NCBI RefSeq assembly: GCF_001648895.1
Contig: NZ_LXUF01000001.1
Coordinates: 558,001-622,000 of the forward strand
DNA from: Methylovorus sp. MM2
Lineage (GTDB): Bacteria > Pseudomonadota > Gammaproteobacteria > Burkholderiales > Methylophilaceae
Direction of reading: 5' to 3'
DNA length: 64,000 nucleotides
Shown here: piece after piece, positions 1 through 64,000 of the stretch
How positions within the stretch are numbered: the first letter of the stretch is position 1
Layout of the letters: each line of letters begins with the position of its first letter
Notes under the pieces: generated by a model
Told to the model about the DNA's origin: nothing
The model's input: the letters and a program-made list of their open reading frames with translations, nothing else
The model's database searches: none
Made by a program: the position numbers and the translations under genes

Positions 1-362
1 TGCGCCATCTTGCAAGAACAAGGGTGTTGTTGCATTTGGTGGATATCGCGCCATTCGACGAAGCCGTGAGCCCTGTGCAGGAAGCAAAAGCGATTGTCGA
101 AGAGCTGCGAAAATATGATGAAGAGCTTTACAATAAACCTCGCTGGTTGGTATTGAATAAAGTGGATATGCTGCCGGATGTAAAATCCGAAGTAGAGAAA
201 TTCGTTAAAGAGTATGGCTGGGAAGGCCGCTGTTTCGCGATATCTGCGATTAGTGGTATTGGTTGTAAAGAGCTGACTTATGCCATCATGGAGCATTTAG
301 AAGCTACCCGTAAAGCTGAAGAGGACGCTCTTAAGGAAGGTCATGACATCACTGCTGCTTGA
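1..362 (+). CDS. obgE: GTPase ObgE/CgtA, C-terminal part (5' truncated by window)
   Basis: Open reading from base 3 with no start inside the window, so this is the 3' end of a gene that begins upstream. The residues match the end of the Obg GTPase domain: a LLHLVDIAP strand, the NKVD guanine-specificity motif (in LVLNKVDML) and the SAISG G5 loop. Obg is an essential ribosome-associated GTPase acting in late 50S assembly. The frame stops shortly after the G domain, so there is no long C-terminal extension. The gene overlaps proB by 20 bases, suggesting translational coupling; obgE-proB is a common betaproteobacterial order. The in-frame GTG at base 24 is an internal codon and not a start. Confidence 0.93.
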
Positions 363-1461
363 TGCAAAATGTCTGGTTGTAAAAGTGGGGTCAAGCCTGG
401 TTACCAACAATGGTGAGGGCCTTGATCAGGTTGCTATCGCGGCTTGGGCAAAGCAGATATCAGCCCTTGTTGCGCAGGGTAAGCAAGTGGTGCTGGTCTC
501 AAGTGGTGCTGTTGCCGAGGGCATGCAACGGCTTGGCTGGAGGAAGCGGCCAACTGCTGTAAATGAATTGCAAGCTGCTGCTGCCGTTGGGCAGATGGGT
601 TTGGTGCAGATGTATGAATCCTGCTTTAGTCAGCATGGTTTGCATACGGCCCAGATTTTGCTGACTCATGATGATCTGGCTGACCGTAAACGTTATTTAA
701 ATGCACGTACTACACTCAGGACATTGCTTGATCTGGGGGTTATCCCTATTATCAATGAGAATGATACGGTCGTTACAGATGAGATCCGTTTTGGCGATAA
801 TGACACCTTGGGCTCTCTGGTCGCTAATTTAATTGAAGCCGATGCGCTCGTTATTTTGACCGATCAATCTGGTTTATATTCGGCTGACCCGCGCAAGAGT
901 TCTGATGCGGAATTCATACAGTATGCGATTGCTGGGGCTGCCGATCTTGAGAAAATGGCTGGCGGGGCAGGTAGCAGTATCGGTAGTGGTGGTATGTTGA
1001 CCAAAGTGCTGGCGGCAAAGCGTGCGGCAAGAAGTGGAGCGCATACGATCATTGCTTCCGGTCGTGAGGCCGATGTGCTTGTGCGTTTAGCGAGTGGTGA
1101 AGCCATTGGTACCCATTTGCGCGCTGAGCAAATCAAAACCTTGGCAAAGAAACAATGGCTGGCAGATCATCTACGTTTAGCCGGTAAAGTGATTTTAGAT
1201 AGCGGTGCGATCAAGGCTTTGAAACAAGATGGCAAAAGCCTATTGCCTATCGGCGTGATTGCCGTTGATGGCGATTTTGAACGTGGGGAAGTGGTTGCTT
1301 GTGTAGACGAGAGCGGCAAAGAAGTCGCAAGAGGCTTGGTCAACTATGCAGCACACGAGACTGCCCGAATTTTGCGTCAACCATCCAGCGAAATAGAACG
1401 TATCCTTGGATATGTCGATGAAGCTGAACTGATTCATCGCGATAATCTGATTTTGATATAG
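343..1461 (+). CDS. proB: glutamate 5-kinase
   Basis: Phosphorylates L-glutamate to glutamyl 5-phosphate, the first step of proline synthesis in the cytoplasm. The 372-residue protein has the two-domain form: an amino-acid-kinase domain (roughly residues 8-258) with KVGSSLV near residue 14, NENDTV and the FGDNDTLGS substrate loop, followed by a PUA domain (about 270-350). The ATG at 343 has an AAGGAAGG ribosome binding site directly upstream, inside the end of obgE, so the overlap is real. proA is not next to it in this window. Identification is secure from motifs and length. Confidence 0.97.
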
Positions 1462-1509
1462 ATGCAATATATATAAAGAAACGTAATATAAAGACACGCG
1501 GGAGATAAT

Positions 1510-2004
1510 ATGTCTGAAACCAAACCATTGGTTGCCATTATCATGGGGTCTGATAGTGATTGGCCTGTCATGAAAGCAGCAGCACAAATGCTAAGCGATT
1601 TTGGTATCGCTTATGAAGCCAAAGTTGTTTCTGCGCATCGCACGCCTGATCTGATGTTTGCGTTTGCCGAAAATGCGATAGATCAAGGATTCAAGATCAT
1701 TATCGCTGGTGCTGGCGGTGCCGCGCATCTTCCAGGTATGGTCGCCGCAAAAACAACGCTGCCTGTACTTGGCGTACCCGTACCTTCCAAACATTTGCAA
1801 GGGCAGGATTCACTGCTTTCTATCGTGCAGATGCCGAAAGGGATACCAGTGGCTACTTTTGCCATCGGTGAAGCAGGTGCTGCCAATGCCGGGTTGTTTG
1901 CCGCATCTATACTCGCTACGAATGATGCTGTGCTTGCACAAAAGCTTGTCGATTTTCGTGCTGCCCAGACGAATAAAGTATTAGCCATGAATTTGTCGGA
2001 GTAA
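1510..2004 (+). CDS. purE: N5-carboxyaminoimidazole ribonucleotide mutase PurE
   Basis: Moves the carboxyl group of N5-CAIR to give CAIR in purine synthesis. The 164-residue protein is the usual length for class I PurE and has the GSDSDW phosphate-binding loop at about residue 13, SAHRTPD near 42 and [10 protein letters not shown] near 71. The ATG is preceded by GGGAG. It is followed after two bases by purK, which makes its substrate, so the two form an operon. A 48-base AT-rich gap separates it from proB and could hold a promoter, but I see no clear -35/-10 pair there. Confidence 0.97.
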
Positions 2005-2006
2005 TC

Positions 2007-3161
2007 TTGAGTCAGCCTGTTACTAGTATTCCATCGACCATATTGCCCCCGGCTATGCTTGGCATGCTGGGTGGCGGCCAGTTAGGTCGTTTCTTCGTCA
2101 TCGCTGCACATGAGATGGGCTATCGCGTCACGGTATTAGATCCTGATATGAATAGTCCGGCTGGCAAGATCGCCGATGTGCATCTTTGTGCGGCTTATGA
2201 TGACCAAGTTGCATTAACCGAGATGGCCAAAAGCTGTGAGGCGATCACCACAGAGTTTGAGAATGTGCCCGCTGCAACATTGGAATTCCTGGCTAAGAAC
2301 CGTATTGTTCGACCGGCACCTGCTGCCGTCGCAATCGCGCAACATCGCGTATTAGAAAAAAACTTTATTCGTGATGCAGGATTGCCTGTTGCACCTTATA
2401 AAGTGATTGAAAGTGCCGATGATGTTGCTGCAACGGATGCGTCGCTATATCCTGCGATCTTAAAGGTCGCCCGTTTTGGCTATGATGGTAAAGGCCAAGC
2501 GCGAGTATCAACCGCTGAAGAAGCAAAAGATGCGTTTGAGAAATTTGGAGGTGAGACGTGCGTGCTGGAGAAGATGCTCAAGCTTGATTATGAGGTATCT
2601 GTTGTTTTGGCGCGCGATGCACAAGGACAGGTTGCAACTTTCCCTACAGCAGAAAATAGTCATCTGAATGGCATTCTTGATGTCAGCATCGTACCTGCAC
2701 GAGGTAGCGAAAGTGTAAGAGAAGAGGCGCAAAAATTAGCAATAAAAGTTGCTGAGAAGCTTAATTATGTGGGTGTGCTTGGTGTCGAATTCTTCGTTTG
2801 CGATGGTCAATTGATCGTCAATGAAATGGCACCGCGTCCTCATAACTCTGCCCATTACACTATCGATGCATGTGTTACTAATCAGTTTGAGCAGCAAGTG
2901 AGGGTGCTGACAGGTATGCAGCTCGGCGCACCAAGATTACATAGCCATGCGGTTATGGTTAACATTCTTGGTGATGTATGGCGTGATGGTGAGCCTAAGT
3001 GGACGCAGTTATTTGCACATAGCGAATTAAAATTACATCTGTATGGTAAACACGAGCCGCGTGCAGGTCGTAAGATGGGGCATTTCACTGTATTGGCAGA
3101 TTCGTCAGAGGCTGCGTTACATCAGGCAACTATCGCGCGTCAAGAGTTGGGTATAGGCTAA
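2007..3161 (+). CDS. purK: 5-(carboxyamino)imidazole ribonucleotide synthase PurK
   Basis: ATP-dependent carboxylation of AIR to N5-CAIR, feeding PurE. ATP-grasp enzyme of 384 residues with the N-terminal [10 protein letters not shown] nucleotide loop, [12 protein letters not shown] in the ATP-grasp core and the [13 protein letters not shown] active-site signature. The start is a TTG two bases after the purE stop, with GGAG overlapping the end of purE; no ATG gives full length. Ends shortly before a shared terminator that faces rpsT. Confidence 0.96.
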
Positions 3162-3190
3162 AAGTATTATTGATTAATTGAGATAGAAAC

Positions 3191-3221
3191 AAAAAAGCCG
3201 AACATCAAGTTCGGCTTTTTT
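3191..3221. terminator. bidirectional intrinsic terminator purK / rpsT
   Basis: Perfect 13-base stem (AAAAAAGCCGAAC with its complement) and a five-base loop, with A-run on one side and T-run on the other. It sits between the convergent purK and rpsT stops and can serve both. Confidence 0.93.
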
Positions 3222-3244
3222 GTTTTCTCTAAAGCGTGAATCTA

Positions 3245-3508
3245 TTAAGCAAGCGCTTTGATAGAAGCGCTCAAACGGCTCTTATGACGAGCAGCCTTGT
3301 TCTTATGAATAATCTGTTTATCGGCAATACGGTCAATGACGCTGATATTGTCGTTGTATACAGTTTGTGCAGCAGCTTTATCGCCGGCTTCGACCGCTTT
3401 GATGATCTTCTTGATCGCGGTGCGCAAAGCAGAGCGCAAGCTGGCGTTATGAGAGCGCTGCTTTACCGCTTGACGGGCACGCTTTCTAGCTTGTGCGCTA
3501 TTTGCCAT
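3245..3508 (-). CDS. rpsT: 30S ribosomal protein S20
   Basis: Small basic 87-residue protein that binds 16S rRNA in the small ribosomal subunit. It starts [15 protein letters not shown] and carries the Lys/Arg/Ala-rich helices typical of S20, including the KAARHKSRL segment. It is transcribed alone, convergent with purK and divergent from murJ. The 210 bases to murJ must hold both promoters; I see no structured leader there. The ORF on the opposite strand over the same region is a shadow. Confidence 0.98.
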
Positions 3509-3718
3509 GGATTTTCCTAATTAGTTATCAAATACGAAGCCGAGCATATTAGCGTTTTTTATCGTGGATTGCAAGGTATGTATGAGGCTTATGCACCTAA
3601 CATGTTAAAATTACGCTTTTTATGTCTTTAGATGACGGATTTTTTAGCGATTAATGGATCCGCAATTGATAAAAATCAGCCATGCTGAATCTAAACAACA
3701 ATACATGATACCAGTTGA

Positions 3719-5257
3719 ATGAACCTGCTTAGAGCCCTTGCTGCTGTTGGAAGTATGACGTTCTTATCGCGAATCCTCGGATTCGTTAGAGATACGCTCA
3801 TTGCACGAGTGTTTGGTGCAGGGGTATATACGGATGCCTTTTTTGTCGCATTCAAGATACCCAACCTGTTGCGCCGACTTTTTGCTGAGGGAGCTTTCTC
3901 TCAGGCATTCGTACCTGTGCTGGCAGAGTACAAGAATCAACGCGGTGTCGAACAGACGCATAATTTAGTAAACCATGTAGCGACATTGTTGGGTTTGGCT
4001 TTGATCGTTGTGACTATATTAGGCATGATAGCCGCTCCGTGGATCGTGTATGTCAGCGCACCGGGTTTTGAGGGGGATGCAGCAAAGTTCGATCTGACGA
4101 TCACTCTGTTGCGTATCACGTTTCCCTACATCTTTTTTATCTCGCTGGTCTCATTGGCTGGCGGGATTTTGAATACTTATAGCAAATTCTCGGTACCTGC
4201 TTTTACGCCTGCATGGTTGAACGTGACCTTTATCATCGCAGCACTGTTCTTTGCGCCTTATTTTGATCCGCCGATCAAAGTGCTGGCTTGGGCCGTATTT
4301 GTGGGCGGGATTTTGCAATTGGCTTTTCAGATACCTTTTTTGATTAAAATTGGATTTATCCCTCGGTTTAGATTGAATCTGCATGATGAGGGTGTCTGGC
4401 GCATTCTAAAACTGATGGGGCCTGCGATATTTGGCGTATCTATCGCGCAGATATCTTTGTTGATCAATACGATATTCGCTTCTTTTCTGGAAACAGGTAG
4501 CGTGTCATGGCTTTATTATGCAGACCGTTTGATGGAACTGCCGACGGGCATGTTGGGTGTAGGTCTGGGGACTATCTTATTGCCTAGTCTTGCCAAGTCT
4601 TTTGCCAATAAAGCCGATGATGAATATTCGCAACTCATGGATTGGGGCTTGCGCCTTACTTTGATCCTGACCTTGCCAGCAGCAGTTGCGCTTGCAGTCT
4701 TGGCTGTGCCGCTTGTGACGGGGCTTTTCCACTATGGTGCGTTTACTTCACATGATGTATCAATGACTTGCCAAGCATTGATGGCATACAGTTTGGGTCT
4801 GATCGGGTTGATCATGGTCAAGGTCTTGGCACCTGCGTTCTATGCGCGTCAGGATATCAAGACGCCTGTAAAGATCGCTTTATTCACATTGGTTTCTACG
4901 CAATTGATGAACCTCGCATTCATCGGGCCGATGAAGCATGCAGGCTTGGCGTTGGCGATTGGTCTAGGTGCGTGTCTCAATGCAGGTTTATTGTATTTTT
5001 ATTTACGTCGAGCCAATATTTATCAGCCGCAAGCAGGTTGGTGGTTGTTTTTAGTGAAACTGATACTGGCTGTCGGTGTGATGGCTGTGGTGCTTTTCTT
5101 CGGTGCAGGCGACACGAATGCGTGGATGGATTATGCAATGTTGCCTAAGTTACTGCGACTGACCGCGCTGATTTTGTTGGGCGCTACCGTATATTTTGGC
5201 GCATTGTGGCTGTTGGGTTTCCGTCTGAGAGACTTTTCCCGCCGTACAGAGATATAA
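3719..5257 (+). CDS. murJ: lipid II flippase MurJ (MviN family)
   Basis: Inner-membrane flippase that moves the lipid-linked peptidoglycan precursor to the periplasmic face. The 512-residue protein is hydrophobic throughout with about 14 membrane segments. The start [19 protein letters not shown] and the [12 protein letters not shown] loop are family signatures, as is the [17 protein letters not shown] loop. First gene of a murJ-ribF-ileS-lspA run; ribF follows after three bases. The rpsT-divergent position is typical of beta- and gammaproteobacteria. Confidence 0.97.
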
Positions 5258-5260
5258 CGC

Positions 5261-6172
5261 ATGCAAGTTTTTCGTCATATTCCATCAGTAAAAGTTGATT
5301 CGCCTTCGCCAGCACTTGTACTTGCGATCGGTAACTTTGATGGTATGCACTTGGGGCATCAGGCATTGCTAAAGCGATTGGTCGAGGTGGCGGATGCAAC
5401 TGGACTTACAGCCGCTGTGATGACGTTTGAACCACATCCGCGCGAATTCTTTACGCCAGATAATGCGCCCGCCCGGTTGACCTCGTTGCGTGAAAAATTG
5501 GAGTTTTTTGAAGATGCTGGTGTTGCGCAGGTATATATCTGCCGCTTCAATCGGCAGTTCTCAGGTTTGAGTGCCGACGTGTTCATACAGGATATCCTGC
5601 GGACAGCCTTGAATGCGCAATCGATACTTGTGGGCAATGATTTCCGTTTTGGTGCAAAACGGCACGGTAGCGTAGCTGACTTACGCGAGGCAGGCTTTGA
5701 TCTTGTGGACTTTCCTGAAGTGCGTTTAGAAAGTGTACGTGTATCGAGTACAGCGGTGCGAGATGCACTAGCGGCTGGTGAGCTTGAGCTTGCTAGGGCA
5801 TTGCTCGGAAGACCATATAGCATCAGCGGCAAGGTCGTACATGGTGCCAAACGCGGACGGCAATTGGGCTTTCCTACTGCAAACGTACATATGCGCCATG
5901 AACGACCTGCGCTGACTGGGGTATATGCGGTAAAATTAGATGGTTTAGCTGGTGTAGCAAATCTGGGTGTGCGGCCAACCGTGGCAGGCATTCCCAAATT
6001 GATGCTGGAAGTGCATTTATTCGATTTTGACGGTGATCTATATGATCGCCATGTGCATGTCCAGTTTCTGAAAAAGATACGTGAAGAGATGAAGTTCCCG
6101 AATTTTGATGCACTTAAACAGCAGATCGCATTTGATAGTATTGCGGCAAGAACCTATTTTTCGAATATTTAG
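5261..6172 (+). CDS. ribF: bifunctional riboflavin kinase / FAD synthetase
   Basis: Converts riboflavin to FMN and then FAD. The 303-residue protein has the N-terminal adenylyltransferase domain with GNFDGMHLGH near residue 24 (the nucleotidyl-transferase HxGH) and the C-terminal flavokinase domain starting near GRPYSISG (about 185) with GRQLGFPTAN. It starts three bases after murJ, so it is co-transcribed, and is followed by ileS after 24 bases. No FMN riboswitch is visible upstream, as expected inside an operon. Confidence 0.97.
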   Translation: MQVFRHIPSVKVDSPSPALVLAIGNFDGMHLGHQALLKRLVEVADATGLTAAVMTFEPHPREFFTPDNAPARLTSLREKLEFFEDAGVAQVYICRFNRQFSGLSADVFIQDILRTALNAQSILVGNDFRFGAKRHGSVADLREAGFDLVDFPEVRLESVRVSSTAVRDALAAGELELARALLGRPYSISGKVVHGAKRGRQLGFPTANVHMRHERPALTGVYAVKLDGLAGVANLGVRPTVAGIPKLMLEVHLFDFDGDLYDRHVHVQFLKKIREEMKFPNFDALKQQIAFDSIAARTYFSNI

Positions 6173-6196
6173 TGATTAATTAAAAGACTTAGTGTC

Positions 6197-8983
6197 ATGA
6201 CAGACCAAAAATATCAGTTGAATCTCCCTGAAACGCCTTTTCCGATGCGTGGCGATCTTGCAAAGCGTGAGCCTGCATGGTTGAAACAATGGCAGGATCA
6301 GCAGCTTTATAAAAAGATACGTGCGGCACGTAAGGGGGCTAAGAAATTCATCCTGCATGATGGCCCGCCTTATGCGAATGGAGACATCCATATCGGGCAC
6401 GCGGTAAACAAGATATTGAAAGATATCATCGTTAAATCCAAGACGATGTCAGGCTTTGATGCGCCTTATGTGCCTGGTTGGGATTGCCACGGACTGCCTA
6501 TCGAGTTGATGGTCGAGAAACTGCATGGCAAGAATATCGATCCAGCCAAGTTTCGTGAGCTTTGCCGCGAGTATGCCGCTGAACAGATCGAGCGCCAGAA
6601 AAAGGACTTTATCCGTCTAGGTGTATTGGGCGATTGGGATCATCCTTACCGCACGATGGATTTCAAGACCGAAGCCGACATCATGCGTGCGTTGGGTGAT
6701 ATCTACAAGAATGGTTATCTCTATCAAGGCTCCAAGCCAGTACATTGGTGTGTGGATTGTGGGTCTGCATTGGCTGAAGCTGAAGTTGAGTATGAAGATA
6801 AGAATTCTCCTGCTATCGATGTCGGTTTTAAGGTCGTAGATAACGCTGCCTTGTCTAAGATGTTTGGTGTTGAGGTTGCAGGTGATGCGTATGCCGTCAT
6901 CTGGACAACCACGCCTTGGACGTTGCCAGCCAATCAGGCTGTGACCGTTCATCCGGATTTCACCTATGACCTGATCAAGACCAGTAAGGGGTTGCTGATT
7001 CTTGCGCATGAGCTTGCTGAAGCTACACTTGCACGATATGGCGAAGCATCAACCCAAGTTCTTGCTTCATGCAAAGGGGTTGCACTTGAGTTTTTATCAT
7101 TACAGCATCCATTCGAGAACCGTCAGGTGCCAGTCATCCTTGGTGATCATGTAACTACCGATGCGGGTACTGGCTTAGTACATACAGCGCCTGCTCACGG
7201 CCTTGAAGATTATGCGGTGGGTATGCGTTATAACCTGCCGGTGGATAATCCAGTGGGTGATGATGGCAAGTTCTATAGTCGTGTCGAGCGCTTTGCGGGC
7301 ATGAGCATCTGGGATGCTAATAAAGTCGTCATCGAAACGCTGGCAGCTAGTGGCAACCTGATGGCTTCCGCGCGATTGAACCATAGTTACCCGCATTGCT
7401 GGCGCCATAAGACGCCGGTTATCTTCCGTGCGACGCATCAATGGTTCATCGGCATGAATCAAGAAGGCGTGGCGGGTAGCACATTGCGCACACTTGCTAA
7501 TGCTGCGGTGGATGATACGGAGTTCTTCCCTTCATGGGGGCGCGCACGTCTGGAAGCGATGATCAAGAACCGTCCGGACTGGTGTGTGTCTCGCCAGCGT
7601 AACTGGGGTGTGCCGATGCCATTGTTCGTACATAAAGAAACCAGTGAGCTGCACCCTGATACCTCCGCGTTGCTTGAGAAAGTTGCATTACAAGTCGAAC
7701 AACAAGGCATAGAAGCTTGGTTCTCTTTAGATGGCGCTGCTTTTCTGCAAGAACACGCGCCAAAGGATGCTGAGCAATATAAAAAAGTGACCGATACGCT
7801 GGATGTATGGTTTGACTCGGGTACGACACATGCTGCTGTTTTGAAGCGTCGTGAAGAGTTGCAGAGCCCTGCAGATTTGTATCTTGAAGGTTCTGACCAG
7901 CACCGTGGGTGGTTCCAGTCTAGCTTACTGACAGGTTGTGCGATCAATGGACGTGCGCCTTATGGTGCATTGCTGACGCACGGTTTCGTGGTCGATGGCA
8001 ACGGTCATAAGATGAGTAAATCCAAGGGCAACGTGGTTGCGCCGCAAAAGGTTATGGATACCTACGGTGCCGATATCTTACGTTTATGGGTAGCCTCGAC
8101 AGATTACTCAGGTGAATTGACGATCTCGGACGAGATATTAAAACGTGTTGCCGATAGCTATCGCCGTATCCGCAATACACTACGTTTCTTGTTATCTAAT
8201 CTGGCTGATTTCGATGCTGGTAAAAACCTACTGCCTGTCGCTGAGTGGTTGGAGATCGATCGTTATGCGTTAGTACTGACGCATGATCTAGAGACCAAGT
8301 TGCTTGCAGATTATGACCGCTATGAGTTTCATTTGGCGATGCAGAAATTCGTAGGTTTTTGCTCTGAAGATCTGGGCGGTTTCTATCTCGACATCTTAAA
8401 AGATCGTCTCTACACGACAGGTGCTGATTCTCATCCTCGTCGTGCTGCGCAGAGTGCGCTTTACCATATCACTCATGCATTGATGCGTTTGATGGCCCCG
8501 ATATTAAGCTTTACTGCTAATGAGATATGGCAGACTTTAGGCTTGGATGAGAATGTCAGTGTGTTTGAAGAGCTGTGGTATGAGCTTCCAGCACACGCGT
8601 TAAGCGATGCGGATATTGCTGTCTGGCAAGAGATCATCGCCGTTCGTGCTTTTGCCAATAAAGCCATCGAAGAACAACGTGCACAAAGCTTGGTAGGCTC
8701 TTCATTGCAGTCTGAGTTGGATATCTACGCCTCTGGTAAAACATATAAGGCTTTGGCTACGCTGGAGGATGATTTGCGTTTTGTACTCATCACTTCGCGT
8801 GCCAACCTGCATCAGGCAGAGGATGAGGGTGTGAGTATCAAGGTCACGCCTAGTGCACATACGAAATGTGATCGTTGCTGGCACTACCGTGCCGATGTCG
8901 GTGCCGATGCAGCGCACCCGCAAATATGCGGTCGTTGCGTGAGCAACTTGTTTGGTAAAGGCGAAGCCCGTCGCTATGCGTAA
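6197..8983 (+). CDS. ileS: isoleucine--tRNA ligase
   Basis: Charges tRNA-Ile. The 928-residue class I synthetase has HIGH at residues 65-68 and KMSKS at 605-609. The inserted editing domain lies around residues 200-400. A four-cysteine zinc site near the C-terminus (CDRCW...CGRC) marks the bacterial type 1 enzyme. The ATG at 6197 gives [19 protein letters not shown], the standard N-terminus. The stop overlaps the start of lspA by eight bases. Confidence 0.98.
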
Positions 8984-9434
8984 ATGGTTGGCGTTAAGTG
9001 TGGTGGTGATCGCGCTCGATCTTTATACAAAGCATCTTGTGGTCAATGCGTTTGCTTATGGTGAACACCTGACGATCACCAGCTTTTTTGATTTGGTGCG
9101 TTACCATAATGAAGGTGCGGCATTTAGCTTTTTGAGTAATGCGGGAGGCTGGCAGCGTATCTTCTTTAGTGCCATTGCCGTGATCGCGTCTGTCGTGATT
9201 GTGTATTTGATGTATAAAAGCCCCAAGCAGAAACTCTTCTGTTTGGGGCTTGCCTTCATTCTTGGCGGAGCATTAGGAAATCTATATGACCGCCTAACGT
9301 TAGGCTATGTCGTCGACTTCTTGTTCTTCCATTACCAAGCTTATTATTGGCCTGCTTTCAATCTTGCTGATTCTGCGATCACGTTTGGTGTAAGTTTACT
9401 GTTGATCGACAGCTTTAAAAACAAACAACCATAA
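8976..9434 (+). CDS. lspA: lipoprotein signal peptidase (signal peptidase II)
   Basis: Inner-membrane aspartyl protease that removes signal peptides from prolipoproteins after lipidation. I choose the ATG at 8976 ([19 protein letters not shown], 152 residues), inside the end of ileS, because the frame could open at a TTG at 8952 but those extra residues are not part of the family. Four membrane segments are visible; the catalytic aspartates lie in GNLYDRL and FNLADSAIT. Usually ispH follows lspA; here the next gene is an unrelated PEP-CTERM gene on the other strand. Confidence 0.96.
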
Positions 9435-9460
9435 TCTTATCAATCAGATTACAGGCCTAT

Positions 9461-10234
9461 TTAGATGGCCGCTTTTCGCGCCTTGCTACGACGGCGCGCA
9501 ATCAATATCACGGTACTTAGACCTGCCAATAACATCGCCCAGCTGCTCGGTTCTGGCACAGCGGTGATCAGTAACTGATCCTGTTTAGTGTCAGAGAAGG
9601 CATAGCTTAATGTGTAGCCACCAGTGGTTGTCCATGGGCCTGAAGTGATGTTATTGATGAATCCAATAGCAAGTGCATCCGCTGCTGTATTTGCAGGGCC
9701 AGTGCCACTCAAATAGATCGAACCACTGGCAAGGTCATAAGAACCCGTTTCTTCTACAATCTCCCACACGGCTAATTGCATCGCTAGCGCATAATTATTG
9801 GCTGCTGCAAGATCACTGCTGCTTGATGTGCTGATGTATGTATCGCGTAGCCCGAAGAATGTCGGCAAAGTATTCGTGATCAAACGATCAAGCGCTGATT
9901 GTTGGGTAGATGAAAAAAATGGTGATAAGCCAGTTGTTACATCAAAGCTGCTAGCCCAGCCACCGCCAATATGCCTTTCTACACACAGGCTGATTGTTTG
10001 CCCACCCATTGCAGAGATATCCCATATGCTGAGTACGCCCCAGTTATGGTATGTGTCAGTGCCGCCTTCATTAATCGTCGTGTAACTGGAATATGCTGTA
10101 CGGTCAGATGCGCTAGGCCATGAGATGATGGTGCTAGCATAAGCCGAGTTAACCATGGCTGCGCAAGCAAGAATGCCTGCAGTGAACATGTTGCGGATTG
10201 TTTTTGCGTTGAATATGTTGTTGCTATGAATCAT
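9461..10234 (-). CDS. PEP-CTERM sorting domain-containing exported protein
   Basis: Exported protein of 257 residues with a signal peptide at about 1-34. The C-terminal tripartite sorting signal is the motif VPEPSSWAML, a hydrophobic segment (LLAGLSTVILIA) and a basic tail (RRRSKARK). PEP-CTERM proteins are recognised by exosortase and tied to envelope or exopolysaccharide functions. The middle part, rich in Ser/Thr/Tyr with one cysteine (SLCVERHIGGG), has no catalytic motif I recognise. No exosortase or polysaccharide gene lies nearby. Convergent with lspA; the 250 bases upstream of its start end in the hairpin after cysA. Confidence 0.85.
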   Translation of the reverse strand: MIHSNNIFNAKTIRNMFTAGILACAAMVNSAYASTIISWPSASDRTAYSSYTTINEGGTDTYHNWGVLSIWDISAMGGQTISLCVERHIGGGWASSFDVTTGLSPFFSSTQQSALDRLITNTLPTFFGLRDTYISTSSSSDLAAANNYALAMQLAVWEIVEETGSYDLASGSIYLSGTGPANTAADALAIGFINNITSGPWTTTGGYTLSYAFSDTKQDQLLITAVPEPSSWAMLLAGLSTVILIARRRSKARKAAI

Positions 10235-10431
10235 TGATTAACTTCCGATTTTAATTGTAAGTTGTTGGTATTGCATGGCTAAATCATGCCTATGTTTTTC
10301 TCAGTTGCCGCATAGTACACGAATGCCGTTCAAAAAATCAGAAAGATTAAGCAGGGATTATGCCAAATGGATGATATTTGAAAATATGGCAGGATAAAAT
10401 ATTTAAGAAAACCAGCGTAACTTCGATTGAG

Positions 10432-10471
10432 CATAGCCGAACCTGAGTAGAAACACTCAGGTTCGGCTATG
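10432..10471 (-). terminator. 17-bp hairpin after cysA
   Basis: Perfect inverted repeat: arms 10432-10448 and 10455-10471 (CATAGCCGAACCTGAGT and complement) with a six-base loop, 14 bases past the cysA stop. There is no T-run on the cysA side, so it is either a Rho-assisted end or an mRNA 3' stabiliser. It also separates cysA from the divergent side of the PEP-CTERM gene. Confidence 0.7.
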
Positions 10472-10484
10472 TGATGGATTTGTT

Positions 10485-11555
10485 TTACGCGACTTGATTC
10501 AAAAACACGCGCACATTGCGTGGGCGTATAAAGACGCTTTGACCTTCGGTGAGACTAAGCTCGCGGAAACGTTCACGTGTCAGCTCAGCTTCGATCAGTT
10601 CAGGGTTATCTGCACGTTGCAGTTCTAATCTGACAAGCGGGCCGATAGCGTGAATGTAGTTAACTGTGGCTTCAAACGCATGCTCGCCATCGGCTTCTTT
10701 TAATACTTCGATATCGTGCGGACGAACATAAGCGAAAGCCGGGCTATCTTTTGTTTCTTGATGTGCATCAAGTTGAAGCTCGATGCCACCAATCTGTGCA
10801 CGGCCTTCATTCACGCGGCTGTGGAACAGATTCACGTTACCAAGGAACTGGTATACGAATGGAGAGGCTGGTGCGTCGTAAACTTCCTGCGGGCTGCCAA
10901 TCTGTTCAACTTGACCGTGGTTCATCACTACGATGCGGTCGGCTACTTCAAGTGCCTCTTCCTGATCATGCGTGACGAAAACGCTGGTGATATGTAGTTC
11001 GTCATGTAAGCGGCGTAACCAGCGACGAAGATCCTTACGAACCTTTGCGTCCAATGCACCGAACGGCTCATCGAGCAATAACACTTTAGGTTCTACCGCC
11101 AAGGCACGTGCCAAAGCAATACGTTGACGTTGCCCACCGGATAGTTGTGGCGGATAACGGTCTGCAAGCCAGTCCAGTTGTACCAACTCAAGTAGTTTAT
11201 GAACGCGTTTGCTGATCTCCGCATCTGATGGACGAGTAGCCTTGGGGCGCACGCGTAAGCCAAAGGCTACGTTCTCGAATACCGACATATGGCGGAACAG
11301 CGCATAGTGCTGAAATACAAAGCCTACTTCACGTTCGCGTACATCGCGTTCAGTGGCATTCGAGCCATGAAAAAGGATGTTGCCGGAATCAGGTGTCTCA
11401 AGGCCCGCGATGATGCGCAGCAGGGTGGTCTTACCGCAACCTGATGGGCCGAGCAGGGCTACCAGCTCGCCACTGGGAACATCAAGGCTGATGTTCTTTA
11501 GTGCCTGAAAGCTGCCGAAGTCTTTTGTGATATTACGAATCTCGATACTCATCAT
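10485..11555 (-). CDS. cysA: sulfate/thiosulfate ABC transporter ATP-binding protein
   Basis: ATPase that powers sulfate and thiosulfate import through CysT/CysW. The 356-residue protein shows Walker [10 protein letters not shown] near residue 37, the signature [14 protein letters not shown], Walker [12 protein letters not shown] and the switch histidine in [11 protein letters not shown]-terminal TOBE-like regulatory part spans about 240-356. Last gene of the minus-strand run cysT-cysW-cysA, 42 bases after cysW. The gene could start at either of two adjacent ATGs. Confidence 0.96.
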
Positions 11556-11597
11556 TTCGCCTTTGTATTTTTTAACTGCGTATGCACTATTTGCAAA

Positions 11598-12494
11598 TCA
11601 TTCTTCTATCTGTTCATCAATAATGACATCGCGCGAAGCCTGCCATTCAATAAAACTTTTCAGCGCCAATGTCAGTAATGCCAGAAATGCCAATAACGAT
11701 GCGACCGCGAATGCCGCAGCGTAGTTGTATTCGTTATAAAGAATTTCGACATGCAAGGGCATGGTATTAGTCAATCCACGGATATGGCCTGATACAACCG
11801 ATACCGCGCCAAATTCGCCCATTGCACGCGCATTGGTCAGAATCACGCCATATAGCAGACCCCATTTGATATTGGGTAATGTAATGCGCCAAAGTATCTG
11901 CCAACCATTTGCACCTAATACCAGCCCGGCCTCTTCTTCCTCTTTGCCTTGCGCCTGCATCAGTGGGATCAGCTCGCGTGCGATAAAAGGGAAGGTGACG
12001 AATATCGTTGCTAATACGATACCGGGGATGGCGAAGATGACTTTATGGTCATGATCAATCAACCACTCACCAAACCAGCCTTGCATACCGAATATCAAAA
12101 CATAGATCAGGCCAGCAATCACAGGCGACACTGCGAAAGGCAAATCGATCAAGGTGATCAATATGCTCTTGCCGCGGAAATCGAATTTGGCAATCGCCCA
12201 AGCTGCGGCTACACCGAAGACTAGATTCAGTGGTAATGAGATGGCTGCCGCAATTACTGTCAGCTTGATTGCGGATAAAGCATCAGGATCAACCAATGCC
12301 GCGATATAAGCTCCAAAGCCTTTGCGTAATGCTTCCGTAAACACTGCAGCAAGCGGGATGAACAGAAACAGGCTTAGAAACAATAAAGAGACAGCGATCA
12401 ACGACCAACGTACCCATGCTGGCTCTGAAGTGGCACGGCTACGCGCCACCTTTTTATTGTAACTATGTAATTGTGAAACGATGGTTGCAGACAT
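11598..12494 (-). CDS. cysW: sulfate ABC transporter permease CysW
   Basis: Inner-membrane permease subunit, 298 residues with six predicted membrane segments. The cytoplasmic EAA loop ([20 protein letters not shown]) docks on Cys[14 protein letters not shown] is the conserved stretch shared by CysT and CysW. It begins nine bases after cysT, so the two are co-transcribed. CysW is told apart from CysT by order and by a longer, hydrophilic N-terminus (about 25 residues before the first membrane segment). Confidence 0.94.
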
Positions 12495-12503
12495 ACCCTA
12501 TTC

Positions 12504-13334
12504 CTAACGTGAAGCACTGATGCGGTGATTACTCCACCACTGCAAGCCATTGATGGCGAATAACAAGATGAATGAAATCACCAGCATGACGACAGCGACT
12601 GCTGTAGCGCCTGCATAATCATATTGTTCGAGTTTGGTGATAATGATTAGTGGCGTAATCTCAGACACCATCGGCATATTACCGGCGATAAAAATTACCG
12701 AGCCATATTCCCCGATCGCGCGGGCAAATGCCAGAGCAAATCCGGTTAACAATGCAGGCCAAAGTGCAGGCAGAATAACGCGGCTGAATGTCTGCCAGCG
12801 ATTGGCACCCAAGCTGGCAGCGGCTTCTTCTGTTTCCGCTTCTAAGTCTTCAAGTACGGGTTGTACGGTACGTACCACGAAAGGCAAGCCGATAAACGTG
12901 AGGGCAACCACTACACCTAATGGCGTAAATGCGACTTTAATGCCATGCGGCTCAAGTATGCTGCCTATCCAGCCATTGCTTGCATATACCGCGGTGAGTG
13001 CGATACCCGCGACTGCTGTAGGCAGTGCGAAAGGTAGATCGACCAATGCATCTACCAGCTTCTTGCCTGGAAAGGTATAGCGTGTCAGTACCCATGCGGT
13101 CAATAAGCCGAATATGGCATTTAGCACTGCCCCGATAAGCGATGCGCCGAACGTCAATTTATAGGACGCCACCACGCGAGGCGCAGTAACCACCTGCCAG
13201 AACTCTGCCAAGCTTAGCTCTGTGGTTTTAAGGAATGCGGCCGACAGTGGGATGAGTACGATCAAGCTTAGGTAAAGCAGGGTGTAGCCTAGAGATAAGT
13301 TGAACCCCGGTAGAACGTTTTTATGTTTAGCCAT
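12504..13334 (-). CDS. cysT: sulfate ABC transporter permease CysT (CysU)
   Basis: Second permease subunit, 276 residues, with the LSLGYTLLYLSLIVLIPL first segment, EEAAASLGANRWQTFSRV coupling loop and GEYGSVIFIAGNMP, all typical of CysT. First gene of cysT-cysW-cysA. The 162 bases upstream, before the EAL gene, are AT-rich and could hold a separate promoter, so it may be transcribed both on its own and by read-through from the binding-protein gene at 15412. Confidence 0.94.
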   Translation of the reverse strand: MAKHKNVLPGFNLSLGYTLLYLSLIVLIPLSAAFLKTTELSLAEFWQVVTAPRVVASYKLTFGASLIGAVLNAIFGLLTAWVLTRYTFPGKKLVDALVDLPFALPTAVAGIALTAVYASNGWIGSILEPHGIKVAFTPLGVVVALTFIGLPFVVRTVQPVLEDLEAETEEAAASLGANRWQTFSRVILPALWPALLTGFALAFARAIGEYGSVIFIAGNMPMVSEITPLIIITKLEQYDYAGATAVAVVMLVISFILLFAINGLQWWSNHRISASR

Positions 13335-13496
13335 TTAATTATTATCTTTTAAATTTGGACGCAAATGTAACAGAGTCCTTAAAGTTATAAAAATACTAAG
13401 TAATGATATTGATATAACAAAAAAGAATGAATGATGCTCTGCTACTAATGGCTTTTATATTTAGCTTCAATATCCTGAATTCGAGCAGTCCCAGTA

Positions 13497-14366
13497 TTAT
13501 GCGGCTGCTCGTATCGAGGGTCTGAACGCCTTGGTGGGTTGCAGGTCTTTCGCGATAGCTGGCCTCCCCAAAAAGTAACCCTGCAATAAAGTGCTGCCAG
13601 CTTCAATGGCGATATCCAGTTGTGTTTGGGTTTCTATACCTTTAATCACGGGTTGCGCGCCTAAGTCACGGATGATGCCGACTAAGCCCGGAATGATCTT
13701 GCGAATGCGCGGGTTGCGCTCTGCCTCTTGAATCAGGCTGATATCCAGTTTCACGAACTCTGGTGAGAGCTTCCACAATCTATCCAGATTCGAGTGTTTG
13801 CGACCAAAGCCATCAATGGCGATGCGGTAGCCGCGATCACGGTAGTTATCAATCGCCTCGACCAGTAGTTTTTCCTGCTCTACAACGCTTTCCTGTATTT
13901 CAATCACCACGCGATCTGTCGGTACCGAGTGCGTATGTAAAATGCGCTCGAAGACTTTGCCGTGCGCATTTACACTTACCAAAAGTTTTGGGTGTACGTT
14001 CAGGAAGAGATAGCCGTTATCGTTATATATCTCCCTGAAATTCAATACATGCAATGTGCGGCACACGCGGTCAAACTTAACAAGTCGACCTGATTCTTCA
14101 GCAAAGCTGAAAGCAAACTCAGGGCTGATTGTTTGCAGGTCACCAAGTGATGGTCTTAATAGAGCCTCATGCCCGAAAAGATCACCGGCTTCGCTATCGT
14201 AGATCGGCTGAAAAGCGCTCTTGAGCTGTATGCCCAGAAATGTACTGGTGAATTCCCCTTCCAGCTTCTCATCCAGACCGTAATCTTCCAAGTCAAGGTA
14301 CAGCGCTTCACGCAGCTGCGACTTGAGTTGTTCTACATTCAGTGATCCTGTGTATTTCTCAGACAT
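13497..14366 (-). CDS. degenerate EAL-domain protein in the sulfate-uptake cluster
   Basis: 289 residues: a 45-residue helical N-terminus, then an EAL (c-di-GMP phosphodiesterase) fold. Retained: EAL at 67-69, N123, E156, D185, K206, D208, E245 and Q262. Changed: the second aspartate of the DDFG motif is Gly186 (IDGFG), and the glutamate of the usual AEGVET motif is Lys242 (IKGIET). Two metal/catalytic positions are therefore lost. From family knowledge such proteins usually bind c-di-GMP without cutting it or act as protein-interaction modules; that is inference here. It lies between a sulfate/thiosulfate-binding protein gene and cysT on the same strand, so a role in regulating sulfur uptake is plausible. 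No signal peptide or sensory domain is visible. Confidence 0.85.
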   Translation of the reverse strand: MSEKYTGSLNVEQLKSQLREALYLDLEDYGLDEKLEGEFTSTFLGIQLKSAFQPIYDSEAGDLFGHEALLRPSLGDLQTISPEFAFSFAEESGRLVKFDRVCRTLHVLNFREIYNDNGYLFLNVHPKLLVSVNAHGKVFERILHTHSVPTDRVVIEIQESVVEQEKLLVEAIDNYRDRGYRIAIDGFGRKHSNLDRLWKLSPEFVKLDISLIQEAERNPRIRKIIPGLVGIIRDLGAQPVIKGIETQTQLDIAIEAGSTLLQGYFLGRPAIAKDLQPTKAFRPSIRAAA

Positions 14367-14428
14367 GAGTCTCTACTCCTTATTGCTAATCAATCTTGCT
14401 GTGACTTGCCTTTGTTGCTTAGGTCTTG

Positions 14429-15412
14429 TTACTTAGCGTAGATCTGATCAAACGTACCGCCATCGGCGAAGTGCGTTTTCTGAGCATTTGCCCATCCACC
14501 AAATACTTCATCAATCGTAAACAGGGTTAGCTGTTTGAAGTCACCTTTATGCTTAGCGGCCACAGTTTCTACACGTGGGCGCAGGTAATGTTTGACTGCA
14601 AGCTCCTGACCTTCTGGCGAATAGTGGAAGTCCAAATAGCCTTGTGCGACCGTGCGTGTTTTATGTCTATCTACAACCTTATCGACCAAGCTGATCGGGT
14701 TTTCTGCCAGTACGCTAACGGAAGGGTAAACCACCTCGAATTGGTCGCCGCCCAGCTCTTTTTTGATCAGGTTGACTTCATTCTCGAAAGTTAGCAGAGC
14801 ATCACCAATATCGCGCTGTACGAAGGTCGTCGTCGCACCTCGGCCACCTGTATCCAGAACGGGTACGTTCTTGAATAATTTGGCTACGAAATCTTTCGCC
14901 TTGGCATCGTCACCGCCTTTTTTGATTACATATCCCCATGCAGCAAGATAGGCATAACGGCCATTACCTGATGTCTTAGGGTTTGCAATCACGACACCAA
15001 CGCCAGGTTTGATGAGGTCGTCCCAATCCTTGATGTTTTTTGGATTGCCTTTGCGCACCAAGAATACAGTGGTAGATGCAGTCGGCGAGCTACCGTTAGG
15101 CAGGCGTTTCTGCCAATCTTTGGGGATCAAACGGCCTTTTTCGTAAAGAATATCGATATCAGTTGCTTGATTCATGGTGATGATATCGGCTTCAAGACCA
15201 TCTACTACTGCACGTGCCTGTTTGCTGGAACCACCATGTGACTGGTTGATGGTGACGGTTTCGCCAGTTTTCTCTTTCCAGTATTTTGCGAAAGCAGGGT
15301 TAAAGTCTTTATAGAATTCGCGTGTTACGTCATAAGATACATTGAGTAAACTCGTGTCTGCGTGAGCTGCACTTGAGAATAACAAGGCGGCAAGGATTAA
15401 ACGTTTTAACAT
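14429..15412 (-). CDS. cysP: periplasmic sulfate/thiosulfate-binding protein, CysP-like
   Basis: Substrate-binding protein for the CysTWA transporter. The 327-residue precursor has a signal peptide at 1-18 (MLKRLILAALLFSSAAHA). It has the SHGGSSKQAR ligand loop, and VRKGNPKNIKDWDDLI and NPKTSGNGRYAYLAAWG, all signatures of the Sbp/CysP family. The stretches TMNQATDI, TGGRGATTTF and LTFENEVNLI recall CysP (thiosulfate) more than Sbp, from remembered enteric sequences. It is a paralogue of the protein at 20598-21608. First gene of the minus run with the EAL gene 62 bases downstream; its upstream region is the AT-rich spacer shared with epsC. Confidence 0.9.
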   Translation of the reverse strand: MLKRLILAALLFSSAAHADTSLLNVSYDVTREFYKDFNPAFAKYWKEKTGETVTINQSHGGSSKQARAVVDGLEADIITMNQATDIDILYEKGRLIPKDWQKRLPNGSSPTASTTVFLVRKGNPKNIKDWDDLIKPGVGVVIANPKTSGNGRYAYLAAWGYVIKKGGDDAKAKDFVAKLFKNVPVLDTGGRGATTTFVQRDIGDALLTFENEVNLIKKELGGDQFEVVYPSVSVLAENPISLVDKVVDRHKTRTVAQGYLDFHYSPEGQELAVKHYLRPRVETVAAKHKGDFKQLTLFTIDEVFGGWANAQKTHFADGGTFDQIYAK

Positions 15413-15631
15413 TAAGGTTCCCCGGAAATTAAATGGCTGAAATATTGTTATGGCTGCAATATAGGCAAATCAATAAAGAATGTAAAAGAATATAAAAATA
15501 TATTGTTATATATAAATGTTATTTATTATTTAATAAAGCATCTTGTACAAATGTTGCTATTGAAATCAATAATTGTGTATAGTTATAACTAAATAGAATT
15601 TATATATAAGTAAAAATTATATATAAACGAC
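15413..15631. promoter_or_regulatory. AT-rich divergent promoter region, cysP-like / epsC
   Basis: About 220 bases, very AT-rich, with many TATA-like stretches, lying between two diverging sulfur genes. It should hold promoters for both sides, and by family knowledge a CysB-type LysR activator would bind such DNA; no exact operator can be assigned by eye. A 9-mer TATAACTAA at 15594-15602 recurs upstream of yezD (23449-23457). No ORF above 13 codons with a ribosome binding site is seen. Confidence 0.5.
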
Positions 15632-15667
15632 ACCTAGTAATAATCTAGGTTGAATATATAGTTAGCC

Positions 15668-15684
15668 GACCGGACAACCGGAAG
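15668..15684 (+). repeat. ACCGGA tandem element, copy 1 (epsC leader)
   Basis: GACCGGACAACCGGAAG: two ACCGGA units with an 8-base period. The same 17 bases with one change occur on the minus strand at 23099-23115 in front of the porin gene. May act as RNA (hairpin, exposed GGA motifs) or as DNA. Confidence 0.6.
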
Positions 15685-15714
15685 CCAGCGCGTCAAAAGA
15701 CGGCTGGCTTTTTT
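15682..15714 (+). terminator. intrinsic terminator 37 bases upstream of epsC
   Basis: Stem AAGCCAGC/GCTGGCTT plus an inner CGTC/GACG with an AAAA loop and one bulged G, then six T. It faces the epsC direction yet lies upstream of its start codon, with no gene before it on this strand, so it must end a leader or small RNA. Confidence 0.85.
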
Positions 15715-15750
15715 GTTTTCTGCATTTGGTTTTTATAGCGAGTAAAACGT

Positions 15751-16746
15751 ATGCCTGAATCATTAAATGAAGTGACATCTAGTTTGGATATATCCAAGAT
15801 CGTCGCTCAGCTTCGCGCGGTCAGACTTACGTCACTTGAAAGCCGTAATCGTCGTGAAAAACCGCCAAAATTACCATCGCGCAAAGTGCTCGGGAGCATC
15901 GTGGATGGATTAGGTGCGGCGCTTTTCCCCAATCGTTTAGGCATGCCGGATATCAAAGATGATGGTATCGATTATTTCGTTGGTCATGCCCTAGATGTTG
16001 CCTTAAGGGATTTGCTGGCTCAAGTGAAATTGGAGCTGCATTTTGCTTCGGACCTGAATGCCGAGGATGGTAATGCTCTTACTGCAAGTGGGACTAGCGC
16101 TAAAGAGATCGTAAGACAATTCGCTGAATCTTTACCTGCAATACGTATGTTGCTAGATAGCGATATTCGTGCGGCTTATGAAGGTGATCCTGCTGCGCGA
16201 AGTGTGGATGAAGTACTGGTTTGCTACCCGGGCATCACCGCAATTACGCATTATCGTTTAGCACATGTGCTGCACAAGCTGGGTGTGCCGTTGATCGCAA
16301 GAATCATCTCAGAGATCGCTCATTCGTCGACGGGTATCGATATACACCCGGGCGCGCAGATTGATGAGAGCTTCTTTATTGATCATGGTACGGGTGTGGT
16401 GATTGGTGAAACAACCATTATTGGTAAGCACGTGCGCATCTATCAAGCCGTTACGCTTGGTGCTAAGCGGTTCCCAACTGATGAGAACGGTGCATTGATC
16501 AAAGGGAACGAGCGTCACCCTATAGTAGAAGACGATGTTGTCATTTATGCCGGTGCAACTATTCTCGGACGTATCACCATCGGGCATGGTTCTGCCATCG
16601 GCGGCAATGTCTGGCTTACACACACTGTTCCACCCGGTAGCAATATCACGCAAGCGCAGATGTTAAGTAATCCCGTGCATCAAGCACAGCTAGCAGCAAC
16701 CACGAATTTATCAAACGGTAGTAAAGAACCAAAGCAGCAAAGCTGA
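15751..16746 (+). CDS. epsC: serine O-acetyltransferase (EpsC/SrpH type)
   Basis: Makes O-acetylserine from serine and acetyl-CoA, the carbon acceptor for cysteine synthesis. The 331-residue protein is longer than CysE of enterics; a helical N-terminal domain of about 170 residues precedes the left-handed beta-helix of hexapeptide repeats (GIDIHPGAQI, HGTGVVIGETTIIGKH, YQAVTLGAKRFP). It is the first gene of a plus-strand operon with the encapsulin shell (46 bases downstream) and its desulfurase cargo. The same trio occurs as srpH-srpI neighbours in cyanobacteria, where they are sulfur-regulated. The ribosome binding site is weak (GCGAG), and a terminator lies just upstream, so expression is probably controlled at the leader. 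Confidence 0.95.
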   Translation: MPESLNEVTSSLDISKIVAQLRAVRLTSLESRNRREKPPKLPSRKVLGSIVDGLGAALFPNRLGMPDIKDDGIDYFVGHALDVALRDLLAQVKLELHFASDLNAEDGNALTASGTSAKEIVRQFAESLPAIRMLLDSDIRAAYEGDPAARSVDEVLVCYPGITAITHYRLAHVLHKLGVPLIARIISEIAHSSTGIDIHPGAQIDESFFIDHGTGVVIGETTIIGKHVRIYQAVTLGAKRFPTDENGALIKGNERHPIVEDDVVIYAGATILGRITIGHGSAIGGNVWLTHTVPPGSNITQAQMLSNPVHQAQLAATTNLSNGSKEPKQQS

Positions 16747-16792
16747 AATTTTAATTTTTTAGTAGCACACTTAAATAATCAAGGAGATTTTA

Positions 16793-17710
16793 ATGGCTGA
16801 TATTCATCAAGGACATACCGCATTGGGCGATGTAGCGGCACGGACGCTTGCCAATGCGACCAAAACGGTACCCATGCTTGGCACGATTACGCCACGTTGG
16901 TTGGTACACCTCATGCAGTGGGTGCCGGTTGAAGCTGGTATCTATCGTGTTAACAAAGTAAAAGATAACCATAGCGTCGCTGTTGACTGCTCTAATAAAG
17001 ACGAACGTGAATTGCCAGCGACTTTCGTTGATTACGAAGAATGGGGCCGTGAGTATGTATTGAACGCTGTGAATACAGTGGTTGATGTACATACACGTAT
17101 CTCTGATCTTTACAGCAGCCCGCATAACCAGATTCGTGAGCAGTTACGTCTGACTATTGAAACGGTTAAAGAGCGTCAGGAAAGTGAATTGATTAACAAC
17201 GCTGAATATGGCTTGTTGCACAATATTGCACCTGAGCAAAAGGTAAAGTCACGCACCGGCGCACCAACACCTGATGACTTTGATGAACTGATCTCACGCG
17301 TGTGGAAAGAGCCTGCATTCTTCTTGGCACATCCACAAGCGATTGCCGCATTCGGTCGCGAATGTACACGTCGTGGCGTTCCACCGCCTACAGTTGCGCT
17401 GTTTGGCTCACAATTCATTACTTGGCGTGGTATTCCATTGATTCCTTGCGACAAATTGCGGGTGACTAAAGGTAAGACGAATATTCTATTGTTGAGAACA
17501 GGTGAGAGCCGTCAAGGTGTCGTTGGTCTTTACCAACCTAATTTGCCTGGTCAACAAACCATGGGTCTTTCAGTGCGCTTTATGGGTATCAACCACAAGG
17601 CGATCGCTTCGTATCTTGTGTCCTTGTATTGTTCATTAGCTGTGCTGACTGAAGATGCGATCGCTGTGTTGGAGAATGTAGACGTAGGCAACTACTATGA
17701 CTACAAGTAA
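16793..17710 (+). CDS. srpI: family 2A encapsulin nanocompartment shell protein
   Basis: HK97-fold shell protein that self-assembles into a protein nanocompartment. The 305-residue sequence has the family 2A start (ADIHQGHTALGDVAARTLAN, then TKTVPMLGTITPRWL) and the VEAGIYRVNKV segment of the SrpI group. It lacks the inserted cyclic-nucleotide-binding domain of family 2B, as its length shows. In known systems the shell encloses a cysteine desulfurase and has been linked to sulfur storage. The ribosome binding site is AAGGAG. The 3' end overlaps the cargo gene by 14 bases, the expected shell-cargo pairing. Confidence 0.95.
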   Translation: MADIHQGHTALGDVAARTLANATKTVPMLGTITPRWLVHLMQWVPVEAGIYRVNKVKDNHSVAVDCSNKDERELPATFVDYEEWGREYVLNAVNTVVDVHTRISDLYSSPHNQIREQLRLTIETVKERQESELINNAEYGLLHNIAPEQKVKSRTGAPTPDDFDELISRVWKEPAFFLAHPQAIAAFGRECTRRGVPPPTVALFGSQFITWRGIPLIPCDKLRVTKGKTNILLLRTGESRQGVVGLYQPNLPGQQTMGLSVRFMGINHKAIASYLVSLYCSLAVLTEDAIAVLENVDVGNYYDYK

Positions 17711-19523
17711 CCTTCACGATCTATCTTCGTTCGAACCTGAAGCGATATTAGCTGCAGTGCCGGGCGAGCATCCGCGTATGGCGGCTGGTTTGGCGATAGC
17801 CCGAGAGGCTAGCGAAAGCGGCAATCTGGATGTAGATGCCTTGGCGAAAATTGCCAATGAAGTGTTCTCGGATACGATGCCACGTGAATCCGGTTTTCCT
17901 GCGACAGATTCTTTTTCGGATAATGCGACGATCTATAGCGCAGGTAGCCCGACGATTGGTTCGCAAGTGCCAGCAGCGCCGTCAGCGATATCGGCTGTTC
18001 CATCTGGCGCTGCTGCATTGCAATCCGGTTTGCCTGATCTTGGCGGTAGCAATCCCGGCAGCATTGGCGCGCTTAATGTTTCGCCATTGCAATATACGCC
18101 GGACTTGATTGGTGAGGTTGATATCGCCAAGCTACTAGGTGATGTCGCGATTCCTTATGAGAACGAGCTAAAAGGTCTCTTTGGCGCTCAGCCGACTGCG
18201 ATTCCAACAACGCAGAAGACTGGTACAAGTAGTCCTTTCTACTTTTTACAGACATCTGATAACAGTTTGCAAGCAGCGCCCGCTGCGCATCCGCCGTTTG
18301 ATGCCAATCTCGTACGCAAGGATTTCCCTATCTTGCGTGAATTGGTTAATGGCAGACCATTGATCTGGTTCGATAATGCAGCTACGACACAGAAACCGCA
18401 GGCAGTGATCGATCGTATCTCATACTTTTACCAGCATGAGAACTCGAATATTCATCGTGCGGCACATGAGCTAGCTGCGCGCGCTACAGATGCATATGAA
18501 GGTGCGCGTGAGACGGTTCGTCGCTTCATCAATGCGCCTTCAATCGATAACATCGTGTTCGTACGTGGTACAACTGAAGCGATCAATCTGGTTGCCAAGA
18601 CTTGGGGCAAGAAGCATATCGGCGCTGGGGATGAGATCGTTATTTCTCATCTTGAGCATCATGCGAATATCGTCCCGTGGCAACAGTTGTGTCAGGAAAC
18701 AGGCGCCAAGTTAAAAGTGGCACCAGTCGATGATAGCGGCCAAGTCTTACTTGCTGAGTATCAACAGCTACTGACTGCTAGAACCAAGCTTGTTTCATTC
18801 ACGCAGGTGTCCAATGCGCTTGGCACGGTTACGCCTGCGCATGAGATGATCGAGATGGCACATCGGGCAGGTGCGAAAGTATTGCTTGATGGCGCACAGT
18901 CAATATCTCACATGCATACTGATGTATTGGGGCTGGATTGTGACTTCTTTGTCTTTTCAGGACACAAAGTGTTTGGCCCAACTGGTATCGGTGCGTTGTA
19001 TGGAAAATCCGATGTGTTGAACGATATGCCTGCTTGGCAAGGTGGCGGCAATATGATTCAAGACGTCACTTTTGATAAGACCGTTTACCATGAAGCACCA
19101 GCAAAGTTTGAAGCAGGTACGGGCAATATTGCCGATGCTGTTGGGCTTGGTGCTGCGCTTGAGTACGTTGAGCGTTTGGGCATTCATAATATCGCCAGAT
19201 ACGAGCATGAATTGCTTGCCTATGCCACTGATGCCATGTGCAAAGTAGCAGGCTTGCGCTTGATCGGAACGGCTAAAGAAAAAGCCAGTGTCTTGTCATT
19301 CACGCTAGCAGGCTATCAGAGTGAAGAAGTTGGCGCTGCTTTGAACAAAGAAGGCATCGCTGTTCGCTCAGGGCATCATTGTGCACAGCCTATCCTTCGT
19401 CGTTTTGGACTGGAAAATACAGTGCGGCCATCTTTAGCTTTTTACAATACGACTGCTGAGGTTGATGTATTAGTGAACGCCTTGCATAAGCTATCTTCTG
19501 CAAAAGCGATCACTGGGTTATAA
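17697..19523 (+). CDS. encapsulin cargo cysteine desulfurase with N-terminal loading domain
   Basis: 608 residues. Residues about 201-608 form a group II (SufS-like) PLP-dependent cysteine desulfurase with the PLP lysine K424 in SGHKVFGPTG and the catalytic C562 in RSGHHCAQP; it takes sulfur from cysteine to leave alanine and an enzyme persulfide. Residues 1-60 look helical. Residues 61-200 are Pro/Ala/Ser/Gly-rich and probably disordered, with islands GLPDLGG (111-117), SPLQYTPDLIGEVDIAKLLG (129-148) and SSPFYFLQT (178-186). By family knowledge this N-terminal part directs the enzyme into the encapsulin; which island does so is inference. Start overlaps the shell gene. No SufE partner is nearby. 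Confidence 0.95.
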   Translation: MTTSNLHDLSSFEPEAILAAVPGEHPRMAAGLAIAREASESGNLDVDALAKIANEVFSDTMPRESGFPATDSFSDNATIYSAGSPTIGSQVPAAPSAISAVPSGAAALQSGLPDLGGSNPGSIGALNVSPLQYTPDLIGEVDIAKLLGDVAIPYENELKGLFGAQPTAIPTTQKTGTSSPFYFLQTSDNSLQAAPAAHPPFDANLVRKDFPILRELVNGRPLIWFDNAATTQKPQAVIDRISYFYQHENSNIHRAAHELAARATDAYEGARETVRRFINAPSIDNIVFVRGTTEAINLVAKTWGKKHIGAGDEIVISHLEHHANIVPWQQLCQETGAKLKVAPVDDSGQVLLAEYQQLLTARTKLVSFTQVSNALGTVTPAHEMIEMAHRAGAKVLLDGAQSISHMHTDVLGLDCDFFVFSGHKVFGPTGIGALYGKSDVLNDMPAWQGGGNMIQDVTFDKTVYHEAPAKFEAGTGNIADAVGLGAALEYVERLGIHNIARYEHELLAYATDAMCKVAGLRLIGTAKEKASVLSFTLAGYQSEEVGAALNKEGIAVRSGHHCAQPILRRFGLENTVRPSLAFYNTTAEVDVLVNALHKLSSAKAITGL

Positions 19524-19553
19524 GCTCAAAAGTTTGTAGATTGTAATCACTAG

Positions 19554-19590
19554 ACATGGCTTACGAGATATTCGTAAGCCATGTTTTTTT
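19554..19590 (+). terminator. intrinsic terminator of the encapsulin operon
   Basis: Thirteen-base perfect stem (ACATGGCTTACGA and complement) with a five-base loop and eight T. It follows the desulfurase stop by about 30 bases. The T-run overlaps the stop codon of the small minus-strand ORF. Confidence 0.93.
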
Positions 19591-19750
19591 ACGCCGACTT
19601 TTGTGAAATAACAACGCGATGGTGCGTTGCGTGTTGTGAGTATCCCGCTTCTAATGAGCCAGCATAGTGCTGGATGACGGGAATGAAGAATGCTGAGCCA
19701 ACAGCAAGAAAAGTGGCAGTGTCAGTCAAAAATAGAATAATACGTCGCAT
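19589..19750 (-). CDS. small single-pass membrane protein, 53 residues, unknown
   Basis: Short ORF with a proper start: ATG at 19750 preceded by GGAGA at the right distance. The protein begins MRRIILFLTDTATFLAVG, has one hydrophobic segment (about residues 4-24), then a polar, histidine-rich tail (HATHHRVV) and ends QKSA. It lies 133 bases past the TOBE/Mop gene on the same strand, so it may be the last gene of the yezD-porin-sbp-DUF2325-mop run. An 8-base inverted repeat (19771-19778 with 19803-19810) lies in its leader. I do not recognise the family. Support is the ribosome binding site, the membrane segment and position; codon use was not measured. Confidence 0.5.
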   Translation of the reverse strand: MRRIILFLTDTATFLAVGSAFFIPVIQHYAGSLEAGYSQHATHHRVVISQKSA

Positions 19751-19883
19751 ATGGTTCTCCAATCATCATTAAGTAAGTGTGTTCGTGAGACATGCAACAA
19801 CAACTTACTTGTGCTGGAAAACTAATAAGCGCGCTTTGTGTGATTTCTGTTTTCATTATTTGTGATAATTGCTTAATTCTAAT

Positions 19884-20099
19884 TTAGATCTTAGCAATAG
19901 AGACTTCAGTCGATTTTACAAGTGCAAGTACTTCTGTGCCTACTTGCAATCCCAGCTCATTGATAGAGCGGGTGGTAATGACTGACGTGACAATGCCAAA
20001 GCCTGTTTCAACATCTACTTCTGAAACAACTGGGCCTGGGACGATCTCTTTGATGCGTCCGCGGAATTGGTTACGTACATTGATTGCGTGTATCGCCAT
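19884..20099 (-). CDS. single TOBE/Mop-domain protein
   Basis: 71 residues, one molbindin-like domain (RNQFRGRIKEIVPGPVVSEV, then VTSVITTRSINELGLQVG and VLALVKSTEVSIAK). Such proteins oligomerise and bind molybdate or related oxyanions. Placed next to a sulfate-binding protein gene, it could bind molybdate/tungstate to keep it apart from sulfate, or sense an oxyanion; that is inference. Good AGGAG ribosome binding site. It follows the DUF2325 gene by 69 bases. Confidence 0.88.
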   Translation of the reverse strand: MAIHAINVRNQFRGRIKEIVPGPVVSEVDVETGFGIVTSVITTRSINELGLQVGTEVLALVKSTEVSIAKI

Positions 20100-20168
20100 G
20101 ATATTTCTCCTGAATATGGTTTAAATATTAAGCGGCTGCGCTAAAGAAAGTATTTTAGCGAAAGAGGT

Positions 20169-20528
20169 TTAGTGAAAGCTCAGCCACTGATTGAGTGATC
20201 GATTATGTTTGAATGTCTTTCGACAGGCACTCTCCGATACTGTTCGGTCAGCAATGCCTTTCAGGCGTGCACGTAATGCAGCAGGGCCATTGGGGGTATA
20301 GACGATCTTTACGCCACGCTTTGCAGCGTTCTGTTTGATCTTGTGTGTGAATGTGTGGCTGATCCAGTCGGTGATCAGTACGATCAATTCTGTATCATGC
20401 GGGATAATCTTTTTGCCATCGCCAACCTTGCGGCCAGACCAGTGATTGATATGGGTAATGCCGTGATTTGATAATTCCTGTTTGATGCCATCGATTTGGT
20501 CACCACCTACGATTAATGCTGTACTCAT
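20169..20528 (-). CDS. DUF2325 domain-containing protein
   Basis: 119 residues, starting MSTALIVGGDQIDGIKQEL, with a Rossmann-like GGD loop and a central HINHWSGRKVGD stretch, then LIVLITDWISHTFTHKIKQ. The pattern fits DUF2325, a family without an assigned reaction. Three histidines and an aspartate cluster around residues 23-60, but no metal site can be claimed. AAGGAG ribosome binding site. It lies between sbp and the Mop-like gene on the same strand, 69 bases from each, so a role in sulfur or oxyanion handling is suggested by context only. Confidence 0.85.
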   Translation of the reverse strand: MSTALIVGGDQIDGIKQELSNHGITHINHWSGRKVGDGKKIIPHDTELIVLITDWISHTFTHKIKQNAAKRGVKIVYTPNGPAALRARLKGIADRTVSESACRKTFKHNRSLNQWLSFH

Positions 20529-20550
20529 TTTGCGAGTCTCCTTAATTGTT

Positions 20551-20580
20551 GCGGCGAAACCAGATTTTGTCCGGTTCCGC
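20551..20580 (-). promoter_or_regulatory. inter-cistronic hairpin between sbp and DUF2325 gene
   Basis: In the minus-strand RNA, GCGG and AACCGGA pair with TCTGGTT and CCGC (one G-U pair, a three-base bulge, loop CAAAA). There is no T-run, so it is more likely an mRNA-processing or stability element, perhaps raising sbp mRNA over downstream genes. It contains ACCGGACAA (20567-20575), also part of the repeated element at 15668. Confidence 0.5.
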
Positions 20581-20597
20581 CAGCAGGTTTTTAATGC

Positions 20598-21608
20598 TTA
20601 CTTCAGGTAAATCTGGTCAAACGTACCGCCATCTGCAAAATGCTCTTTTTGTGCCTTTTGCCAGCCACCGAACTCTTTGTCGACTGTGATCAAAGTTACT
20701 TTAGGGAATTGCTTCTCATATTTCTTGATAGCAGCCTCACCAGTTGGGCGATAGTAGTTCTTACCAGCAATGTCCTGACCTTCATCAGAGTACAGGTACT
20801 GCAAGTAAGCTTCTGCTACAGCACGTGTCTTGCGACGATCAACAACCTTGTCTACAACGGTGATGGTTGGCTCAGCCAATATCGAAAGTGAAGGCACGAC
20901 GATATCGAATTTATCTGGACCCAATTCTTTTTGAGCCAAGAAAGCTTCGTTTTCCCAAGCCAGCAAGACGTCGCCGATACCGCGCTCTACGAATGTCGTA
21001 GTAGATCCACGAGCACCAGTATCAAGCACAGGCACGTTCTTCAAGATCTTGCCTACGAACTCTTTAGTCTTGTTTTCATCGTTACCATATTTCTTTTGAG
21101 CATATGCCCATGCAGCCAAGTAATTCCAACGTGCGCCACCTGATGTTTTAGGATTAGGCGTAATCACGGAGATACCAGGTCTAGCAATGTCATCCCAATC
21201 CTTGATGCCTTTTGGGTTGCCCTTGCGAACCAGAAACACAATGGTGGATGTGTATGGTGCGCTGTTGTGTGGCAAACGAGTCTGCCAATCCTTAGGGATT
21301 AACTTACCCTTCTCATAAAGTTGATCAACGTCAAAAGCCAGTGCTAGTGTCGCTACGTCAGCATCAAGACCATCGATGATGGCGCGAGCCTGTTTACCTG
21401 AACCGCCATGTGAAGCCTTGATCGTGACATTGTCACCCGTCTTGGCTTTCCAGTACTTCGCAAATGCAGCGTTATAGTCCTGGTAAAGTTCACGTGTCGG
21501 ATCATACGAGACATTAAGCAATGTCACGTCTGCGGCACTTGCGATGATTGGATTCGCAAGTGCCAGCGCCGCTATCAGTGCGCTTAAGCCTAAAAATAAT
21601 GTTTTCAT
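20598..21608 (-). CDS. sbp: periplasmic sulfate-binding protein, Sbp-like
   Basis: 336-residue precursor with a signal peptide at about 1-25. It carries [60 protein letters not shown] and [20 protein letters not shown], which agree with Sbp (sulfate) rather than CysP as I remember the enteric sequences. It delivers sulfate to CysTWA; no second permease/ATPase set is present here, so it probably shares the one encoded at 10485-13334. It sits 32 bases after the porin gene, which could admit the anion through the outer membrane. Confidence 0.94.
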
Positions 21609-21640
21609 TTGTATTCCCTAATGTTAACTAAATAAGTTTT

Positions 21641-23074
21641 TTAGAACGCTACTTGGAATCGAGTGAACAATGCCTTTTCGTCTGCGCGATCAGCTACGCC
21701 AGCGAGTGCACTGTCAAATTTTGTCTGGCTATAAGTAGATTGGATCTTAACGTTCTTGTTGAGATACCAATTCACGCCTAAAGACCAAGTTTCAGCAGAT
21801 TTTGTGGCTGATGCTGCATTAGCAAATCGCACACCCGCTGCACCATCGAATAACTTATCGTCAAGATTTAGCTCTGAGTAACGTGCACCGATTTCCCATG
21901 CACCCCAAGTGCCTTTTTCCAGATCGAATTCACGTTTTGGTGTGATGCCTTTGAACGAGTTGTCTTCACCAGTAAGAAGATAGGTAACGCCGAGTTGCCA
22001 GGCATCGTTAGCTATATTTTCTTGACCAAGTGTTACTGTTCCAGCTCCATTCGTTCTCTTGATATCTGACTTAACTTTGGCGTATTCACCTAAGATACCC
22101 CATGGACCATTGTAGTAATAGAACTGAGGTACAACGCGAGTTTGCTTGCCATCACCTACGACGTTGGCAGCATATTGATAAATAGTTTGCTGGCCTTCTG
22201 ATCGGTAGTTTGTATTGGCCAAGCTACCTGCAGTTTTGCTAAAGTCGCCTGTTGTGCCGGCAATACCGAAGCCTAGCCCTTCCAGAAAGCTATCAGTTCC
22301 CTTGAATGGCTCAGCAAAAATTCTAGCAGCGTATTCTTTGTCCTTATTGGTATCCCCATTGTTCGAACCGTTGCTGCCAACACTACCGCCATCTGCTTGA
22401 CCATCGAACACGCCAACGGCATAGGTCAATTTGCTTTCAAGCAAGTCACCATGAATTTGAACACCAGTATCGCGGTTAGGCACTAAAGAGTTTGAAACAT
22501 AACCACGCTCTACGAAACGAATATCGCCACCGCTTTGTAAACGTTCTAAGCTCACAGGGACCTTGAATTTACCAGCCTGTACCTTGAACCAAGGAAGGAA
22601 GCGCGCATTGATGAATGCATCTTGCACGTTTGCAGCGTTTGGCGCGAAATCAGGTGTAAAGCGGAAGTCATACTTGCCAAATACTGTGCCTGAAAAAGTC
22701 GGACGAACGCGGCGTAATAGGTAATCGTCGCTTAGGTTGGTACCAGCAACGCCTGCTTCTGTGTCGTCGTCAAAAAATGTACGTTGATCAGCTTGTAACA
22801 AGCCGCTTAACTTGAATACGAATTTCTTATCTGCAGATTGCAAACCAAAACCGCTATCGCTAGCTACAACGACGGGCGTTGTTTTCTTGGCGGCTGCAGC
22901 CTCTTCTAAAGCGATTTCATTCTTACGTTCAATGATCTTGATCTTTTGGTCAAGCTCTTCAATAGTTTTGCGTAGTGCGTCAATGTCCGCATCCGCCGCG
23001 ATTGCAATATTGCTACTTAGCAATACGCCGCTGGTAATGAGTGCGTAAGTGATATGTTTGATCTTAAATTGCAT
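21641..23074 (-). CDS. OprO/OprP-type outer-membrane porin
   Basis: 477-residue precursor: signal peptide about 1-27, then a short coiled coil (ADIDALRKTIEELDQKIKII) typical of this porin family, then a beta-barrel ending in aromatic FQVAF. The barrel has the family's FRFTPDFAP and FKVPVSLERLQSGGDIRFVE stretches. OprO/P porins pass anions, classically phosphate or pyrophosphate. Because it lies directly upstream of sbp on the same strand, sulfate or a sulfur compound is the likelier solute here (inference). A copy of the ACCGGA element lies about 25 bases before the ATG. Confidence 0.9.
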   Translation of the reverse strand: MQFKIKHITYALITSGVLLSSNIAIAADADIDALRKTIEELDQKIKIIERKNEIALEEAAAAKKTTPVVVASDSGFGLQSADKKFVFKLSGLLQADQRTFFDDDTEAGVAGTNLSDDYLLRRVRPTFSGTVFGKYDFRFTPDFAPNAANVQDAFINARFLPWFKVQAGKFKVPVSLERLQSGGDIRFVERGYVSNSLVPNRDTGVQIHGDLLESKLTYAVGVFDGQADGGSVGSNGSNNGDTNKDKEYAARIFAEPFKGTDSFLEGLGFGIAGTTGDFSKTAGSLANTNYRSEGQQTIYQYAANVVGDGKQTRVVPQFYYYNGPWGILGEYAKVKSDIKRTNGAGTVTLGQENIANDAWQLGVTYLLTGEDNSFKGITPKREFDLEKGTWGAWEIGARYSELNLDDKLFDGAAGVRFANAASATKSAETWSLGVNWYLNKNVKIQSTYSQTKFDSALAGVADRADEKALFTRFQVAF

Positions 23075-23098
23075 GATGAACCCCTTATAAATTATTTA

Positions 23099-23115
23099 CT
23101 TCCGGTGGTCCGGTC
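23099..23115 (-). repeat. ACCGGA tandem element, copy 2 (porin leader)
   Basis: Minus-strand GACCGGACCACCGGAAG, identical to 15668-15684 in 16 of 17 positions. Lies in the 61-base gap between yezD and the porin gene, upstream of its ribosome binding site. No terminator follows this copy. Confidence 0.6.
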
Positions 23116-23135
23116 AGTTCATCGATTTGTAATAT

Positions 23136-23357
23136 TTAGATAGTGGCCGCTGTACTGACGGTATGTTGAATACCAGTAGCAGTAGGCTTGATACGGGTTG
23201 TTTCCTGAGCAAAACGTAATTTTTCACGTTTCTCAATCTGGGTAACACGTCCCTCATGAAGAGTGATCTCGATTGATCCATAGCGTAGCTGGCTGATCGC
23301 ACGCAGAATCTCTTCCACGATTTCATTGCTTACTTGTACTGTGCTTTCGGTTGGCAT
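23136..23357 (-). CDS. yezD: YezD family small protein (DUF2292)
   Basis: I take the ATG at 23357 (MPTESTVQVSNEIVEEIL, 73 residues) with AAGAAAG upstream; the frame could open at 23414, but those 19 residues do not look like the family. The core SNEIVEEILRAISQLRYGSI followed by EITLHEGRVTQIEKREKLRF is the DUF2292/YezD signature. These small proteins have no known reaction but often lie next to sulfate or sulfonate uptake genes, as here. First gene of the run yezD-porin-sbp-DUF2325-mop. Confidence 0.88.
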   Translation of the reverse strand: MPTESTVQVSNEIVEEILRAISQLRYGSIEITLHEGRVTQIEKREKLRFAQETTRIKPTATGIQHTVSTAATI

Positions 23358-23530
23358 GGCATTGTCTTTCTTGAAAAATTCATGAGATGAATGCTGCGCA
23401 CTGTAGCAACGCATTTAAATAAGTAAAAATAATATTTATAGATATGTATATAACTAATTTACATATAAAGAATATGGCAGTGATGCTTTGCGTCTCTAGT
23501 GCGATGGGATAGGGTTTGCCGAATGCTGGA
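23358..23530 (-). promoter_or_regulatory. AT-rich region upstream of yezD, presumed promoter
   Basis: About 170 bases, strongly AT-rich at 23411-23475, similar in character to the spacer upstream of the cysP-like gene. Contains TATAACTAA at 23449-23457, shared with 15594-15602. A -35/-10 pair cannot be placed with confidence. Confidence 0.4.
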
Positions 23531-23534
23531 CATG

Positions 23535-23563
23535 AAAAAAGCCAAGATTTTTAGTCTTGGCTT
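23535..23563 (-). terminator. intrinsic terminator after cob(I)alamin adenosyltransferase
   Basis: Stem AAGCCAAGA/TCTTGGCTT with a seven-base loop; six T follow in the minus direction. It isolates the adenosyltransferase gene from the yezD operon on the same strand. Confidence 0.9.
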
Positions 23564-23590
23564 CTGTATCTTTTTTACAACAATTGCTGG

Positions 23591-24136
23591 CTAACTTTTA
23601 TTTTTCCATAATACATCTGGATGGCCAGCACGCATATTGATCACTCTCGCTATTACGAATAACAGATCAGATAACCTGTTCAGGTATTTGATGGAGGTTG
23701 GTGTTACGGGTTCTTCACGATTCATACGTATAAGTTGTCGTTCAGCACGCCGGCAAACAGTACGAGCTAAATGGCAATAAGCTGCGGCCTTGGTACCACC
23801 CGGCAGAATAAATTCCTTTAATGGCGTTAGTGACTCATTCAATTTATCCAGTGTTTCTTCCAAGCCATCTATTCTTGATGCTTCGACTTTTACGTAGCCA
23901 GGGATGCAAATTTCCCCACCCATATCAAAAAGATCATGCTGCACGCCTGTTAGTGTGTTGATAATATCTTCTGGTAAATGCTCAGTTAGCATCATGCCGA
24001 TGACAGCATTCAGTTCATCCACTGTGCCCATGGTCTCGACGCGCAAGCTATCTTTATTGACGCGCGTGCCATCCCCAAGGCCTGTTGTGCCATCATCACC
24101 TGTACGTGTGTAGATCCTGCTTAATCTGTTACCCAT
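23591..24136 (-). CDS. cob(I)alamin adenosyltransferase, PduO type
   Basis: Transfers adenosyl from ATP to cob(I)alamin, giving coenzyme B12. The 181-residue protein begins MGNRLSRIYTRTGDDGTTGL, the ATP-binding N-terminus of PduO enzymes. It has VDELNAVIG, FILPGGTKAAAYCHLARTVC and RRAERQLIRM, with YLNRLSDLLFVIAR near the end. It stands alone, divergent from murI. No cobalamin riboswitch or other B12 gene is visible in the 100 bases upstream. Confidence 0.95.
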   Translation of the reverse strand: MGNRLSRIYTRTGDDGTTGLGDGTRVNKDSLRVETMGTVDELNAVIGMMLTEHLPEDIINTLTGVQHDLFDMGGEICIPGYVKVEASRIDGLEETLDKLNESLTPLKEFILPGGTKAAAYCHLARTVCRRAERQLIRMNREEPVTPTSIKYLNRLSDLLFVIARVINMRAGHPDVLWKNKS

Positions 24137-24241
24137 TCTGCCTCCGTTTAGACCATATATTGTAATCTATACAGCGAGTGGTGCATGGCAAGAAATAATG
24201 ACTTCAGCTACACTGATTAAGATGCGTAGGGGATGTATGTT

Positions 24242-25039
24242 GTGGGCGAGTTAAATAGTGATGCACCTATTGGGGTGTTCGATTCCGGTGTTGGTGGTAT
24301 TTCAGTACTGAAGCATATTCATGCGATATTGCCGCATGAGGATCTGCTTTATTGTGCCGATTCAAGTTATGCACCTTATGGCAATAAATCTCCGGAATTC
24401 ATCTGTGAGCGTGCTATTTATCTGGCCGATTTCCTTATTGAGCGTAATGCCAAAGCCTTAGTGGTGGCCTGTAATACCGCTACGGCAGCAGCTGTCAGCA
24501 CCCTGCGGAACAATTATCAGATACCCATCATCGGCATGGAGCCCGCAGTCAAGCCTGCAGTCGCCATCACTAAAACAGGTGTGATTGGCGTGCTGGCGAC
24601 GAGTGGTACGCTTAAAAGTGCGCAATTCGCCGCATTGCTTGAGCATTATGGTCACCATGTCACAGTAGTGACTCAAGCATGCTATGGCTTAGTCGAGGCT
24701 ATCGAGCACGGTGAGCTTGATGCAGCGTCAACTACGCAGCTGCTAAAGCAATACCTCGAGCCGTTACTGTTAGCGGGGGCTGATACTATCGTGCTAGGTT
24801 GCACGCATTACCCTTTTGTTAGTGCTAGCATCCAAAAGATTGTTGGAGAGTCTGTCGCGTTGATTGATACAGGTTCAGCGGTCGCCAAACAACTGCAAAA
24901 ACGTTTATATGATAAGGCGTTGCTTCAATCGCCTGAATTGAACGGGCAAGTATCGTTCTGGACAAATAGTGATTCGGCGCATGCTGAAGTTGTGATTTCA
25001 CAATTGTGGGGTCACTCTGTGCAAGTGGAAAATTTTTGA
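24242..25039 (+). CDS. murI: glutamate racemase
   Basis: Makes D-glutamate for peptidoglycan. The 265-residue protein has IGVFDSGVGGISVL, CADSSYAPYG, VACNTATAAA (first catalytic cysteine) and VLGCTHYPF (second). I choose GTG at 24242: AGGGG at 24228-24232 is nine bases before it, whereas the in-frame ATG at 24233 touches the ribosome binding site. Divergent from the adenosyltransferase gene. Confidence 0.95.
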   Translation: MGELNSDAPIGVFDSGVGGISVLKHIHAILPHEDLLYCADSSYAPYGNKSPEFICERAIYLADFLIERNAKALVVACNTATAAAVSTLRNNYQIPIIGMEPAVKPAVAITKTGVIGVLATSGTLKSAQFAALLEHYGHHVTVVTQACYGLVEAIEHGELDAASTTQLLKQYLEPLLLAGADTIVLGCTHYPFVSASIQKIVGESVALIDTGSAVAKQLQKRLYDKALLQSPELNGQVSFWTNSDSAHAEVVISQLWGHSVQVENF

Positions 25040-25131
25040 ATTCTGTGTGGCGAATCAGGAGTATTGTGGCTGATAAAAGAATTGAGATCACTATGTTATC
25101 GAGGCAATGTGTTCAAAATAGTCATGCGTTA

Positions 25132-25167
25132 AAGCAGCTATTGGCATGCAAATGTCAATAGCTGCTT
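25132..25167. terminator. hairpin between convergent murI and ankyrin gene
   Basis: Twelve perfect base pairs (AAGCAGCTATTG and complement), extended by three inner pairs with one G-U, loop of six. Neither side has a clear T-run. It sits just before the ankyrin stop, so it may end both transcripts weakly. Confidence 0.55.
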
Positions 25168-25169
25168 AC

Positions 25170-26660
25170 TCACAAATGGGCTCCAGCCTTAACCAAGAGA
25201 TCTATCATGGGGTCAGTGCTTGGCGCTTTTGATGACATTACGGGCAAAGGAGGAAGTGTACGGTAGTTAGGGGGTGACAATCTTCGCCATGTCTCTCCAT
25301 CCCTTCCCGATGATGGGGCGGTTGCGGGCATTGGACGTTCTGGCATGGGTGCCTGTTCAGGTGTAAAAACCTTTCCGTCGTAAATAATCGGTTTATTTGC
25401 GTATGACTGACTATTACTGATGTTTTCGTAGCGTTGCTTGGCATAGAATAATGCGGTATGTCCATTAATATCTTTTGCATTTATATTTGAATTCCACTCA
25501 ATTAATATACGGGTGAGGTCGATCGCGTTGTTTATTACCGATCTGGTTAGAGGTGTTTGTAATTGAGTATTGGTAATATTTGGGTTAGCGCCGTTAACTA
25601 GAAGTTGTTGCATTACTCCACCGTTACCACGCAACGTTGTTAAGAACAATGCCGTATCACCATTATCATTCTTGGCATTCACATCTATTTTTCCTGAAGC
25701 AAGCAACAAGCTCAATATTGATGAATTGTTACTAATAATAGCTTGATGTAGCAGAGTCGAACCATTAACTTTTACGTTTAGGTTAGCACCATGTTTAATC
25801 AAAAGATTGAATGTTTCTGGATCGTATAGGGAGCTAATAATGACAGTCTGGCCACTGCTATTTGAGATATTGGGATCAGCGCCAAGATCAAGGAGCGCTT
25901 CAATCATCGGGTACTGACGGGTCGAGCATGCAATTGTGAGGGCGGTATAGCCAGTCTTTGTTTGAGCATTTACATCGACTCCTGCCTTTACAAGTCCTCT
26001 TGCTCGTTCGATCCGGTCGGTTTTGTTAGAGCCGTAATAGTTTTGGGCTATTGCCATAAGGGCAGTGTAACCTTCCTTATTGCGAGACTTAACATCTGCG
26101 CCTTTTTCTATTAAATAATCGGCAAGCTCTGTTTGATTCGAGGCGATGGCAGTAAGAAACGGCCCGCCTTTATCACCCTGTAAATTAACATCAGCTTTGT
26201 GCTTAATCAGTAAAGTCGCCATTTCTATAGAATGATTAACGCCATCTTTAGATATACCCCCAGATTTTGCTACATACCATAATGGTGTATTACCTTCTTC
26301 ATCCTGGATATTAATATTGGCGCCTTGCTCAATAAGAGATTTTGCCATGGTTGTCCGTCCTTGACTGGCAGCGCAATGCAACGCGCTCTTAGGCATGCCA
26401 TCATTTTTACCAGGAGCCGCCAATACATTGATGTTCATGTCTGCCTGAACGAATAATTGGACTGTCCCTTGATCACCATTACATGCACTCTCTACAAATT
26501 TTTGTTCGGAGAATGGAACACCTATTTTCTCTAGGTCATGCTTTGCGCTATATATGGTAAAAGCAGGTATTCCGAATTTATATCCGATTGCTAAGATGAG
26601 AAGAGTTCCAAGTGCTTTCAGAGCATCATGTTTTGTAAATTTATGTGTTTCTTTTGTCAT
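25170..26660 (-). CDS. membrane-anchored ankyrin-repeat protein
   Basis: 496 residues. A short basic N-terminus is followed by one hydrophobic segment (about 15-33, ALGTLLILAIGYKFGIPAF) with no lipobox, so it is probably a signal anchor with the rest in the periplasm. Residues about 75-405 hold nine or ten ankyrin repeats (for example SALHCAASQGRTTMAKSLIE, then GNTPLWYVAKSGG and GYTALMAIAQN). The tail (about 425-480) is Pro-rich. Ankyrin repeats bind proteins; the partner is unknown. GAAAG precedes the ATG. Flanked by its own hairpins, it seems to be a single-gene unit. Confidence 0.88.
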   Translation of the reverse strand: MTKETHKFTKHDALKALGTLLILAIGYKFGIPAFTIYSAKHDLEKIGVPFSEQKFVESACNGDQGTVQLFVQADMNINVLAAPGKNDGMPKSALHCAASQGRTTMAKSLIEQGANINIQDEEGNTPLWYVAKSGGISKDGVNHSIEMATLLIKHKADVNLQGDKGGPFLTAIASNQTELADYLIEKGADVKSRNKEGYTALMAIAQNYYGSNKTDRIERARGLVKAGVDVNAQTKTGYTALTIACSTRQYPMIEALLDLGADPNISNSSGQTVIISSLYDPETFNLLIKHGANLNVKVNGSTLLHQAIISNNSSILSLLLASGKIDVNAKNDNGDTALFLTTLRGNGGVMQQLLVNGANPNITNTQLQTPLTRSVINNAIDLTRILIEWNSNINAKDINGHTALFYAKQRYENISNSQSYANKPIIYDGKVFTPEQAPMPERPMPATAPSSGRDGETWRRLSPPNYRTLPPLPVMSSKAPSTDPMIDLLVKAGAHL

Positions 26661-26870
26661 CGCTTTCTTCCCTGATGGCGTTTATTTTTTGTGAGATAGG
26701 TGTGACTTGACACCTTTATCTTGTGCACCATAAATATTTACATCGGTGTACCGATGACTTGATTTAAGAGCTATCCTACACCGAAACTTTTTAATATATA
26801 CCTGCAGTATACTAAGTTAATAAACGATCAAATAGCTGTTTGCAGTTTACGAGGAGCTAGCAATTTTATG

Positions 26871-26910
26871 ACATTAAAAAAGCGGAGCATTTGCTCCGCT
26901 TTTTTAATGT
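26871..26910. terminator. strong bidirectional-looking terminator
   Basis: Eighteen-base stem (ACATTAAAAAAGCGGAGC and complement) with a four-base loop, A-run and T-run on opposite sides. Serves the zinc-finger/ilvE transcript on the minus strand. Confidence 0.9.
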
Positions 26911-26942
26911 AAGTTCTAAGCTTAAATGACTTTCATGCTATA

Positions 26943-27134
26943 TCAATGGTGACCAATCACTTCGCCCGCTTTTAGCTTGTACTTTGTACCGCAGTATGGG
27001 CAACTTGCTTCGCCGCTGGCCGTTAAATCGAGAAACACGCGTGGATGTGAACACCAAAGTGACACCGCATCTGTCGGACAGTGTAGTGGCAGGTCTTTGG
27101 CCGATACTTCGATCTCGCGTGATTCGTTAGCCAT
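26943..27134 (-). CDS. CHCC-type zinc-finger domain protein
   Basis: 63 residues with LHCPTDAVSLWCSHPRVFLD and ASCPYCGTKYKL: the Cys/His/Cys/Cys metal site of the zf-CHCC family, related to the NDUFS6 zinc protein. Widespread in proteobacteria, often next to ilvE as here (12 bases downstream of it). Reaction unknown; the site probably binds zinc. Confidence 0.9.
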   Translation of the reverse strand: MANESREIEVSAKDLPLHCPTDAVSLWCSHPRVFLDLTASGEASCPYCGTKYKLKAGEVIGHH

Positions 27135-27146
27135 CGCTTATCTTCC

Positions 27147-28079
27147 TTAAACTAAAGTCAACCAGTGTGCATGTTTAGCTGATTTTCCTGTGACTGCATC
27201 AAAATACATCTTCTGCAATTTTTCAGTGACAGGGCCGCGTTTGCCTATACCAATCGCACGATTATCCAGCTCACGGATTGGGGTGACTTCAGCTGCTGTA
27301 CCAGTAAAAAATGCCTCATCAGCAGAATATACTTCATCGCGCGTGATACGCTTTTCGATGATATTCAGGCCGATCTCAGCCGCTAATTGAACGATGGTGT
27401 CGCGGGTAATGCCTTCGAGCGCACTCGTCAGGTCCGGCGTGTAAAGCTTGCCATTGCGAACGATGAAGACGTTTTCGCCAGAGCCTTCTGCAACAAAACC
27501 GTCGACATCCAATAGTAGTGCTTCGTCATAGCCATCAGCAGCGGCTTCTTGGTGTGCAAGAATCGAGTTCATGTAATTGCCATTGGCTTTGGCCTTACAC
27601 ATCGTGATATTCACATGGTGGCGTGAGAATGAGGATGTCTTGACGCGAATGCCTGCTTCTAAGGCTTCTTCGCCCATATAAGCACCCCATTTCCAAGCGC
27701 CAACGATCAGATGCGTGGATAAGGTTTTAGCCGAGATGCCCATCGCTTCTGCCCCATAGAACGCCATTGGGCGTATGTATGCAGATTCCAGATTGTTTTC
27801 GCGGACAGCTGCTTTTTGCGCTTCTGAGACCGTTGCCTTATCAAATGGCATCTTCATGCCAAGGATGTGCGCCGATCTAAAAAGGCGGTCAGTATGTTCC
27901 TGTAAGCGGAAGATCGCTGTGCCTTTATCTGTCTTGTATGCGCGAACCCCTTCAAAAACGCCCATTCCGTAATGCAGTGTGTGAGTCAAGACGTGCGTTG
28001 TCGCGTCCCGCCAAGGAACCATTTTTCCGTCATACCAAATCACACCATCACGGTCAGCCATTGTGGCGGCACTAGCCAT
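27147..28079 (-). CDS. ilvE: branched-chain amino acid aminotransferase
   Basis: PLP enzyme for the last step of valine, leucine and isoleucine synthesis. The 310-residue class IV aminotransferase begins with DGVIWYDGKMVPW, has HTLHYGMGVFEGVRAY, the lysine-containing SSFSRHHVNITMCKAKANGN-type region and EGSGENVFIV, then TAAEVTPIRE. The RBS and ATG at 28079 look normal. Followed by the zinc-finger gene in an operon. Confidence 0.96.
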   Translation of the reverse strand: MASAATMADRDGVIWYDGKMVPWRDATTHVLTHTLHYGMGVFEGVRAYKTDKGTAIFRLQEHTDRLFRSAHILGMKMPFDKATVSEAQKAAVRENNLESAYIRPMAFYGAEAMGISAKTLSTHLIVGAWKWGAYMGEEALEAGIRVKTSSFSRHHVNITMCKAKANGNYMNSILAHQEAAADGYDEALLLDVDGFVAEGSGENVFIVRNGKLYTPDLTSALEGITRDTIVQLAAEIGLNIIEKRITRDEVYSADEAFFTGTAAEVTPIRELDNRAIGIGKRGPVTEKLQKMYFDAVTGKSAKHAHWLTLV

Positions 28080-28230
28080 CTTGTATCTCCATCGGGCAAA
28101 AGCGTAATTGTAAACGCAAGGCCTTGTATTTGAATAGCCAAATCGGAGTAGAAGCTGCTGAAATCGTATGAATTATGGAAAAACAATTGTGCGAAAAAGC
28201 ATTCTTCAAATAATTGACAAGATTACAAGG

Positions 28231-28300
28231 ATATTAACCACTTTTAAATTATGGTTTATAGGCGTAGAATTAAAAACATTATTTTGAAAGTGGTTAATAT
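28231..28300 (+). promoter_or_regulatory. 14-base inverted repeat upstream of ompW
   Basis: ATATTAACCACTTT (28231-28244) and its exact complement (28287-28300) are separated by 42 bases; the right arm ends just before AGGAGA of ompW. A TTGACA lies at 28214-28219. It could be paired operator half-sites or an RNA stem that hides the ribosome binding region. Confidence 0.5.
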
Positions 28301-28314
28301 TAGGAGAAGATAAA

Positions 28315-28983
28315 ATGCAACAGAAACGACTAGCGGTTTTATTGATGAGTTTATTGTTACCCATGACTGCTTTTGCCGAGGCAGGTGATTGGGTGGTAAG
28401 AGCGCGCGCCGTCAATGTTAATCCGGATGAGCACAGCAAACTTGGTTCATATACCAATTCTTTATTAGGGGCGGGCGCTGGTTCCAAGCTTGAGGTTGAT
28501 GGCAATACCATTCCTGAATTCGATATTTCTTATTACCTAACCAAGAACATAGCGCTTGAGTTGGTATTGGCAGTCGGTACACGCCATGACGTTAAAGTGA
28601 ATGGCGCGAATGGCGTCGTTGATGAAAACCTTGGATCAGTGAATCTGTTGCCACCTACGCTGACTGCACAATGGCATTTCCGTCCAGACCAGACTTTTGA
28701 TCCTTATTTGGGTGCTGGCTTTAATTACACGCGGTTTATGGATAGCAACTTAAAGTCAGGTGCTTCTGGCAATAACCTTGGAAATATCAATGTCGATCGT
28801 AATAGGTGGGGCTTGGCATTTCAGGCAGGTTTTGACATTAACCTGGATGGCGGCTGGCTAATTAATGCTGATGTAAAAAAGATCTGGATCGATACAGATG
28901 TGAAGCTGGCGAATGGTACCAAGATCGATCATCTTGATATTGATCCCTGGGTAATCGGTATTGGTTTTGGTAAAAAGTTCTAA
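28315..28983 (+). CDS. ompW: OmpW family outer-membrane protein
   Basis: 222-residue precursor with a signal peptide at about 1-22 and an eight-strand barrel. It has GDWVVRARAVNVNP at the mature N-terminus, KNIALELVLAVGTRHDV and PYLGAGFNYTRF, and ends DPWVIGIGFGKKF. OmpW forms a small hydrophobic channel for small lipophilic compounds. AGGAGA precedes the ATG. Single gene, divergent from ilvE, with an inverted repeat in its leader. Confidence 0.94.
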   Translation: MQQKRLAVLLMSLLLPMTAFAEAGDWVVRARAVNVNPDEHSKLGSYTNSLLGAGAGSKLEVDGNTIPEFDISYYLTKNIALELVLAVGTRHDVKVNGANGVVDENLGSVNLLPPTLTAQWHFRPDQTFDPYLGAGFNYTRFMDSNLKSGASGNNLGNINVDRNRWGLAFQAGFDINLDGGWLINADVKKIWIDTDVKLANGTKIDHLDIDPWVIGIGFGKKF

Positions 28984-29074
28984 CCACACTGTTAAGTTGC
29001 GTTGCGTACTAGCAACACTAAGTGTCGTTAGCGCTTAATCGGGGTGTGCTTCGTGATAGGATGCGCTGGATTCA

Positions 29075-29668
29075 TTGATTATCGAGACGATCTTGCGCAT
29101 CTTATTGCTTGGCTTTTTATGTAGCCTATTGTTGGCTTGTGGTTCGGATAAAACCGCACTGAATTTATATAGTAGCGATATCTCTGATGCCGGGCTTAAG
29201 AACGAATACAGTTTGACTGACCATCATGGCGTTAAGCGAACAGCAGCAGATTTTGCAGGTAAAGTGGTTGTGCTCACTTTTGGCTATACGTTTTGCCCAG
29301 ATGTATGCCCGACGACATTATCTGATCTATCGCATGCGGTGAAGGCTTTAGGTCCGCTGGCTGAAAAGGTGCAGATTATCTTCGTGACGGTTGATCCAGA
29401 GCGCGATACGCAGTTGGTTTTGTCGCAATATGTGCCAGCATTTAGCCCCAGTTTTTTGGGTTTATATGGTACGCCGGAGCAAACGGTAGAGGTCGCTAAG
29501 AACTTTAAAGCGTTCTATGCAAAACAGCAGCGGCCAGATGGTGGGGCGTATTCAGTTGACCACAGTGCGGGGTCATATGTGATAGACCCGACCGGAAAGA
29601 TAAGACTTTTTATTAAGTATGGCGAGAAACCTGACCATATTACTCAGGATTTAAAGCAATTGCTTTGA
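29075..29668 (+). CDS. SCO family copper chaperone lipoprotein
   Basis: 197 residues: a lipoprotein signal with the box LLLAC (Cys22), then a thioredoxin-like SCO domain with TFGYTFCPDVCP (CxxxC copper site) and the conserved histidine in YSVDHSAGSYVID. SCO proteins deliver copper to cytochrome oxidase. It lies about 80 bases before ccoN, in keeping with that. The start is uncertain: TTG at 29075 gives a good signal peptide but has no strong ribosome binding site; TTG at 29093 is possible. Confidence 0.92.
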   Translation: MIIETILRILLLGFLCSLLLACGSDKTALNLYSSDISDAGLKNEYSLTDHHGVKRTAADFAGKVVVLTFGYTFCPDVCPTTLSDLSHAVKALGPLAEKVQIIFVTVDPERDTQLVLSQYVPAFSPSFLGLYGTPEQTVEVAKNFKAFYAKQQRPDGGAYSVDHSAGSYVIDPTGKIRLFIKYGEKPDHITQDLKQLL

Positions 29669-29749
29669 GTGTTTTAGGTTGTCGTGAAATATAGATACAG
29701 AATATAATCCCTTTTTTGGTTAGTGTTTTTTGGATTAGGAGACGTAGTA

Positions 29750-31189
29750 ATGGCAACGTCGAACGCCGTCATTTCTGGCGAGCAATATAACTACGATATT
29801 ATTCGCAAGTTCAGCATCATGACATTGGTGTGGGGTGCGGTTGGCATGTTCATCGGTGTTTACATCGCTTCAGAGCTTGCTTTTCCTATTCTCAACTTTG
29901 ATATTCCCTACATCACTTTTGGTCGTTTGCGTCCTGCGCATACGGGTACTGTGATCTTTGGTTTTGGTGGTAGCGCTTTATTCGCGACCTCGTACTACAT
30001 CGTCCAGCGTACCTGTCAGGCACGCCTTTTTGGCGAGAAGATGGTGAATTTCACTTTCTGGGGTTGGCAGGCGATCATTGTCCTTGCGATTCTCGGTAAC
30101 GTTTTTGGTTATAGCCAAGGCCGTGAATATGCTGAAATGGAATGGCCTATCGATCTATTGATCGAAGTGGTTTGGGTCACTTATCTGATTATCTTCGTCG
30201 GCACATTGATGAAACGTAACCAGCCACATATCTATGTCGCTAACTGGTTCTATCTGGCGTTTATTCTAGCCACCGCACTTTTACATACTTTCAATAATCT
30301 GGCAGTGCCTATCGGCTTGTTCTCATTGAAGTCATATAGCCTGTTTGCCGGTGCACAAGATGCGATGACGCAATGGTGGTACGGTCATAATTCTGTTGGT
30401 TTCTTCCTGACAGCGGCTTTTCTGGGGATGATGTATTACTTCGTGCCTAAACAGGCTGGCCGTCCTGTGTATTCATACAGGCTTTCTGTATTGCACTTCT
30501 GGGCGATTATCTTCCTGTATATGTGGGCTGGTGCGCATCACTTGCACTGGACAGCTATTCCGGACTGGACATCTACACTGGCTGCAACGTTTTCTATCAT
30601 GCTATTGCTGCCATCATGGGGCGGTATGATCAACGGTATCCTGACGCTTTCAGGTGCGTGGGATAAGCTGCGCACTGACCCGATCATGCGCTTCTTGATT
30701 GTGGCACTTTCATTCTATGGTATGTCCACATTCGAAGGCCCAATGATGTCGCTGAAAGATGTGAATGCACTATCGCATTACACTGACTGGACGATCGGTC
30801 ACGTACACTCTGGCGCATTGGGCTGGGTGGCGATGATTACTTTCGGCAGTATGTATCACATGATTCCACGCTTGTGGAACACCCCGATGCATAGCCAGAA
30901 GCTTATCAATGTGCATTTCTGGTTGGCGACGGTTGGTATTCTGCTATACATCGTGGCGATGTGGATTTCAGGCATCATGCAAGGTTTGATGTGGCGCGCG
31001 TTCGATAACTTCGGCAACTTACAATACTCTTTCGTTGAATCTGTTGCCGCTGCGCATCCGTTCTATGTGATGCGTGCGCTGGGTGGTGTGTTCTTCCTAA
31101 GCGGCATGCTGATCATGTGCTACAACGTATTCAAAACGATACGTAATGGCAATACTGAACATCAAGCCTTTGTCGGCGCTAAAGCATAA
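29750..31189 (+). CDS. ccoN: cbb3-type cytochrome c oxidase subunit I
   Basis: Catalytic subunit of the high-affinity cbb3 oxidase, carrying haem b, haem b3 and CuB. I start at ATG 29750 ([17 protein letters not shown], 479 residues) because GGAG lies upstream; the frame could open at 29723, which is less likely. About 12 membrane segments and the expected histidines, e.g. [27 protein letters not shown] and [11 protein letters not shown]. First of ccoN-O-Q-P. I see no clear FNR box in the 80 bases upstream. Confidence 0.97.
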
Positions 31190-31217
31190 GCACTTAAGGT
31201 TATTGGAGTACTGAGAG

Positions 31218-31958
31218 ATGAGTTTTAAGCACGATAATATTGAACGTAACCTTGGATGGCTGCTTGTGCTGACGATGTTAGCCATTAGCGCGGGGGGATT
31301 AGTGGAAATCGTTCCGCTTTTCTTTATCAAGGAGACGATAGAAAAGGTCGATGGTGTCAGACCTTACAGCCCATTAGAGCTTCGTGGTCGCGATATCTAT
31401 CAGCGTGAAGGTTGCTACCTTTGCCACTCGCAGATGATTCGTCCTTTCCGTGATGAAGCACTGCGCTATGGACATTACTCACTCGCTGCTGAATCTAAAT
31501 ATGACCATCCATTTCAATGGGGTTCAAAGCGAACTGGGCCTGATCTTGCACGCGTTGGCGGTAAATATTCAAACGACTGGCACACTCAGCATTTAGAGGC
31601 ACCGCGTTCTTTGGTGCCTGAATCTGTGATGCCTAACTACCCTTGGTTGTCTAAAAATAATCTGGATTATTCTGACATCGTTGCGCGCATGAAAGCCCTA
31701 CGCACCACGGGTGTGCCCTATTCAAACAGTCAGGCGGAGTATGAGCGTAACGTAAAAGATTTTGGTGAAGATGTTGCGAAAACATTGCATATTCCTGATG
31801 CTGAAAAGAACCTTGTTGCTCAGGCACATTTAGGTAACTACGACACTAATCCAGACAATATCAGTGAGATGGATGCACTGGTTGCATACTTGCAAGTGCT
31901 GGGAACCATGGTCGATTTCAAGAAATATGACGACGATTATTTCGTCAAATTCCGTTAA
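31218..31958 (+). CDS. ccoO: cbb3-type cytochrome c oxidase subunit II
   Basis: Membrane-anchored mono-haem cytochrome c subunit, 246 residues. One N-terminal membrane helix, the haem site CYLCH in [17 protein letters not shown] and an axial methionine in VMPNYPWL. It begins 28 bases after ccoN with GGAG upstream. Confidence 0.97.
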
Positions 31959-31979
31959 GCGAATAGCGGGGGTTAACTG

Positions 31980-32168
31980 ATGGAATTTTTGTTGTGGTTC
32001 ACCAAATTTGAGAATACCAAGCCACTGTCATTGGTGATTTTCTTCACCATGTTCTGTGTCGTACTCGTTTATTTATATGGCAATAAACATCGTAGCCAAA
32101 CGCTAGAGGCATACAAGAATATTCCTCTGGACGATGATGTGATTGAGTTAGGGAATAAAAAGTCATGA
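31980..32168 (+). CDS. ccoQ: cbb3-type oxidase subunit CcoQ
   Basis: 62 residues with one membrane helix (LSLVIFFTMFCVVLVYLYG) and a short charged tail; length and position between ccoO and ccoP fit CcoQ (FixQ), which stabilises the complex. Its end overlaps ccoP by four bases. Confidence 0.9.
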   Translation: MEFLLWFTKFENTKPLSLVIFFTMFCVVLVYLYGNKHRSQTLEAYKNIPLDDDVIELGNKKS

Positions 32169-33103
32169 TTCAGCAAGAAAAGGTAGTGCCCACTACGACA
32201 GGACATACCTGGGATGATGATTTACAAGAGCTGAATAATCCACTACCCACTTGGTGGATATGGGGCTTTTATGTCACTTTCATATTTACAATCCTCTATT
32301 GGCTGTTTTTCCCCGCATGGCCTATCGGTGGCAGTTTCACAAAAGGCGTGCCCGGTTGGAATGACGTGACTTACACCGCAACAACAGTCGATGGCAAGCA
32401 GGTTCAGAAGACGACACACTGGAATATGCGCTCGAAATTCATGCAGGACATGAATGAGCGAGGTGCTGAGCAAAAAGTCTGGTTTGATAAAGTGGCTGCG
32501 ATGTCTTATGAGGATGTATCAGCAGATGCTGATCTCATGCAATTCGTGAACTCCGCAGGCAAGACTTTATTCTCAGATAACTGCGCGCCATGCCATCAGG
32601 CAGGCGGGCAAGGGAAAATAGGGTTCGCACCTAACCTGACCGATGACTATTGGCAGTATGGTGGTACGTATGAGCTTATTCATACGACCATAGCGGGTGG
32701 TCGCAGAGGATATATGCCACCGTTCAAGGAAGTACTGACCGAAGCGCAGATCAAGCAATTAGCGAATTATGTATTGAGCTTATCTGATGAGCCACATGAT
32801 GCTGAAGCCGCTAAGGTGGGCGATACCTTATTCCATAGCGAAACAGCGGCCTGTTTCTATTGTCATGGTGCTGAGGGTAATGGTCGTATCGAATTAGGAT
32901 CTGCTAACCTGACTGACAAGATCTGGTTATGGGTGAATGTCGCAGATGAGAAGAAACCCGAGCTTAAGTTAAGTGCGGTAGAAAAGGTCATCACTGGTGG
33001 CCTGAACCATGGTGTCATGCAGCCATGGGAGCATAGACTCCAACCTGAACAAATCAAGTTGTTGACTGTCTATGTACATGACAGCTTGGGTGGCGGTAAG
33101 TAG
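32165..33103 (+). CDS. ccoP: cbb3-type cytochrome c oxidase subunit III
   Basis: Di-haem cytochrome c subunit, 312 residues. An N-terminal membrane helix (NPLPTWWIWGFYVTFIFTIL) is followed by two cytochrome c domains with CAPCH and CFYCH sites. It accepts electrons from soluble cytochrome c and passes them to CcoN. Start overlaps ccoQ. A strong hairpin follows the stop. Confidence 0.97.
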   Translation: MIQQEKVVPTTTGHTWDDDLQELNNPLPTWWIWGFYVTFIFTILYWLFFPAWPIGGSFTKGVPGWNDVTYTATTVDGKQVQKTTHWNMRSKFMQDMNERGAEQKVWFDKVAAMSYEDVSADADLMQFVNSAGKTLFSDNCAPCHQAGGQGKIGFAPNLTDDYWQYGGTYELIHTTIAGGRRGYMPPFKEVLTEAQIKQLANYVLSLSDEPHDAEAAKVGDTLFHSETAACFYCHGAEGNGRIELGSANLTDKIWLWVNVADEKKPELKLSAVEKVITGGLNHGVMQPWEHRLQPEQIKLLTVYVHDSLGGGK

Positions 33104-33117
33104 TGTCACCGATGGTA

Positions 33118-33148
33118 AATAAAGGCTCACTTTTTGTGAGCCTTTATT
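33118..33148 (+). terminator. hairpin after ccoP
   Basis: Perfect 13-base stem (AATAAAGGCTCAC and complement) and T5 loop, 14 bases past ccoP. The T-run is interrupted, so ccoG may be reached by partial read-through. Confidence 0.75.
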
Positions 33149-33193
33149 GTCTACGATGCCATATTTTTGGTCAGGCGCACTGAACAGGACGCT

Positions 33194-34621
33194 ATGGAAG
33201 CAGGTGCAGTAAAGCAGTCCCCGTTGTTTATCAAATCTATTCCCATCGTCACGCGATCGGTTAAGGGAAAATTTCGTAATTTAAAGACAGCAGTGATGCT
33301 GTTTGGTTATTCGTTCTACTTCATCTTGCCCTGGATACCTTGGGAGCGAGCTGGTGCGCCTTCACAAGCGGTTTTATTCGATCTTGTTACTCGCCGGTTT
33401 TTCATCTTCAACCTGATTGTCTATCCGCAAGACATCTTTTGGCTTGCCATGGTGTTGTTCATTCTGGCTGCCTTGCTGTTCTTCACTACTGGCCTAGTTG
33501 GGCGAGCGTGGTGTGGATTTTTCTGCTTTCAGACGGTATGGACTGATCTTTTCATTCGTATTGAGCAGGCGATCCAAGGAGAGCGCCCAGCGCGGCTTAA
33601 ATTGCAAAAGCAGCCTTGGAATAGCGAGAAGATCCTCAAAGTTGGCTCATCTCATTTCCTCATGGTGTTGGTTTCTTTCTGGACAGCCATTAGTTTTGCC
33701 GCATATTTCACCTATGCCCCGAATCTATTGGGAAACCTTATTTCAGGGCACGCGGTAGAGGCGACTTATATCACGGTGATTGTGTTGACGATCACGACCT
33801 ATGCTGCTGCTGGGATATTACGTGAAAATATTTGTACCTTGGCCTGTCCGTATGCGCGTTTTCAAAGTGTGATGTATGAAGCGGATACATTGGCAGTCAG
33901 TTACGATGCACGTCGAGGCGAGGGCACTAAAGGTCGGATTGTGCCTAAGCCAGGCTTGCGCATCCGCGAGGAACGTATTGAACAAGGACATGGTGATTGT
34001 ATCGATTGCGGGTTCTGCGTACAGGTTTGCCCAACGGGCATTGATATACGTAACGGGCTGCAATATCAATGTATCTCTTGTGGATTGTGTATCGACGCCT
34101 GCAATAACATCATGGACTCTGTTGGTTATCCACGTGGCTTGATTAGGTATGACTCGGAAATTAACCTGAAGAGTCCAACACCAACTAAACCAAGCATTCA
34201 GTGGATGCGGCCCAAAGTGATCGGTTATGCTTTGTCTGTGTTGTTGATGACGGGCACACTTGCGTACCATATCGGAACGCGGTTGGATACTGAGGTGGCG
34301 ATCCAGCAGGTGCGGCAACCTTTGTTCATTAAATTGTCTGATGGCAGCATCAGGAACCGCTACCAGATACATTTGGTGAATAAAACTGAACTCGATGAAA
34401 CATACCAAGTCGGAGTAAAAGGTATTCCAGATGAGGCGCTGGATATGGGGAATATCCCACACCTGAAAGTGAGTGCTGGCAAGGATTTACGTGTGAATGC
34501 CAAAGTCAGTCTGAGCCGCGAGCTTGCAGCTAAAACGAAGAAATTTAAATTCATCATTAAACCTTCTTCTCGAGATGAAGCCCCTCTTGAAATAGAGACC
34601 AACTTTAATAGCCCGCAGTAA
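33194..34621 (+). CDS. ccoG: cytochrome c oxidase accessory protein CcoG (FixG/RdxA)
   Basis: Membrane iron-sulfur protein required for cbb3 assembly, thought to reduce copper. I start at ATG 33194 (475 residues) with AGGAC upstream; the frame could open at TTG 33167. Five or six membrane segments, then two ferredoxin-type clusters (CIDCGFCVQVCPTGID and CISCGLCIDACN), plus an LACPYARFQ loop. The C-terminal periplasmic Ig-like domain is present. Confidence 0.95.
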   Translation: MEAGAVKQSPLFIKSIPIVTRSVKGKFRNLKTAVMLFGYSFYFILPWIPWERAGAPSQAVLFDLVTRRFFIFNLIVYPQDIFWLAMVLFILAALLFFTTGLVGRAWCGFFCFQTVWTDLFIRIEQAIQGERPARLKLQKQPWNSEKILKVGSSHFLMVLVSFWTAISFAAYFTYAPNLLGNLISGHAVEATYITVIVLTITTYAAAGILRENICTLACPYARFQSVMYEADTLAVSYDARRGEGTKGRIVPKPGLRIREERIEQGHGDCIDCGFCVQVCPTGIDIRNGLQYQCISCGLCIDACNNIMDSVGYPRGLIRYDSEINLKSPTPTKPSIQWMRPKVIGYALSVLLMTGTLAYHIGTRLDTEVAIQQVRQPLFIKLSDGSIRNRYQIHLVNKTELDETYQVGVKGIPDEALDMGNIPHLKVSAGKDLRVNAKVSLSRELAAKTKKFKFIIKPSSRDEAPLEIETNFNSPQ

Positions 34622-34639
34622 TCGATAAGAGATTCAATT

Positions 34640-35428
34640 TTGCCTCAGATAGCAATGACAGAGACCTTGTTTGGCGGACTACTTTTAGCCGCCTTTTTGT
34701 TTTTCACTAGCCGCCGTTTGGGGCTATCCAACTTCTGGGCAGGCATTTTGAGCGGTGCCATCCCTTTTATCGCTTATATCTTCTATAGCACTCGATATTG
34801 GCCGGGCGGTGATGTGCTGGCGATCCACTTTGCCGTTTATCTGGCGACTGCCGGCTTATTGATGGTATTCGGCGGTATGCAGCAGAAAAAGCAGCGCATG
34901 CATTGGGGACCTAAGTTGATCGTTGGGTTCTTTATTGGTTTAGTCATGTTGAATGCCTCGCTGCTTTCCATCGCTATGCGTGGTTTGCCTGATAGTATCG
35001 CCGGGATTTTCCTGCCTAACCCTGATAATCAGACTGTGCATACGACTTTTCCGGGATTGATCCCCCATGATCGTAACAAGCTGTATGAGCCGCATCTGCA
35101 ACAGATTGAGCAGCAGCGTAATCTCGGCTGGCAGGTTAGCGTGGATGGGTTTGGCGTGATTAAGAGTAAAGTGGGGCAGACCGTTAAAGTGACATTACGT
35201 GATGCAAATAACCAGCCTATTCATGGAGCTGATATCACGCTGGCGTTATGGCGCATGGCGAATAGCGCGGACGATAGAAAGCTGAGTTTTAAAGAAACCG
35301 GAGATGGTGTTTACACTGCTGAGCTTTTACTGCCAGATGAAGGTCGATGGATCACTGAGCTATATATCCAGCATGGTGAAGATGATTTCCTTAAGAAGCA
35401 GTCACTCTATGTCGATGGTAATGACTAG
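34640..35428 (+). CDS. fixH: FixH-like protein with extra N-terminal membrane domain
   Basis: 262 residues. The C-terminal 140 (from about HGLNRN-equivalent YEPHLQQIEQQRNLGW) fit FixH/CcoH: a periplasmic beta-sandwich with KVTLRDANNQPIHGADITLA. FixH usually has about 160 residues and one helix, but here the first 115 residues carry four membrane segments. It is a cbb3 assembly factor by position between ccoG and ccoI. The start could be TTG 34640 (AAGAGA upstream) or ATG 34655. Confidence 0.78.
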   Translation: MPQIAMTETLFGGLLLAAFLFFTSRRLGLSNFWAGILSGAIPFIAYIFYSTRYWPGGDVLAIHFAVYLATAGLLMVFGGMQQKKQRMHWGPKLIVGFFIGLVMLNASLLSIAMRGLPDSIAGIFLPNPDNQTVHTTFPGLIPHDRNKLYEPHLQQIEQQRNLGWQVSVDGFGVIKSKVGQTVKVTLRDANNQPIHGADITLALWRMANSADDRKLSFKETGDGVYTAELLLPDEGRWITELYIQHGEDDFLKKQSLYVDGND

Positions 35429-35447
35429 TATGCTGGGTTAACCCCGT

Positions 35448-37859
35448 ATGAATGCAGACATCGCTTGCTATCACTGCGGTTTGCCACTTACGCCGGGCGC
35501 AAGTTTTTCTACCACTGTATTTAATATCCCTCGTGCAATGTGTTGTCATGGCTGCCAAGCCGTGGCCGAATCTATTGTGGCAAATGGCCTGCAGGATTAC
35601 TACACCTACCGGACTGAGCTACCGAAGACTGCCGATGAGCTGGTGCCAGAGGAATTGCGCCAGTTAGACTTGTATGACCATCCTGAAGTACAAAAGAGTT
35701 TTGTGCTGGAAACGAATCACGACATCAAGGAAGCTTCATTGATCCTTGAAGGTATTACCTGTGCTGCGTGTATATGGCTGAATGAGCGGCATTTAAAGCA
35801 GCTCAAAGGTGTGCGTAACGTGGCGTTTAACTATGCATCGCAACGCGCCCGTATCAGCTGGGATGATCGTGACATCAAACTTAGTCGAATACTTGCCGAG
35901 ATACGCAAGCTGGGGTATCACGCCCACCCATTTAGTGCCCAACAACAGGATTTATTGCGGCAAGCACAGCGTAAATCGGATTTTCGTCGGCTGGCGGTTG
36001 CCGGACTATCTGCCGGGCAGGTGATGATGATCGCAGTCGCGCTTTATGCTGGTGCTGATCAGGGTTTGGAATATGCCACAGGACAACTTTTAAGAGGGCT
36101 AAGCCTCGTGTTGAGCCTGCCTGCCATGACATATGCTGCGTGGCCATTTTATAAGGCTGCATGGCGCGGTATCGTGAATCATAAAATTGGTATGGATGTG
36201 CCTATCGTACTGGGGCTAGTCACGGGGTTTATAGGCAGTATCTGGGCGACATTGCACGGTGGTGTCGTGTATTACGACACGTTGACGATGTTGATCTTTT
36301 TCTTGCTGACAACGCGATATCTTGAGCGTAATGCACGCGAGAAATCTATCGAGGCAGCAGAGAACTTGCTCCGCTTAGCGCCAGCAATGGCAACACGCGT
36401 AGATGGCGAGCAACAAACGCTTATTCCTTTGGTGGAGTTACATGAAGGCGATTTGATCTTGGCGCGCCCCGGCGAGACCATTGCGGCTGATGGAATCGTG
36501 ATGGAAGGCGAAAGTAGTGCTGATGAATCCTTGCTTACAGGGGAGAGCAAGCCATTACGTAAAATTGCGGGTAGTCATGTCTATACCGGCAGTATCAATT
36601 ATGAGAGTCCGCTGCTTATTCGTGTGACGGGTGTGGGTGAAAATACCATGCTGGCGGGAATATCACGCCTGCTTGATCGTGCACAGGCCGAGAAGCCCAA
36701 ATTGGCACAAACGGCTGATCTCGTGGCTGCATATTTTACTTATGCTTTGCTGGTGGTTGTCGCCATCGTAGCGACTACTTGGTGGCTGATAGAGCCGCAG
36801 CGTGTGCTGGAAATCGTGTTGACGGTGCTCGTGGTGAGCTGTCCCTGTGCCCTTTCCCTTGCTGCGCCCGCTGCGTTTGCAGCCGCAGGCTCACATTTGA
36901 TCGAACGTGGTGTATTGCTTACGCGAGGGCATGCGCTTGAAACCTTGTCTAAGGTGACACACTTTGTGTTCGATAAGACAGGCACGCTGACTGTTGGCCG
37001 TCCCGTGCTTTTGCAGGTTATTCCCTTGGTGGATCTTGCGGTTGATGAATGCCTAAAGATCGCGGCAAGCCTTGAGCAGTCATCTGAACATCCAATCGCC
37101 AAGAGTTTTATAGATGCGATGCAGCATCAGCCGTTACATATCGTGGCAGAAAGCCTGAATACACCAAGCCAAGGTGTCAGCGGCGTAATCAATGGTAAAA
37201 CATATCGTATTGGTAATGCAGCCTTGCATGGTGATATTGGTAAGCATGCTGATGTGCGTTTGGCCGATGGTCAACCCGGTGCAAGTATTGTCTGGTTAAG
37301 TGATGCAGAAACGTTGCTGGCGGCATTCGTGCTGGCTGATAGCCCACGACCAGATGCTGCGGAATTGATAGTTGCATTAAAGGCGAAAGGTTTTGAAGTC
37401 TCTATCTTGAGTGGGGATGCACCAGCGGCAGTCGCACACTTTGCCAAATCGTTAAATATCGCGCATTGGCAGGCGGCACTTTCGCCAGCGCAGAAATTGA
37501 GCACCTTGCAAGAATTACAAAGCCGCGGTGCTGTGGTCGCGATGGTAGGGGACGGTATCAACGATGCGCCTGTGCTCGCCGGTGCTCAGGTTTCGATTGC
37601 GATGGGTAGCGGTACACAGATGGCGCGTGCTTCTGGTGATATCGTGTTGTTGACTGAAAAGTTGGTTGAGATTGAACACGCTGTCACGACCAGTGTTTTT
37701 GGCATCAGCGTGATCAGGCAGAATTTTATCTGGGCGCTTGCCTATAATCTCATCGCCTTACCTTTTGCTGCTTTGGGTTGGCTATCTCCATGGATGGCAG
37801 CCATTGGTATGTCAGTCAGCTCGTTGATCGTGGTGTTGAACGCATTGCGTTTGCGTTGA
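35448..37859 (+). CDS. ccoI: copper-translocating P-type ATPase CcoI (FixI)
   Basis: Exports Cu(I) towards the cbb3 assembly pathway. 803 residues: N-terminal Cys-rich metal domain (CYHCGLPL, CCHGCQAVAE), an HMA domain with GITCAACIW, eight membrane helices with the CPC ion site (VVSCPCALSLAAP), the phosphorylated aspartate in DKTGTLT, and GDGINDAPVLAGA. Starts 19 bases after the FixH-like gene. No ccoS follows; the next gene is convergent. Confidence 0.95.
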   Translation: MNADIACYHCGLPLTPGASFSTTVFNIPRAMCCHGCQAVAESIVANGLQDYYTYRTELPKTADELVPEELRQLDLYDHPEVQKSFVLETNHDIKEASLILEGITCAACIWLNERHLKQLKGVRNVAFNYASQRARISWDDRDIKLSRILAEIRKLGYHAHPFSAQQQDLLRQAQRKSDFRRLAVAGLSAGQVMMIAVALYAGADQGLEYATGQLLRGLSLVLSLPAMTYAAWPFYKAAWRGIVNHKIGMDVPIVLGLVTGFIGSIWATLHGGVVYYDTLTMLIFFLLTTRYLERNAREKSIEAAENLLRLAPAMATRVDGEQQTLIPLVELHEGDLILARPGETIAADGIVMEGESSADESLLTGESKPLRKIAGSHVYTGSINYESPLLIRVTGVGENTMLAGISRLLDRAQAEKPKLAQTADLVAAYFTYALLVVVAIVATTWWLIEPQRVLEIVLTVLVVSCPCALSLAAPAAFAAAGSHLIERGVLLTRGHALETLSKVTHFVFDKTGTLTVGRPVLLQVIPLVDLAVDECLKIAASLEQSSEHPIAKSFIDAMQHQPLHIVAESLNTPSQGVSGVINGKTYRIGNAALHGDIGKHADVRLADGQPGASIVWLSDAETLLAAFVLADSPRPDAAELIVALKAKGFEVSILSGDAPAAVAHFAKSLNIAHWQAALSPAQKLSTLQELQSRGAVVAMVGDGINDAPVLAGAQVSIAMGSGTQMARASGDIVLLTEKLVEIEHAVTTSVFGISVIRQNFIWALAYNLIALPFAALGWLSPWMAAIGMSVSSLIVVLNALRLR

Positions 37860-37868
37860 TTTAGCGCA

Positions 37869-38579
37869 TTAATCAATCGCGTGCAGGCTTGCCGATACTG
37901 CTTTTAGGTCGTCAGTGATCTTTTTGTAATCTGGGCACAGTGTTTTCACGATAGCCCAGAATCTCGGGCTATGGTTCATCTCTTTCAGGTGAGCCAGCTC
38001 ATGCGCAACGACATAATGAATGATTGATGGGTGTGCTTGGATTAGGCGCCAGTTAAGTCGTATCTCACCGCGTGAATTGCAACTTCCCCAACGGCTTTTA
38101 GCACTGGATAGGCTCACTGGCGGCATGTCTACCCCTAGTCTTTGTGCAAGTAATGCAGTACGGCGGGTAAAGTCCACCAGTGCCTGTTGCTTATACCATT
38201 GGATGACTTTGCGCTTGACCAGATTTTTATCGTCAGGTGTGCGGGAGCGTACATCCAGTTTGCCGCCATCAAACTCCACTGCCCGATTCTTCGTATCAGC
38301 AGCCAAATAGAGCGCTATCTCGTTGCCAAGTAGCAGCAGTTTTTGCCCGCTTGACCATTGCAGTTCAGGCGCGGCATTCGCTTGCTGTTGATCAAGTTTT
38401 TGTTGTATCCACGATATTTTGGATTGAAGCAGGGCATTCAGTTCACGCAGGCTGATACGCATTGGTGCTGATACGATCAGCCCTTCATTGCTAATCCTTA
38501 GTCCTATACTCCGGCGTTTCGCACTGCGCTTTAGCGTATAAGATATTTGGGAGCCATCAAGTAAAGCCAATGCCTGCAT
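37869..38579 (-). CDS. YgjP-type zinc metallopeptidase (DUF45)
   Basis: 236 residues with the zinc motif HELAHLKEMNHSPRFW (HExxH plus downstream histidine) and VSLSSAKSRWGSCNSRGEIRLN typical of the YgjP/DUF45 family. A predicted soluble protease; substrate unknown. Two bases downstream of plsC on the same strand, so co-transcribed. Convergent with ccoI. Confidence 0.92.
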   Translation of the reverse strand: MQALALLDGSQISYTLKRSAKRRSIGLRISNEGLIVSAPMRISLRELNALLQSKISWIQQKLDQQQANAAPELQWSSGQKLLLLGNEIALYLAADTKNRAVEFDGGKLDVRSRTPDDKNLVKRKVIQWYKQQALVDFTRRTALLAQRLGVDMPPVSLSSAKSRWGSCNSRGEIRLNWRLIQAHPSIIHYVVAHELAHLKEMNHSPRFWAIVKTLCPDYKKITDDLKAVSASLHAID

Positions 38580-38580
38580 T

Positions 38581-39291
38581 TTAATATTGTGGCAGGCGCG
38601 TCATTTCCTGCTCTATCCATTGTTCAACGATAGTATTGAGGGCATCCGGTTTTAAGGCTGATGTATCTATGGGCGTGCCGATACTGATAGTAATTATGCC
38701 GGGTTTTTTGATGAATGAGTTCTTCGCCCAGAACTCGCCCGCATTATGTGCCACAGGCGTCACCGATGTTTTTGTATGGCTAGCCAACCATGCGCCACCA
38801 ATATGGTATTTGGCCTTTTCACCGGGGGCGGTGCGTGTACCTTCGGGGAAAATCACGACGCAGAACCCTTTTTTCAAGCGATCTTTACCTTGCGATACGA
38901 GTTGCTTTAGAGCTTCACGCCCCGCTGCGCGATTGATGGCGATAGGCGATGTCATCGCTAAACCCCAACCGAAAAAAGGTACCCATAGCAATTCACGTTT
39001 GAGTACCCAGACTTGGGGGGGGAATATCTCTTGTAGCGCCAGGGTTTCCCATGCCGATTGATGTTTGGCAAGGATGATGGCTGGTGTGGTCGGGATGTGT
39101 TCTTTGCCGATGACGCGATAATGAATACCGCAAGTGACGCGAAGCCACCATAACATGGAGCGTGCCCAACCCGTGATGATGCGATAACGTAATATCGGCG
39201 GGAGTGGAAATGTAAGAATCGCTATCATCGCGTAGATCGGCGTGACAATCCATTGGCCGATCGCAAACAGTAAAGAACGTAGCCAAAGCAT
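38581..39291 (-). CDS. plsC: 1-acyl-sn-glycerol-3-phosphate acyltransferase
   Basis: Adds the second acyl chain in phosphatidic acid synthesis. 236 residues, N-terminal membrane segments, the acceptor motif AKHQSAWET (an HX4E variant of HX4D common in betaproteobacteria), FPEGTRTAPG and a GVxPVA-like VTPVAHNAGEF. One base after gmhB. Substrate chain specificity cannot be seen. Confidence 0.93.
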   Translation of the reverse strand: MLWLRSLLFAIGQWIVTPIYAMIAILTFPLPPILRYRIITGWARSMLWWLRVTCGIHYRVIGKEHIPTTPAIILAKHQSAWETLALQEIFPPQVWVLKRELLWVPFFGWGLAMTSPIAINRAAGREALKQLVSQGKDRLKKGFCVVIFPEGTRTAPGEKAKYHIGGAWLASHTKTSVTPVAHNAGEFWAKNSFIKKPGIITISIGTPIDTSALKPDALNTIVEQWIEQEMTRLPQY

Positions 39292-39292
39292 G

Positions 39293-39838
39293 TTACAAAT
39301 GCGTCTCGGTAATGATGCGTTGTGCCGCTTCAGCTAGGTCGGCACAAATCCATGTGTTTTCTGGAAGACCGCCATTGGCAAGTGTCGTCTCACCTTTGCC
39401 AGTGAGTACCAATATAGGTTGCGCGCCTCGCGTGACACTCGCTTGCAGATCACGTAACGAGTCACCTACGCTAGGCACATGATTAATATCAGCACCAAAG
39501 CGGCGGGCGATCTCATCGATCATGCCGGACTTTGGTTTGCGGCACTCGCAGTTGGCATCTGCGGCATGTGGGCAATAGAACAACGCATCGATACGGCCAC
39601 CAACCTGCGCTAACGCACGATACATCTTATCGTGAATGCTATTCAGTGCCGCCATATCGAACAGGCCACGCCCTATGCCTGATTGATTCGTTGCCAAGGC
39701 AACACGAAAACCATGCTGATTCAATAAAGCGATCGCCTCTAGGCTACCGGGTATTGGTTTCCATTCATCTGGTGTTTTGATGAATTGTGCCGAATCATAG
39801 TTGATGACACCATCACGATCTAAGATGACGAGTTTCAT
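39293..39838 (-). CDS. gmhB: D-glycero-beta-D-manno-heptose 1,7-bisphosphate 7-phosphatase
   Basis: HAD phosphatase for the heptose of lipopolysaccharide. 181 residues with LDRDGVIN (nucleophile Asp), ATNQSGIGRG, a zinc loop CPHAADANCECRKPK and VGDSLRDL. Located between glyS and plsC in the usual betaproteobacterial cluster. Confidence 0.95.
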   Translation of the reverse strand: MKLVILDRDGVINYDSAQFIKTPDEWKPIPGSLEAIALLNQHGFRVALATNQSGIGRGLFDMAALNSIHDKMYRALAQVGGRIDALFYCPHAADANCECRKPKSGMIDEIARRFGADINHVPSVGDSLRDLQASVTRGAQPILVLTGKGETTLANGGLPENTWICADLAEAAQRIITETHL

Positions 39839-39842
39839 GCGC

Positions 39843-41936
39843 TTAAGATGCCAATTTCGAAAGATCAGCTATGCGGTTCATCGCTTGGTATAACGTTGCT
39901 AGCAGCCCAAGTCTATTCGCTTTTAACTTTGGATCTTCAGCATTGACCATCACATGATCAAAGAAATCATCGACAGGCGTCTTAAGTGCTGCGAGTGCTT
40001 GTAATGAACCTGTATAATCACCTGATTCAAAAGCTTTATCAGCTAGCGGTTGTACATTGCTGAGTGCAGCCGCTAGGGATTTCTCGGCCGCCTCTTGTAA
40101 TAAACTGGCATCAATCTGTGCAGTCACAGCTGTTTCAGATTTCTTCAGGATATTACCAACGCGTTTATTGGCCGCGGCTAGGCTTTCAGCTTCTGGCAAT
40201 GTTGCAAATGCGCGGACTGCTTCAAGGCGTTTAGTGATATCAGCCAACAATTCTGGTTTCAGCGACAACACGGCATCGACTTCTTGCGCTGAGTAGCCTT
40301 GCTCGCGTAGATTTACAGCTAAGCGGTCATAAAAGAATGTTTCTAATTCTACAGGGATACCTAAAGACACTGTCGCTGCTGAATCTTGAATCAGACCAGT
40401 TAAGGTCAGTGGCAGCTTATTCTCAATCAATAAGCGAATGATACCCAGTGCATGCCTACGTAAAGCAAATGGGTCTTTATCCCCTGTCGGGCGTTCGCCA
40501 ATGCTGAACAAGCCAATCAGTGTTTCCAGTTTGTCTGCGAGCGCGACTACAATACCCACTTGATTACGTGGCAGGTCATCACCTGAGAAGCGGGGCTTGT
40601 AGTGGTCTTCAATAGCATCTGCAACCTCATGATCTAAGCCATCGTGACGTGCATAATAGCCGCCCATAATGCCCTGTAACTCAGGGAATTCACCCACCAT
40701 ATCCGTAAGTAGATCAGCCTTCGATAATTGCGCTGCCTGATCTGCTTTGGCGGCTAAGTGATTGCCGCCAAGTTGCTGACCAATCGATTTCGCAATCGCA
40801 CGGACGCGTTGATTACGTTCGCCTTGAGAACCAAGCTTGTTGTGATAAACAACTTTATCTAAACTCGCAACGCGAGATTCCAACGTCTTCTTACGATCTT
40901 GGTCGAAGAAAAATTTTGCATCCGCCAAGCGGGGGCGCACGACTCGTTCGTTGCCGCCAATCACTGCACTTGGGTCTGCCGGACTGATATTGGAAACGAT
41001 CAGGAATTTGTTGGTGAGCTTATTGTTGGCATCTAGCAGCGGAAAATATTTCTGATTGGCCTTCATGGTCAGAATCAGGCATTCCTGCGGTACTTCCAGA
41101 TATTCGGTTTCAAACTGCCCTAGCAATATATTTGGGCGCTCAACTAGAGCTGCTACTTCGTCCAGCAGAGCATCATCATCAATCGGTTTGAGATTCTCTT
41201 TTGCTGCCGCTGCATTCAGTTGGCGCACGATTTCGTCGCGTCGCTCATCAAAACTGGCGATAACTGCGCCTTCGATCTTGAGTTGCTCGCTATAGCTGTC
41301 GGCATCTTTCAATATTATGGTGTCTACTTTAGCTTCAAAGCGGTGACCGTGAGTCGTATTGCTAGCCTGTAAACCTAGTATATTGATTGCGACCACATCA
41401 CTCCCATGTAGCGCTACCAATCCATGTGCTGGGCGCACGAAATTGACATTGCTCCAGCCATCGGCCAGTTGATAGGTCATGACCTTAGGGATAGGCAGTT
41501 TCGCCAATGTTTCATCCAAGGCTCTTTGCAGGCCTTCAGCTAGTTGCGCGCCAGTTTGCACAATATCGAGAAACAATGATTCAGCCTTGCCATCACTTTC
41601 ACGTTTGAGCTTGGGAATAGCAGATTCATCAGCGCCTAATGCCGCAAGTCTTTTCAGCAGGGCAGGGCTCGGGTTGCCAGCGGCATCAAAACCTACTGTC
41701 ACTGGCATTAGTTTTTGCGATAGAGCTTTGTCAGCAGCCTGCGCTGGCACTTGCGTAATATGTGCAGCCAAGCGGCGTGGTGACGCATAGGCTGTGACTT
41801 GTGAGTCATCAGTCGTCAGGCCTTGGGATTTAAGTGCTTCAAACAGTACAAAAGAAAAAGCCTCACCCAGTTTTTTTAAGGCTTTAGGCGGTAGCTCTTC
41901 TACGAATAATTCGACTAATAGATTCTTGGTGCTCAT
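39843..41936 (-). CDS. glyS: glycine--tRNA ligase beta subunit
   Basis: 697 residues, beginning [20 protein letters not shown]; carries the HD-type and tRNA-binding parts of the bacterial alpha2-beta2 enzyme. Overlaps glyQ by four bases, a translational coupling that keeps subunits balanced. Confidence 0.97.
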
Positions 41937-42865
41937 GCTGCTGCCTTCTTTTCAATCTGTGCCAGTACTTCATCAGCCCAAGCTTTGGGTGCCATTGGGA
42001 AACCCAAGCGTGCACGGCTTTCTAGATAGCTGGCAGCTACTGAACGTGCCATATTGCGGATGCGGCCAATGTAGGCGGCACGTTCGGTGACCGAAATAGC
42101 GCCGCGTGCATCTAGCAGGTTGAAGGTGTGAGCCGCTTTTAATACTTGTTCATAAGCGGGCAACGCCAGTTTCTGTTCCATCAGGTATAGCGCTTCTTTT
42201 TCATGACTGCCAAAAGCACCTAATAGAAATTCAACATCGCTGTGCTCGAAGTTGTAGGCCGATTGTTCTTTTTCATTTTGCAGGAAAACATCGCCGTATT
42301 TCACCACGTTATTTTCATGCGATGAATAGGTGAGGTCGTAGACGTTATCCACGCCTTGCAGATACATCGCGAGACGTTCCAAACCATAGGTGATCTCGCC
42401 AGTGATCGGTTTGCAATCGATGCCGCCAACTTGCTGAAAGTAAGTGAATTGCGTGACTTCCATGCCGTTGAGCCAGACTTCCCAACCTAATCCCCATGCG
42501 CCTAGGGTTGGGTTTTCCCAGTCATCTTCTACAAAGCGGATATCGTTCTGTTTCAGGTCGAAACCTAGTGCTTCGAGTGATCCCAAATACAGCTCTAGGA
42601 TATTCGCTGGTGCTGGTTTAAGCACAACTTGAAATTGATAGTAGTGCTGTAAACGATTCGGGTTCTCGCCATAACGGCCATCTTTAGGGCGGCGGCTAGG
42701 CTGCACATACGCCGCTTTCCATGGTTCAGGGCCGATAGCGCGCAAGAAAGTCGCTGTGTGCGAAGTGCCAGCGCCGACTTCCATGTCGTAAGGTTGTAGC
42801 AAGGCGCAGCCTTGTTTATCCCAGTATTGTTGTAGTGTCAGAATAATCTGTTGAAAGGTCAGCAT
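41933..42865 (-). CDS. glyQ: glycine--tRNA ligase alpha subunit
   Basis: 310 residues, catalytic class II subunit with [40 protein letters not shown] and [12 protein letters not shown]. First gene of glyQ-glyS-gmhB-plsC-ygjP on the minus strand; 146 bases separate it from lnt. Confidence 0.97.
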
Positions 42866-43011
42866 GATCCCATTTCTAAATCACATCTCTAAAATCATCA
42901 AAGGCAGCAGCGTATATTTTTATTTATTTGGCTGCTTTTTTCTGCCTTGAGCCGTAAGTCGCGTTTTTTATTGATTTATAAACGGAAATCGGCGCAAAAC
43001 AGCCTGTAATT

Positions 43012-44484
43012 CTACTTCTTTTTGCGTACCCATAAAAGGCCAAGTGTACTTAACATGATCAATAAAACAGGCCAATTGCCAAATCGTACATAAGGTGTGG
43101 TGCCGCTATAGCTTTGTACGCTTTCTTCCAGTACACCAGTTTCAAAATGCGGTAGCTGCGAGATCACTTTGCCATCGACGCCAATTACTGCTGTGGCACC
43201 TGTATTGGTGGCACGGAGCATCATGCGCCCGGTTTCGAGTGCGCGCATCTGCGACATTTGCAAATGCTGGTACGAAGCTAATGATTCACCATACCATGCA
43301 TCGTTACTTGCATTAATGAGTATGCCCGCTTGTGGTAACTGGCGAATGATCTCTTCGCCGAATACATCCTCATAGCAAATATTTAATGCGGCTTTCTTGC
43401 CGGATATCTGAATCGGTTGCTGGTGGATATCACCGCGCGCAAGGTCGGTAAGCGGGATATTGAGCCAGTCTCGATAGATCCAGCCGAAAACACTTTTTAA
43501 TGGAATAAACTCGCCGAATGGTACTAAATGGGATTTGCGATAGACCTGCGTCTCGGCACTGCCGATACTCAGCATGCTGTTGTAATACTGCTCGTTTTCA
43601 TACTCAACCGCGCCAATGATGATATCTCCCTGATTCTTTACCGCATGTGCCTTGAGGGCTGCAATATAAGCTTCCGGTAGTTGTGTGACTAGCATCGGAA
43701 AGGCCGTTTCCGGCATCACGATGATGCTGGCGTTTGAAGCGGTCACCAAAGCATAGTATTTATCTAGTGTCCGTTGTACTTCTGCTGCATCCCACTTCAT
43801 ATCTTGCGCGATATTACCTTGCAATAATGCGACAGAGAATTTGTCTCCCTCAGGTTTAGACCACGTGACATATTGAAGTGAGATACCTGAGATGAAAAGA
43901 GTCGTGAGTGCAATAGCGGTTTTTTTACGAGTCTGGGTATCTAAAAAAAGCAATATGAGGCTAGCGACCAATGCCGTTAGGAGTGATACGCCATAGACCC
44001 CGAGTGCAGGTGCGAATCCGGCTAACGGGCTGTAGGGTATCTGGGAGTAACCTACATTTAGCCAAGGAAAGCCCGTGAATATCCAGCTGCGTATCCATTC
44101 TGCAACTACCCATAGTATGGGCAAAGCAATCGCAGGGTGAGGTAGCTTCTTGCTAATAAAACCTACTGCCGCAGTAAACAACGAGAGGAATGCGCAAAAT
44201 GCAAAAGTAGCGAATGCTGCCATAGCGAATGGCATGCCACCAAAATCATGCAGGCTGATGTAGATCCAGGAAACACCTGCACAGAAGAATCCTAAGCCAA
44301 AACTAAAGCCTAACCATGCGGCTTTGGTAGCGGAATCACTTTTCTGAATGTAGTAAAAGAGTGTGGTTAAGCTGATGATCGGTAATGGGTAAAGATAAAA
44401 GGGGGCGTATCCAAGAATGGATATGGCGCCGGCCATCACCATGAGCAATAGCGGCAAACAGGGCTTTAATAATGAGGTACGCAA
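43012..44484 (-). CDS. lnt: apolipoprotein N-acyltransferase
   Basis: Adds the third acyl chain to lipoproteins at the inner membrane. About 491 residues from TTG 44484, which has GGGG six bases upstream; the longer frame to ATG 44640 has an unlike-family, polar N-terminus and would run into the mscL control region. About six membrane segments, then a nitrilase-like domain with Glu in MPETAFP, a lysine in YRKSHLVPFGE and Cys in NICYEDVFGE. Divergent from mscL. Confidence 0.92.
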   Translation of the reverse strand: MRTSLLKPCLPLLLMVMAGAISILGYAPFYLYPLPIISLTTLFYYIQKSDSATKAAWLGFSFGLGFFCAGVSWIYISLHDFGGMPFAMAAFATFAFCAFLSLFTAAVGFISKKLPHPAIALPILWVVAEWIRSWIFTGFPWLNVGYSQIPYSPLAGFAPALGVYGVSLLTALVASLILLFLDTQTRKKTAIALTTLFISGISLQYVTWSKPEGDKFSVALLQGNIAQDMKWDAAEVQRTLDKYYALVTASNASIIVMPETAFPMLVTQLPEAYIAALKAHAVKNQGDIIIGAVEYENEQYYNSMLSIGSAETQVYRKSHLVPFGEFIPLKSVFGWIYRDWLNIPLTDLARGDIHQQPIQISGKKAALNICYEDVFGEEIIRQLPQAGILINASNDAWYGESLASYQHLQMSQMRALETGRMMLRATNTGATAVIGVDGKVISQLPHFETGVLEESVQSYSGTTPYVRFGNWPVLLIMLSTLGLLWVRKKK

Positions 44485-44658
44485 TAAAATCCCCGTAAAA
44501 TAAATGTGGAACGTAGCTGGACGAATACTGAATCTTTTTGCATTATAACGATTACGGTTGGCTTGATGCATGTAATAGCTGGTTGTAAATGCATTGCGTG
44601 CATTAAGCTTAAAAAGCTCGCAATTAGAAGATTCGATCAACAGGAGGTGTTAAACAGC

Positions 44659-45072
44659 ATGCTAAAAGAATTTAAAGCGTTTGCGATGCGAGGCAATGTG
44701 GTCGATATGGCCGTTGGTATCATCATCGGCGCTGCATTCGGGTCTATCGTTAAATCGTTGGTAGACGATGTCATCATGCCGCCTATCGGCTTGGTATTAG
44801 GTAATGTCGATTTTAGTAATCTGTTCTTTGTGCTGAAAGAGGGTGCAGTAGCGGCTCCTTACACGTCAGTTGCGGCAGCGAAAGCCGCTGGTGCAGTGAC
44901 GTTGAATTACGGTTTATTTGTGAATGCTGTCGTCAGTTTTATGATCGTTGCTTTTGCGGTATTCATGCTTATACGCACAATCAATCGGTTAAGGACTGAA
45001 CCACCGCCACCTGCTGCGGTGACTGAAGATGTATTATTGTTGCGCGAGATTCGTGACTCGCTAAAGAAGTAG
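44659..45072 (+). CDS. mscL: large-conductance mechanosensitive channel
   Basis: 137 residues from ATG 44659, with AGGAGGT at 44642-44648; the frame is open further upstream but the family starts at [20 protein letters not shown]. Two membrane helices and a charged C-terminal helix ([11 protein letters not shown]). Releases solutes on osmotic down-shock. Followed by a strong terminator. Confidence 0.97.
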
Positions 45073-45092
45073 GGCAGAATAGCCGGAATGAG

Positions 45093-45127
45093 AAAAGCCA
45101 AGGGCGGATAATCCGCCCTTGGCTTTT
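45093..45127 (+). terminator. intrinsic terminator after mscL
   Basis: Sixteen-base stem (AAAAGCCAAGGGCGGA and complement) with a TAA loop, ending in T4. Confidence 0.93.
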
Positions 45128-45204
45128 ATAAAAGGTTTTTCATGCATGCCTCTTCAAGCTTTATAGACCCGGAATAATTTCTGGTTTACTTTTCTGACTT
45201 AACT

Positions 45205-45570
45205 TTAGTCGTGGGTTTCATTTGGCGTCTTACTTTCAGGCGCATCGCCATCGTGATTCATGAATACCACCATCACGACCTTGTCATTAACGAAATCAAG
45301 TTCCGTGGTCTGGTAATACGCACCTTCCAGATTGGTATTGATGTAGTGATATTGCCAGACAGAGGCAAACACTTCGCCTGACTCTGATTTGAAATCATTT
45401 TTCTTACTTGGCTCACCAAACTGCTCAACAATCTTTTCTTTTGCAACATTGTTGATCTGGGAGATGAATTCGTTCTCAGTAGTGGGGATTTCTCCATTAC
45501 CACTTATTGGTTCATTCGCGCTGGCCGTAATCGCGACAAACAAAGGCAAGGCCAAAAGCATGATCTTCAT
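45205..45570 (-). CDS. small exported protein of unknown function
   Basis: 121 residues from ATG 45570 (GGAG eight bases upstream). Signal peptide about 1-19 (MKIMLLALPLFVAITASA). The mature part has EKIVEQFGEPSKKNDF, SGEVFASVWQYHYIN and LDFVNDKVVMVVFMNHD, resembling small SmpA/OmlA-like periplasmic folds, but that is a guess. No cysteine for lipidation. Stands alone between mscL and corC. Confidence 0.75.
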   Translation of the reverse strand: MKIMLLALPLFVAITASANEPISGNGEIPTTENEFISQINNVAKEKIVEQFGEPSKKNDFKSESGEVFASVWQYHYINTNLEGAYYQTTELDFVNDKVVMVVFMNHDGDAPESKTPNETHD

Positions 45571-45651
45571 GGCTGGCACTCCTACAAACAGGTAATAGAA
45601 ATATTACCTGAATTTTGACCCTTAGTAATGGCGGATAGTTCCGTAAATGCT

Positions 45652-46512
45652 TTACGTTTCAATATCTTCGGTAACTTCAGGTGCAGGCTCGACCAGTACG
45701 GAATGTAAGCGCCTACTATCAGCGCGCACTACTGTGAAATTGAAGCCATCAAAGCTGATCTCATCACCCCGTTTGGGCAAGTGGCCAAATTTGTTGACGA
45801 TCAAGCCGCCGATGGTGTCGAACTCTTCATCGCTAAATTCGGTATCCAGCGCCTCATTAAAATCGGCGATCTCAGTGAGTGCTTTGACGCGATAACGCCC
45901 ATGGCTATCGCGGATGATATTGTCCTCTGTCTCATCCAGATCGTATTCATCTTCAATATCACCGACGATCTGCTCGAGTACATCTTCGATTGTGACCATG
46001 CCAGCGACGCCACCGTATTCATCCACTACGATAGCGATATGGTTGCGGTTACTGCGGAATTCTTTCAGCAACACATTGAGACGTTTTGATTCGGGAATGA
46101 ATAAGGCAGGGCGCAGCATCTCGCGCGCATTAAAGTCATCGCTGGCATAGTAGCGCAGCATGTCTTTTGCCAGCAGTATGCCGATGATATGGTTCTTGTC
46201 TTCATCGATCACCGGAAAGCGTGAGTGAGCGGTTTCAATGACGAAAGGAATGAATTTCTCAGGTGGTGTGCTGATGTCGATCACATCCATTTGCGAGCGC
46301 GGGATCATGATATCGCGTACTTGCATCTCAGACACTTGCAATACGCCTTCGATCATTGCCAGACCATCTGCATCAAGCAGGTTGTTCTCGTATGCGGAAT
46401 GTAAAAGCTCGATGAGTTGTTCGCGGTCTTCTGGCTCGCGTAGTAAAAAGTGACTCAGGCGTTCAAGCCAATGTCGCTTCTCGGATATATTTTTCTTGTC
46501 GGCTTCAGCCAT
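45652..46512 (-). CDS. corC: HlyC/CorC family transporter-associated protein
   Basis: 286 residues without the DUF21 membrane domain: two CBS domains (MIPRSQMDVIDI and HIAIVVDEYGGVAGMVTIED regions) and a C-terminal CorC/HlyC domain (YRVKALTEIADFNEAL). E. coli CorC (YbeX) type, linked to magnesium/cobalt handling and to ribosome maturation. Overlaps ybeY by eight bases in the conserved phoH-ybeY-corC order. Confidence 0.93.
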   Translation of the reverse strand: MAEADKKNISEKRHWLERLSHFLLREPEDREQLIELLHSAYENNLLDADGLAMIEGVLQVSEMQVRDIMIPRSQMDVIDISTPPEKFIPFVIETAHSRFPVIDEDKNHIIGILLAKDMLRYYASDDFNAREMLRPALFIPESKRLNVLLKEFRSNRNHIAIVVDEYGGVAGMVTIEDVLEQIVGDIEDEYDLDETEDNIIRDSHGRYRVKALTEIADFNEALDTEFSDEEFDTIGGLIVNKFGHLPKRGDEISFDGFNFTVVRADSRRLHSVLVEPAPEVTEDIET

Positions 46513-46975
46513 GATGCTTGTTCTCAGTCCATTCCATTTTTTCTGTCAGGTACGGGTCAGGATATCCCAGTCTCGTGACAATTTCAGTTTCCAACGATTC
46601 CATCAGTTCAGCTTGAGGTTCCGTCTCGTGGTCATAACCATGTAAATGCAGTACGCCATGTACTGTCAAATGTGCAAAATGTGCATCCAGTGATTTGTGT
46701 TGTGCGGCAGCCTCACTGGCAACGACAGGTGCACATATAATGATATCGCCCATTAAATAGGGTTCTTCAGTCAGCGGGAAAGTCAGCACGTTGGTCGCGT
46801 AATCTTTTCCGCGATAATCACGATTCAGTGTGCGGCCTTCTTCTTCATCCACGATGCGTAATGCAATCTCGGTATCGATACGTAACGCCGTTCTCGCCCA
46901 TTTGCGAAATTGGGTCGCACTCGGTAACGGTTGAAAATTAGATGCGATCTGCACATCCATTGATAACTTAGGCAT
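46505..46975 (-). CDS. ybeY: endoribonuclease YbeY
   Basis: 156 residues; single-strand RNase needed for 16S rRNA 3' end maturation. The zinc motif is TVHGVLHLHGYDHETE (HxxxHxxxxxH). RDYRGKDYATNVLTFPL is the other family signature. Lies 11 bases after phoH. Confidence 0.96.
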   Translation of the reverse strand: MPKLSMDVQIASNFQPLPSATQFRKWARTALRIDTEIALRIVDEEEGRTLNRDYRGKDYATNVLTFPLTEEPYLMGDIIICAPVVASEAAAQHKSLDAHFAHLTVHGVLHLHGYDHETEPQAELMESLETEIVTRLGYPDPYLTEKMEWTENKHHG

Positions 46976-46986
46976 GGTCGTCCGCG

Positions 46987-47967
46987 CTAGATATTTTTTG
47001 AGGCGTGCGATGATGTTTCATTCGCATCCTTCTCACCATCATATTTTTCGTAGGCATTGATGATCTTTTGCACAAGTGGATGCCGTACGACATCCTCAGA
47101 GATAAAGTGGGTGAAAGCCAGACCGCGTACTTCTTTCAATATTTTTTGCGCTTCAATCAAGCCACTTTTCTGGCCGCGACCGAGGTCGATCTGTGTGACG
47201 TCACCCGTAATCACTGCTTTAGTGCCGAAGCCGATACGCGTGAGGAACATCTTCATCTGTTCGGGTGTTGTGTTCTGAGCTTCATCCAAAATGATGAAGC
47301 TTTGGTTCAATGTACGTCCTCGCATATAGGCGAGTGGCGCTACTTCTATCGCACCACGTTCGAACATCTTGTTGACCGAGTCATAGCCAGCCAAATCATA
47401 CAACGCGTCATAAAGCGGGCGCAGGTAAGGGTCGACTTTCTGCGAGAGATCACCCGGTAAGAAGCCGAGCCGCTCGCCAGCTTCTACAGCCGGGCGTACT
47501 AAAACGATTCTTTTCACGCGATCACGCGTCAATGCATCTACAGCACTGGCCACAGCCAAGTAGGTTTTTCCTGTGCCAGCCGGGCCAATACCGAATGTGA
47601 TATCAAAGTCTTGTATCTGTTGCAGATAGCTGACTTGCCTTGGTGTACGGCCATGTAGATCTTGACGGCGTGTCATCAATACAGGCATTGATGATGTCGC
47701 AACAGATTCTGGGCTCAAGCGATCAATCTCGACTAGCCCCAGTTGAATATCTTCTAAGCCTATTGGTTTTTTTGAGCGCGCATAGAAGTTCTCAATCAGT
47801 TGCGCAGCGAGCTGCATGTTCTGCTTTTCGCCAGAAAAACGGAAATGCGCGCCTCGCCTTGCAATACCGACATCAAGCGCGTCTTCGATCTGTTTGAGGT
47901 TCTCATCCAACGTGCCGCACAGGTTCGCTAAACGGACGTTATCTTCAGGCTGTAAGGTGATTTCCAT
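46987..47967 (-). CDS. ybeZ: PhoH family ATPase (YbeZ)
   Basis: 326 residues with Walker A GPAGTGKTYLA, LVRPAVEAGERLGFLPGD, the Walker B region FIILDEAQNTTPEQMKMFLT and ITGDVTQIDL. A predicted RNA helicase/ATPase that works with YbeY. It follows miaB by one base; operon miaB-phoH-ybeY-corC. Confidence 0.95.
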   Translation of the reverse strand: MEITLQPEDNVRLANLCGTLDENLKQIEDALDVGIARRGAHFRFSGEKQNMQLAAQLIENFYARSKKPIGLEDIQLGLVEIDRLSPESVATSSMPVLMTRRQDLHGRTPRQVSYLQQIQDFDITFGIGPAGTGKTYLAVASAVDALTRDRVKRIVLVRPAVEAGERLGFLPGDLSQKVDPYLRPLYDALYDLAGYDSVNKMFERGAIEVAPLAYMRGRTLNQSFIILDEAQNTTPEQMKMFLTRIGFGTKAVITGDVTQIDLGRGQKSGLIEAQKILKEVRGLAFTHFISEDVVRHPLVQKIINAYEKYDGEKDANETSSHASKNI

Positions 47968-47968
47968 G

Positions 47969-49330
47969 CTAATTGACCAATTCGCCGCGCAGACTATGGC
48001 TGCGAGCTTCGGTTATAGATACATCGATGAATTGACCAATCAGGTCATGGCTGCCAGCGAAATACACGATGCGGTTATTCTCTGTCCTGCCTGCTAGCTC
48101 GGCTTCGTCTTTGCGTGATACATGTTGTACTAGTACACGTTGCATGGAGCCCACCATTGCTTCGCTGATCGCTTTTACCTGCGCATCATTCACTGCCTGC
48201 AATCGTGCCAGACGTGCAGCTTTGGTATCTTCAGGCGTGTCGTCATTCAAATATGAAGCGGGCGTGCCGGGGCGTGGGCTATAAAGAAAGCTATAGCTCA
48301 AGTCGAAGCCGATATCATTTACCAGCTTCATGGTGGCTTCAAAGTCGGCATCTGTCTCACCGGGAAAGCCGACGATAAAGTCCGACGTGATCGACATATC
48401 CGGCCTGATCGCGCGAAGTTTACGGATCGTCGATTTATATTGCAGCACTGTATAGTTCCGCTTCATCGCCATCAGTACCCGATCAGAACCAGCCTGCACA
48501 GGTAAGTGCAAGTGGGAAACCAGCTTGGGGATGCGCGCAAAACAATCGATCAGCGCTGCGCTCATCTCATTCGGATGTGAAGTCGTAAAGCGGATGCGCT
48601 CTACTTCTGGAATCTCTGCGATATACTCGATCAGCAATGCAAGGTCTGCGTTCTCGCCAGTCGATGTCTCGCTACGATAAGCGTTCACGTTCTGACCTAG
48701 TAGCGTAATCTCTTTCACGCCTTGCGTAACCAGTTGTATGGCTTCTGTGAGGATGTCATCAAATGGGCGGGAAACTTCATCTCCACGCGTATATGGTACA
48801 ACGCAGAACGTGCAATATTTACTGCAGCCTTCCATAATCGATAAGAATGCGGCGGCACCTTCCACACGCGGTGGTGGTAAGTGATCGAACTTCTCAACTT
48901 CAGGGAAACTGATATCGACTTGCGATACACCTGTGCGTTGCTTGCTTTTGATCATATCTGGCAAGCGGTGCAGTGTTTGCGGGCCAAATACCACGTCTAC
49001 ATAAGGCGCACGCGCGACGATATTCGCGCCTTCTTGGCTGGCGACGCAACCTCCCACGCCGATCACAAGATTCGGGTTCTTTTCTTTTAGTGGGATGAAA
49101 CGGCCCAGATGGCTGAATACCTTGTCTTGCGCTTTTTCACGCACAGAGCAGGTATTGAGCAGAATGACATCTGCATCTTCCGGGTTTTCTGTTGCTTCCA
49201 TGCCTTCGGTAGCATGCAACATGTCTGCCATGCGTGACGAATCATATTCATTCATCTGGCAGCCGAAAGTTTTAATAAAGACTTTTTTCGGCGCGTTTTG
49301 CTTTGCGTTTTGTTTCTCTTGCGAACTCAT
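47969..49330 (-). CDS. miaB: tRNA-2-methylthio-N6-dimethylallyladenosine synthase
   Basis: 453 residues: N-terminal MTTase domain with [20 protein letters not shown] and GCVASQEG cysteines, radical-SAM [15 protein letters not shown], and a C-terminal TRAM domain ([19 protein letters not shown]). Adds methylthio to A37 of tRNAs. First gene of its operon. Confidence 0.97.
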
Positions 49331-49536
49331 GGCGTAAGAAAAACGGCAGTTTGTGTGTTTGGTAAAGTGTATGAAGGGTGCAAAATATCTTAAAAAAACA
49401 GTATGCTAAGGGTGAATTGTAGCGTATTCCACTTTGAAATCAAAACGACACCATTAAAATCTCAAATCATCACTTCTTCATTGCAAACCCAATGGTGTGA
49501 TTGTCGTTATCTATAAAGCTGTAAATCAAGGGTAAA

Positions 49537-50940
49537 ATGATGCCCATGCATGCACTCCCAATCTTCATGAGTTTACAAGGTCGCCGTTGTGTCGTCGTCG
49601 GCGGCGGGGATGTGGCTACGCGCAAAGTCACCATGTTGTTAAAAGCTGAAGCTGCGGTTGATATAGTGAGCCCTGAATTGTGTGCTGAACTTGCAGAGTT
49701 GGAGAGCCAGCAGAAGCTCTCGCATATTCCAGCATTATTCTCGCCGGAGCACTTAGATGGCGCTGTGATCGTGATTGCTGCGACTGATGATGAGGCAACC
49801 AATATTGCTGTATCTGTAGCCGCTAAAGCGCGCAATATCCCGGTGAATGTCGTCGATGCTCCGGCACTTTGTACTTTCACCACGGCAGCCATTGTTGATC
49901 GCTCACCTATTGTGATCGCGATTTCGAGTAGCAATGCATCGCCTGTTTTGGCGCGGTTGATACGTACCAGAATCGAAACAATGATTCCCTCGACTTATGG
50001 GCGCTTGGCAGCACTGGCTGCAGACTTCCGTGACCGGGTAAAGCAACGTTTTTTAACTACGCAGCAACGCCGTATCTTTTGGGAAGATGTCCTGCAAGGG
50101 CCGATCGCTGAACAAGTGCTTTCCGGACAGGAGCCTGCTGCCAGATTGGCATTGGAAAAACTGCTTGAGCATGAGTCGCCAATGCAGAACAAAGGCGAGG
50201 TGTATCTCGTCGGGGGCGGCCCGGGTGATCCTGATCTGCTAACTTTTCGTGCGCTGCGACTGATGCAGCAGGCGGATGTTGCGATTTACGATAAATTGGT
50301 CAGTAAAGAAGTGTTGAATCTCGTGCGACGCGATGCCGAGATGATCTATGTCGGCAAGGCACGTGATCAGCATACCTTGCCGCAAGATGAAATCAACCAA
50401 CTGCTGCTCAGGCTGGCGAAAGAAGGCAAACGTGTGTTGCGGCTAAAAGGTGGCGACCCTTTCATTTTTGGCCGTGGTGGTGAAGAGATAGAAACCCTGA
50501 TGGAGCACGGCGTTCCATTTCAAGTTGTCCCCGGTATTACCGCGGCGACAGGTGTTTCGAGCTATGCGGGCATCCCGCTCACGCATCGTGATTATGCACA
50601 ATCATGCATATTTACCACGGGACACTTAAAAGACGGTACGGTTGATCTTGATTGGCCAGCCTTGGTGCGCCCTAAACAGACGGTTGTTATTTATATGGGG
50701 TTGGTAGGTATTGAACAGATATGCCAGCAACTCATCGCGCATGGATTATCGCCCGACATGCCTGCGGCGGTGGTGCAACAAGGTACGACATCCAAGCAGC
50801 GTGTGGTCGTGGCTGATTTGGCGACTTTGGCTGAAAAAGTCGGTCAAGCGGAAATGAAGCCACCTTGTTTAACGATTGTCGGTGAGGTCGTGAAACTGCG
50901 TGAAAAGCTGGCGTGGTTCGATCCTGATAAATCCAACTAA
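49537..50940 (+). CDS. cysG: siroheme synthase CysG
   Basis: 467 residues, trifunctional: N-terminal precorrin-2 dehydrogenase/ferrochelatase (VVGGGDVATRKVTMLLKA) and C-terminal uroporphyrinogen-III methyltransferase (VYLVGGGPGDPDLLT, LKGGDPFIFGRGGEE). Siroheme serves sulfite and nitrite reductase, linking it to the sulfur genes at 10-23 kb although it is far away. AAGGG precedes the ATG; 200 bases upstream are AT-rich with no recognised motif. Confidence 0.97.
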   Translation: MMPMHALPIFMSLQGRRCVVVGGGDVATRKVTMLLKAEAAVDIVSPELCAELAELESQQKLSHIPALFSPEHLDGAVIVIAATDDEATNIAVSVAAKARNIPVNVVDAPALCTFTTAAIVDRSPIVIAISSSNASPVLARLIRTRIETMIPSTYGRLAALAADFRDRVKQRFLTTQQRRIFWEDVLQGPIAEQVLSGQEPAARLALEKLLEHESPMQNKGEVYLVGGGPGDPDLLTFRALRLMQQADVAIYDKLVSKEVLNLVRRDAEMIYVGKARDQHTLPQDEINQLLLRLAKEGKRVLRLKGGDPFIFGRGGEEIETLMEHGVPFQVVPGITAATGVSSYAGIPLTHRDYAQSCIFTTGHLKDGTVDLDWPALVRPKQTVVIYMGLVGIEQICQQLIAHGLSPDMPAAVVQQGTTSKQRVVVADLATLAEKVGQAEMKPPCLTIVGEVVKLREKLAWFDPDKSN

Positions 50941-50962
50941 CCCCAGCTTAAAGACTCATCGA

Positions 50963-52276
50963 TTAGTTAACCATATGGATAGGCAGGGTGAGTCTTGCCT
51001 CAAGGCCGCCTTCAGGGCGGTTGAGCAAGGTAAGCTCACCTTTGTGCAGTTTTGCGATGCGGCTTGCGATTGCCAAACCAAGTCCGCTGCCACCTTCATT
51101 ACCACGCGCGGTATCCATTCTTTCAAAAGGCCGCAAAAGCCTGGCCATTTGTGCGGCTGGAATTCCCGGGCCTTTATCCAATACGCTTAATATGATCGAA
51201 CCTGCCGTGATGACCGTCGTCACCGTGACTTCATTACGGCTATAGGCAAAAGCGTTATCGATCAGGTTATTCAGCAGTCGCTGAATCGCCAATGGGCGCA
51301 ATGGAACAAGATGGGTAGGGGAGAGTTTGAGCACAAGGTTACGGCCCGCGCGGATATGGCGGTCATAGATCGATTTAAGTAGCGAGTTGATATCGATCAT
51401 CTGTGTTGGCTCACCTTCTATGCCACGTACAAAATCCAGGAACTGGTGGATGATGTTATCCATATCGCTGATATCTTGCACCATGCCTGCTTTCAGGCTG
51501 CCGCTTTCTTCATCCGGCAACATCTCGACAGATAGCCTCAAGCGGGCGAGTGGTGTGCGTATATCGTGTGAGATGCCTGCTAGCAGTAGTGTGCGTTCAG
51601 CATCTAGTCGTGCCAAGGCTTCAGACATCTCATTGAATGCGTGGCTCACCTCGCGTAACTCATCCAGACCTTCTTCTACCAACCTCGGGGGGTGTTCGCC
51701 TTGACGTAAGCGGTTTGCAGCCTTGACTAGCAAGCTTAATGGCCGGTTAATACGCTCTGCAATCAGGAATGCGCCCAGTAGTGCCAGTGAAATGACCAAT
51801 GCGCCCCAGCCCAGCCACTGCCACGGCACTGCACGCTCCGCTTGGACGCGTGGGATGACGACCCAAAAGTCATCTTGCCCAATGCTAAAACTGACCCATA
51901 GGCCCGGTATGCCGAAGTGGTTGACCGTTACGATTGTTTCTTTGCCCAAACGATTGTGCACTTTTTCGACGACTAGCCTAATGAACGGGTCTTTGGGGAG
52001 CGGTTCTATCTCTTCGAGTAGGTCTGCGCTGTAAATGCGCACGCCTTCCGTGCCTGATAGCTCAGTCAACAGCGCCATACGGCGGTCGGCGTGAGATGCT
52101 AAGAGTGCTGCTTTGGTGTAATTGACGACGGTGATGGCTTGAACGGCTGCGGCAACAGCGCGGGGTTCACGTTCGAAATACTCGAATATGCGGAGCGCAG
52201 CGAATTGGCCGATAGCCATCAGAATGGCAATCAGAACCATTGCCCTTGCTAGCAATGTGCGGGGAAACAATCTCAC
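50963..52276 (-). CDS. EnvZ-type sensor histidine kinase
   Basis: 437 residues: two membrane segments (about 9-28 and 156-176) around a periplasmic domain, HAMP, a HisKA helix with the phosphorylated His in GISHDIRTPLARLRL, and an ATPase domain with DNAFAYS (N box), LDKGPGIP and GGSGLGLAIASRI. EnvZ-like by order and length. The likely start is GTG 52276. Follows its regulator gene by 49 bases. Confidence 0.93.
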   Translation of the reverse strand: MRLFPRTLLARAMVLIAILMAIGQFAALRIFEYFEREPRAVAAAVQAITVVNYTKAALLASHADRRMALLTELSGTEGVRIYSADLLEEIEPLPKDPFIRLVVEKVHNRLGKETIVTVNHFGIPGLWVSFSIGQDDFWVVIPRVQAERAVPWQWLGWGALVISLALLGAFLIAERINRPLSLLVKAANRLRQGEHPPRLVEEGLDELREVSHAFNEMSEALARLDAERTLLLAGISHDIRTPLARLRLSVEMLPDEESGSLKAGMVQDISDMDNIIHQFLDFVRGIEGEPTQMIDINSLLKSIYDRHIRAGRNLVLKLSPTHLVPLRPLAIQRLLNNLIDNAFAYSRNEVTVTTVITAGSIILSVLDKGPGIPAAQMARLLRPFERMDTARGNEGGSGLGLAIASRIAKLHKGELTLLNRPEGGLEARLTLPIHMVN

Positions 52277-52325
52277 TACTAGCTCGCTTTACGGGGTGAA
52301 GTGTTGTGGTCGGTCGCCACCGTAT

Positions 52326-53054
52326 CTAGTTCTTGACGCTTTCGCCATCAGGAATAAATACATAGCCGAACCCCCACATCGTTTGCAGGTAGCGTGGATG
52401 TGCCGGATCAGCCTCAATGAGGCGTCTCAAGCGCGATACCTGCACATCAATACTGCGGTCAAACACATCCAGCTCGCGCCCACGGGCAAGCTGCATGAGC
52501 CTGTCGCGTGATAAAGGCTGGCGCGGATGATCTACGAATACTTTTAATAGCGCATATTCGCCGCTGGTGATCGTAATGCTTTCACCATTCTTGGTCAGGG
52601 TGCGGGTCGATAAATCAAATACTAGATCACCAAATGTGATGATCTCTTCTTCACGTGAAGGCGAACCTGGCACAACACGTTCCTGGCGGCGCATGATCGC
52701 GTTGATTCTCGCCAAGAGTTCGCGTGGGTTGAATGGTTTTGGCAGGTAATCATCCGCGCCCATCTCGAGCCCGATGATTCTATCGACTTCATCGCCGCGC
52801 GCAGTCAGCATGATGATAGGCATCGCATTGCCTGCTGCGCGTAACCTGCGACAGATGGCTAGACCATCTTCTCCTGGCAGCATCAAATCCAACACTAAAA
52901 GGTCAACGTGTTCTTGCGCCAAAGCGGTGTTCATTTCAGCGGAGTCTGATGCAGTACGGACGTTAAAGCCCTGCTCTCCAAGGTAGCGCTGCAGCAATTC
53001 GCGCATTCTGAGATCATCATCTACCATTAATATTTTTTTTGCTGGTTCTTGCAT
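52326..53054 (-). CDS. ompR: OmpR-type response regulator
   Basis: 242 residues: receiver domain with MVDDDLRMRELLQRYL acidic pocket, phospho-Asp in LVLDLMLPGEDGL, conserved Lys in YLPKPFNPREL, and a winged-helix DNA-binding domain with LTSGEYALL-like ITSGEYALLKVFVDHP and SRLRRLIEADPAHPRYLQT. Partner of the kinase downstream. Its target genes cannot be told from the window. Confidence 0.94.
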   Translation of the reverse strand: MQEPAKKILMVDDDLRMRELLQRYLGEQGFNVRTASDSAEMNTALAQEHVDLLVLDLMLPGEDGLAICRRLRAAGNAMPIIMLTARGDEVDRIIGLEMGADDYLPKPFNPRELLARINAIMRRQERVVPGSPSREEEIITFGDLVFDLSTRTLTKNGESITITSGEYALLKVFVDHPRQPLSRDRLMQLARGRELDVFDRSIDVQVSRLRRLIEADPAHPRYLQTMWGFGYVFIPDGESVKN

Positions 53055-53343
53055 ATCGTTCTTTATTCTAAGTGCTTAGATTTAAGTGCCGAGAGATTAA
53101 AAGTTAAATGTTTACAAAGAGTAACTAATTCTCACAAATTATTCCATATACATTATACGGTTAGATTCCTGTAATGGAACTATATATTATTTCGTTACAA
53201 TTTATTACAAACACGTATTTTTATGAAACATTCGATTTACATTCATGCGTCATCATTGCGCCTCCCACACTATGGATTTAGTTGGTAAGTATAGGGCGCG
53301 ACGTATAAAAGACCTTAGCTTGCTAACAGTATCATAATCATTT
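53055..53343. promoter_or_regulatory. divergent control region ompR / EF-hand gene
   Basis: 289 bases, AT-rich. A perfect 12-base palindrome CTAAGTGCTTAG lies at 53068-53079, 14 bases upstream of the ompR start, and a further AAGTGC follows at 53084-53089, so an operator is possible. No ORF or structured RNA seen. Confidence 0.35.
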
Positions 53344-53937
53344 ATGCAAGCAGCAAAAATGAAGGTCATGACATTGAAGAGAGGGGCATTTTCTACCTCT
53401 TTTCAGCAGCGTACATTCCTGACGGTCTGTACGCTTTTGGCATTCAACGCACCTCTGTTGGCGGCACCTGATGATGTTTCTGTAGCTAAGCCTGTGGATG
53501 CGGCGGGCGCTCAATCATCCTCTTCAGGCAAACCATTGAAGTCTCTCATTAGTATTGAGGAGAGCATCAAGCTGCGTAATGACATCAATGAATACTCACG
53601 TACAGTAGACCCCGCGCATGTGCAGATCGAAGAACGTCGGCGCGTCATGCATCAGCGGTTGCAGAAACGTTTTCAGCAGGCCGATATCGATAATAGCAAA
53701 TCGATATCGCGTGATGAGGCGGCACTTTATATGCCGCAGATCGCCCGTCATTTTGATTCTATCGATACCAACGATGATGGCGTGATCACATTGGATGAGC
53801 TTGAGGCTTTGCAAGTGAGGATTCTAGAACGTCAGCGTAACGATGCTGAGCGAAAAGTACTGGAAGATCTTGAGCCTGCACCAAAACCCAATGAGACAGT
53901 AGAGAAGTCCGCCCCTGCCAGCAAAAAACGTCCTTAA
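53344..53937 (+). CDS. exported EF-hand calcium-binding protein
   Basis: 197 residues. A signal peptide or anchor at about 20-40 (TFLTVCTLLAFNAPLLAA). Two EF-hand loops: DIDNSKSISRDE (about 118-129) and DTNDDGVITLDE (about 140-151), each with Asp/Asn/Ser at 1-3-5 and Glu at 12, so both should bind calcium. The rest is charged and helical. No enzyme motif. The start could be any of three nearby ATGs. Confidence 0.85.
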   Translation: MQAAKMKVMTLKRGAFSTSFQQRTFLTVCTLLAFNAPLLAAPDDVSVAKPVDAAGAQSSSSGKPLKSLISIEESIKLRNDINEYSRTVDPAHVQIEERRRVMHQRLQKRFQQADIDNSKSISRDEAALYMPQIARHFDSIDTNDDGVITLDELEALQVRILERQRNDAERKVLEDLEPAPKPNETVEKSAPASKKRP

Positions 53938-53965
53938 ATTCGTTTTTTTGCCATTCTTCTAACAA

Positions 53966-55615
53966 TCACATATTGATGTAATTCGGTCCACCGCCGCCTT
54001 CAGGTGGCTGCCATACAATATTCTGTGTTGGGTCTTTGATATCACAAGCTTTGCAATGGATGCAATTGGGCGCATTGATCTGCAAATGCTCCTCTCCCGC
54101 AGCACCAATAATCTCATAAACCCCTGCCGGGCAATAACGTTGTTCCGGAGCATCATATAAGGCCAAGTTGATCCTGACCGGCACGCTGCCATCTTTCAAA
54201 CGCAAATGGCAAGGTTGATCTTCTTCATGCTGTACGTTTGAAAGATAGATAGAAGATAGGCGATCAAAGGTAATCTTGTTGTCTGGCTTGGGGTATGCGA
54301 TTTTCTCGACTGAGGTGATGGGCTTCAGTGATTCATTATCTGCTTTGCCATGTTTGATCGTCCACGGTGTACGCAAGCCCAGACTGCCCAGCCACATTTC
54401 AAAGCCGCCATATACGCTACCGAATATATTGCCGAATTTCGAGAGTGCAGGTTTTACATTGCGTACTTTATCTAAATCTTGCCAGATCCACGACGCGCGC
54501 AGTTTTTCAGGGTAGCTCACCAGTTCATCATGAGATCGATTGGCTGAGATGGCCTCGAATACGGATTCCGCTGCCAGCATGCCGGATTTCATCGCATTAT
54601 GGCTGCCCTTGATGCGCGGTACATTGACAAGTCCGGCAGAGCAACCGATCAATACCCCGCCGGGGAATGTCAGTTTGGGCAGTGATTGCAGTCCGCCTTC
54701 GTTGATCGTGCGTGCACCATAAGAAAGGCGTTTCGCATTTTCGAGCATAGGCGCGATCTTGGGATGCGTCTTGAAGCGCTGAAACTCTTCAAATGGACTG
54801 AGGTAAGGATTTTCATAATTGAGGTGTACGACAAAACCGACCGCAACGACATTGTCTTCCAGATGGTAGATGAATGAACCGCCACCTGTTGTTGCATCCA
54901 AAGGCCAGCCTTGAGAATGTATGATGCGACCAGTTTTATGATGCTCTGGCGAGACTTGCCAAAGCTCTTTAAAACCAAGGCCATATTTCTGTGGTTCTGC
55001 ATTTGCACGTAGATCAAACCGGCTTTCAAGTTTGCGGGTCAGTGAGCCGCGTGTGCCTTCAGCGATCAATGTGTAATTGGCATGGAGCTCCATGCCTAAG
55101 GCAAAGCCGGATTTTTCGCTGCCGTCACGTGCTAAGCCCATATCGCCAGTGACAATGCCTTTAACCGCGCCATTGTCATCGTATAAAAGGTCAAAACCGC
55201 TAAACCCCGGGTATATCTCTACCCCTAATGCTTCAGCTTGCTCACCTAACCAGCGGCATAGATTGCCAAGGCTGATGATGTAATTGCCTTGATTGCTCAT
55301 GAGCGGCGGCATCAGGAATTCAGGGATATGCCAGCTCTTTTTTTCTCCAAGTACAAGAAAATGATCTTCTGTCACTTGATTGCTGAGTGGCGCGCCTAAC
55401 GATTTCCAGTCGGGTATCAGTTCATTTAAAGCGATGGGGTCGATCACTGCACCAGATAATATATGCGCGCCAACTTCGCTGCCTTTTTCAAGGATGCAGA
55501 TACTGATCTCCTTACCTGCTTCAAGGGCGAGCTGCTTCAGCTTGATCGCAGCAGATAACCCCGCTGGGCCAGCGCCGACAATCAGTACGTCATAATTCAT
55601 CACATCACGTTGCAT
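53966..55615 (-). CDS. electron transfer flavoprotein-ubiquinone oxidoreductase
   Basis: 549 residues. Passes electrons from ETF to ubiquinone. FAD-binding IVGAGPAGLSAAIKLKQ at the N-terminus, a quinone-binding membrane-facing middle part, and a C-terminal 4Fe-4S ferredoxin-like domain with CIHCKACDIKDPTQNIVWQ. Partner of etfBA 1.1 kb away on the other strand. Starts at ATG 55615 or 55600. Confidence 0.96.
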   Translation of the reverse strand: MQRDVMNYDVLIVGAGPAGLSAAIKLKQLALEAGKEISICILEKGSEVGAHILSGAVIDPIALNELIPDWKSLGAPLSNQVTEDHFLVLGEKKSWHIPEFLMPPLMSNQGNYIISLGNLCRWLGEQAEALGVEIYPGFSGFDLLYDDNGAVKGIVTGDMGLARDGSEKSGFALGMELHANYTLIAEGTRGSLTRKLESRFDLRANAEPQKYGLGFKELWQVSPEHHKTGRIIHSQGWPLDATTGGGSFIYHLEDNVVAVGFVVHLNYENPYLSPFEEFQRFKTHPKIAPMLENAKRLSYGARTINEGGLQSLPKLTFPGGVLIGCSAGLVNVPRIKGSHNAMKSGMLAAESVFEAISANRSHDELVSYPEKLRASWIWQDLDKVRNVKPALSKFGNIFGSVYGGFEMWLGSLGLRTPWTIKHGKADNESLKPITSVEKIAYPKPDNKITFDRLSSIYLSNVQHEEDQPCHLRLKDGSVPVRINLALYDAPEQRYCPAGVYEIIGAAGEEHLQINAPNCIHCKACDIKDPTQNIVWQPPEGGGGPNYINM

Positions 55616-55678
55616 GGTCGTTTCTTTATCGTCTTATTTAATAGTGCGCTTTAATATTTTTTTACCTGATCTCAACAC

Positions 55679-56596
55679 TCAGGTGATATTGATCTCATTA
55701 GTGTGGTGCACATCTGCTGTCATCGTCTTGCAGTAGTCCAGAAACGCTCGCATGCTGGCTGTCTGGTATTTCTTTTTATGCCAAACAAACATGAACTGAC
55801 GGCGTAAATCAAGCATGGGTGTCACTAGCGGTATCAGGCTGCCCCGCTTGAAATCATCGCGCAAGGTCAGACGGGAGATGCAGCCGATGCCAAGACCAGA
55901 TTCTACCGCACGTTTAATGGCTTCGGTATGTTCAAGTACCAGCCTGATATTCAGCTGGTGTTGATGATGCCGCAATGCGTGGTCGAATGTCTCACGTGTG
56001 CCGGAGCCAACCTCGCGCAGTATCCATGTTTCAGTAAGCAGATCATTTAATGTAATGGTCTTCTGGTTCGCTAATGGATGGTCTGGAGCACAAAAAACCA
56101 CTAATTCATCATCCATCCACGGTTCCGCTGTGATATCAGGATGCTGACAATTACCCTCAATTAAGCCTAAATCTAGGTCATAGTTGGCGATTTGTTGTAA
56201 AATCGCGTTGGTATTTTGCACATGTAGTTGAATTTGGCATTGCTGATGCGCTTTCATGAAAGAACCGATCAGGAGTGTGGCGATATAGTTGCCCACCGTG
56301 AGAGTTGCGCCTACTTTTAGAGAGCCTAGAGTGGCATTGCCTTGCAGCATATTCTCGACTTCTGTTGCCTGGTCCAGCAAAGCAGCTGCTACGGGTAACA
56401 GGCTACGACCCAAGTCGTTTAATTTGAGTATCTTGCCCATGCGGTCGAACAGTTTGCAGTCGAACTGTTTTTCGAGTTCAGCAAGGGCGGTGCTGGCAGC
56501 CGATTGAGAGAGCGACAACGCCTCTGCCGCGCGCGAGACATTTTCTTGCCGCGCGATGGCAACAAATACTTCAAGTTGTCTTAGGGTGTGCCGCAT
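55679..56596 (-). CDS. LysR family transcriptional regulator
   Basis: 305 residues: winged helix-turn-helix at 1-60 (RQLEVFVAIARQENVSRAAE, LSQSAASTALAELEKQ) and a periplasmic-binding-like effector domain. It does not resemble CysB at the N-terminus. It is divergent from etfB with 123 bases between and next to ETF-QO, so control of the ETF genes is the simplest idea (inference). Confidence 0.93.
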   Translation of the reverse strand: MRHTLRQLEVFVAIARQENVSRAAEALSLSQSAASTALAELEKQFDCKLFDRMGKILKLNDLGRSLLPVAAALLDQATEVENMLQGNATLGSLKVGATLTVGNYIATLLIGSFMKAHQQCQIQLHVQNTNAILQQIANYDLDLGLIEGNCQHPDITAEPWMDDELVVFCAPDHPLANQKTITLNDLLTETWILREVGSGTRETFDHALRHHQHQLNIRLVLEHTEAIKRAVESGLGIGCISRLTLRDDFKRGSLIPLVTPMLDLRRQFMFVWHKKKYQTASMRAFLDYCKTMTADVHHTNEINIT

Positions 56597-56719
56597 GCGA
56601 GGGGCCTCATGAGATAGGCTTTATATCTACTATGCAGATATATGTTATTTGAATAATTAATTTAATAGATATTCTACCGCCGATTAAAATACACGGCAAT
56701 TAAGTTTGGGAGTTGATTA

Positions 56720-57469
56720 ATGAAGGTTTTGGTGGCAGTTAAGCATGTGTTGGATTACAACATAGCACCACGCATCAAGCAGGATGGTTCGGATGTCGAT
56801 ATTGCCGGCGTCAAGATGGGCATCAACCCATTTGATGAGATCGCAGTCGAAGAAGCCGTTCGCCTGAAAGAGCGCGGCGTTGCGACTGAGATCGTAGCAG
56901 TCTCTATTGGCGGTGAAAGCAGCAAAGATACTTTGCGCCATGCATTGGCCATGGGTGCGGACCGTGCTGTATTGATTCAAACAGATGTTGTGATGCAACC
57001 GCTGGGCGTTGCTAAACTGCTGAAAGCTGTTGTCGATAAAGAAGCACCTAGTTTGATCATTCTTGGTAAGCAGGCGATTGATGATGATGCAGGCCAAACA
57101 GGCCAAATGCTCGCAGCCTTGCTTGGCGTTGGGCAGGGTACATTTGCTTCTGCAGTGACAATCAAGGATGCTGAAGTGGAAGTCGCGCGTGAAGTAGATG
57201 GTGGTAGTGAGACGGTTGTCTTGAAATTGCCTGCTGTCATCACAGCTGATTTACGTTTGAATGAGCCAAGGTTCATCAAATTGCCTAACCTGATGATGGC
57301 AAAAAAGAAACCTATCGATACATTGGCCGCTACTGATTTGGCTGCTGATTTTAGCCCGAGACTTAAACTGGCTAAAGTAGCGGAGCCACCAGTGCGTAAG
57401 GCTGGCGTGATCGTTGGTAACGTAGCTGAGTTGGTAGAAAAATTACGTAGTGAAAAGGTAATCGCATGA
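56720..57469 (+). CDS. etfB: electron transfer flavoprotein beta subunit
   Basis: 249 residues with [34 protein letters not shown] and the AMP-binding [17 protein letters not shown]. Carries electrons from dehydrogenases to ETF-QO together with EtfA. GGGAG precedes the ATG. Overlaps etfA by four bases. Confidence 0.97.
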
Positions 57470-58392
57470 GTGTATTGATTCTGGCCGAGCATGACGGCAA
57501 ACACCTAAAACAATCTACCCGCCAGGCAGTAACGGCTGCTACGGCATGGCAATTACCAATCCACATCGTGGTGACTGGCAATGCCATCGATGCGATTGCA
57601 CAAGAAGCTGCAAGCATCAGTAATGTCGCACGTGTGATCAAGGTTGATGGGGCACAATTCGCCCATCCATTGGCTGAGGATGTGGCTAATGTGATCACCG
57701 CAATCGGTAAAGAATATAAAGTCATACTGGCTGCGCATACTGCTTTTAGTAAGAGTGTGTTGCCACGTGCAGCTGCGGTATTAGATGTCGCGATGATCTC
57801 GGATGTGATCTCTATTACCGCACCAGCAACTTATGTGCGCCCTATCTATGCGGGCAATGTATTCGCAACCGTTGAAAGTGCTGATGCGCTGCAAGTGCTG
57901 ACAGTGCGTGCGACATCATTTGATGTGGCTGCCAATGGAGGCAGTGCAGAAATTACGAGTCTTGATGCACCAGTTGCAAACACACAAAGCCGCTGGGTGA
58001 GCGAAGAGAAAAATGTATCTGATCGTCCTGAACTGGCATCAGCACATGTTGTCATCTCTGGAGGGCGTAGCCTTGGTGAGCGCTTCAATGAATTGCTCGA
58101 CCCGGTAGCGCTTAAACTGAACGCTGCGCTGGGAGCGACGCGTGCTTGTGTCGATGCCGGTTTTGCACCGAACGATATACAGGTCGGTCAGACGGGTACG
58201 ATCGTTGCACCTGAGTTATATATCGCGGTCGGCATCTCTGGTGCGATGCAACATATCGCCGGTATCAAGGATAGTAAAGTGATCGTGGCGATCAATCATG
58301 ATCCTGATGCACCTATTTTCAGGTACGCCGATTATGGTTTGGTTGCTGATCTGTTCGACGCTTTGCCGCAATTGAATGCGGCGCTTAATTAA
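57466..58392 (+). CDS. etfA: electron transfer flavoprotein alpha subunit
   Basis: 308 residues; FAD site in the C-terminal part: [42 protein letters not shown] and [15 protein letters not shown]. Forms the heterodimer with EtfB. Followed by fpr after 25 bases. Confidence 0.97.
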
Positions 58393-58417
58393 TCACAATA
58401 TTCTGGAAAGCTGAAAT

Positions 58418-59194
58418 ATGGCCTCTTTTTACACCGAGAAAGTCTTATCGGTAAAACATTGGAACGATAGTTTGTTCACCTTCTCAACTACACGCGACGA
58501 TGCGTTACGTTTCGAGAACGGCCAATTCGTGATGATCGGCCTGGATGTGAATGGCAAGCCACTGATGCGTGCTTACAGTATTGCCAGTGCAAACTATGCC
58601 GAACATCTTGAGTTCTTTAGTATCAAAGTGCCTAACGGCCCATTGACTTCACGCCTGCAACATCTAAAAGTGGGTGATGAGGTTCTGGTCAGCCGTAAGC
58701 CTACAGGGACTTTGCTCTTATCTGACTTGAAGCCTGGAAAGAATCTTTATCTGCTATCTACTGGTACTGGTTTGGCGCCATTCATCAGTTTGATACAAGA
58801 TCCTGAGACGTATGAGCGTTTTGAAAAAGTGATTCTCGTGCACGGTGTGCGCCGTGTGAATGATCTGGCTTATGAAGAGTTCATCACTAAAGAACTGCCA
58901 CAAAACGAGTTCTTTGGTGAGCAAGTGCAAAAGCAGCTAATTTACTATCCGACTGTAACGCGTGAACCATTCAAATATGAAGGTCGCCTGACTGACTTGA
59001 TGGCAAATGGTAAGTTATATGCTGATATCGGTTTGCCTCCGCTGAACCCTGAAACTGATCGTGCGATGTTGTGCGGTAGCCCCGGCATGCTGGAAGATAC
59101 CTGCAAGATTTTGGATGCAGCAGGCCTTAAAGTGTCTGAACGTATTGGCGATATCGGTGACTACGTGATCGAGCGCGCATTCGCTGAAAAGTAA
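58418..59194 (+). CDS. fpr: ferredoxin--NADP+ reductase
   Basis: 258 residues: FAD-binding RAYSIASANYAEHLEFFSI and NADP-binding LLSTGTGLAPFISLIQDPE, GSPGMLEDT, ending VIERAFAEK, the typical C-terminus of the proteobacterial enzyme. Probably co-transcribed with etfBA. A terminator follows. Confidence 0.96.
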   Translation: MASFYTEKVLSVKHWNDSLFTFSTTRDDALRFENGQFVMIGLDVNGKPLMRAYSIASANYAEHLEFFSIKVPNGPLTSRLQHLKVGDEVLVSRKPTGTLLLSDLKPGKNLYLLSTGTGLAPFISLIQDPETYERFEKVILVHGVRRVNDLAYEEFITKELPQNEFFGEQVQKQLIYYPTVTREPFKYEGRLTDLMANGKLYADIGLPPLNPETDRAMLCGSPGMLEDTCKILDAAGLKVSERIGDIGDYVIERAFAEK

Positions 59195-59212
59195 TTAATT
59201 AGTATGTTGAAG

Positions 59213-59244
59213 AACGGCAGCTTGCAAACGAGCTGCCGTTTTTT
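59213..59244 (+). terminator. intrinsic terminator after fpr
   Basis: Ten-base stem (AACGGCAGCT and complement), eight-base loop, six T. Confidence 0.92.
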
Positions 59245-59281
59245 ATTTGTACTCGCGCATGATTTCAGATAGTTTAGGCTC

Positions 59282-60418
59282 ATGAGTTTAGAGATAGCCA
59301 TCGCCACTAGTTTTTCACAGATCGATGCCGGTGAATGGGATGCCATCAGCGATGGATCGCCAGTATTAAGCCATGTATTCCTCAGCACATTGGAAGAATC
59401 GCATTGTGTCGGTGAAGGTACAGGTTGGCAGCCATATCCTATTGTCGTGCGAGAGTCTGGCATATTGGTAGGCGCGGCTCCGCTATATCTTAAAAGTCAC
59501 TCCTACGGTGAGTATGTGTTCGACTGGTCATGGGCCGACGCATACGAGCGCAGCGGGCTATCTTATTACCCCAAGTTGCTTGTCGCTATCCCATTCACGC
59601 CAGTGACTGGGGCACGCTTACTTGGCTCTCGCCCTGAAGTTCAAACGTTATTAGTACGCGTGCTAGAGCAGCAGATGCAAGAGCACGATCTTTCATCTGC
59701 ACATGTATTGTTTACCGATGATACCTCGTCTAATGCATTGCAATCTGCTGGATGGCTGTTGCGTGATGGCGTGCAATTCCGCTGGGAGAACGATAGCTTT
59801 AAGGATTTTGAAGATTTTCTCAGTCGGCTTGCACACGACAAGCGCAAGAAGATCAGGCAGGAACGTAAAAAGATCATCAATGCCGGTGTGACTTGTAAAC
59901 AGCTAAGAGGAAATGAGGCCAGTGAAACTGATTGGGATTTCTTCTTCCAGTGTTATGAGCATACTTACCGTGAACATCGATCCACGCCATATCTGAATCG
60001 AGCGTTCTTTCGGTTACTGGCGCAACGTATGCCAGACAATATCTTATTGATTCTTGCCGAACGTGAAGGAAAACCTATTGCAGCCGCGCTGAATTTTTAT
60101 GACGAACAGGCTTTATATGGGCGCTATTGGGGTGCGATGGAATATGTGCCTGCATTACATTTCGAGCTGTGTTATTACCAAGCACAAGCGTTTTGTATAG
60201 CGCAGGGTATTCGTTATTTTGAAGGAGGTGCGCAAGGTGAACACAAGCTAGCGCGCGGCTTTTTGCCTAGAGCGACACGCTCATATCACAAAATCGCGCA
60301 TACTGAATTCGAGGCCGCTATTAAAGAATATGTCAGACGCGAGTCGCGAGGGATGGCGGTATACAACAATGAGTTGGAAGAGCGCGCGCCCTATAAACAT
60401 CTCGATGATATTCCCTAG
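59282..60418 (+). CDS. FemAB-like / COG3146 acyltransferase
   Basis: 378 residues of the GNAT-fold, peptidogalycan-biosynthesis-like family (DUF482). Signatures: YPIVVRESGILVGAAPLYLK, YPKLLVAIPFTPVTGARLL, HDKRKKIRQERKKI and EGGAQGEHKLARGFLP. It probably transfers an acyl or aminoacyl group; substrate unknown. Single gene after the fpr terminator. Confidence 0.88.
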   Translation: MSLEIAIATSFSQIDAGEWDAISDGSPVLSHVFLSTLEESHCVGEGTGWQPYPIVVRESGILVGAAPLYLKSHSYGEYVFDWSWADAYERSGLSYYPKLLVAIPFTPVTGARLLGSRPEVQTLLVRVLEQQMQEHDLSSAHVLFTDDTSSNALQSAGWLLRDGVQFRWENDSFKDFEDFLSRLAHDKRKKIRQERKKIINAGVTCKQLRGNEASETDWDFFFQCYEHTYREHRSTPYLNRAFFRLLAQRMPDNILLILAEREGKPIAAALNFYDEQALYGRYWGAMEYVPALHFELCYYQAQAFCIAQGIRYFEGGAQGEHKLARGFLPRATRSYHKIAHTEFEAAIKEYVRRESRGMAVYNNELEERAPYKHLDDIP

Positions 60419-60428
60419 TTAAAATCAT

Positions 60429-60451
60429 TAGGCGTTATCAGATAGCGCCTA
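60429..60451 (+). terminator. weak hairpin after COG3146 gene
   Basis: TAGGCG pairs with CGCCTA around a short loop, with more pairs inside; no T-run. Position, ten bases past the stop, suggests a terminator or processing site. Confidence 0.35.
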
Positions 60452-60597
60452 CAGTCGAATCCTCCATCTTCTGATGATCGGGATAAGTGATAAGTCATAA
60501 GCTGGGCTATTGGCTAATATCATCTCGGTATTAGTGAATGAATAAAAAGGTATCTCCTATGCGGGATGCTCATTATTAATATCTGGAGGATAAGAAA

Positions 60598-60891
60598 ATG
60601 CGTAAATTGATAGCAGTATTGTTTGCATCAAGTTTGTTATCTAGCCCGTATATGGCATCTGCGGCATCTAAAGAAGAAACGCCGCAAGCGCCTGTACAGT
60701 CTGCAACCAAACCGGGTACCCCTAATACCAATGCTAAACCAGAGTATCTTGAAGCTCAGCCTGAGAACGTGATGCCTAAAAATGATGGCACTACTGATTC
60801 AAAGAGCAAACATGGCGATAGCACCAAGAAACTTGAAAAAGGTAAGAGCCACAATAAAAAGCCAGATGCTGGTGGCGTAGAAGTGAAATAG
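60598..60891 (+). CDS. small exported Lys-rich protein, unknown
   Basis: 97 residues with a clear signal peptide (MRKLIAVLFASSLLSSPYMA, cleaved near 23). The mature chain is low-complexity, rich in Lys, Pro, Thr, Asn, and probably disordered. GGAGG precedes the ATG and a terminator follows, so it is a real single-gene unit. No family recognised. Confidence 0.75.
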   Translation: MRKLIAVLFASSLLSSPYMASAASKEETPQAPVQSATKPGTPNTNAKPEYLEAQPENVMPKNDGTTDSKSKHGDSTKKLEKGKSHNKKPDAGGVEVK

Positions 60892-60907
60892 TTTTTGCAA
60901 AGCAGAA

Positions 60908-60933
60908 AAGCCCGATTTAGTCGGGCTTTATTT
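60908..60933. terminator. intrinsic terminator after small exported protein
   Basis: Stem AAGCCCGA/TCGGGCTT with a five-base loop, flanked by A-run and T-rich sequence; can serve both convergent genes. Confidence 0.85.
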
Positions 60934-60958
60934 ATGGGCAAAAACTGATAAATAAAAC

Positions 60959-62002
60959 CTAAGCGGAGGTTTTGTCTAATTCTTGATGGAGCTCTTCATG
61001 GAGTTCGGCAACGATCTCAAAAGAGCGTAAACGCGCGGTATGGTCGAATATCTGTGCTGCAACCATGATCTCATCAGCTTCGGTCTCTTCTATGATGCGT
61101 TGCAAACCCTCTTTCACAGAGGCTTTATCCCCTACGATAGAATAATTCAGCGTGTGTTCGATGCCTACGCGTTCACCGGCATCGAGGATGCTATTCACAT
61201 CATCTACTGGCGGCAAAAGTTTGGTCGGAGTGCCACGTCGCAAATTGATGAATTGCTGTATGAGCGATGTGAATAGTTTGCGGGCTTCAGTAGTCGTGTC
61301 TGCGGCGAACACATTGGTCGTTACCATCGCATAAGGTTTTTGCAGGTGTTCGGATGGCCTGAATTGTGAGCGGTACATATCCAGCGCTTGCATCAATGCG
61401 GCTGGTGCAAAATGTGCTGCAAATGCGAAAGGCAAGCCCATCTCGGCGGCTAATTGCGCGCTATAAAGACTGGAACCTAATAGCCATATTGGTACATTCA
61501 ACCCACTACCGGGAACTGCCCGCACTTGGCGGCCATCTTCAAGATATTGGTTCTCGACCTCTGCTTCTTCAGCCGAAAAGTAGCGTTGCAACTCAGATAC
61601 ATCATTCGGGAAGTTGTCTGCGCTACTGGCAAGGTTACGCCTAAGCGCACGTGCGGTCTTCATATCAGTGCCGGGCGCACGACCAAGGCCAAGATCAATG
61701 CGGTCTGGATAGAGAGATGCCAACGTGCCAAACTGTTCTGCTATCACTAAAGGTGCATGGTTCGGTAACATCACACCACCAGAGCCTACACGTATCGTCT
61801 TTGTGCCATTGGCTACATGGCCTATCACTACTGCGGTAGCGGCACTGGCGATGCCTGGCATATTATGGTGCTCTGCAAGCCAGTAACGTTTGTATTGCCA
61901 ACGCTCGGCATGTTGTGCGAGATCCAAACTATTGCGGAAAGCATCTGCCGCAGTTGCACCTTGTACGATGGGTGATAAATCCAGTACGGAAAAAGGAATC
62001 AT
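60959..62002 (-). CDS. LLM class flavin-dependent oxidoreductase
   Basis: 347 residues from ATG 62002 ([20 protein letters not shown], the family N-terminus); the frame is open to 62047. Luciferase-like monooxygenase fold with [38 protein letters not shown] and [16 protein letters not shown]-dependent; substrate unknown. Divergent from the AraC gene. Confidence 0.92.
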
Positions 62003-62080
62003 GGTATTAATATGGAGGTTGAAATATAGGAAAGCAAGTATTTGCACTATAAAATAGGGCTATAGTGCTTTCTGGAATGC

Positions 62081-62995
62081 ATGCGTTGGTTTGCAAAAAA
62101 TCACTTTCGAATGATTGGTTTAATTAGCGTTGACCAGTCGTTATTACTTGCCTGTATGAATATGAAAAATTCTGCTATCACTGTTGCAATGCCTGATTGC
62201 GTTTTTACGAATGCTAATGGCCTGACAGTAAACCCTGATACATCGGAACGGCCTGTCGTTGCCGTGGCTGTCAGCTATACAAAAGGCCACGCAGTCAACG
62301 CACACTCGCATAAGCGTGGGCAGCTCATGTTCGTTATCTCCGGCAGTATGCGTATCGATACTGAAGAGGGATCTTGGGTAACGCCACCCGGGCGTGCATT
62401 CTGGGTGCCGAGCAATATTCCTCATAGCGTTACCTATACACAGGCCGCGCAGTTACGAACTGCTTATGTGCGCGCTGATTTACTGGCATCACTCCCCGTC
62501 AGATGTTGTGTGCTGAAACTTTCTACATTATTACGTGAGCTGGTCATCAGCGCCGTGGATATTGGCTGGGATTACGAAGATCGAAGCCGTGAATATCGCT
62601 TAATGGAGGTGCTGGTTGACCAGATCGCCATTGAGAACGAAGCACCATTATTTTTGCCTGAGGGTCGCGATCCGCGTTTAAAGAAGATAACCGCGGCCTT
62701 GCATGAGAACCCCGGTGATAACCGACCTATCGAAGCGTGGTCTAACTATGCTGGTGCAAGCCCGAGAACCTTATCCCGGCTTTTCCTTAAAGAAACGACG
62801 CTGACTTTCTCAGCGTGGCGACAGCAGCTTTGCCTGATTCGTGCAGTCGAGATGCTGGTGGAAGGGCATAGTGTGACCAAGATTGCCTTTTCACTTGGCT
62901 ACAGTAGTACGGGCAGCTTTACCACGATGTTCACTCGCGTGATGGGTGAGCCGCCGACTGTTTATCTTAATCGGTGGGATCACCCTTCACACTAA
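62081..62995 (+). CDS. AraC family transcriptional regulator
   Basis: Up to 304 residues: an N-terminal cupin sensor (GHAVNAHSHKRGQLMFVISG, FWVPSNIPHSV) and two C-terminal helix-turn-helix motifs (WSNYAGASPRTLSRLFLKET, TKIAFSLGYSSTGSFTTMF). The true start may be ATG 62156 or 62162, since the first 25 residues are not family-like and no start has a good ribosome binding site. Lies between the LLM oxidoreductase and the efflux adaptor, either of which it may control. Confidence 0.9.
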   Translation: MRWFAKNHFRMIGLISVDQSLLLACMNMKNSAITVAMPDCVFTNANGLTVNPDTSERPVVAVAVSYTKGHAVNAHSHKRGQLMFVISGSMRIDTEEGSWVTPPGRAFWVPSNIPHSVTYTQAAQLRTAYVRADLLASLPVRCCVLKLSTLLRELVISAVDIGWDYEDRSREYRLMEVLVDQIAIENEAPLFLPEGRDPRLKKITAALHENPGDNRPIEAWSNYAGASPRTLSRLFLKETTLTFSAWRQQLCLIRAVEMLVEGHSVTKIAFSLGYSSTGSFTTMFTRVMGEPPTVYLNRWDHPSH

Positions 62996-63000
62996 TCTGA

Positions 63001-64000
63001 TTAGCCTGCTTTCGCTGGGCTGACATCTTCTTTTTTGATATGGACTTCTTCACCATCGACGATTCCGTCTGGCGGGTTGTCAATCACGCGGTCATCCGCA
63101 TTGACCCCAGAACTTAACTCGATGACTTTGCCCAGATCACGGGAAATCTCTACCGATTTTAATGCCACCTTGTTGTCGGCATCCACGGTTGCAACGCGTA
63201 GACCTGATTTATCTAAGATCAATGCGCTGGATGGGATATTCAGCGTAGCCTGATTAGAGGGTAGGTCAAATGTCACTTTTGCATAGCCACCGGGCAATAA
63301 TTCACCGGCGGCATTGTCTACAGCAAGTTGCATCAATGTGGTGCCTGACGATGCATCGACTGCCTTTGAAGATGAGGCAACGATAGCCTTGAAGCTCTTG
63401 CCGGGGTACTCAGGCACTGAAATACTGGCTGTGCTGCCAGTCTTGATACTCGCAGCATAGCTTTGCGGCACGCTGACATACAAACGTAGCTTCTTGGTGT
63501 CTGAGACAACGAACAACGCAGGGCCACTGCTGCTGCCAACATTGATCAATGCGCCGATATCCGTTGTACGAGCAGTGACGATACCATCGAATGGCGCAAC
63601 GATACGAGTGAAAGCTTTGGTTGCCTGAATACGGTCAAGGTTGGCCTGTGCAGATTGCAGCAATGCTTTTTTAGTCGCTAGGTCACCCGCTTTATCATCG
63701 AATTCCTGACGTGATACCGAGTTAGAATCGAGTAATGATTCGATGCGTTTTGACGTGATGGCCGCTAGATCGACATTTGCTTGGTAGCTTGCCAGATCTG
63801 CTTTCGCTTGCAACAGTTGCTGGTCGAGGTCGGGTGTTTCGATCTCACCAAGTAGTTGGCCCGCTTTTACTGGCGTGCCAATATCTACATTCCAGCTTTT
63901 GAGATAACCGCTGACGCGTGCATAGATCGGGGCATTCGCGAATGCTTCGAATCGGCCGGGTAGATCAAGATTGCGCGACTCCCCCGTATTGCTGGGAGAT
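63001..64000 (-). CDS. RND efflux periplasmic adaptor subunit (N-terminus beyond window)
   Basis: The frame stays open to the window edge: residues such as FEAFANAPIYARVSGYL and VDIGTPVKAGQLLGEI upstream of the first TTG/ATG are the lipoyl-like hairpin of membrane-fusion proteins. Visible: the coiled-coil hairpin (SKRIESLLDSNSVSRQEFDD), ATKAFTRIVAPFDGIVTART, beta-barrel and the membrane-proximal domain. HlyD/AcrA-type adaptor; pump genes would lie outside. Convergent with the AraC gene, stops six bases apart. Confidence 0.92.
   Translation of the reverse strand, partial: SPSNTGESRNLDLPGRFEAFANAPIYARVSGYLKSWNVDIGTPVKAGQLLGEIETPDLDQQLLQAKADLASYQANVDLAAITSKRIESLLDSNSVSRQEFDDKAGDLATKKALLQSAQANLDRIQATKAFTRIVAPFDGIVTARTTDIGALINVGSSSGPALFVVSDTKKLRLYVSVPQSYAASIKTGSTASISVPEYPGKSFKAIVASSSKAVDASSGTTLMQLAVDNAAGELLPGGYAKVTFDLPSNQATLNIPSSALILDKSGLRVATVDADNKVALKSVEISRDLGKVIELSSGVNADDRVIDNPPDGIVDGEEVHIKKEDVSPAKAG

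Follow-up and report, generated by a model that had tools for sequence, protein, structure and literature searches.

Why a strong intrinsic terminator should stand in front of the first gene of an operon is the question raised by a leader in the DNA analysed here, a 64,000-nucleotide stretch from Methylovorus sp. MM2 (the window, to which coordinates refer unless another locus is named). An earlier note, made from the sequence alone, had read the leader at 15632-15719 as having the layout of a transcription attenuator or riboswitch under ligand or protein control. This layout is supported by conservation, by covariation and by a search for leader peptides that found none. The gene after the leader, named epsC in that note, encodes an EpsC-type serine O-acetyltransferase and heads a family 2A encapsulin operon (Table 1). 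We consider it likely that a shorter element, 15665-15719, works in cis as a transcription attenuator for sulfur genes, which would be ON when sulfur is scarce through an effector that holds a small helix, P1.

Table 1. Features of the leader and its operon in the window, and second copies of the element in relatives
Feature	Location	Strand	Description and basis
A/T-rich motif TGTAAAAGAAT	15481-15491	+	sbp-epsC intergenic, outside the RNA; recurs in family genomes
Likely leader promoter	15554-15583	+	TTGCTA, 18 nt, TATAGT; scan match at 9 of 12 positions
Upstream hairpin ACCTAG...CTAGGT	15632-15650	+	folds here; outside the conserved block
Proposed antiterminator hairpin	15665-15685	+	P1 + P2; conserved and covarying; forms in truncated folds, displaced in full ones
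P1	15665-15667 with 15683-15685	+	third pair is a C.A mismatch
Internal loop	15668-15669, 15682	+	GA/A
P2 with loop	15670-15681	+	CCGG-ACAA-CCGG; 15670-15673 with 15678-15681, loop ACAA 15674-15677
Intrinsic terminator	15683-15719	+	stem 15683-15709, U-rich tail to 15719; shares 15683-15685 with P1; fold, compensatory changes
EpsC-type serine O-acetyltransferase	15751-16746	+	NF041874, 163 bits (cut-off 150)
Family 2A encapsulin shell protein	16793-17710	+	NF041162, 541 bits (cut-off 380)
Cysteine desulfurase, encapsulin cargo	17697-19523	+	NF041166, 900 bits (cut-off 800)
Second copy, locus L101	3951-4008
Second copy, locus L102	4265-4316
Second copy, locus L103	3569-3618
Second copy, locus L087	1052-1101

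A hairpin and an overlapping terminator in the epsC leader

Folding of 15632-15719 gave -31.7 kcal/mol against a shuffle mean of -18.0 (sd 3.0; z -4.6), with none of 200 shuffles equally good, which confirms the strong intrinsic terminator claimed before epsC. The terminator was missed by a simple terminator scan and recovered by folding; its 10-bp stem, which carries one bulge and is capped by an AAAA loop, is followed directly by TTTTTTGTTTT. Both of the other two hairpins described in the leader do fold, but the one at 15632-15650 is not conserved in relatives. The conserved element is a 21-nt hairpin together with the terminator that overlaps it. The hairpin has the consensus 5'-GCU-GA-CCNG-ANNN-CNGG-A-AGC-3', with three pairs in P1, a GA/A internal loop and four pairs in P2. 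The three bases at its 3' end also form the base of the terminator 5' arm (AAGCCAG.../...CUGGCUU), and because the 3' strand of the hairpin is used twice in this way, the two folds are mutually exclusive. The earlier note had proposed a different competition, between AGCCG (15664-15668) and CGGCT (15701-15705). That pairing is present in the window but is not a shared feature of the leaders: the 25 nt upstream and the 3' arm of the terminator can pair over at least 6 bp in 36 of 63 Methylophilaceae leaders (57%) versus 39% of shuffled sequences, which is only somewhat above chance. The conserved competition is that of P1 with the base of the terminator stem.

The absence of a leader peptide was borne out by a reading-frame search with ATG, GTG, TTG and CTG starts, in which no frame of at least 6 codons starts within 15585-15703 and ends before 15760; the four frames found start at 15704-15726. 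A leader-peptide attenuator, for which a short ORF would precede the terminator, was rejected on this ground. The leader transcript would start near 15590, judging from the likely promoter sequence upstream. The promoter scan listed 6 sites versus 5.9 in shuffles, which is no excess; the -10 motif GTATAnT, at 15577 in the window, occurs upstream in 29 of 63 leaders versus 11% of shuffles. The earlier note had regarded a promoter downstream of 15719 as evidence against its reading; the scan listed no + strand promoter-like site between 15719 and epsC, the candidate lying upstream of the leader. In 35 of 59 family genomes the motif TGTAAAAGAAT lies no more than 600 nt upstream of the element, versus 0.06% of shuffled upstream sequences, and it is possibly a site of a DNA-binding sulfur regulator.

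Upstream of the element, sbp is divergent, and the genes after it on that strand are an EAL-domain gene, cysT, cysW and cysA. The EAL-domain gene (13497-14366) lies between sbp and cysT, with the sbp-EAL order kept in many relatives, and cyclic-di-GMP-type signalling may possibly be tied to sulfate uptake through it. A second sbp (20598-21608) is found about 1 kb past the encapsulin operon on the opposite strand.

Conservation of the element in Methylophilaceae

A 161-base query against 60 relatives gave one conserved block, about 15660-15723 of the window, in 14 other genomes (L002-L014, L020), in 12 of which it precedes epsC and in 2 the encapsulin gene. A covariance model, R1, was built from 15 sequences and run on 187 Methylophilaceae genomes with stricter filters and 30 candidates scored per genome. 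It gave 61 matches of at least 45 bits spread over 59 genomes. The next gene is EpsC in 56 of the 59, counting one genome with a fragment only (G018) and one with a partial gene at a contig end (G116); it is the encapsulin gene in two (G025, G008), and in G185 the contig ends. Within the window the element scores 75.5 bits with R1 and the next candidates 21.9 (59183) and 20.4 bits (3157), so that no second copy is indicated there.

Family 2A encapsulin is encoded in 62 of the 187 genomes, and in 57 of these 62 the element lies directly before epsC or the encapsulin gene (56 by R1, and G108 by a second model, R2, at 48.8 bits). In three encapsulin-bearing genomes (G017, G020, G030) no element was found in the fetched stretch at the operon, which counts against the attenuator reading; in another, G208, the contig ends inside epsC. 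G090 has the hairpin GCTGACCAGTCCGCTGGAAGC by itself (L338, about 906-940, minus strand): it stands 27 nt ahead of the encapsulin start codon, no terminator was seen with it, and it could be either a translational version or a relic. In G018 (L098, 2796-2848) the element and an epsC fragment are kept while encapsulin 2A was not found in the genome, suggesting a decaying locus.

Four genomes hold a second copy of the element, with scores of 49.2 (G010), 48.3 (G210), 37.8 (G024) and 36.7 bits (G001). By eye, each of these copies follows the end of cysA and is itself followed by an outer-membrane protein gene (FadL/TodX-like). The protein from the G010 locus (L213), the one of the four that was compared, clusters with L197, which is Toluene_X/FadL by Pfam. 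This arrangement suggests that the porin takes up a sulfur compound.

Occurrence beyond the family

R1 was also run on 399 genomes of the order, own-family members included, with stricter filters and 14 candidates scored per genome. The listed matches above 37 bits are all from the family itself, and the best one outside, in G252 (36.1 bits), covers a terminator only. Since true members elsewhere can score 30-50 bits with R1, this result is no proof of absence from the order. A degenerate pattern of hairpin plus terminator, scanned over GTDB species genomes, gave at least 118 matches in at least 117 stretches. The central P2 pair, which the pattern left free, is complementary in 114 of the 118 matches listed, and in 86 of the 89 listed outside Methylophilaceae-like loci. 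The organisms among the matches listed include Methylomonas, Methylobacter, Crenothrix, Geobacteraceae, Nitrospirota and Planctomycetaceae, the Firmicutes Paenibacillus, Bacillus, Gorillibacterium, Heliophilum, Pelosinus and Clostridium tyrobutyricum, and, with single matches, Brocadiaceae, Armatimonadetes and Auribacterota. Two of the 118, in Aquabacterium (L119) and Pseudomonas (L140), look like chance and are kept in the counts. Tandem copies are seen, for example, in Geomonas (L267), Geomesophilobacter (L274, L276), Pelosinus (L271) and Paenibacillus (L289).

Alignment of 89 pattern loci with R1 gave 102 matches, none of which was dropped (set A4). R2 was built from this set and run on 20 chosen element-bearing genomes. 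With an E value of at most 0.01, a single genome gave as many as 22 matches, plain terminators being among the weaker ones. Set A6 comprises 66 fetched places, with 93 aligned matches and 82 distinct rows.

Covariation and alternative folds

In the first 15 sequences alone, covariation was seen in the upper terminator stem only and P2 was invariant. An alternative antiterminator pairing, GCUG/CAGY, showed no double changes in these sequences, and P1 (GCU/AGC) was preferred to it after diverged copies were obtained. Among 63 family elements, 97.4% of the cells of terminator and P2 are paired and 12 of the 15 pairs are changed on both sides; for P1 and P2 the values are 98.8% and 4 of 7 pairs. 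None of 500 shuffles came as high in either case. The P2 variants are CCGG/CCGG, CCAG/CUGG, CUAG/CUAG and CCGU/ACGG, with the central pair broken in three elements; P1 occurs as GCU/AGC, GCU/GGC and GCC/GGC, with a C.A third pair in two elements, the window included.

Changes on both sides were found in all 15 terminator/P2 pairs and in 6 of 7 P1/P2 pairs of set A4. In A6, 99.6% of the P1/P2 cells are paired and 5 of 7 pairs have double changes, a count reached by 93 of 500 shuffles, none of which reached the covariation score or the percentage paired. Further variants in A6 are UCAG/CUGA and, once, GCGG/CCGC in P2, and ACU/GGU and GUC/GAC in P1; A5 (15669 in the window) is kept in 92 and A18 (15682) in all 93 of the matches. 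It should be mentioned that the non-family sequences were chosen by a pattern or model fixing part of the hairpin and that model-made alignments favour the model structure; P1 is in neither R1 nor R2. The earlier note would have taken a lack of conservation or covariation of the hairpins in relatives as speaking against it. Both are strong for the terminator, for P2 and, in the wider sets, for P1. Homologous leaders hold a conserved structure, but one shorter than 15632-15719; no common upstream hairpin was found among the leaders, whose folds differ there from one to another.

These changes also bear on a reading in which CCGG-N4-CCGG would act at the DNA level, as an operator, and the terminator would do no more than shield the operon from transcription entering from upstream. 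In favour of it, most family members have an almost unchanged, palindromic hairpin. However, the stem letters change while pairing is kept (for example CCAG/CUGG, CUAG/CUAG, UCAG/CUGA and GCGG/CCGC), which is the mark of an RNA, and the family's upstream neighbour sbp usually points away from the element. We regard this reading as highly improbable, more so than any other considered here.

The competition between the two folds was followed in RNAs of different length. When folding ended just past the hairpin, P1 (at least two pairs) and P2 each formed in 59 of the 63 family elements; in full-length folds the terminator arm was paired in all 63 and P1 in none. P1 likewise formed in 98 of 101 truncated folds of A4 and 89 of 91 of A6, and in zero and one full folds, respectively (one and two short rows omitted). 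The truncated fold of the window contains P2 and the first two pairs of P1. The element therefore has both folds expected of an attenuator, a GC-rich hairpin with a U tract before the first gene and an alternative fold that excludes it. The weakness of P1, with three pairs only and the third a C.A mismatch in the window, was counted against the attenuator reading.

Many sulfur riboswitches are OFF switches, and the truncated RNA folds P1 unaided. Both points are compatible with an opposite sign of regulation, in which P1 is the default and a high-sulfur effector pulls the RNA into the terminator. Against this, the terminator wins unaided in every full-length family fold. Conservation is also highest in P1-P2 rather than in the terminator loop, which makes the antiterminator the apparent binding site. 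The opposite sign is, in our judgment, improbable.

Genes downstream of the element

An ORF of at least 80 aa starts within 500 nt of 110 of the 118 matches listed, with a median offset of 49 nt, and 88 of these 110 first genes start within 110 nt. Sulfur-assimilation clusters account for 79 of the 110 among the matches listed: cysK (38), epsC (29), tauD-like (3), encapsulin (2), cysJ (2), sbp (2), sulfonate/taurine-type permease (2) and sulfurtransferase (1). The others listed are NifH-, NifD- and NifB-like genes (8), a NorR-like sigma-54 activator (4), porins other than FadL-like (3), FadL-like proteins (2), methyltransferases (2), and one each of MtaA/CmuA, a corrinoid protein, OsmC, DUF2490, an HAE3 transporter, CobW, CWB2 and DUF2292; the remaining 4 carry no assignment or scan. 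First genes were grouped by blastp cluster, with one to three members scanned per larger cluster, and epsC was recognized by tblastn to the window protein.

In the accessible text of PMC10418091, MarHDK homologues cluster with MtaA-like methyltransferases and corrinoid proteins. Because of that clustering, the 8 nitrogenase-like first genes among the matches listed are probably methylthio-alkane reductase (Mar) genes. At the 66 places in multi-copy genomes, 64 first ORFs were found and 54 scanned, some overlapping the first set. Their commonest families are nitrogenase component 1 (6), ABC ATPase (5), PALP of cysK type (4), NMT1 (4), NifH (3), radical SAM (3), Cys/Met PLP enzymes (2) and rhodanese (2). 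Some downstream genes are not evidently related to sulfur (a copper-type P-type ATPase, a glycerol dehydrogenase-like protein, CWB2 and a hydrolase), which counts against the attenuator reading. The copper-type P-type ATPase follows the element in Clostridium tyrobutyricum (L270, 301-358) and is poorly explained by a sulfur regulon.

The gene context weighs on a further alternative, that the leader chiefly yields a trans-acting small regulatory RNA, about 60-130 nt long, with its 3' end at the terminator. A terminated leader would be such a product, and its core is highly conserved within the family. Nevertheless, the element lies immediately before sulfur genes, several copies precede different sulfur operons in one genome, and the stem sequence drifts while pairing is kept. 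A small RNA is thus less likely than an attenuator, and we hold it to be very unlikely.

Proposed mechanism

From the computed folds and their mutual exclusion, conservation, covariation and gene context, we infer antitermination, its ON direction and an effector. RNA polymerase would first make the 21-nt hairpin, with P1 and P2 flanking the GA/A internal loop. Without help, P1 would yield to the terminator, which takes the P1 3' strand, and transcription would stop near 15719. When sulfur is scarce, the effector would keep P1 closed, the terminator would lose the pairs next to its U tract, and the disarmed terminator would let the epsC-encapsulin-desulfurase operon be transcribed. Since P1 and the terminator exclude each other, any factor that steadies P1 should allow read-through. 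The ON direction at low sulfur is expected because the family 2A encapsulin (SrpI) and its desulfurase are raised by sulfate starvation in Synechococcus, as given in the accessible text of PMC8049743, and because most of the other genes scavenge sulfur.

A search for two known families of antitermination proteins, ANTAR and CAT_RBD, yielded no effector gene, which counts against the attenuator reading. As effector we favour an RNA-binding antitermination protein, at about an even chance. A starvation metabolite such as O-acetylserine is a possible but less probable candidate. The latter would make the element a riboswitch class of about 21 nt in methylotrophs, Geobacteraceae, Nitrospirota, Planctomycetes and Firmicutes that directly senses a starvation metabolite of the O-acetylserine or N-acetylserine type, a reading we put forward tentatively; such a switch would turn on sulfate, sulfonate and methylthio scavenging, cysteine synthesis and sulfur storage in encapsulin. 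In either form, the attenuator would represent an apparently undescribed layer of sulfur control common to bacteria of several phyla. One regulon would join the encapsulin sulfur store, cysteine synthesis, uptake of sulfate and sulfonate and probably the methylthio-alkane reductase genes. The element could serve as a marker for finding new sulfur-scavenging genes, and the identity of the sulfur signal would be testable in one short RNA.

Comparison with known systems

The earlier note had suggested a search against Rfam. At the gathering score, Rfam 15 matched no family apart from one tRNA, and relaxed thresholds gave nothing credible, so that no known class is matched and a curated riboswitch or leader was rejected. 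The element is like SAM, SAH and other sulfur riboswitches, and the dauA candidate, in being placed to control sulfur-related genes from the leader; unlike SAM, SAH and the other sulfur riboswitches, it has no match in Rfam 15. The sulfate-linked dauA candidate differs in being a three-stem junction of Streptomyces that includes the Shine-Dalgarno sequence, as described in the accessible part of PMC11109978. With the SrpI operon of Synechococcus the window shares a shell protein and a cysteine desulfurase cargo, and the text of PMC8049743 available to us makes no mention of a leader RNA for that operon.

The targets of ANTAR proteins (NasR, AmiR, EutV) also have an upstream hairpin overlapping a terminator. 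ANTAR sites consist of two hairpins with hexanucleotide loops carrying A at position 1 and G at position 4, according to the accessible part of PMC3369931, whereas the element has one conserved hairpin with a loop mostly of 4-5 nt, typically ANNN. An ANTAR domain is found in 16 of 17 element-bearing genomes; the one lacking it is Paenibacillus S150, where R2 gave 13 matches. Given this and the different site shape, an ANTAR protein was judged a poor fit as effector. A description of the element was not found in open-licence full text, including RNA-discovery papers, in so far as that text was available (PMC10418091, PMC11109978, PMC6429828, PMC3369931 and PMC8049743 among it; most subscription literature lies outside this scope).

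As far as we have seen, the RNA family and its sulfur regulon have not been described; the kind of device, an antiterminator hairpin overlapping a terminator, is already known. In the RAT antiterminators of the BglG/SacY/LicT systems, a small hairpin with an internal loop overlaps the 5' arm of an intrinsic terminator. The corresponding RNA-binding domain, CAT_RBD, is present in 4 of 17 element-bearing genomes and missing in 13, which makes a BglG-type protein a poor fit as effector. The element resembles RAT in its small internal-loop hairpin overlapping the terminator 5' arm, and differs from it in the genes that follow, which are sulfur genes here and sugar genes for RAT.
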